In this document: positions 1 to 23,286 of the stretch, piece by piece | How positions within the stretch are numbered: position 1 is the first letter of the stretch | How the letters are laid out: each line of letters begins with the position of its first letter | Source of the DNA: Deltaproteobacteria bacterium RBG_13_61_14 | GTDB taxonomy: Bacteria > RBG-13-61-14 | Reading direction: 5' to 3' | DNA: 23,286 nucleotides | Assembly (NCBI GenBank): GCA_001797815.1 | Contig: MGQK01000106.1 | Coordinates: 74,242 to 97,527 of the forward strand | Made by a program: the position numbers and the translations under genes | Notes under the pieces: model-generated | The model's input: only the letters and a program-made list of their open reading frames with translations | The model's database searches: none | What the model was told of the DNA's origin: nothing

Positions 1-743
1 CATGCCAGCGGGAACCGGGTGGAAGTGAACAGGCCGCCCTCTGGATCGGTAAACACCAGGCGTTGGACCAACTCCTCGCCGAACTCCTTGTGGGAGGTGA
101 ATTCCGTAACCGCCAGCGCATGATCCTTGCCGAAAAACCAGAACACCCGCCAGCGCAAGGGAGTATGAATCGGATTCAGCACCTGGCTGTCGTGGTTCAG
201 AGTGCCATACCCGTCCAGGCGGTACTCCCGGCCCTCGATCACGGCCTCGACCTGCGCCCTGGCCCAGGGAATGGGCAGGTAATAGCAGCTAAAACTCTTG
301 CCGTCGGGATACCGAACCATCCCGTCGCCGTAACCGTAACCCGGACCCAGAAGATCGAAAGCAATCTTCGCTTGGACTTCCCCCAGCTTCAGGTCTATGG
401 AATACCGGCGGCCCTCCAGCCGGAACCGGCTCGGCCCGATGCTGAACCCAAACCCCTCCTGATCAAACGCGACCCGGTTGTATTTGGTGATTTGATATTC
501 CCGGAAGGCATTGGTCCCCGGCTTGCCCAGAACGAAGATCACGGTAGCATCATTGGGGTTGAAACTCACCAAAACCGTGATCATGGTTCCGTCCGGGAAA
601 TTCAAATGGTGGTAGTAGTACTCGGTCCAGAAGATCCCCGGCCATTGCCGGTGTTGAAACAGATCAAGATTTATCCCCCCGGGCTGGGTCACCGGGCCGT
701 TGACCTGTTCCGGGAAAACACTCCACTGCTCAGTATGCTTCAT
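1..743 (-). CDS. AttH/CrtC/Svf1-like lipocalin-type protein (partial, C-terminus off window)
   Basis: This is an open minus-strand frame from an ATG at 743 to the left edge, about 247 residues with no stop. GGGGAGGAT lies about 6 nt before the ATG, a good ribosome binding site. The protein has no signal peptide and is rich in beta-type alternation. It contains a Gly/Tyr-rich turn (GYGYGDGMVRYPDG), then YYLPIPWARAQVE, then GYGTLNHDSQV and LRWRVFWFFG. That order (substrate-like strand, 'YYLPIP', then a G-x-G-x-x-x-H-D motif) resembles the AttH/hydroxyneurosporene-dehydratase (CrtC)/Svf1 superfamily, which has two lipocalin-like barrels. Members bind or hydrate hydrophobic molecules; the substrate here is unknown. 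It is the last visible gene of the leftward methyltransferase operon, 131 bp downstream of the pseudogene. The family call is by motif impression only. Confidence 0.6.
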   Translation of the reverse strand, partial: MKHTEQWSVFPEQVNGPVTQPGGINLDLFQHRQWPGIFWTEYYYHHLNFPDGTMITVLVSFNPNDATVIFVLGKPGTNAFREYQITKYNRVAFDQEGFGFSIGPSRFRLEGRRYSIDLKLGEVQAKIAFDLLGPGYGYGDGMVRYPDGKSFSCYYLPIPWARAQVEAVIEGREYRLDGYGTLNHDSQVLNPIHTPLRWRVFWFFGKDHALAVTEFTSHKEFGEELVQRLVFTDPEGGLFTSTRFPLA

Positions 744-874
744 CGTTGATCCTCCCCGTCAATGCCGTGGATACGCGCCGCCTTTATCCGCCGTCCCGTC
801 CGACCACGCCTGGGCAAAGCCGGAAGCCTGGACGAGAAGGGAAGCCCTCCGAATGGAGTCCCCGATCCTTCCCG

Positions 875-1393
875 TCATGAATGCTCCTTGTTCCATTTCC
901 TGGTTTCGTCAATCATGGCGAAGTAGTTTCAATCTTGCAGAAGTTCGTAACCGAGTTGCCTGAGCCCATTGACGAAACCTCCGCCCGGCCACTCGAAGTC
1001 TTCCCGCGTCGAGACGATGCCCTTGCCCTCCTCCTGCCCGGCCAGAATTAAGCCCTGCTGCCGCGGGTTGCCTCGCAACTGCGGAGGCGTGCGGGGAATC
1101 GGGACCCGGGGCGCCATGGACACGCCGTCGTATCCCATTGGGATGGAAAAGGCGATCACCCTCTCCATGAGCTTGCAGCCGAGCTGCCATTGCGCCAAGG
1201 TCGGATTCAGCCCCACGTTGACGATTTCGCTCACCCGGTCCGCCGGGAAGTCGAAATCCAGGATCTCGCAGGCGATCTCGGCGTCCACCAACCCCTCGAA
1301 GATCGGAACCGGTCCCGCTTGGGTCTGGCGCGTGAGCCCCTTCAGCAGGTGTTCGAAATTTGCCCCTGGCTGGAAGGGTCCGCCGATTTTCAT
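875..1393 (-). pseudogene. Deleted, frameshifted MtaA/URO-D-type methyltransferase remnant
   Basis: The start ATG at 1393 follows GGAGG and opens MKIGGPFQPGANF, matching the starts of the two neighbouring homologs (MKIGQPFKKN, MRIERPFQKK). The N-terminal ~140 residues align with the paralog at 4584-5705 (GPVPIFEGLVDAEIACEIL). After STREDFEWP the frame jumps to the C-terminal GGGF motif, so about 190 residues are missing, including the zinc-ligand HxC region. One extra base near 970 and one missing A near 930 then break the frame, and the apparent reading frame stops at about 911. Restoring both indels recovers the family C-terminus (SGNSVTNFCKIE...ETRKWN) up to a stop at 875. The remnant therefore looks non-functional, though a truncated N-terminal polypeptide of about 155 residues could still be made. 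Confidence 0.85.
880..967 (-). repeat. Near-identical 3'-end segment shared with the intact paralog (copy 1)
   Basis: About 88 bp covering the last codons of the methyltransferase pseudogene match 2311-2399, the same part of an intact paralog, with two substitutions and one single-base deletion. The rest of the two genes is clearly diverged, and the third close paralog differs much more in this stretch. Confidence 0.8.
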
Positions 1394-1464
1394 GCGTTGC
1401 GCCTCCATCAATCAATTACAATTCCCCTTGGCTCCATCTCCCCAGAGACCTGGAAGGCTTCTCG

Positions 1465-2223
1465 CTATAACTTCAAGATCGTTTCCTTGGCCAACTCCCG
1501 ATAGAGCTTGTTCTCGGGGATGGCTTCGGGGAGGGCGTCATCGGGCTGGCTTATGCAGAACTGGTATTCCTTCCGGGCCTCCGCTTTCTTGCCGGCCACC
1601 TCGTAGCTGACGCCCAGGAAGAAGCGGCTGCGGAGGTATCTCGGTTCCAAGGCGACGGCGCGCTGGTAGAGCCAGACCGCGTCGTCGTTCGAGAAGTGGA
1701 AAAACCTGCCCAGGAGATTGGGAAGCGTGTTGATCACGATGGCCCAGTAGCAATAAACCCCGCCATATTGGTACCCGATGTCGCTCTTGGCCACCATGAT
1801 CGTGGCCACCAGCGCCTCCTTGAAGGCGAACCCGGAAAAAACGCCCCGGGCCAGGGTCCGGCCGGCCATGTCCCACATCAGCCAGTAATTGGCCTCCGGA
1901 TCGTCCTCATTCTGGGCGAGTATCTCCTTGCAGGCCTTGATCCCCTTGTCCATGATCTGGACCACTTTGTCATTGCCCATCTTCGGGTCCTGCTCAAAGG
2001 CCCAGGAAGCGGCCTGGGCCAGGCGGATGCGGACCGCCTTGTCCGCCGGGTTCTTGGCCGCCAATTGCTCATAGAGCTGGATCGCGAGCAAAGTCTGGGC
2101 CGGGGTTTCCCGGGCGGCCCAGGCGGCATCGGCCCTGGTCCGGAGATCGTCCGCGGACCGGCCGGAAAAAGGAACCATAAAAAAAACCAATGCCCAACTC
2201 CATCGTAAAATCGGTTTTCGCAT
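1465..2223 (-). CDS. TatT-like (TRAP transporter T-component) exported helical-repeat protein
   Basis: The ATG at 2223 is chosen because AAGGAG lies 5-6 nt upstream and the protein then begins with a clean signal peptide (MRKPILRWSWALVFFMVPFS, likely cut near SGRSA/DD). That gives 252 residues. The mature part is alpha-helical with TPR-like spacing: an early repeat (LAIQLYEQLAAKNP), then a central YWLMWDMAGRTLARGVFSG segment, then AVWLYQRAVALEPRYLRSRF and AGKKAEARKEYQFC. This layout resembles the TatT family, periplasmic TPR proteins that work with TRAP solute transporters. No TRAP subunits are visible, so a transport role is not shown. The gene sits between two methyltransferase genes (84 and 71 bp gaps) and is probably co-transcribed. 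It could instead be a generic TPR protein. Confidence 0.55.
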   Translation of the reverse strand: MRKPILRWSWALVFFMVPFSGRSADDLRTRADAAWAARETPAQTLLAIQLYEQLAAKNPADKAVRIRLAQAASWAFEQDPKMGNDKVVQIMDKGIKACKEILAQNEDDPEANYWLMWDMAGRTLARGVFSGFAFKEALVATIMVAKSDIGYQYGGVYCYWAIVINTLPNLLGRFFHFSNDDAVWLYQRAVALEPRYLRSRFFLGVSYEVAGKKAEARKEYQFCISQPDDALPEAIPENKLYRELAKETILKL

Positions 2224-2307
2224 CACGGTCTCCTTGCATTCCCCGCGCATACGCCGCGCCTCTCCAAACAATTACCATTCCCTCCCGCTCATCGTTTCCG
2301 CGCACAT

Positions 2308-3441
2308 TTAATGCTCCTCGTTCCATTTCCGGGTTTCGTCAATCATGGCGAAGTAGTTTTCAATCTTGCAGAAGTTCGTAACCGAGTTGCCTGAGCCCAT
2401 GCAAAAGCCTCCCCCGGGCGCGCAGGCTTCCAGGATCTGGCGGGCCCTTTTCCGAACCTGCGCCTCGGTGCCGCGGGCCAGGAGGTCCACCTCCAGCCCG
2501 CCCAGGATGGAAATCCGGTTGCCGTACTTCCGGTAGGTTTCCTCCACCGGCTCGATGTTGTCCTGGAAGCTGTGCTTGCCGTCAATTCCCACGACCTCGA
2601 TCAAATCTTCCATCAGAGCGTCAATCTGGCCGCAGCCGTGAAACAGGAAGGGCTTATGGTGTTTGTGGCAGGCGTCGGCAATGCGCTTGTGCCGGGGGAT
2701 GACCCATTCCTTGAGCAGCTTGGGCGAGATCATGGTCCGGTTGTTGAAGGCCATGTCGTCGGCATAAAAAATTGCGCCGGTGGCCGGGTGGGCCGCGGTC
2801 TTGTCCACCAGGTCTTCGGTCAGCACGGTGAGCCGCTCGAGGATATCCTCGACCAGGTCGGGCTGCTCGATGGTTGCGAAAGCCATGCCCTCGAAGCTCA
2901 TCACCGCCCGGAGGTCCTCGAAGATGCCCACGATCAGGGCCATGAGCTTGGCACCAGGGGGCAGCCGGTCGGCCATGAACTGGATGGGCAGGATGTTCAC
3001 CATATTTTTCGAGGGCCAGGGGAAGGCCTGGAACTGCTCCCGGTTGGTGATCAAACCCTGGTGCTCCTCCTGCCAGCCGCGCGGCCGAGAGTCTTTCTTG
3101 ACCTCGTGCTCGAGCCGCGCCGCGGTGCGGTGAATGGGGCGGGGAATGGGGACGATGGGCAGCGTGGTCACATAGTCGTAGCGGGTCGCCGCGGTAAAGG
3201 CCCGGCTCAGCTCCATCAGGTGCAGACCCACCCGCAGGGCTTCGGGGGTGGGATTGGTGAGCAGTTCCGGAATCAGTTCGAGCCCGCCGGCGGGAAAATC
3301 GTAGCCGCTGATCTCGATCATGAGCTCCGGGTCCACCGCAAACTCCAAGAGAGGCACAGGGCCATCCGTAGTCTCGCGCATGACCACCTTGCGGAGATGA
3401 TCAAAATCAGATTTTTTCTGAAATGGGCGTTCAATCCTCAT
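2308..3441 (-). CDS. MtaA/CmuA-type corrinoid methyltransferase (URO-D fold), paralog C
   Basis: A 377-residue protein of the uroporphyrinogen-decarboxylase superfamily, in the branch that transfers methyl groups to or from corrinoid proteins or thiol acceptors. The ATG at 3441 is preferred over an upstream alternative because it aligns with the starts of its paralogs; AGGGA lies upstream. Visible family marks are a His-x-Cys at H268/C270 (FLFHGCGQ) and a further Cys at C340 just before PGGGF and the Gly/Ser-rich MGSGNSV. Together they form the H-x-C...C set that binds catalytic zinc in MtaA-like enzymes. It is 17 bp downstream of the previous gene, so it is in the same operon. Its closest visible relative is the gene at 4584-5705, with a nearly identical C-terminal tail (KIENYFAM.DETRKWNEEH). 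The substrate is unknown, and no corrinoid protein gene is in view. Confidence 0.88.
   Translation of the reverse strand: MRIERPFQKKSDFDHLRKVVMRETTDGPVPLLEFAVDPELMIEISGYDFPAGGLELIPELLTNPTPEALRVGLHLMELSRAFTAATRYDYVTTLPIVPIPRPIHRTAARLEHEVKKDSRPRGWQEEHQGLITNREQFQAFPWPSKNMVNILPIQFMADRLPPGAKLMALIVGIFEDLRAVMSFEGMAFATIEQPDLVEDILERLTVLTEDLVDKTAAHPATGAIFYADDMAFNNRTMISPKLLKEWVIPRHKRIADACHKHHKPFLFHGCGQIDALMEDLIEVVGIDGKHSFQDNIEPVEETYRKYGNRISILGGLEVDLLARGTEAQVRKRARQILEACAPGGGFCMGSGNSVTNFCKIENYFAMIDETRKWNEEH
2311..2399 (-). repeat. Near-identical 3'-end segment shared with the pseudogene (copy 2)
   Basis: This is the donor-like intact version of the 3'-end block also found at 880-967. It encodes the region from GSGNSVTNFCKIE to the C-terminus of the intact paralog. 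Confidence 0.8.
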
Positions 3442-3458
3442 TAACAAATCTTCTTCCC

Positions 3459-4583
3459 TCACTTGCCCAGGGGAAAAGCCCCGCACTCCCGGACTACCTC
3501 GGTTATCGCTTCAAGCTTTTCCCAGGTGGTGTTTTTCGGCACCGCGTCATTAGACCCCAGGGCCATGCGCCGCCCGTCGCCCATGTTCCGGAGCACCTCC
3601 CGCGTGTACTCCTTCAGGGCCGCGGGCTCTTTTCCGGCGAAGGCCGTGGCGTCAATCCCGCCCATGATGAATTTGTCCGGTCCCCACAGCCTGCGGGCGG
3701 TGGCCAGGTCGGGAAGACTCCCGGTGGGAGGCGTGGCCACGTCCACCAGTCCGTCCAGGGTCAGGTCGCCGATGGCCTCTCCGAACTCGAACAGGTGTCC
3801 GCAGGCGTGATTCAGGAAAATCTTATCGGTCTGGTGCAGGATCTCGGCATATTCCCGGTACCAGCGGGGCGCGTATTTTTCCCAGATTTTGGGGGAGCAC
3901 AGGGTCGAGGACAGGTTTTCGTACTGGATTATCACCGGGGCCTTGCCCTCGGCGCAGGCCTGGCAGATTCTTTTTACCATCCCATGCATGGCCTCGAACA
4001 GTTCCTCCATCACCTCGGTATGGTCGAAATAGAGGTACCAGAAAGTGTCAATATCGACTTCCCCGTTGAGCAGCGTGAGCATGGGTGTCCCGGGAATGGA
4101 GATGGTGGAGATGCCGTCGTCGCCGATCCGCTTCTCCGCCAGGTCGAACATGTAAGGCACGGGCACCACCTCGGCCTGCTCGTACATCCAGGTTAGGATT
4201 TTAACGTCCTCGATGTTCCTGACGCGGCGCCGGGTGGTCCAGGGAATATTGGGAGACTCGGGGTTAAGCCTCAAACGCTCGGTCAAAGTCCCCACCGGGG
4301 TCTCGTAAATGACCTCGGTCTCGTCTCCGATTTTACTTTGTTTCTTGGACCAGAGCATCTTTTTGCCGGGCACCGTCGAGGTGAGATAATACGGCAGGCT
4401 CCCGATGTAGTTGACGATGTGCCGGAGCATGGCGTCGGCCCCGATCCGGCGAAAGCCCTCCACCTGGTCCACGCCGCCTAAAAAGTACCCGTCAATGCAG
4501 GGCGACCACGGAATGCGGTCCACGTCCCGGCCCCGGAGGGCGGCCATGATCCTTTCCCGGCTACTCATGGTTTCTGTAGACAT
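3459..4583 (-). CDS. URO-D-fold methyltransferase-like protein, divergent paralog B lacking the third zinc-ligand Cys
   Basis: A 374-residue protein. Its ATG at 4583 directly abuts the upstream gene's TAA, with GAGGAG about 10 nt before it, so translation is probably coupled. It begins MSTETMSSRERIMAALRGRDVDRIPW, the classic URO-D-superfamily opening (R-E-R...AL.G...DR.P). It keeps the His-x-Cys motif at H259/C261 (FLNHACGH) and a DATPPTG-like substrate loop. Where its two neighbours have CAPGGG plus MGSGNSV, this one has GDGRRMALGSNDAVP with no Cys. The usual third zinc ligand is therefore absent or replaced. This protein may handle a different methyl substrate or act as the partner half of a two-protein methyltransferase system. 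The family call is strong; the specificity is not known. Confidence 0.85.
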   Translation of the reverse strand: MSTETMSSRERIMAALRGRDVDRIPWSPCIDGYFLGGVDQVEGFRRIGADAMLRHIVNYIGSLPYYLTSTVPGKKMLWSKKQSKIGDETEVIYETPVGTLTERLRLNPESPNIPWTTRRRVRNIEDVKILTWMYEQAEVVPVPYMFDLAEKRIGDDGISTISIPGTPMLTLLNGEVDIDTFWYLYFDHTEVMEELFEAMHGMVKRICQACAEGKAPVIIQYENLSSTLCSPKIWEKYAPRWYREYAEILHQTDKIFLNHACGHLFEFGEAIGDLTLDGLVDVATPPTGSLPDLATARRLWGPDKFIMGGIDATAFAGKEPAALKEYTREVLRNMGDGRRMALGSNDAVPKNTTWEKLEAITEVVRECGAFPLGK

Positions 4584-5705
4584 TTAATGCTCCTCATTCC
4601 ACTTCCTGGTCTCGTCGAGCATGGCGAAGTAATTCTCGATCTTACAGAAGTTGGTCACCGAGTTGCCCGAGCCCATTATAAAACCCCCGCCGGGAGCGCA
4701 GACATCGAGTATCTCCCGAGTCCGTTTGCGGACCTGCTCCTCAGTACCACGCGCGAGCAGGTCCACGTCCACACCGCCTATGATCGAGATGTGGTCACCG
4801 TACTTGCGATACACCTCCTCGACCGGCTCGATGTTGTCCTGAAAGGAATGCCTGCCGTCAATTCCGACCGTCTCGATCAGATCCTCCATGATGGCTTCGA
4901 TCTGGCCGCAGGAATGAAAGAGGAAGGGCTTGCGGTGACGATGAGCCGCGTCGGCCATGCGCTGGTAGCGGGATATGAGGTTTTCCCGGATCCAGGTCGG
5001 CGACATCATGGTGCCGTGGTTGAATCCCAGGTCATCTGCATACGCAATGGCGCCCACTGCCTTGTGGGCCGCACACTTTTCCACCGCGGCTTCAGCAATT
5101 TCAATAAGCTTGTCTAGGATGTCGCTTACCAGGTCCGGCTCCTCGACGCTCTTGATCGCCATCTGCTCGAACCCAAGCAGGCATCGCAGGTCCTCGAAGA
5201 TGCCTATTACGAAAGCGATCACCTTCATGCTCTTGGGGATTCGCCAGTAGGCGTAATTGATGCTGAACATGTTGATCTGCTTGGGCGACGGCCAGGGGAA
5301 TTGCTCGAAATCCTTTCGGCTGCGGATCAGTCCTTCATGCTCATCCTGCCAGGCGCGGACCAGGTCCCCCTGTTGAGGGTTCTTCATGAGATGCATGGCG
5401 GTCCGGGGCAACAGAATGATTGGGGTCATGATCACGTAGTCGTATCCCATCCCTTTATAAAAGTTCACCGCCATTTTCATCAGCTTGTACCCATACCACA
5501 TCTGCTCCAGGGTCGGCCTCGGACCGGGCTTGGTGAACTCGGCAATCCGGTCCACAGGAAAGTCGAGGCCGAGGATCGCGCAGGCGATCTCCGCGTCCAC
5601 GACCCCCTCGAAGATCGGGACCGGCCCATCCTTGGTCCGACGCATGAGCACATCCGCCATATGCTCGAAATCGTGGTTCTTTTTAAAAGGCTGCCCAATC
5701 TTCAT
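4584..5705 (-). CDS. MtaA/CmuA-type corrinoid methyltransferase (URO-D fold), paralog A, first gene of operon
   Basis: A 373-residue protein. The ATG at 5705 is preceded by AAAGGA about 8-10 nt upstream. It carries the zinc-binding H264/C266 (FLFHSCGQ) and C336 (DVCAPGGGF), followed by MGSGNSVTNFC. These are known in MtaA/MtbA-like enzymes to bind Zn2+ and activate a thiol or methyl acceptor. It is about one gene-duplication step from the 2308-3441 protein: many blocks are shared (SFQDNIEPVEE.YRKYG, DLLARGTE.QVRKR). It heads the leftward operon, about 60 nt downstream of a TTGACA/TATATA promoter. A soluble cytoplasmic enzyme is expected. The methylated substrate cannot be read from the sequence. 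Confidence 0.88.
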   Translation of the reverse strand: MKIGQPFKKNHDFEHMADVLMRRTKDGPVPIFEGVVDAEIACAILGLDFPVDRIAEFTKPGPRPTLEQMWYGYKLMKMAVNFYKGMGYDYVIMTPIILLPRTAMHLMKNPQQGDLVRAWQDEHEGLIRSRKDFEQFPWPSPKQINMFSINYAYWRIPKSMKVIAFVIGIFEDLRCLLGFEQMAIKSVEEPDLVSDILDKLIEIAEAAVEKCAAHKAVGAIAYADDLGFNHGTMMSPTWIRENLISRYQRMADAAHRHRKPFLFHSCGQIEAIMEDLIETVGIDGRHSFQDNIEPVEEVYRKYGDHISIIGGVDVDLLARGTEEQVRKRTREILDVCAPGGGFIMGSGNSVTNFCKIENYFAMLDETRKWNEEH

Positions 5706-5756
5706 GAAAGCTTATCCTTTCCCGAATATAGGTAGATACTCACTGCCTTCCATTCC

Positions 5757-5786
5757 TTGACTGGTTCACTATATAACTTATTATAC
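5757..5786 (+). promoter_or_regulatory. Sigma70-like promoter for the [4Fe-4S] protein gene
   Basis: TTGACT at 5757-5762, an 18-nt spacer, and TTATAC at 5781-5786 point rightward, giving a leader of about 100 nt before the ATG at 5896. It overlaps completely with the leftward promoter of the methyltransferase operon. Confidence 0.5.
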
Positions 5787-5798
5787 CAATTCTGTCAA
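5770..5798 (-). promoter_or_regulatory. Sigma70-like promoter for the methyltransferase operon
   Basis: Read on the minus strand, TTGACA (5798-5793), a 17-nt spacer and TATATA (5775-5770) match the consensus well. Transcription would start near 5763, giving a leader of about 58 nt before the ATG at 5705. The surroundings are strikingly AT-rich compared with the genes on both sides. Confidence 0.65.
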
Positions 5799-5895
5799 GT
5801 AAAAAATCGCATGACAATCCTAGTGAAAAAGAGGAAGATTTAGAACGGGCAGCCTAAGTTGAACTTGTGATTGTCGAGTTCGTAAGGAGAGTACC

Positions 5896-6915
5896 ATGTC
5901 TATTCCTGAAGCGTTGAGGGATTATGCCATCCAGCTAGGGTTTCCGGAGTCGGAGACGCTGGGCCGGATTTTCGCCATTCTTTATGAGGGAGAGAATGCA
6001 GTCAAGGTTGTGGCTGCCCTGCCCGGCACCGCCGCGGAGGTGGCGCAGAAGACCGGGCTGCCGGAGAAGCACGCTGCGGACGTCGCCGCCCAATTGCTGA
6101 TGCAAGGCAGGATAGTGGTGGATTTCAAGCGGCCTAATGTGTTCCGCCGCTTTCCCGCGATGATCGAGCTACGCGACTCCTCGGTCCTGGACCCCAATGC
6201 CCCGCAGGAGCTCTTCGAGCTATGGGAACGGCTGGTGCTCAAGGAGTCAACCCCGCTGGTCGAGGGATTGAAGAAGCGCGATGTGACGGCCATGGTGCGG
6301 GTGATACCCATCGAGCGCACTGTTCAGGCGCAGAACACGGTCCTGGATGTGGACTCCGCGCGCAAGATATTCAGCGAGGCCAGCCTCATCACCGCGGTGC
6401 CTTGCGTTTGCCGCACGGTAGCTCGCAAGAACGGCCGCGGCCAGAATTGCCCGGCCCCCGAGACCGCGGTCTGTATGCAGACTAATCTCTTCGCAATGGG
6501 CGTGTTGACCCGCAAGCTCGGGGAGAAGCTCAGCAAGGATGAAGCGCTCAAGCGCATCGGCGAGGCTGAGGATGCGGGCCTGGTGCATATGGTGCGCAAC
6601 AACGTGCAGAAGGACATGTTCATGTGCAACTGCTGCGCCTGCTGCTGCACCGGACTATATTTTCTTCAGCAGCTCAACTTCCCCGGGTCCATCGCGCCCT
6701 CCCGCTTCAGAGTAAAACTGGACCCCAACGCCTGCTCCGGCTGTGGCATCTGCGAAGAGCGCTGCCAGTTCCACGCCATCACCATGAACGATGCAGCATC
6801 AATCAACCTCAACCAATGCTATGGCTGCGGCAACTGCGTGATCACTTGCCCGGAAGAAGCCCTGGCCCTGGAGGAGATCAGGCCCCGTGAATTTATCAGG
6901 GTGAAAGCAAAATGA
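5896..6915 (+). CDS. Multi-cluster ferredoxin-like [4Fe-4S] protein with N-terminal helical/winged-helix-like region
   Basis: A 339-residue soluble protein; AAGGAGAG lies 6 nt before the ATG. Residues 1-90 are helical with a MarR/winged-helix-like pattern (GTAAEVAQKTGLPEKHAADVAAQL). The middle has a C170-x-C172-R ... C185 ... C193 set, a likely cluster site known from ferredoxin-like proteins of anaerobes. A dense Cys run follows at 244-251 (CNCCACCC). The C-terminus has two classical clusters: C280/C283/C286 with C290, and C308/C311/C314 with C318. The protein probably carries two to four Fe-S clusters and transfers electrons. Divergent transcription from the methyltransferase operon through overlapping promoters suggests it supplies low-potential electrons to that pathway, for instance to reduce inactive Co(II) corrinoid. 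That role is inferred; it lacks the ASKHA ATPase domain of RamA/RACo activators. Confidence 0.85.
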   Translation: MSIPEALRDYAIQLGFPESETLGRIFAILYEGENAVKVVAALPGTAAEVAQKTGLPEKHAADVAAQLLMQGRIVVDFKRPNVFRRFPAMIELRDSSVLDPNAPQELFELWERLVLKESTPLVEGLKKRDVTAMVRVIPIERTVQAQNTVLDVDSARKIFSEASLITAVPCVCRTVARKNGRGQNCPAPETAVCMQTNLFAMGVLTRKLGEKLSKDEALKRIGEAEDAGLVHMVRNNVQKDMFMCNCCACCCTGLYFLQQLNFPGSIAPSRFRVKLDPNACSGCGICEERCQFHAITMNDAASINLNQCYGCGNCVITCPEEALALEEIRPREFIRVKAK

Positions 6916-6923
6916 GCAAAGTC

Positions 6924-7187
6924 TTATTGCTGCTTTGTGTCTGAAGGGTGCTTCTTTCCGGTTATCGCCAGGAATATAACCTCGATTAGCCGGCGCAGGA
7001 GATTGATGCTCAAGATCCAGATCAGGCTGAAGGCCACCGGAGCGCCGCTGCCTTCACCACCGCCCCCTCCTCCTTGCAATAATGTCTGTTCATGCTCCTC
7101 CCCTCCTGCTCGAAATAATCTCAATGATATCCGGGGGTTTGATCCAGAATGGGCCAGGTTTCTTGTTTGCTTTCCCCATCTCCCCAT
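6924..7187 (-). CDS. Weak small ORF with Gly-rich linker and one hydrophobic segment
   Basis: An 87-residue minus-strand frame starts at an ATG (7187) with AGGAG only 2-3 nt upstream, which is too close for a normal ribosome binding site. It contains a run of six glycines (LLQGGGGGGEGSG), then a hydrophobic stretch (APVAFSLIWILSINLL, then RRLIEVIFLAI) and a basic tail. That pattern recalls C-terminal sorting tails, but no family is recognised. It converges on the preceding gene with 8 bp between stops. It may be chance coding in a decayed 337-bp gap; nothing else is visible there. Confidence 0.2.
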   Translation of the reverse strand: MGRWGKQTRNLAHSGSNPRISLRLFRAGGEEHEQTLLQGGGGGGEGSGAPVAFSLIWILSINLLRRLIEVIFLAITGKKHPSDTKQQ

Positions 7188-7252
7188 ATCTCCTGACTTT
7201 TAAGATAGTCGTGGAGATGCCTGGGATTCGCCTAAATGAGGCGACGGCCTAA

Positions 7253-8064
7253 TTCTTATCAACGGTTGATAAGGGGCTGGCCTATTGCCTGTCCGTCCTG
7301 GGGATCTTCACTGACAAGCATGAGGCAAAGAAAAAAGGGGGGCTTTCCTGGTGGCAACTCTTATGGAACGGCTCGGAGAACCCCGAAATCATCCGGGCCG
7401 CGAAAAGGTTGGGGGTCCAATGCTCGAGCATTTACTCGGCCAGGGAATCCTCGGCCAAGTGGGTGCTTCGGAGGTTGAAAGCGCACCTCGTGAAGGGGAT
7501 GCCGGCCATGCTCAGGGTTGATGAAGGGGAGCATTGGGTGGCGGCGCTGGGCTACGGCCAGGATAAAAAGAAGTTCATCATCGCCAACCCCCTGTGGGAG
7601 AGCGTCACCGATTTCTATTCCGGGGATCATCTGGTCCAGAGCCTCTATCCCCCGGCTTTCGACATTATCCTGCTCAAGCCCGGCAGGAAGGGAGAGGCCA
7701 TGAATGTGGACAAGGAGTTTCTGCGGCTGGTTACCCGGGGATCTGAGGCGGAGGAAGATATTGAAACGATCCGGGCACCCTGGACGCCATTTTCGGACTG
7801 CCTTTGCAACGGAAGGCCAAGGATGCCGTCCCGGCTTACAAGTTCATCGAGAAGCACGAAGACCTCTTGGTGGATGCGGCCTGGGACTGGAGCGCTGAGC
7901 AAAAGACTTCCAAAGCCGAACTCCGCCGCCTGCTCCGGGACTATGCGATTGTGGCCCGGTGCTCGGGGCACAAGCTGGCGGCCAAGGACAAAGAAAAAGC
8001 CCTGGTCGAGCTGAGCGCCATTGTCACCATCCTGCTTAATCAGGGGACTTTGGTGGTGGAATGA
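7253..8064 (+). pseudogene. Frameshifted C39-peptidase-like gene remnant
   Basis: Two frames join into one protein-like sequence. The first is open from 7253 (after an in-frame TAA) and reads DKGLAYCLSVLGIFTDKHEA, then NPEIIRAAKRLGVQ, then KGMPAMLRVDEGEHWVAALG and FIIANPLWESVTDFYSG. The GEHWVAALGY and IANPL blocks fit the catalytic His and Asn/Asp regions of C39-like bacteriocin-processing peptidases. The Cys-Gly that should start the domain is not seen; DKG stands at that place. A single-base loss near 7770-7785 moves coding to the frame ending at 8064 (LDAIFGLPLQRKAKDAVPAYKF ... LLNQGTLVVE). No ATG or GTG start fits the N-terminus. A sequencing error or a split gene cannot be excluded, but a dead gene is most likely. 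Confidence 0.6.
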
Positions 8065-8284
8065 AGGACTCTTTAAAAGGAGGAAAGGATCGAGGGAAAA
8101 AAGAGGCCATTTTTCGTTACATTTCTGTATAAAAATGTGCCAGAAATGCGCCAGGATTTAAAAAAAGGGTGGATTTTAGCACATTTTATGGAACTAATGG
8201 AAAGCAGCAGCCGACCCGTTTTTGCTAATGGTTTCGCTAAGTTATTGGTTTTGCTGGTTTTTCCCCACCAACGCTTTTTCGCTC
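8065..8284. other. AT-rich non-coding segment
   Basis: These 220 bp are far more AT-rich than the flanks, with several A and T runs. No convincing gene is present; a 66-codon frame through it ends inside the tRNA fragment and reads that RNA as protein. The only structure noted is the tRNA-like 3' end directly after it. Confidence 0.6.
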
Positions 8285-8328
8285 TTTTAATCCGTTGGTC
8301 GCGGGTCCGAATCCCGCACGGCCCTCCA
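8285..8328 (+). other. 3' fragment of a tRNA-Lys-like gene, candidate integration (att) scar
   Basis: The stretch reads as the 3' half of a tRNA. A TTTTAA anticodon-loop end is followed by TCCG (anticodon-stem 3' side), TTGGTC, a T-arm GCGGG/TCCGAAT/CCCGC (8301-8317, perfect 5-bp stem), ACGGCCC acceptor strand, T, and encoded CCA at 8326-8328. The expected partner GGGCCGT and the D-arm are absent upstream, so it is not a complete gene. The loop suggests anticodon TTT (Lys). Site-specific integrases use tRNA 3' ends as attachment sites and leave such copies at the distal edge of islands. With this orientation, the island would lie to the left of 8328. Confidence 0.7.
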
Positions 8329-8412
8329 TTCCACTAATTCCCGGCGCATCACTCCGCCCTCGCGGTCCGCCTTCTTCCCCAAAGGAATCCCCCCTGGGGG
8401 GGGACGAATCGG

Positions 8413-11160
8413 TTATTCCAGGCTGCGCAAGACGTCCTGATGGAGATCGGTGGGCGAGCAGGAGGTGACCTGGGTCGGGGCGGTGCCGGCCTTGAAGGCC
8501 TCGAACACGGTTTTTTCCGAGCAGGGCGCGGCCAGGAGCCCGGTGGCCGGATCAATCTTGGTGAACTCGATGCCGCCGGGGATCGGGAAATCCAGGGCGG
8601 GCCGGTCCCGGAGCGCGGCGCTCATGAACTCGATCCAGATGGGAAGCGCGGCCTTGGACCCGCTCTCGGACTTGCCCAGGCTAATGCTGAAATCATCAAA
8701 CCCCACCCAGACGCCGCAGGTGAGTTCCGGCGAGAAGCCGACGAACCAGGCGTCCTTGAAATCGTTGGTGGTGCCGGTCTTGCCGGCGATCGGCTTTCCC
8801 ACCTGGCGGGCTTTGAAACCCGTGCCGTGTTCGACCACACCCCGGAGCAGGTTGGTCATCAGGTAAGCGGTCTGGGGCGAGATCACCGTCGGGCCGTGGG
8901 CGGGTTCGGAAACCGGGGCCAGCCGCGCTTCTTTGCCGGCGCGAAGCGTTTGAAGATATTCCGGCCAGGTAGGCTGTTGGACCTCGGCCGGCACCACCGC
9001 GGCTTTCGGCGGCGCGGCCTGGGTCTGAGCCCGGGCCTGAGCCGCCTGGGCGACCAGGTCTTCTTCCTTAAAGGAGTTGGAATTCGGCGCCGGCGGGGGA
9101 TTCGCCCCTTCCCACTCCAGGAGGTTCCCGTCCCGGTCATAGACCTTGTTCACGTAGCGCGGCCGCACCAGGTAACCGCCCGAGGCATAGACGTTGTAAG
9201 CGGTGGTCAGCTCTTCCAGCGTGACCGGCGAAGAACCGAGCGCCAGGGAAAGGTTGTCGGCCAGGGGGGAAGTGATGCCCAGGGCGCGGGCGAACTTGAT
9301 CGCGTAGGGCAGGCCCACCTGATCCAGGATTTTGATGGAAATGGTATTGATCGAAAGGCTGAGCGCCTGGCGCAGCGTGCGCGGCCCGGAAAATTCCTGG
9401 CCGTAATTTTCCGGCCGCCAGGAGGTATCCTCATCGCCATCCACCGGAAACGCATCGTCATACACCACCGGACTATCGAGGATGGTGGTGGCGGGCGTAA
9501 ATTTCTGCGCCGGGTCCTCCAACGCCGCGCCGTAGATGACGGGCTTGAACCCCGAGCCCGGCTGTCGCGCCGACTGCACCGGCCGGATATACTGGTTCTG
9601 GGTAAAATCATAGCCGCCCACCAGCGCCTTGACCTCGCCGGTGCGCGCGGAAAAAGCCAGCAGGCCGGCCTGGACCAGCGGCTCTTGCTCCAGGGCCAGG
9701 CTGTAAGTCTGCTTCGGGTCCGCCGGCGCCGACTTCACCCGGACCAGGATCACGTCGCCCTTGGCCAGGGCCTGGGAGGGCCGGGCGATCTTCTGCCAAT
9801 CGCCCGGCATTTCCAAATTGACCTTGTGCGCCCAGGTCATGTCCGCGAGCGAGATGCTGCCCTGGCTGTGGCCGATCCGGATCGAGACCCGGCCTTTCTT
9901 GTCATCCACCCCGGTTACCAGGCCCTGGTAAAGCTCGCCCGGCTGGAACGGAACCGGATCCGGCGGCTTGACCTCCTGCTCCAGCCCCTCCTCAATCATC
10001 CCCTCGGCCAGGCGCTTTTCCTGGTCGGCCTCCAGCCACTTCCGCCGCAACTCTTCTTCCTGGTCTTCCGGGTTCTTTTCCATCACCTCCTTGGCCAGGT
10101 GATCCAGCGGCCCGCGATAGCCCTGCCGCTTGTCCAGACCCTCGGGCCCGGCCAGGCCGTCGCGCACGGCCTGCTGCGCCGCTCGCTGCAGGCTCAGGTT
10201 CACGGTGGTGAAGACCTGGTAGCCTTCGCTGAGCACCGCCTCTTCGCCGTAAGTGTTGACCAGGTAGCGCCGCACGTGCTCGGTAAAATAAGGGGCCTGG
10301 TCCATGAACAACGAGCGCCGGGCCACGATCTGGATCGGCTCCGAAAGCGCCGCTTCCTTCTCCTCCTCGGTGATGAAACCCTCGACCAGCATCTGGTTGA
10401 GCACGATCTTCTGCCGCATCCGGGCCTGGGCAAAGTTGCTGGAAGGAGAGTAGGCGCTGGGCCTGGGGGCCACCCCGGCCAACATGGCGGTTTCCGCCAG
10501 ACTGAGCCGGCCGATGTCCTTGCCGAAATAGTTTTCCGCGGCGGCCTCCACCCCGTAAGCTCCGCGGCCCAGGTAAATCTGGTTGAGGTAAAGGTGGAGG
10601 ATTTCTTCCTTGTTCAGGTAGCGCTCGATCCGGTAGGCCAGGATCGCCTCCTTGAGTTTGCGCGACCACAGCTTTTTGCGGCTCAAGAAGAACGAGCGCG
10701 CCACCTGCATGGTGATGGTGCTGGCGCCCTGGCCCTTGATCTCCCCGGACTTGAGGTTGTGCCAAAAGGCTCCCCCGATCCGCACATAGTCCAGACCCTG
10801 GTGCTTGAAAAAGCGGGCGTCTTCCACCGCCAAAAACGCGTCCACCACCCGCTGCGGAATTTCCTCGATCGGGACCACCTTGCGCCGCTCCTGGTAAAAC
10901 TCCGCGATCAGGGTGCCGTCGTCGGAATACACCTCGGTAATCAGGCTGGGGCGGTAGTCGCGCAGCGAAAACAGGGGCGGCAGGTCGCGGGAGAGGTAGA
11001 GGTAGCCTCCAATCGCAGCTCCGCCGCCTAAAAGAATCGCGGCCAGCAGGAAAATCGCGGCCCACCAAATCAGGCTCGAACGCCTGGGCGGGGCCGGGGT
11101 CTCCGGTCCGGTCTCTGCAACCGCAGGTTCCTGCGGCTCCTTCAGTTCCGTCGTATCCAT
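8413..11160 (-). CDS. mrcA: Penicillin-binding protein 1A (bifunctional class A PBP)
   Basis: This enzyme polymerises and cross-links peptidoglycan at the inner membrane. It has about 915 residues; numbering below uses a GTG start two codons upstream (11166), which is also possible. A cytoplasmic Pro-rich head precedes one membrane anchor at ~31-58. The GT51 glycosyltransferase follows, with catalytic E115 in AVEDARFF and KGQGASTITMQVAR. Residues ~410-490 form an OB-like insert (YQGLVTGVDDKKGRVSIRIG). The transpeptidase has all three motifs: S538-G-F-K541, S605-I-N607 and K796-T-G. A Pro/Ala-rich insertion (~690-755) precedes the KTG box. Length and order are typical of Gram-negative PBP1A. 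It has its own promoter at 11172-11200, placed so close to the start that the mRNA would be nearly leaderless. Confidence 0.95.
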   Translation of the reverse strand: MDTTELKEPQEPAVAETGPETPAPPRRSSLIWWAAIFLLAAILLGGGAAIGGYLYLSRDLPPLFSLRDYRPSLITEVYSDDGTLIAEFYQERRKVVPIEEIPQRVVDAFLAVEDARFFKHQGLDYVRIGGAFWHNLKSGEIKGQGASTITMQVARSFFLSRKKLWSRKLKEAILAYRIERYLNKEEILHLYLNQIYLGRGAYGVEAAAENYFGKDIGRLSLAETAMLAGVAPRPSAYSPSSNFAQARMRQKIVLNQMLVEGFITEEEKEAALSEPIQIVARRSLFMDQAPYFTEHVRRYLVNTYGEEAVLSEGYQVFTTVNLSLQRAAQQAVRDGLAGPEGLDKRQGYRGPLDHLAKEVMEKNPEDQEEELRRKWLEADQEKRLAEGMIEEGLEQEVKPPDPVPFQPGELYQGLVTGVDDKKGRVSIRIGHSQGSISLADMTWAHKVNLEMPGDWQKIARPSQALAKGDVILVRVKSAPADPKQTYSLALEQEPLVQAGLLAFSARTGEVKALVGGYDFTQNQYIRPVQSARQPGSGFKPVIYGAALEDPAQKFTPATTILDSPVVYDDAFPVDGDEDTSWRPENYGQEFSGPRTLRQALSLSINTISIKILDQVGLPYAIKFARALGITSPLADNLSLALGSSPVTLEELTTAYNVYASGGYLVRPRYVNKVYDRDGNLLEWEGANPPPAPNSNSFKEEDLVAQAAQARAQTQAAPPKAAVVPAEVQQPTWPEYLQTLRAGKEARLAPVSEPAHGPTVISPQTAYLMTNLLRGVVEHGTGFKARQVGKPIAGKTGTTNDFKDAWFVGFSPELTCGVWVGFDDFSISLGKSESGSKAALPIWIEFMSAALRDRPALDFPIPGGIEFTKIDPATGLLAAPCSEKTVFEAFKAGTAPTQVTSCSPTDLHQDVLRSLE

Positions 11161-11171
11161 GTCCACTCATC

Positions 11172-11200
11172 ATTATAAGAGAGGCCGGGGAGCGATTCAA
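11172..11200 (-). promoter_or_regulatory. Strong sigma70-like promoter for PBP1A
   Basis: On the minus strand: TTGAAT (11200-11195), 17-nt spacer, perfect TATAAT (11177-11172). The predicted start of transcription, near 11165, lies only about 5 nt before the ATG at 11160 and at or inside the alternative GTG at 11166. No Shine-Dalgarno sequence fits between. Confidence 0.65.
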
Positions 11201-11215
11201 GCCAGCGGCTTGAGC

Positions 11216-11319
11216 AATTTCAGATTTTGGATTTCAGATTTTGGATTTTTGATGCATTGCCTCGGCCGCCATCAATCCCAAATCAAAAATTCTCAATCCA
11301 AAATCTAAAATCTAAAATT
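11216..11319. repeat. Imperfect 38-bp inverted repeat (possible bidirectional terminator)
   Basis: The left arm (11216-11253) and right arm (11282-11319) are near-complementary over 38 bp with a 28-bp loop. Mismatches are mostly transitions that still allow G-U pairing in RNA. Each arm is itself made of a short AGATTTTGGATT-type unit repeated in tandem. It abuts the stop codon of the CCA gene and lies before the PBP1A promoter, so it could end the CCA transcript. Confidence 0.6.
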
Positions 11320-12635
11320 CATGGCTCAGCCCCGGCCCATTCGCGGGCGAGTTTCAGCGCCTGCTCCCGGTCACGCACCCGACCCTCTAACTGGGCGTCC
11401 TCGACCGCGGTCAGGATCCGGCGGAAGATGGGGCCGGGCGTGAGCCCCATCTCGATCAGGTCATGGCCGTTGAGCAGCGGCTTCGGCCGCAGAGTCTCTT
11501 GCGTGCCCTCCTGTTGCAGCGCGGCCAGGCGCTCCCGGCAGAAGCGCCAGGTGGAGAGATCGCCGTGGCTGCCGGCGCAGTCGAGCCGGTGGAGCGCGAG
11601 GTGGAGGTCGAAGCGCTCGCTGCGGAGGAACCGCTTGAGCGTGCTCTCTTTCATCTTGGGCACGTCCATGAAACGCAAGTGCTCGCGGACCAGGCTCGCC
11701 ACCAGGCGCACGGTCTCGTTGGCAAAGCGCAGCCGCTGGAGGATTTTCCGGGCCATCTCTTCGCCGACCACGGTGTGGCGGTCGAAGCGGATCCGCTCGG
11801 CCACGGTGAAGGTTGCCGGCTTGCCCACGTCGTGGAGCAGGGCGGCCAGCGCCAGCTCGAGCGCCGGCTTCTTGAGCATGTCGAGCATGAGCAGGGTGTG
11901 GGCGTAAACGTCGCCTTCCGGGTGAAACAGCTCCGGCTGGGCCACGCCCTGGAGCGCCTTGATCTCGGGCAGGATCACCTTGAGCAAAGAAAGCTCGTCG
12001 AGCAGCCGGATGCCCGGACCCGGCGCCGGCCCGGTCAGGATGCCGGAAAGCTCGTCCCGCACCCGCTCGGCGCTGACCTGCTTGATCTCCCGGGCATGGC
12101 GGCGGATGGCCGCCGCAGTTTTCGGCTCGATCGGAAAGTCGAGGCGGTTGGCGAACCTCACCGCCCGGACCAGGCGGAGCTTATCCTCGGCGAAACGCTC
12201 CTCCGGGTCGCCGATGGCCCGGAGGACCTTACGCCGGATGTCCTTGACCCCGCCCACGTAGTCAATCACCTGATCCGCGAGCGGGTCGTAAAACAGGCCG
12301 TTGATGGTGAAGTCGCGCCGGCGCACGTCCTGCCGGGCGGTCCCGTATTCCACCCGGTCGGGCCGCCGGCCGTCGCTGTAGCCGCGCTCTCTTCGGAAGG
12401 TGGCGACCTCGTAGTTCTTGCCGCGCAGCCGCACGATCACCACCCCGAAGCGCGCGCCCACGGGAATCGTCTTGCGGAAGAGCCGCTGGATTTCTTCGGG
12501 CCGGGCGTTGGTGGCCACGTCGAAGTCCTTGGGCCTGATTCCCATGACCATGTCGCGCACGCACCCGCCCACGAGGTATGCGGTGTAGCCGTGCCCGCGC
12601 AGGCGGCGGACGATCTGGGTGGCCACGGATTTCAT
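11319..12635 (-). CDS. CCA tRNA nucleotidyltransferase / poly(A) polymerase-type enzyme with HD domain
   Basis: A 438-residue class II nucleotidyltransferase, which adds or repairs tRNA 3' CCA or polyadenylates RNA. N-terminal signatures are YLVGGCVRD and the metal-binding D37-F-D39 (RPKDFDVATNA). The RRRDFTINGLFYDP and EDKLRLVRAVRFANRL blocks follow, and then an HD phosphohydrolase-type domain (ALLHDVGKP ... FDRHTVVGEE). The ATG at 12635 aligns with family N-termini. A TTG at 12677 also opens the frame but coincides with the -35 box, so it is unlikely. Motifs alone do not separate CCA-adding from A-adding or poly(A) enzymes. The gene ends against the inverted repeat preceding PBP1A. Confidence 0.9.
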   Translation of the reverse strand: MKSVATQIVRRLRGHGYTAYLVGGCVRDMVMGIRPKDFDVATNARPEEIQRLFRKTIPVGARFGVVIVRLRGKNYEVATFRRERGYSDGRRPDRVEYGTARQDVRRRDFTINGLFYDPLADQVIDYVGGVKDIRRKVLRAIGDPEERFAEDKLRLVRAVRFANRLDFPIEPKTAAAIRRHAREIKQVSAERVRDELSGILTGPAPGPGIRLLDELSLLKVILPEIKALQGVAQPELFHPEGDVYAHTLLMLDMLKKPALELALAALLHDVGKPATFTVAERIRFDRHTVVGEEMARKILQRLRFANETVRLVASLVREHLRFMDVPKMKESTLKRFLRSERFDLHLALHRLDCAGSHGDLSTWRFCRERLAALQQEGTQETLRPKPLLNGHDLIEMGLTPGPIFRRILTAVEDAQLEGRVRDREQALKLAREWAGAEP

Positions 12636-12648
12636 GGGGACCGAGAAG

Positions 12649-12677
12649 ATAATAACAATTTGAAAGGATTCCGGCAA
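12649..12677 (-). promoter_or_regulatory. Sigma70-like promoter for the CCA/poly(A) polymerase gene
   Basis: On the minus strand: TTGCCG (12677-12672), 17-nt spacer, TATTAT (12654-12649). Transcription would start about 6 nt before the ATG at 12635; no Shine-Dalgarno is present there. Confidence 0.5.
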
Positions 12678-12773
12678 TCGGCCTGGTTAAGATGATCCAT
12701 TCTGAATTTGCACCATTGGGATCACCCTGCTTCAAGAAAGATCCGGGTCCAGTGCCCTCTTGAGATCTTGGCC

Positions 12774-13682
12774 TCAGGTTTTGCGGTCGCTAGGCAAGGT
12801 GACCTGGATTACGATGATGGCGGTAACCACGGCCAACCCGATCCCGTAGAGGGGAATCGGGGGTAACCGGAAAAGGACAAAGGTCAAGAGGATGGTCAAG
12901 ACGACAGCCGTGATCAGGCTCCCGATTTTCCTTCGAACCAGGAGCATCATCGAAATCAGGAAACCGGAGCCGGCCACGGACAAAAACCAAAGATAATCCG
13001 ATCGGGAAGGGATGACCGGCTTAGGCGCCGCTGGTCCGGCTTCCGCGAGTTGCTTGATCCCCATCATCATCCGCCGCTGCATCAGGAAATGCGCGGGATC
13101 GAAGAGCAAGGACATGAGGAACCGGGGCCAGGACTCTTCCCTGACGCGGATGCGAATCAGAAAGCGGCAGCTTGAACTGTCCGCCGCCGGGATGAGGACA
13201 AAAGCCCCCCACCCTTTGAGGTAGAGCGCATGGTTGGGCTCGGCCAAAAGGACTTGCAGATGAGTCAACGCTTGCATCCGTCCTCCAAGGTAATCCGAAG
13301 GCGCCAGACGCACGCTATCGCCGACTCGCAGTTCCTGCCATTCCGGCTTGATCTGGTTCGTGTTATGGATGTCGACGCCGAACCGGTTCTCGAGGAAGGA
13401 GTAACTGTAGAACCCGCCCCGGCCCTGGCCGATCTGGACGAGCCACTTCCAGGCGTCCGCGGCCGGCGCCCAGATGGTAATCGCATAGGTGGATTGGGAG
13501 GTGGGATTCGGGACGAACTCATCCCCCGGAAGCGGCATGATCCTCTCCGCCTTGGTGGCTCCCCAGTTATTGGCCCAGGGATAGATGAAGAGACGCCAGG
13601 TGGTCAAGGACACCGCGATTAGAAAAAGGCTTAACCCCAGGAACCCCAGCAGTCTCCGCCGAAAAGACTTTGGCTCGGTCAT
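12774..13682 (-). CDS. Membrane-anchored SRPBCC-like protein
   Basis: A 302-residue protein; AAGGGAG lies 6 nt before the ATG at 13682. One membrane helix (~10-33) precedes a soluble domain. That domain contains WGATKAERIMPLPGDEFVPNP, TYAITIWAPAADAWKWLVQIGQG, GGFYSYSFLENRFG and DIHNTNQIKPEWQ. This set is known from a family of SRPBCC (polyketide-cyclase/START-like) proteins, which bind hydrophobic ligands. Two to three hydrophobic helices follow at the C-terminus (~225-300: FLSVAGSGFLISMMLL, LITAVVLTILLTFVLF, YGIGLAVVTAIIVIQ). The ligand is unknown. It lies 138 bp upstream of the CCA gene, which has its own candidate promoter. Confidence 0.75.
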   Translation of the reverse strand: MTEPKSFRRRLLGFLGLSLFLIAVSLTTWRLFIYPWANNWGATKAERIMPLPGDEFVPNPTSQSTYAITIWAPAADAWKWLVQIGQGRGGFYSYSFLENRFGVDIHNTNQIKPEWQELRVGDSVRLAPSDYLGGRMQALTHLQVLLAEPNHALYLKGWGAFVLIPAADSSSCRFLIRIRVREESWPRFLMSLLFDPAHFLMQRRMMMGIKQLAEAGPAAPKPVIPSRSDYLWFLSVAGSGFLISMMLLVRRKIGSLITAVVLTILLTFVLFRLPPIPLYGIGLAVVTAIIVIQVTLPSDRKT

Positions 13683-13758
13683 GTGATACTCCCTTCTCTC
13701 AGGTCACCGACTGAATCAGATAAAGTCTCTCAGTCTTCAAGGGTTGTCTTGGAATTGG

Positions 13759-14766
13759 TTATTCTGGCACCTGATGGAGAGATTTAGCGGTTTCCGAATT
13801 AACCAGAGACACTGGCACTTTGATCACAGCGGGAACCTTGTCCCCTTGAACCAGTTTGACCGCCGTTTCAACTCCGGCGCGACCCATTTGATAAGGATTT
13901 TGAGTAACCGTCGCGGCCAGATCGCCGAGGGCGAGCGCATTCATCGCTTCCCGATTGCCGTCAAAGCCGACAATGACCATCTCCTTTAACCGGCCCGCGT
14001 TCTTGGCCGCGAGCAAAGCGCCCAGCGCCATGTTGTCGTTCTGGCAAAAGACCGCGTCAATTTTTGCTTCAGCCTGCAAAATGTTCTCCATCACGGTCAT
14101 GCCCTTGTCCTTCATCGAGTCGGCCGGCTGCTCGGCCACCACGGCGATGCCCTTCTCCGCCATCACGTCCTTGAAGCCCTGACCGCGCTTCTGGGCATTG
14201 GCCGCGCCCAACTGGCACTGGATGTGGACCACTTTTCCCTGCGGCCCGACCTTTTCAGCGATAAACTCGCCCGCGAGCCTTCCACCCTGGTAGTTGTCCG
14301 AAATAATCAGCGCGGCGATCTTGCCCCCGGCCGCTCCGATGTCCACGACCACCACCGGCACGCCCTTGTCATTGCAGCGCTTCACCGCGGGCACAATAGC
14401 TTCCGAGTCCTGCGGCGTGATCAGCATCACCGCCACGCCCTTCTGCAACAGGTCCTCCACGTCTGCCACCTGCTTGGCCACGTCCGCATTGGCGTTGGCC
14501 TGGAGCAAAGTGATCCCTTGCTCCTTGGCCGCATCTTCAATGCCTTGCTTCATGGTCACAAAGAACTCGTTGTTGAGCGAGCTTACGGACCAACCGAGGA
14601 TGATCGTCTCTCTGGGCGCGGGCGCTCCCGGGGCCGGCGCTTCAGGAACCGGCCGGGAGCAATGAAGGAAAAGAAGCGAAAGCCCCCAAACCGCTAACTG
14701 AGAACTGAAGCTCTGACCCCTTATTCCCTTATTCCGAAATGAAGGTGGCGTAGGATGGTTAATCAA
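13759..14766 (-). CDS. Ribose-type ABC importer periplasmic binding protein (RbsB-like), abnormal 5' end
   Basis: Periplasmic type-1 sugar-binding protein of the RbsB family. The mature part starts near ETIILGWSVSSLNNEFFVTMKQGIEDAAKEQG and continues with QVADVEDLLQKGVAVMLITPQDSEA, PVVVVDIGAAGG, FCQNDNMALGALLAA and IVGFDGNREAMNAL. These are the standard family blocks. A hydrophobic leader ending in LLFLHCSRP looks like a lipoprotein or export signal, although the His before Cys is atypical. The only in-frame start is a TTG at 14766 without a clear ribosome binding site, and codons 4-11 lie inside one arm of a 22-bp inverted repeat. The original start may therefore have been lost or replaced. 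The matching permease is 2.3 kb upstream at 17080-18045; no ATPase gene is present. Confidence 0.85.
   Translation of the reverse strand: MINHPTPPSFRNKGIRGQSFSSQLAVWGLSLLFLHCSRPVPEAPAPGAPAPRETIILGWSVSSLNNEFFVTMKQGIEDAAKEQGITLLQANANADVAKQVADVEDLLQKGVAVMLITPQDSEAIVPAVKRCNDKGVPVVVVDIGAAGGKIAALIISDNYQGGRLAGEFIAEKVGPQGKVVHIQCQLGAANAQKRGQGFKDVMAEKGIAVVAEQPADSMKDKGMTVMENILQAEAKIDAVFCQNDNMALGALLAAKNAGRLKEMVIVGFDGNREAMNALALGDLAATVTQNPYQMGRAGVETAVKLVQGDKVPAVIKVPVSLVNSETAKSLHQVPE
14736..14757. repeat. Left arm of a perfect 22-bp inverted repeat
   Basis: The core is GAAATGAAGGTGGCG followed by TAGGATG. Its exact reverse complement occurs at 16276-16297. The arm overlaps the extreme 5' end of the RbsB-like gene. 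The pair encloses the AT-richer two-gene islet. Confidence 0.9.
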
Positions 14767-14914
14767 TTGAGCCGCCGATCAATTTCAATTATGAGGGGGA
14801 CAACCTCCCTCCTCCCTTTCCCCTTTAGTGAACACTTGATGTTTTTTGCTAATCACGGCGGTAAAAAGTTCTAAAGTTCAGTATGTCTAATGTCAACTAA
14901 TAAATAAGTAAGGG

Positions 14915-15568
14915 TTATTCGAAAAAACAAACCAGGTATGCTCGAAGAACTTTCACTTTCTTTGGGTCGTAAGGACCCTGCCAATCTATGTTGACTCCAG
15001 TAAACCCTTTTCCCTGGAGCAACGCATTGTAAACTCGCTTCCCTGGCTCAGCGTTAAATTTTTTTTCCACCGCCTGTTGGGGACCGCCTAAAGCCGAGAT
15101 ATCTAATTTGGCCTCCTCGTTGTGGGCTAGGTTGGTTTCCAGGTCTATTTTGATTTTCATTATGGATGAAGGCTCGCAAACATCATGTGGTATTTGGATG
15201 TTGAAAATTTGATAGCTTTGAGGAGGCGGTTCAACTCTCTTTATCTCAATAGCTCGCACCTCCAAGGTTATCATCGTGGTTCCGATCCAGAACAGCAGCC
15301 CCACGACTCCGCAGATGAAGGACAAAACGACATGAATTATCTCCATAACCCTAATCTTGTAGATAAAGATTGCTAACGCGGTTGTTTCAAGGAGAATGCT
15401 AATGATTTTAAAAAAATTGTAAAGGGGGCTCACGTAGGCTAGTAAGATGGGCCCCCAATACAGCTTTGTAAGAGATAGCGCGGCATACGCGACGATCAGC
15501 GCCGCCGCCCAAACCAGAAGTTTCGCTAGGACGTATTTAAGACCGGGCCGTTCTTCATTGTTCGACAA
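14915..15568 (-). CDS. Unrecognised membrane protein, three N-terminal helices plus soluble C-terminal domain
   Basis: The frame is open further upstream, but the likely start is TTG at 15568: GGAGG lies 6 nt before it, overlapping the upstream gene's end by 14 nt. That gives 217 residues. Three hydrophobic segments are visible (YVLAKLLVWAAALIVAYAAL; NFFKIISILLETTALAIFIY; IIHVVLSFICGVVGLLFWIG). A soluble domain of about 100 residues follows, with two Cys (DVCEPS and LVCFFE) and the pattern YNALLQGKGFTGVNIDWQGPYD. No family is recognised. It is coupled to the 15555-16181 gene, so the two products may interact at the membrane. Base composition is lower in GC than the surrounding genes, suggesting acquisition. 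Confidence 0.6.
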   Translation of the reverse strand: MSNNEERPGLKYVLAKLLVWAAALIVAYAALSLTKLYWGPILLAYVSPLYNFFKIISILLETTALAIFIYKIRVMEIIHVVLSFICGVVGLLFWIGTTMITLEVRAIEIKRVEPPPQSYQIFNIQIPHDVCEPSSIMKIKIDLETNLAHNEEAKLDISALGGPQQAVEKKFNAEPGKRVYNALLQGKGFTGVNIDWQGPYDPKKVKVLRAYLVCFFE

Positions 15569-16181
15569 TGGTCGCCTCCGCGGTGATGTCAATGACCTTG
15601 AGGATCCAGTGGCCGGCATTGGGGCAGAAAATTGCGACTTTATAATCCTTGCCCAACTCGACGCCCGCAAAGAGGCCTTCGTAAGTAAAAATAGTTTTAC
15701 ATGGCAGCTTGTTCACCTCGATTAAAATCTGGTCGACCGGTTTGTCGGAGGCATCCACCAACTTGGCGATCAACTTCGCCGAAGCTTGAGCGCAGGTATC
15801 CGCGTGATTATCGGCTTTGATAACAATTCTGATGTCGACTTTGGGATTGGAGCAGTTTTTCTGTGGCTTGATAGTGAATGCATCCGAAGTCCAAAACGGA
15901 TCTTTTTCTGATTGAGGCAGGCAATCCTGACTGGCGGGTATTCCTGTTTGTTCGCAATCGGCGCGACACTTCTCAGTCGAAGTCGCTTGCGAGCAAATAT
16001 TTTTGGGTGCAGCAAGAACCACGGGTAGGCTCCTGGTTTCGGAGCATCTTTTAGCGGGCTGTGGCTGTTCTTCGCTTTTTTTAGAGCATTTTGTTAAGGC
16101 AAAAAACAGTCCGCCAATAACTACAAGCGCAACTATTATAGCCACGACCTCTTTGCTTACAGATTGACCTTTCTCTTTCAT
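15555..16181 (-). CDS. Unrecognised Cys-rich protein with N-terminal membrane anchor
   Basis: The ATG at 16181 has AAGGGAG about 9-11 nt upstream, giving 208 residues. A short basic start (MKEKGQSVSKE) and one hydrophobic helix (VVAIIVALVVIGGLFFALT) make it a type II-like anchored protein, or one with an uncleaved signal. The outer part has about a dozen Cys, several in spaced pairs (KCRADCEQTG, QDCLPQ, NCSNP, DTCAQ, LPCKT, FCPN), consistent with disulfides outside the cytoplasm. The C-terminal half looks beta-rich (FTYEGLFAGVELGKDYKVAIFC). No homolog family is recognised. Translation overlaps the following membrane-protein gene. Confidence 0.65.
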   Translation of the reverse strand: MKEKGQSVSKEVVAIIVALVVIGGLFFALTKCSKKSEEQPQPAKRCSETRSLPVVLAAPKNICSQATSTEKCRADCEQTGIPASQDCLPQSEKDPFWTSDAFTIKPQKNCSNPKVDIRIVIKADNHADTCAQASAKLIAKLVDASDKPVDQILIEVNKLPCKTIFTYEGLFAGVELGKDYKVAIFCPNAGHWILKVIDITAEATIVEQ

Positions 16182-16251
16182 TGTCGTCTGCTCCCTTCTT
16201 TGTCAAGTTTTTTGATGAGATTGTTCCGCCTCTAGTTGAAATTGACAGGCG

Positions 16252-16269
16252 GCCCGTTTGGCCCGTTTG
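16252..16269. repeat. Tandem 9-bp direct repeat
   Basis: GCCCGTTTG occurs twice head to tail, ending 6 bp before the right arm of the 22-bp inverted repeat. Confidence 0.75.
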
Positions 16270-16275
16270 GTAACT

Positions 16276-16297
16276 CATCCTACGCCACCTTCATTTC
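16276..16297. repeat. Right arm of a perfect 22-bp inverted repeat
   Basis: CATCCTACGCCACC followed by TTCATTTC is the exact reverse complement of 14736-14757. It lies in the intergenic region upstream of the Cys-rich protein gene. Confidence 0.9.
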
Positions 16298-16396
16298 AGA
16301 GTCAAGATTTTTCGTCAGCAAACTAATTCCTACTCAAGTCAAATTCCCTCGCTTAAGATGTAGGCCGCGAGACTGTGCTGTTCATTCTGCTTTCCC

Positions 16397-16621
16397 TTAA
16401 GCCGCAAAGCGAATGATCTCCACCTCGGCGCCGTTTTTGACCGCTTGTTCGGCGCGTTCCAGGAGCTTTTGGGTCATGCTCTCGGAGAAGTAAGGCTCGC
16501 CGCAATTTTCGCAAACCTCGGCGGGGACACCTTTAATCACCACCGTGCTTTCTGCTCGCTGGAGCACAAAGGTGGTTTCTTGCGGGAGGGTTTCACCTTG
16601 CTTGCAAATCACGCATTTCAT
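16397..16621 (-). CDS. YgiT-type zinc-finger protein (MqsA-like antitoxin candidate)
   Basis: A 74-residue protein with two CxxC pairs (C3/C6 in MKCVICKQ and C37/C40 in EVCENCGEPYF). This is the YgiT/MqsA N-terminal zinc-finger pattern, ending with ESMTQKLLERAEQA. Such short proteins are usually encoded next to DUF4258 or MqsR-like toxins and neutralise them. Its ATG overlaps the preceding gene's TGA by 4 nt, so the two are translated together. The MqsA helix-turn-helix half is missing, so self-repression would need another factor. Confidence 0.8.
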   Translation of the reverse strand: MKCVICKQGETLPQETTFVLQRAESTVVIKGVPAEVCENCGEPYFSESMTQKLLERAEQAVKNGAEVEIIRFAA

Positions 16622-16908
16622 CTTGCTCTCCTTTTTCGAAAGTGCTCATCCCAGAGATGAAGATCCGGCGGATACACGGTGATGACGTAGCAGGTTTGAT
16701 TTTGTTTTTCCAGGGCCGCCACGACATGAAGCGCCTGGCCTCTGACCCATCCCAGTAACAAAAAACTGGGAAAAGGAACGTCGTCCGGATATTCTTCAAT
16801 CAGCTCCCCTCGTTTCAGCACTTCCACCACGTCTTCTTTGGAGATTTTTCTCTCAAACATTCGTTTGACCGCATGCCCGGTGAAAATGATCCGTGAGCAG
16901 TCCATCAC
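16618..16908 (-). CDS. DUF4258-family protein (RelE/MqsR-like toxin candidate)
   Basis: A 96-residue protein starting at a GTG (16908) or the adjacent ATG (16905); AAAGG lies about 10 nt before the GTG. It has IIFTGHAVKRMFERKISKEDVVEVLKRGELIEEYPDD and then LHVVAALEKQNQTCYVITVYPPD. This H-A-x-x-R-M-x-x-R-x-I pattern is typical of DUF4258 proteins. They are paired with YgiT-type partners and are suspected mRNA-interfering toxins. Toxin-first order with a 4-nt overlap matches that arrangement. Activity is not demonstrated. Confidence 0.8.
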   Translation of the reverse strand: MMDCSRIIFTGHAVKRMFERKISKEDVVEVLKRGELIEEYPDDVPFPSFLLLGWVRGQALHVVAALEKQNQTCYVITVYPPDLHLWDEHFRKRRAR

Positions 16909-17052
16909 TCGGTTCTGCCTTTCAACTTACCCTGGATATGACCTTATCAGAGCTACCCTCCATTGTAAAGGGCATTTTCAATTGCCCCGTAACCGAAGCG
17001 CGGTCGCGGCTACCTTGACTTTCGGGGTGCTACCGTCGGTTTGGCTTTCGGG

Positions 17053-17075
17053 GCGCGGCTGACCTAGAGCCGCGC
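17053..17075 (-). terminator. GC-rich hairpin just after the ABC permease gene
   Basis: GCGCGGCT and AGCCGCGC form a perfect 8-bp stem with a 7-nt loop, 4 nt past the permease stop. No T-run follows on the minus strand, so it may be a 3'-end protecting hairpin rather than an intrinsic terminator. Confidence 0.5.
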
Positions 17076-17079
17076 AACC

Positions 17080-18045
17080 TCACGATTCCGGCTTTCGTTG
17101 CAATTGATAATCGAGCAGGACCACGGCGATGACCACGGCGCCGATCACCACCTCCTGCCAGAACGGGTCCACCCCGAAGAGGTTCAAACAGTTCTGGATC
17201 ATACCATAGATGAGCACGCCCAGCAAAGTGCCGAGGACCGAGCCTTGGCCGCCCATCAGGGAGGTTCCGCCGATCACCACCGCGGCGATGGCGTTGAGTT
17301 CGTAGCCCAGGCCGAGGAGCGCGTTGGCGCTTTGCAGGCGGGAGGTGAGGAGCACGCCGGCGAGCCCGGCCAGCACTCCGCTCAGGGCATACACGGTAGT
17401 TTTGACGGCGAAGACGTTGACGCCGGAGAGCCGGGCCGCTTTTTCGTTCGAGCCGACGGCATAGACCAGCCGGCCGAAGCGGGTATAGCGGAGCGCGACC
17501 CCGGCGCCGGCGAACACGAGCAGGACGATCGCGACCGGAAGAAGCCCCTGGCCGAGGAGGTGAAAGGCCTCGGGCTGCTCCGAGAAGGTCATGCCCCGGG
17601 TGATGACGCGGGTGAGGCCGCGGGCCACGGCCATCAGGCCGAGGGTGGCGACAAAGGGCGGCAGGCGGAAGCGGGCGATGAGGAGTCCGTTGGCGAGGCC
17701 GCAAAGGAGGCCGGTGAGGAGGCCGGCAAGGATTGCGATAATTATCACTAATTCGGGAATCCATCGGCCTTCCAGGAGGCGGGCCATCACCAAGCCCAAG
17801 ACCACGCTGGCGAGGGCGAGCACCGAGCCGACCGAGAGGTCAATGCCGGCGGTGAGGATGACGAAGGTGGAGCCGATGGCCAGGAGCGCGATGGCCATGT
17901 TCTGGTTGAGGATGTTCTGGAAATTATTCCAGGAGAAAAACTTGGACCCGAGCGTCAGGCTGAGGACCGCGAAGAACAGGATGAAAACGAAAAAGGCGCC
18001 GAACTCCCGCGCCCGGACCTTTCCGGCGTTAGGCCTGATGTCCAA
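17080..18045 (-). CDS. Ribose-type ABC importer permease (RbsC-like)
   Basis: Inner-membrane permease of the RbsC/BPD_transp_2 family. It has about eight or more hydrophobic segments and the family signature LTAGIDLSVGSVLALASVVLG, followed by GLANGLLIARFRLPPFVATLG, YAVGSNEKAARLSG, AIAAVVIGGTSLMGGQGS and VLIYGMIQNCLNL. The TTG at 18045 is preferred because GGGGAG precedes it by 7 nt; the frame also opens from a TTG at 18060. That gives 321 residues. It lies only about 31 bp after the hicA stop, so it may ride on the HicBA transcript. Its substrate-binding protein is probably 13759-14766, now separated from it by accessory genes. The ATP-binding subunit is not in the window. Confidence 0.88.
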   Translation of the reverse strand: MDIRPNAGKVRAREFGAFFVFILFFAVLSLTLGSKFFSWNNFQNILNQNMAIALLAIGSTFVILTAGIDLSVGSVLALASVVLGLVMARLLEGRWIPELVIIIAILAGLLTGLLCGLANGLLIARFRLPPFVATLGLMAVARGLTRVITRGMTFSEQPEAFHLLGQGLLPVAIVLLVFAGAGVALRYTRFGRLVYAVGSNEKAARLSGVNVFAVKTTVYALSGVLAGLAGVLLTSRLQSANALLGLGYELNAIAAVVIGGTSLMGGQGSVLGTLLGVLIYGMIQNCLNLFGVDPFWQEVVIGAVVIAVVLLDYQLQRKPES

Positions 18046-18076
18046 TGTCCAACTCCCCAATCTTCGCTTGCCTATT

Positions 18077-18289
18077 CTAGAGCAGCTTCTTGAACTCCTC
18101 CGGGCTCAAACCCGCGTCCCTGGCGATGGCGCCCCTGGTAAAAGCGTTGATGGGGTTATGCCGGGGAAGGGTAAGACGAATGATGCCGTCAGACATGATG
18201 ATGTGTTTACCTTGCCGGATCATCCGGAAGCCGACTTTTTCGAGAGCCTTGACCGCTTGTTCCGGGTTGACGCCGGGAATCTTGGGCAT
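18077..18289 (-). CDS. hicA: HicA-type mRNA interferase toxin
   Basis: A 70-residue protein (MPKIPGVNPEQAVKALEKVG). It has the HicA/YcfA layout: a short basic RNA-binding fold with GFRMIRQGKHIIMSDG carrying the conserved catalytic-type His, then RLTLPRHNPINAFTRGAIARDAGLSPEEF. HicA cleaves mRNA and is held inactive by HicB. The start follows the hicB stop by 2 nt, so translation is coupled. Confidence 0.9.
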   Translation of the reverse strand: MPKIPGVNPEQAVKALEKVGFRMIRQGKHIIMSDGIIRLTLPRHNPINAFTRGAIARDAGLSPEEFKKLL

Positions 18290-18291
18290 GG

Positions 18292-18489
18292 TCAGACGCG
18301 GACGAATTCCTCGGTGATTGCGAAGGTCCGGGCTTCCGCGGCTTCCGCTTCCAGCCACTCCTGGATGGCGATTTTGATGTTTTCCAGGGCTTGCTCCCGG
18401 GTTTGGCCCTGGGAATGACAGCCCCGCAAGGCCGGGCAACTAACCGCGAAACCTTCTTCGCTCTCGATTAGAATAATTCGATAATCCAT
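18292..18489 (-). CDS. hicB: HicB-type antitoxin
   Basis: A 65-residue protein starting MDYRIILIESEEGFAVSCPALRGCHSQGQTREQAL and continuing NIKIAIQEWLEAE, the standard partially degraded RNase H-like HicB fold. AGGGA lies about 7 nt before the ATG. It lacks the C-terminal DNA-binding helix-turn-helix or ribbon found in longer HicB proteins. It lies first, before hicA. Confidence 0.9.
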   Translation of the reverse strand: MDYRIILIESEEGFAVSCPALRGCHSQGQTREQALENIKIAIQEWLEAEAAEARTFAITEEFVRV

Positions 18490-18509
18490 TATCTTCCCTT
18501 GTTGACTTT

Positions 18510-18538
18510 ATGATGCTCAAATTAGAAAAACTTGTCAA
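18510..18538 (-). promoter_or_regulatory. Possible hicBA promoter
   Basis: A perfect TTGACA (18538-18533) is followed after 17 nt by CATCAT, a poor -10; slightly longer spacing gives ATCATA. The leader would be 20-30 nt. The region between here and 18659 shows only a common low-complexity string (repeated GCGTCTTTG units near 18590-18620). Confidence 0.3.
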
Positions 18539-18659
18539 GGTCAGGAGTAGTGCGTGAGATCCCCCTCTCCTTGCTTTTAGATTGATCTCTTAGCGTCTTT
18601 GCTTCTTTGCGTCTTTGCGTGAAACTCTTCTCCTCCTCTTTGGCTCCGGCTCGGCCGGG

Positions 18660-19142
18660 TTAGGGATTGGGCAGCGCCTCGATCCAGGGAAAGTTCACGT
18701 CGGGCTTGCTGTAGGTGGCGTAGTAGTCGGGCGAGTAGGCGCCGCGGCGGACCAGGACCGCGGTGGCGATGGCCTCGGGCAGAAAGCGCTTGATGTGGTG
18801 AATGGAGGCGCGCAGGGTCTCGCCGGAGATGCTGGCGTCGTCCACGATCAGCACCCGCTTGCCCTGGAGGTGGGCGGTGGGCGGGACCAGGAGCTTGGGC
18901 CTTTTGCGCACCACCTGGTCGTTGACCCGGCGGGAGAACTTGATCGGGTAGAAGTCGAGGTGGAGCAGGGAGGAGATGGTGGCGCCGGCGATCACTCCCC
19001 CTTCGGCAATGCCCACCACCAGGTCGGGCTTGAACTTTTCGGCCACGGTCTTGGCCAGCAGCCGGCAGAGATTGGAGTACTCCTCCCAGCTCATCTTCCG
19101 GCCGGCGGGGTTGGGCCGGTCCATCTCGTCGCGGCTGATCAT
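18660..19142 (-). CDS. Purine-type phosphoribosyltransferase
   Basis: A 160-residue PRT-fold enzyme that uses PRPP, probably with a 6-oxopurine or related base. The PRPP loop is VLIVDDASISGETL (97-110), and the N-terminal VVGIAEGGVIAGATI matches the PPi-loop region. The layout resembles short GPT/HPRT-like enzymes of about 150-180 residues, including the tail SKPDVNFPWIEALPN that resembles xanthine-guanine PRT ends. Base specificity is not evident. The ATG at 19142 overlaps the upstream gene's stop by 4 nt. The gene is last in the operon led by the cytochrome. Confidence 0.8.
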   Translation of the reverse strand: MISRDEMDRPNPAGRKMSWEEYSNLCRLLAKTVAEKFKPDLVVGIAEGGVIAGATISSLLHLDFYPIKFSRRVNDQVVRKRPKLLVPPTAHLQGKRVLIVDDASISGETLRASIHHIKRFLPEAIATAVLVRRGAYSPDYYATYSKPDVNFPWIEALPNP

Positions 19143-19363
19143 GGCCGGAACCCCAGTTCAGCCGGGCCCGCCTCGGTTTCCGGCGGGCCGATCATCAGGA
19201 TTTTATCCAGGGGCAGGGCGATTTCCTGGCCGGAGCCGTTCTTCAAGATCACCACTTCTCCCTGCACTTCCTGGACCGTGGCTTCGAAGTAAATTTCCTT
19301 GGGCATGCCCGCGCGGGTGATGCCGAGTTTTTGTCCCTTGCGGCTTTCCAAGTAGGCTTTCAT
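19139..19363 (-). CDS. Small beta-rich protein of unknown function
   Basis: A 74-residue protein with alternating charged/hydrophobic strands (EIYFEATVQEVQGEVVILKNGSGQEIALPLDKILMIG) suggestive of a small SH3- or Sm-like barrel. No family is named. Both ends overlap neighbouring genes by 4 nt (ATGA), so it is translated together with the cytochrome and phosphoribosyltransferase. Confidence 0.7.
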   Translation of the reverse strand: MKAYLESRKGQKLGITRAGMPKEIYFEATVQEVQGEVVILKNGSGQEIALPLDKILMIGPPETEAGPAELGFRP

Positions 19364-20124
19364 GGTTGATCCTCCCGGGAATCCGAGGTCAAGAGGGAGC
19401 GCAGGTAATCGGCCACCGCCTCAAGGTCAGGCTCGGAGAGAGAAAGCGGGGCCATGGCCGGATACTCCTCATCCACCCGCGCCGGGTTTTTCAGGTAATC
19501 GGCCAAGGCTTGCGGACGACCCCGGTATTTTTCCAGGACCGGCCGCAGGGGCGGGCCGATCTTGGCCGTATCCAGCGCGTGGCAGGACGTGCACCAGGCG
19601 GCAAAGACCGCTTCCCCTTCCGAGGCCGGCGCGGCCGGCGGGGGCGGAAGCGGCTCCGGCCGGGTGGAAGGCGGGGCCAGAGTATCCGCGGCGCGGACCG
19701 GCAGCTTGAGCACATAATTGGCGACGGCTGGCAGGTCGCCTTCCGGCAAATTCACCGCGGGCATGGTCGGGAGTTTCGGGTCCACTTTCTCCGGGTTTTT
19801 CAAATAAGCGGCTAAGGCCTCGGGCTGGCCGGCATATTTCTTGGCGATGTAGAGCATGGCCGGTCCCACGTCCAGGTGATCGAGCGAATGGCAGTTGGCG
19901 CAGTGCTCCTGATAGAGCTGCTTGCCGTCCGCCGGAGAAGCCGGGTCCGCGGCCGGCGGGCGCGCGGCCCCGGTCTTTGCGGGTTGCTCGACCTTTGCCT
20001 CCGGGGTGGGCGGAACTTCACCGCCTTGGCCCTGGCAACGGACCAAACCGGCCAGGAGGCAAAAGGCGAGGAGACCTCCCCAGGGAGAGGCAAAGCGAGC
20101 GGGATCTGGACCGAGCCGGTTCAT
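19360..20124 (-). CDS. Di-haem cytochrome c with two tandem domains
   Basis: A 254-residue exported protein; AAGG lies about 6-7 nt before the ATG at 20124. An upstream TTG at 20178 lies in the -35 region and is unlikely. A hydrophobic leader (WGGLLAFCLLAGLVRC) may be a lipoprotein signal with C30. A Pro/Ala linker follows, then two homologous class I cytochrome c domains. The first has CANCH (75-79) and a candidate distal Met at 121. The second has CTSCH (178-182) and Met at 224. Both share a GP...Y.G.P.AL..YLKNP layout, so they arose by internal duplication. Likely role: periplasmic electron carrier. It heads a three-gene overlapping operon and is transcribed divergently from the penicillin-acylase gene. 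Confidence 0.88.
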   Translation of the reverse strand: MNRLGPDPARFASPWGGLLAFCLLAGLVRCQGQGGEVPPTPEAKVEQPAKTGAARPPAADPASPADGKQLYQEHCANCHSLDHLDVGPAMLYIAKKYAGQPEALAAYLKNPEKVDPKLPTMPAVNLPEGDLPAVANYVLKLPVRAADTLAPPSTRPEPLPPPPAAPASEGEAVFAAWCTSCHALDTAKIGPPLRPVLEKYRGRPQALADYLKNPARVDEEYPAMAPLSLSEPDLEAVADYLRSLLTSDSREDQP

Positions 20125-20149
20125 CTTCGACCTTTCTTTTCTACCAAGA

Positions 20150-20178
20150 TACATAGCACGAGAATCGGGCCAGGACAA
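20150..20178 (-). promoter_or_regulatory. Promoter of the cytochrome operon
   Basis: On the minus strand: TTGTCC (20178-20173), 17-nt spacer, TATGTA (20155-20150). Transcription would begin about 20 nt before the ATG at 20124. Confidence 0.55.
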
Positions 20179-20273
20179 CCCCCGGGTGTTTGGAGACCAC
20201 GGATGACATTTGCATTCATTCTTGCCTTATGGTTGAATGAGCCAAATCTTGGACTGGAGGGAAAACCGAGGTC

Positions 20274-22910
20274 ATGCACGAAAATCGCCGCTGGTATGGA
20301 AGAGGGTGCCTGCTCGGCGCGCTCCTTTTAGCCGCAGGCTGTCTGGGTCCTTTTAAGGACTATCAAAAAAACCCGGTGCTGGGCGTGCGCGAGGGCAAGG
20401 TCCAGGTGCCGGGGCTCTTTGGGGAGGTCAAGGTCTATTATGACCGCCACGGCATTCCCCACATCTTCACCGAGGACGAGCACGACCTCTATTTCGCGGT
20501 GGGCTGGGTCCAGGCCCAGGACCGGCTGTTTGAGATGGTCTTGCTCCGGGCCATGAGCGAGGGCCGGCTCTGCGAGCTTTTCGGCGAGCTGTCCCTGGGC
20601 GAGATGGCCGGGATGAAAATTTCCACCTTTGTCCAGGATAAGCAGCGGCGGATCATGGGCATGAAGTTCCTGGGCGAGGTGGGCGAGGCCCTGCTCAAGG
20701 AAGAGGACCCGGAGTTTTTCAGCTTGCTCCAGGCCTACGCCGACGGGGTGAATGCTTACATCCAAAGCCACCAGGACGCGCTGCCGCTCGAGTTTCAGTT
20801 GTTGCGGGTCAAGCCCGAGCCGTTCCGGGTGGCGGACATGCAAAGCCTGGGCGTGTATATCGGGTCCATGCTTTGCGGCAACTCCGACGTGGAATTGATC
20901 CGCTACGCGCTCTTCAAAAAATACGGGGAAGAGCTGGGCAAGAAGCTGGTGCCCTTGCATACCCAACTGGGGCCGACCATCGTCCCGCCGGAGTTACTCC
21001 ACAACCGCCTGGAAAAGCCCCGCGCCGATTGGTGGGACGGCACGCCCAGCATCAAAGAGCTCGAAGTTTCAACTGCGGCCGCGCTCAAACTTTTCCGCAC
21101 CCAGCAGGCCATCCGCGAGGCCGCGGGCTTCCCCGACGCGCTCGCCAGCAATAACTGGATCGTCTCGGGCCGGATGACCCAGAACGGTCAGGCCCTGCTG
21201 GCCAATGACCCGCACCTCACCCACATCGAGCCGTCGCTCTTCTACCTGATGCACGTCAAGGGCGCCGGCTATGATTCCTTCGGCGCCGGCTTCCCCGGCC
21301 AGCCCTACACCGTGCTCGGCCACACCCGCAAGCTCGCCTGGGGGGCGACCACCAGCATCGCCGACGTGCAGGACCTTTTCGTGGAAAAGGTGAACCCGAA
21401 GAACCCGGACGAATACTTGTATCAGGGCGAGTGGCGGAAGTTCACGGTGCGGGAGGAGACGATCAAGGTGCGGAGCCTTTTGCGGCGGGGCCACGTGGAG
21501 GATCGGAAGATCAAGATCCGGCAAAGCATCCACGGGCCGATCATCAACGACATGATCGCCCATCTGCCCCAGGACACGCCGCCCCTGGCGCTGCGCTGGA
21601 CGGGCTGGGACTTTGACCGCGACCTCAACCTGTTCGACGCCCTGGTCACCTCGGCCACGGTGGAAGAGTTCATGGTTAAAGCGCGCCGGATGGACCGGAG
21701 CGGGCGGAAGATCCGGAGCATCGCCCACATGTATCGGATCCTGGAGAAAGGGAGCAGCATCCAGGATTTTATCCAGGCCATGGACATGATCATCGTCCCC
21801 AACCAAAGCTGGGTGGCGGCCGATGCCGACGGCCACATCGCCTATCTGCCCGGCGGACTGGTGCCCATCCGCCGGAAAGGCATCGGCGCGCTGCCGGTGC
21901 CGGGCTGGACCGGGGACTACGACTGGACCGGCTTCATCCCCCTGATGGAGTTGCCGCATGCGATTGACCCGGAGCGCGGCTGGATGGCGACCGCCAACAA
22001 CGAGGTGGTGGACTTCGAGTGGTATCCCTACGTGTTCGAGACCAATTACGGCGACGGCTGGCGCGCGGCCCGGATCGAGGAGCTGCTCCAGAAATACCGG
22101 CCGCTGACCCTGGAGAAGATGCGAATGATCCAGAACGACATCTACTCCAAGGAGGGCGAGTTCTGGGCGCCCCGGATCGTCTCGGCGGTGGAGCGGAAAG
22201 GGGGGGACGACCGGAGGCTGAAAGCCGCGGCGAAGATCCTGAAGCAGTGGGATTTTCAGACCGATATCGCCAGCGTGGGCGCTACCATCTTTTACCAGAC
22301 CATGCGCCACGCGCCCAAGATCGCATTCAACGACGAGATGGACAAGGAGACCTACGAGGCGTGGTTTAAGGGCGAGGCGGTGGGCTTGGCTTTCCAGTAT
22401 TACGGCCAGACCGATCCGGACTCGGAATTTTTCGACAACCAGAAGACCAGGAACCGGAGGGAAGACCTGGACGACGTGCTGGTGGAGTCGCTGCGGGAGG
22501 CCATCAAGGATTTATCCAAGATCCTGGGCCGGGACATGAGCGGCTGGCACTGGGGCAAGGTCCACACCATCCAGTGGGCCCACCCCCTGGCCTTCGGCCC
22601 GCTCCAGGACCTTTCCTACGGGCCGTTCCCCCATCCGGGCGCGAGCGGCACGGTGCGCAACGCCGGCGGAACCGGCTCGGGCAAGCATCTCTTCTCTACT
22701 CATGGCGGGCCGGTGCTCCGCCATCTCATGGACCTGAATGACCCGGACCACGCCCTGATGGTCATTGACGGCAGCGAGAGCGGCCGCTACCTCGACCCCC
22801 ATTACACCGACCTGCACAAATACTGGTTCCGGGGCGACTACGTGGAAACCACCATGGACCCGGCCCAAGTGGTGAAGGAATGCCGGGAGGTTTTGGTGCT
22901 GACACCTTGA
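20274..22910 (+). CDS. Penicillin acylase family (Ntn-hydrolase) lipoprotein
   Basis: An 878-residue exported Ntn-hydrolase. Enzymes of this family hydrolyse amide bonds (penicillins, N-acyl homoserine lactones, N-acyl amino acids). The start has a short basic head, then GCLLGALLLAAGC with lipobox Cys C23, so it is likely anchored in the membrane facing the periplasm or outer surface. The alpha-chain begins VYYDRHGIPHIFTEDEHDLYFAVGWVQAQDRLF, a family signature. The nucleophile is S292 in ASNNWIVSG; autocleavage before this Ser would give the beta chain. The usual preceding Gly is Ala here. Further family blocks are LLANDPHL, WGATT and NQSWVAADADGHIAYLPGG. It is transcribed divergently from the cytochrome operon. 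Its stop overlaps the next gene's start. The substrate is unknown. Confidence 0.9.
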   Translation: MHENRRWYGRGCLLGALLLAAGCLGPFKDYQKNPVLGVREGKVQVPGLFGEVKVYYDRHGIPHIFTEDEHDLYFAVGWVQAQDRLFEMVLLRAMSEGRLCELFGELSLGEMAGMKISTFVQDKQRRIMGMKFLGEVGEALLKEEDPEFFSLLQAYADGVNAYIQSHQDALPLEFQLLRVKPEPFRVADMQSLGVYIGSMLCGNSDVELIRYALFKKYGEELGKKLVPLHTQLGPTIVPPELLHNRLEKPRADWWDGTPSIKELEVSTAAALKLFRTQQAIREAAGFPDALASNNWIVSGRMTQNGQALLANDPHLTHIEPSLFYLMHVKGAGYDSFGAGFPGQPYTVLGHTRKLAWGATTSIADVQDLFVEKVNPKNPDEYLYQGEWRKFTVREETIKVRSLLRRGHVEDRKIKIRQSIHGPIINDMIAHLPQDTPPLALRWTGWDFDRDLNLFDALVTSATVEEFMVKARRMDRSGRKIRSIAHMYRILEKGSSIQDFIQAMDMIIVPNQSWVAADADGHIAYLPGGLVPIRRKGIGALPVPGWTGDYDWTGFIPLMELPHAIDPERGWMATANNEVVDFEWYPYVFETNYGDGWRAARIEELLQKYRPLTLEKMRMIQNDIYSKEGEFWAPRIVSAVERKGGDDRRLKAAAKILKQWDFQTDIASVGATIFYQTMRHAPKIAFNDEMDKETYEAWFKGEAVGLAFQYYGQTDPDSEFFDNQKTRNRREDLDDVLVESLREAIKDLSKILGRDMSGWHWGKVHTIQWAHPLAFGPLQDLSYGPFPHPGASGTVRNAGGTGSGKHLFSTHGGPVLRHLMDLNDPDHALMVIDGSESGRYLDPHYTDLHKYWFRGDYVETTMDPAQVVKECREVLVLTP

Positions 22911-23286
22911 TGGAGACGCCTGCCTCAGCTTCGAGTTCCGAGCCGATCTTAACCTGGGCCGCACAGAACCTGGGACAACCCTTTGAGAAACTGACCGCCA
23001 TCGCGCGCCGGCTCTCGAACGGAGAATCCCTTTCCCCGGCCGAGGCCCTGGCCCGGCTCCCGGGCACGCCTTTCCAGGCGGACGGGCGCGTGCTTTTCCC
23101 GCTGCTGCGGGACGCCATGTCGCTCGTGGCCTTTGAGCCGGCCGACTGCTGCATCCTGGTGCTCGACACGGCCCGCCAGACTATCCTCCGCGCGGTTCAT
23201 GCCCAAAGCCGCGACAACAACTACATTGATCTCGCGGAGATCGAAGTCAAGGAGTCCTGGAGCCGGGAGGCGCTCGCCATCCTCGG
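22910..23286 (+). CDS. Unrecognised protein, C-terminus beyond window
   Basis: The ATG at 22910 overlaps the preceding stop (TGATG), so translation is coupled. About 125 residues are visible: a helical N-terminus (ILTWAAQNLGQPFEKLTAIARRLSNGESLSPAEAL), then GRVLFPLLRDAMSLVAFEPADCCILVLDTARQ and AEIEVKESWSREALA. It is probably cytoplasmic; there is no signal peptide. The middle segment looks GAF- or sensor-like, but that is only an impression. It could be the start of a signalling protein. Confidence 0.6.
   Translation, partial: METPASASSSEPILTWAAQNLGQPFEKLTAIARRLSNGESLSPAEALARLPGTPFQADGRVLFPLLRDAMSLVAFEPADCCILVLDTARQTILRAVHAQSRDNNYIDLAEIEVKESWSREALAIL

Follow-up and report, generated by a model that had tools for sequence, protein, structure and literature searches.

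A perfect inverted repeat in the genome of Deltaproteobacteria bacterium RBG_13_61_14 encloses two genes of low GC content, and one of its arms reaches into a gene for a sugar-binding lipoprotein. The locus raises the question of what these arms are: the ends of a segment that flips or jumps, or copies of something else that happen to face each other. The window, that is, the whole stretch of DNA analyzed here, spans 23,286 nt of contig MGQK01000106.1 (positions 74,242 to 97,527), and all coordinates below refer to it unless a contig is named.

The inverted repeat and the genes between its arms

The sequence GAAATGAAGGTGGCGTAGGATG lies at 14736-14757 on the forward strand and again at 16276-16297 on the reverse strand, an exact repeat search recovering the two halves as a perfect 22-bp inverted repeat, the longest exact one within 3 kb in the window. 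The original prediction held that such a match across 1.5 kb is not expected by chance, and this was borne out, since in 60 first-order shuffles the longest inverted repeat had a mean length of 13.6 bp and a maximum of 17 bp. Beyond the exact arms, imperfect similarity of both ends extends over about 84 nt, as seen by repeat detection and by the profile match described below.

Between the arms lie two credible, overlapping open reading frames, both on the reverse strand and both with ribosome-binding sites. P2 (15555-16181, 208 amino acids), the first gene of the islet operon, encodes an N-terminal membrane anchor followed by a Cys-rich outer domain, and its ATG stands shortly behind the leader of the right arm, after AGAAGGGAGCAGACGACA, which provides a good Shine-Dalgarno (SD) sequence. 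P1 (14915-15568, 217 amino acids) encodes transmembrane helices and a C-terminal beta-rich domain. Since its TTG start (15568) lies inside the end of P2, after GGAGGCGACCA with the SD sequence GGAGG, P2 and P1 appear to form an operon with linked translation. Neither protein yielded a family match above the cut-off. No relative of P2 was found in its own genome, in plasmids, or in viral contigs, and none of P1 in viral contigs; alignment-free structure models were of low confidence, with pLDDT values of 51 (P2) and 62 (P1). The islet had thus been described correctly as a pair of overlapping, unrecognized membrane-protein genes. Their low GC content was also confirmed (47.8% for P2 and 45.8% for P1 versus 59 to 61% in the surroundings), but the right arm does not bound it, for the low-GC zone continues beyond that arm to about position 17000.

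Seven copies of a promoter-like module

When the islet DNA was compared with the whole genome, further matches to the arms only were found on contigs C99, C109, and C81. A first profile, based on sequence only and built from these and the two arms (five copies), added copies on C82 and C66, and the profile was then rebuilt from all seven. On its own genome the seven-copy profile detected exactly seven copies, with E values of 1e-16 to 1e-22, and no match besides these seven appeared when it was run on the known loci together with about 380 kb of background from the own genome. The right arm is an intact copy (16218-16315, reverse strand; R2 match of 76.9 bits, E 2.8e-22), and the left arm is a degenerate copy in the opposite orientation (14723-14806, forward strand; R2 match of 71.0 bits, E 1.9e-20, without the first 6 model positions). 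The same profile gave no match in two genomes of the same order and at best E 0.001 in 38 other genomes. An exact-pattern scan of genome contigs returned 3 matches, all in unrelated genomes and close to the roughly 2 estimated by hand for chance; pattern or BLAST searches found no copy in viral contigs or in phages, in a plasmid collection the only matches were chance ones of 26 nt within a repB gene, and an Rfam search on four module loci gave nothing but one chance match.

The module is about 90 nt long and consists of an A-rich stretch, TTGAC or TTGAT, a 17- to 18-nt spacer GGAARTGAAGGTNGCG, TAGGAT, and a leader with the conserved block CAATTTCAACT. Homology stops abruptly on both sides, and around the five places outside the islet no further sequence common to all was found besides the module itself. 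Every copy except the left arm carries TTGAC, TTGAT, or TTGAA behind the A-tract and 17 to 18 nt from a TAGGAT-type box, which reads GAGGAT on C81. The module therefore reads as a predicted sigma-70-type promoter plus leader. In the right arm, a consensus scan picked TTGACT-17-TAGGAT at 16305-16277 on the reverse strand, with the −35 hexamer TTGACT at 16300-16305 and the −10 hexamer TAGGAT at 16277-16282; the exact 22-bp halves correspond to the spacer plus this −10 core. The islet promoter agrees with the consensus at 9 of 12 positions, and matches of this kind exceed chance no more than mildly in the region, where the scan found 4 versus 2.1 expected. The leader of this copy also contains a 9-nt tandem duplication, CAAACGGGC, that is missing in its closest relative.

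Five of the seven copies are solitary, and four of these five are followed by a ribosome-binding site and a start codon about 70 to 95 nt downstream of the −10 box; behind the fifth, on C109, the next good open reading frame begins only about 270 nt downstream. The genes behind the module are a lipoprotein gene with Big_5 and Ice_binding domains, a 487-amino-acid gene without a Pfam match, two orphans, a PMT_2-like gene, and P2-P1, so that a homologous intergenic sequence stands in seven copies in one genome, ahead of non-homologous genes. The lipoprotein behind the C99 copy (locus L065, module at 7970-8059, reverse strand) carries three Big_5 domains besides the Ice_binding domain.

The copies differ from one another by 11 to 50% and are hence not recent, and exact runs of 18 to 19 bp also link copies on different contigs, so the 22-bp identity needs no special cause; it probably represents the slowest-changing core of the module. 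Furthermore, the right arm shares 89% identity with the C99 copy versus 69% with the left arm, and so the arms do not form a pair of matching ends. The ends of one element should resemble each other most, and these values argue against an invertible or transposing unit.

Inversion had been one of the proposals for this islet. If the 22-bp arms recombined, 14736-16297 would be turned around as an ON/OFF switch, a crossover in the spacer replacing the TTGACT of P2-P1, which lies outside the right arm, by CTTATT and so turning the operon off. The exact arms do face each other, and the geometry would indeed exchange the −35 box. However, the arms have not been homogenized over their length, the core is also kept in the five solitary copies, which lack a second arm for inversion, and no recombinase or transposase was found among the genes of the window. 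We consider such a switch very improbable, and the prediction of an invertible segment gained no support.

Another proposal, a non-autonomous, MITE-like element using the module as terminal inverted repeats, would account for AT-rich cargo between inverted arms in a stretch inserted between rbsC and rbsB. Yet the other five copies stand alone, most of them directly before genes, and paired ends do not recur at several loci. The outer ends of the arms are unlike, the −35 part being missing on the left. As predicted, no transposase lies inside the islet, and no target-site duplication was found at the arms, apart from 7 matching bp whose offsets are unrelated; nor does the module have terminal repeats, a target duplication, or a transposase tied to it. 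A cargo transposon thus fared no better than inversion, and we give it hardly any credence.

Taken together, these data make us fairly confident that both arms belong to a set of seven paralogous copies of a dispersed promoter-leader module of about 90 nt, the right one probably working and the left one decayed, and that the family is a lineage-specific kind of "mobile" promoter that would drive accessory genes. By this account, RNA polymerase would recognize TTGACT and TAGGAT of the right arm and start near 16270, and a leader of about 90 nt, then P2 and P1, would be transcribed leftwards. The left arm would be a decayed copy that points away and probably has no role in the islet, and the inverted-repeat geometry would be a by-product of two opposite copies lying about 1.5 kb apart. 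The original prediction had allowed for a dispersed motif unconnected with the islet; the repeat is indeed dispersed, in seven copies, but it is not unlinked, one copy being the predicted promoter of the islet.

The conserved spacer and leader exceed the needs of a bare promoter, and a further binding site or an RNA function may be involved. One possible, though in our judgment doubtful, explanation treats the module as the cis-acting regulatory RNA leader of a true regulon, a hairpin with the conserved loop CAAUUUCAACU, the likeness of its copies being due to selection on common regulation and not to recent spread. The conservation of the leader nearly equals that of the promoter, and a hairpin around the loop can be drawn with differing stems, GCCUCU/AGAGGC in the C99 copy as compared with CUUUUU/AGGAAG in C109 and a stem in C82. 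The controls are mildly favorable, with 76% of cells paired versus 40 to 60% in slid versions. However, the covariation is not decisive, its count being reached in 32 of 500 shuffles; some copies lack a good stem, Rfam offers no match, and the downstream genes have no common function. The RNA reading does not exclude the dispersed promoter family and is compatible with it.

We also considered whether a small gene or upstream open reading frame begins with the conserved block, with an ATG overlapping the −10 box and the peptide MxYQTGRLSISTRGxTIS. AAGGTGG resembles an SD sequence, five copies keep the frame open, and in the C82 copy its stop codon shares bases with the start codon that follows. 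But in two copies the frame runs for no more than 7 and 4 codons, and transcription is predicted to start downstream of its ATG. This candidate, scarcely credible on these grounds, was rejected, since differences are spread evenly over codon positions (56/55/64) and 87 codon differences are non-synonymous versus 18 synonymous.

The probable insertion and the 5' end of rbsB

The surroundings of the islet belong to an rbs-type operon. In homologous operons, the homologues of the rbsC-like permease gene (17080-18060, reverse strand) stand directly beside the binding-protein gene. Because rbsC and rbsB adjoin in several of these operons (e.g., L096, L099, and L100), and about 2.3 kb separates them here, the comparison suggests that this DNA, comprising the islet and a toxin-antitoxin-like pair, was probably inserted between them. 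The binding proteins of the nearest compared genomes, which belong to the same order, are only about 31% identical. The pair (16397-16908, reverse strand) consists of a DUF4258 gene (E 8.7e-26) and an MqsA-like zinc finger gene, whose MqsA_antitoxin match (E 6.3e-6) is below the curated cut-off. A HicA toxin gene lies at 18077-18439 (HicA_toxin, E 2.3e-7), so toxin-antitoxin-like genes flank rbsC on both sides. At the far left of the window (1-5705) are three adjacent URO-D (methyltransferase-like) genes and, at 909-1411, part of a fourth. The 3' end of this fragment is a near match to the copy at 2310-2400, and the fragment looks like a truncated duplicate.

Of the readings first proposed for the islet, that of an accessory cassette is the one that holds, the rbsC-rbsB neighborhood of homologous operons being interrupted here by the insert. 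For the six modules that have a gene behind them, the GC contents of these genes are 47.8, 58.3, 50.2, 34.5, 42.3, and 55.0%, with a mean of 48.0% versus 61.4 ± 6.5% in 242 background open reading frames (p 0.0005 for random draws of six), and in four cases GC falls at the module. Since the genes behind it are GC-poor and GC falls where it stands, we infer that the module accompanies accessory, probably foreign genes. It probably spread ahead of incoming accessory genes by duplication or recombination, as promoter re-use. We find it unlikely, albeit conceivable, that the module is a lineage-specific expression adaptor, copied before newly acquired GC-poor genes and placing them under common control via the spacer and a hairpin in the RNA whose loop is conserved.

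On the opposite side of the islet, the left arm reads CTTATT at the −35 position, and it is not directly followed by a gene that has its own start. It adjoins a second dispersed repeat, of the REP/RAYT type (14695-14734), whose tag GGGGTCAGAGCTTC (14707-14720, reverse strand) codes for some of the N-terminal residues of the rbsB open reading frame. This tag has 25 exact copies in the genome versus 0 for a reversed control, with inverted pairs 45 nt apart on C33 and C53 and copies to either side of a Y1_Tnp (RAYT-type) gene on C68, one of 19 Y1_Tnp genes in the genome; its many copies, inverted pairs, and Y1_Tnp association assign it to the REP/RAYT type. The rbsB-like gene itself (13759-14766, reverse strand) matches Peripla_BP_4 (E 1.3e-64) and the RbsB model (E 1e-77, yet below the cut-off), and its product retains the lipobox LFLHC, but its 5' end is truncated or replaced. 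As anticipated, its sole start is TTG 14766, without a ribosome-binding site. The first 25 or so codons from this TTG are left-arm and REP-like sequence, and therefore the native start has been lost; the arm had been credited alone with this replacement, which the REP-type repeat and the left module copy in fact make together.

Implications and comparison with known systems

The locus illustrates that copies of one promoter can be mistaken for terminal inverted repeats, and the picture of a flipping or jumping islet gives way to a simpler one. If the module truly spreads to incoming genes, it would offer a small, countable system for how foreign genes gain a promoter.

Invertons are phase-variable invertible promoters. 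Like them, the arms are inverted repeats, about 22 bp long, and one edge carries a predicted promoter, but they differ in the absence of a nearby invertase, in arms that are not homogenized, and in the occurrence of the repeat as five single copies. With REP/REPIN sequences and their RAYTs (PMC3116915, PMC2817692), the locus shares short dispersed repeats, the REP-like GGGGTCAGAGCTTC family with its Y1_Tnp genes even adjoining the left arm; unlike them, the module is unpaired elsewhere, has only 7 copies, and has no Y1_Tnp neighbor at the inspected copies. Mobile promoters and promoter propagation have been described by Matus-Garcia et al. (2012) and van Passel et al. (2014), as cited in PMC8049555 and PMC9208149. 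From putative mobile promoters as outlined in those citing texts, the module departs in that its copies are 11 to 50% apart and in that a structured leader may belong to the unit. The likeness is that homologous, promoter-bearing intergenic repeats stand before unrelated genes in one genome and carry no transposase of their own.
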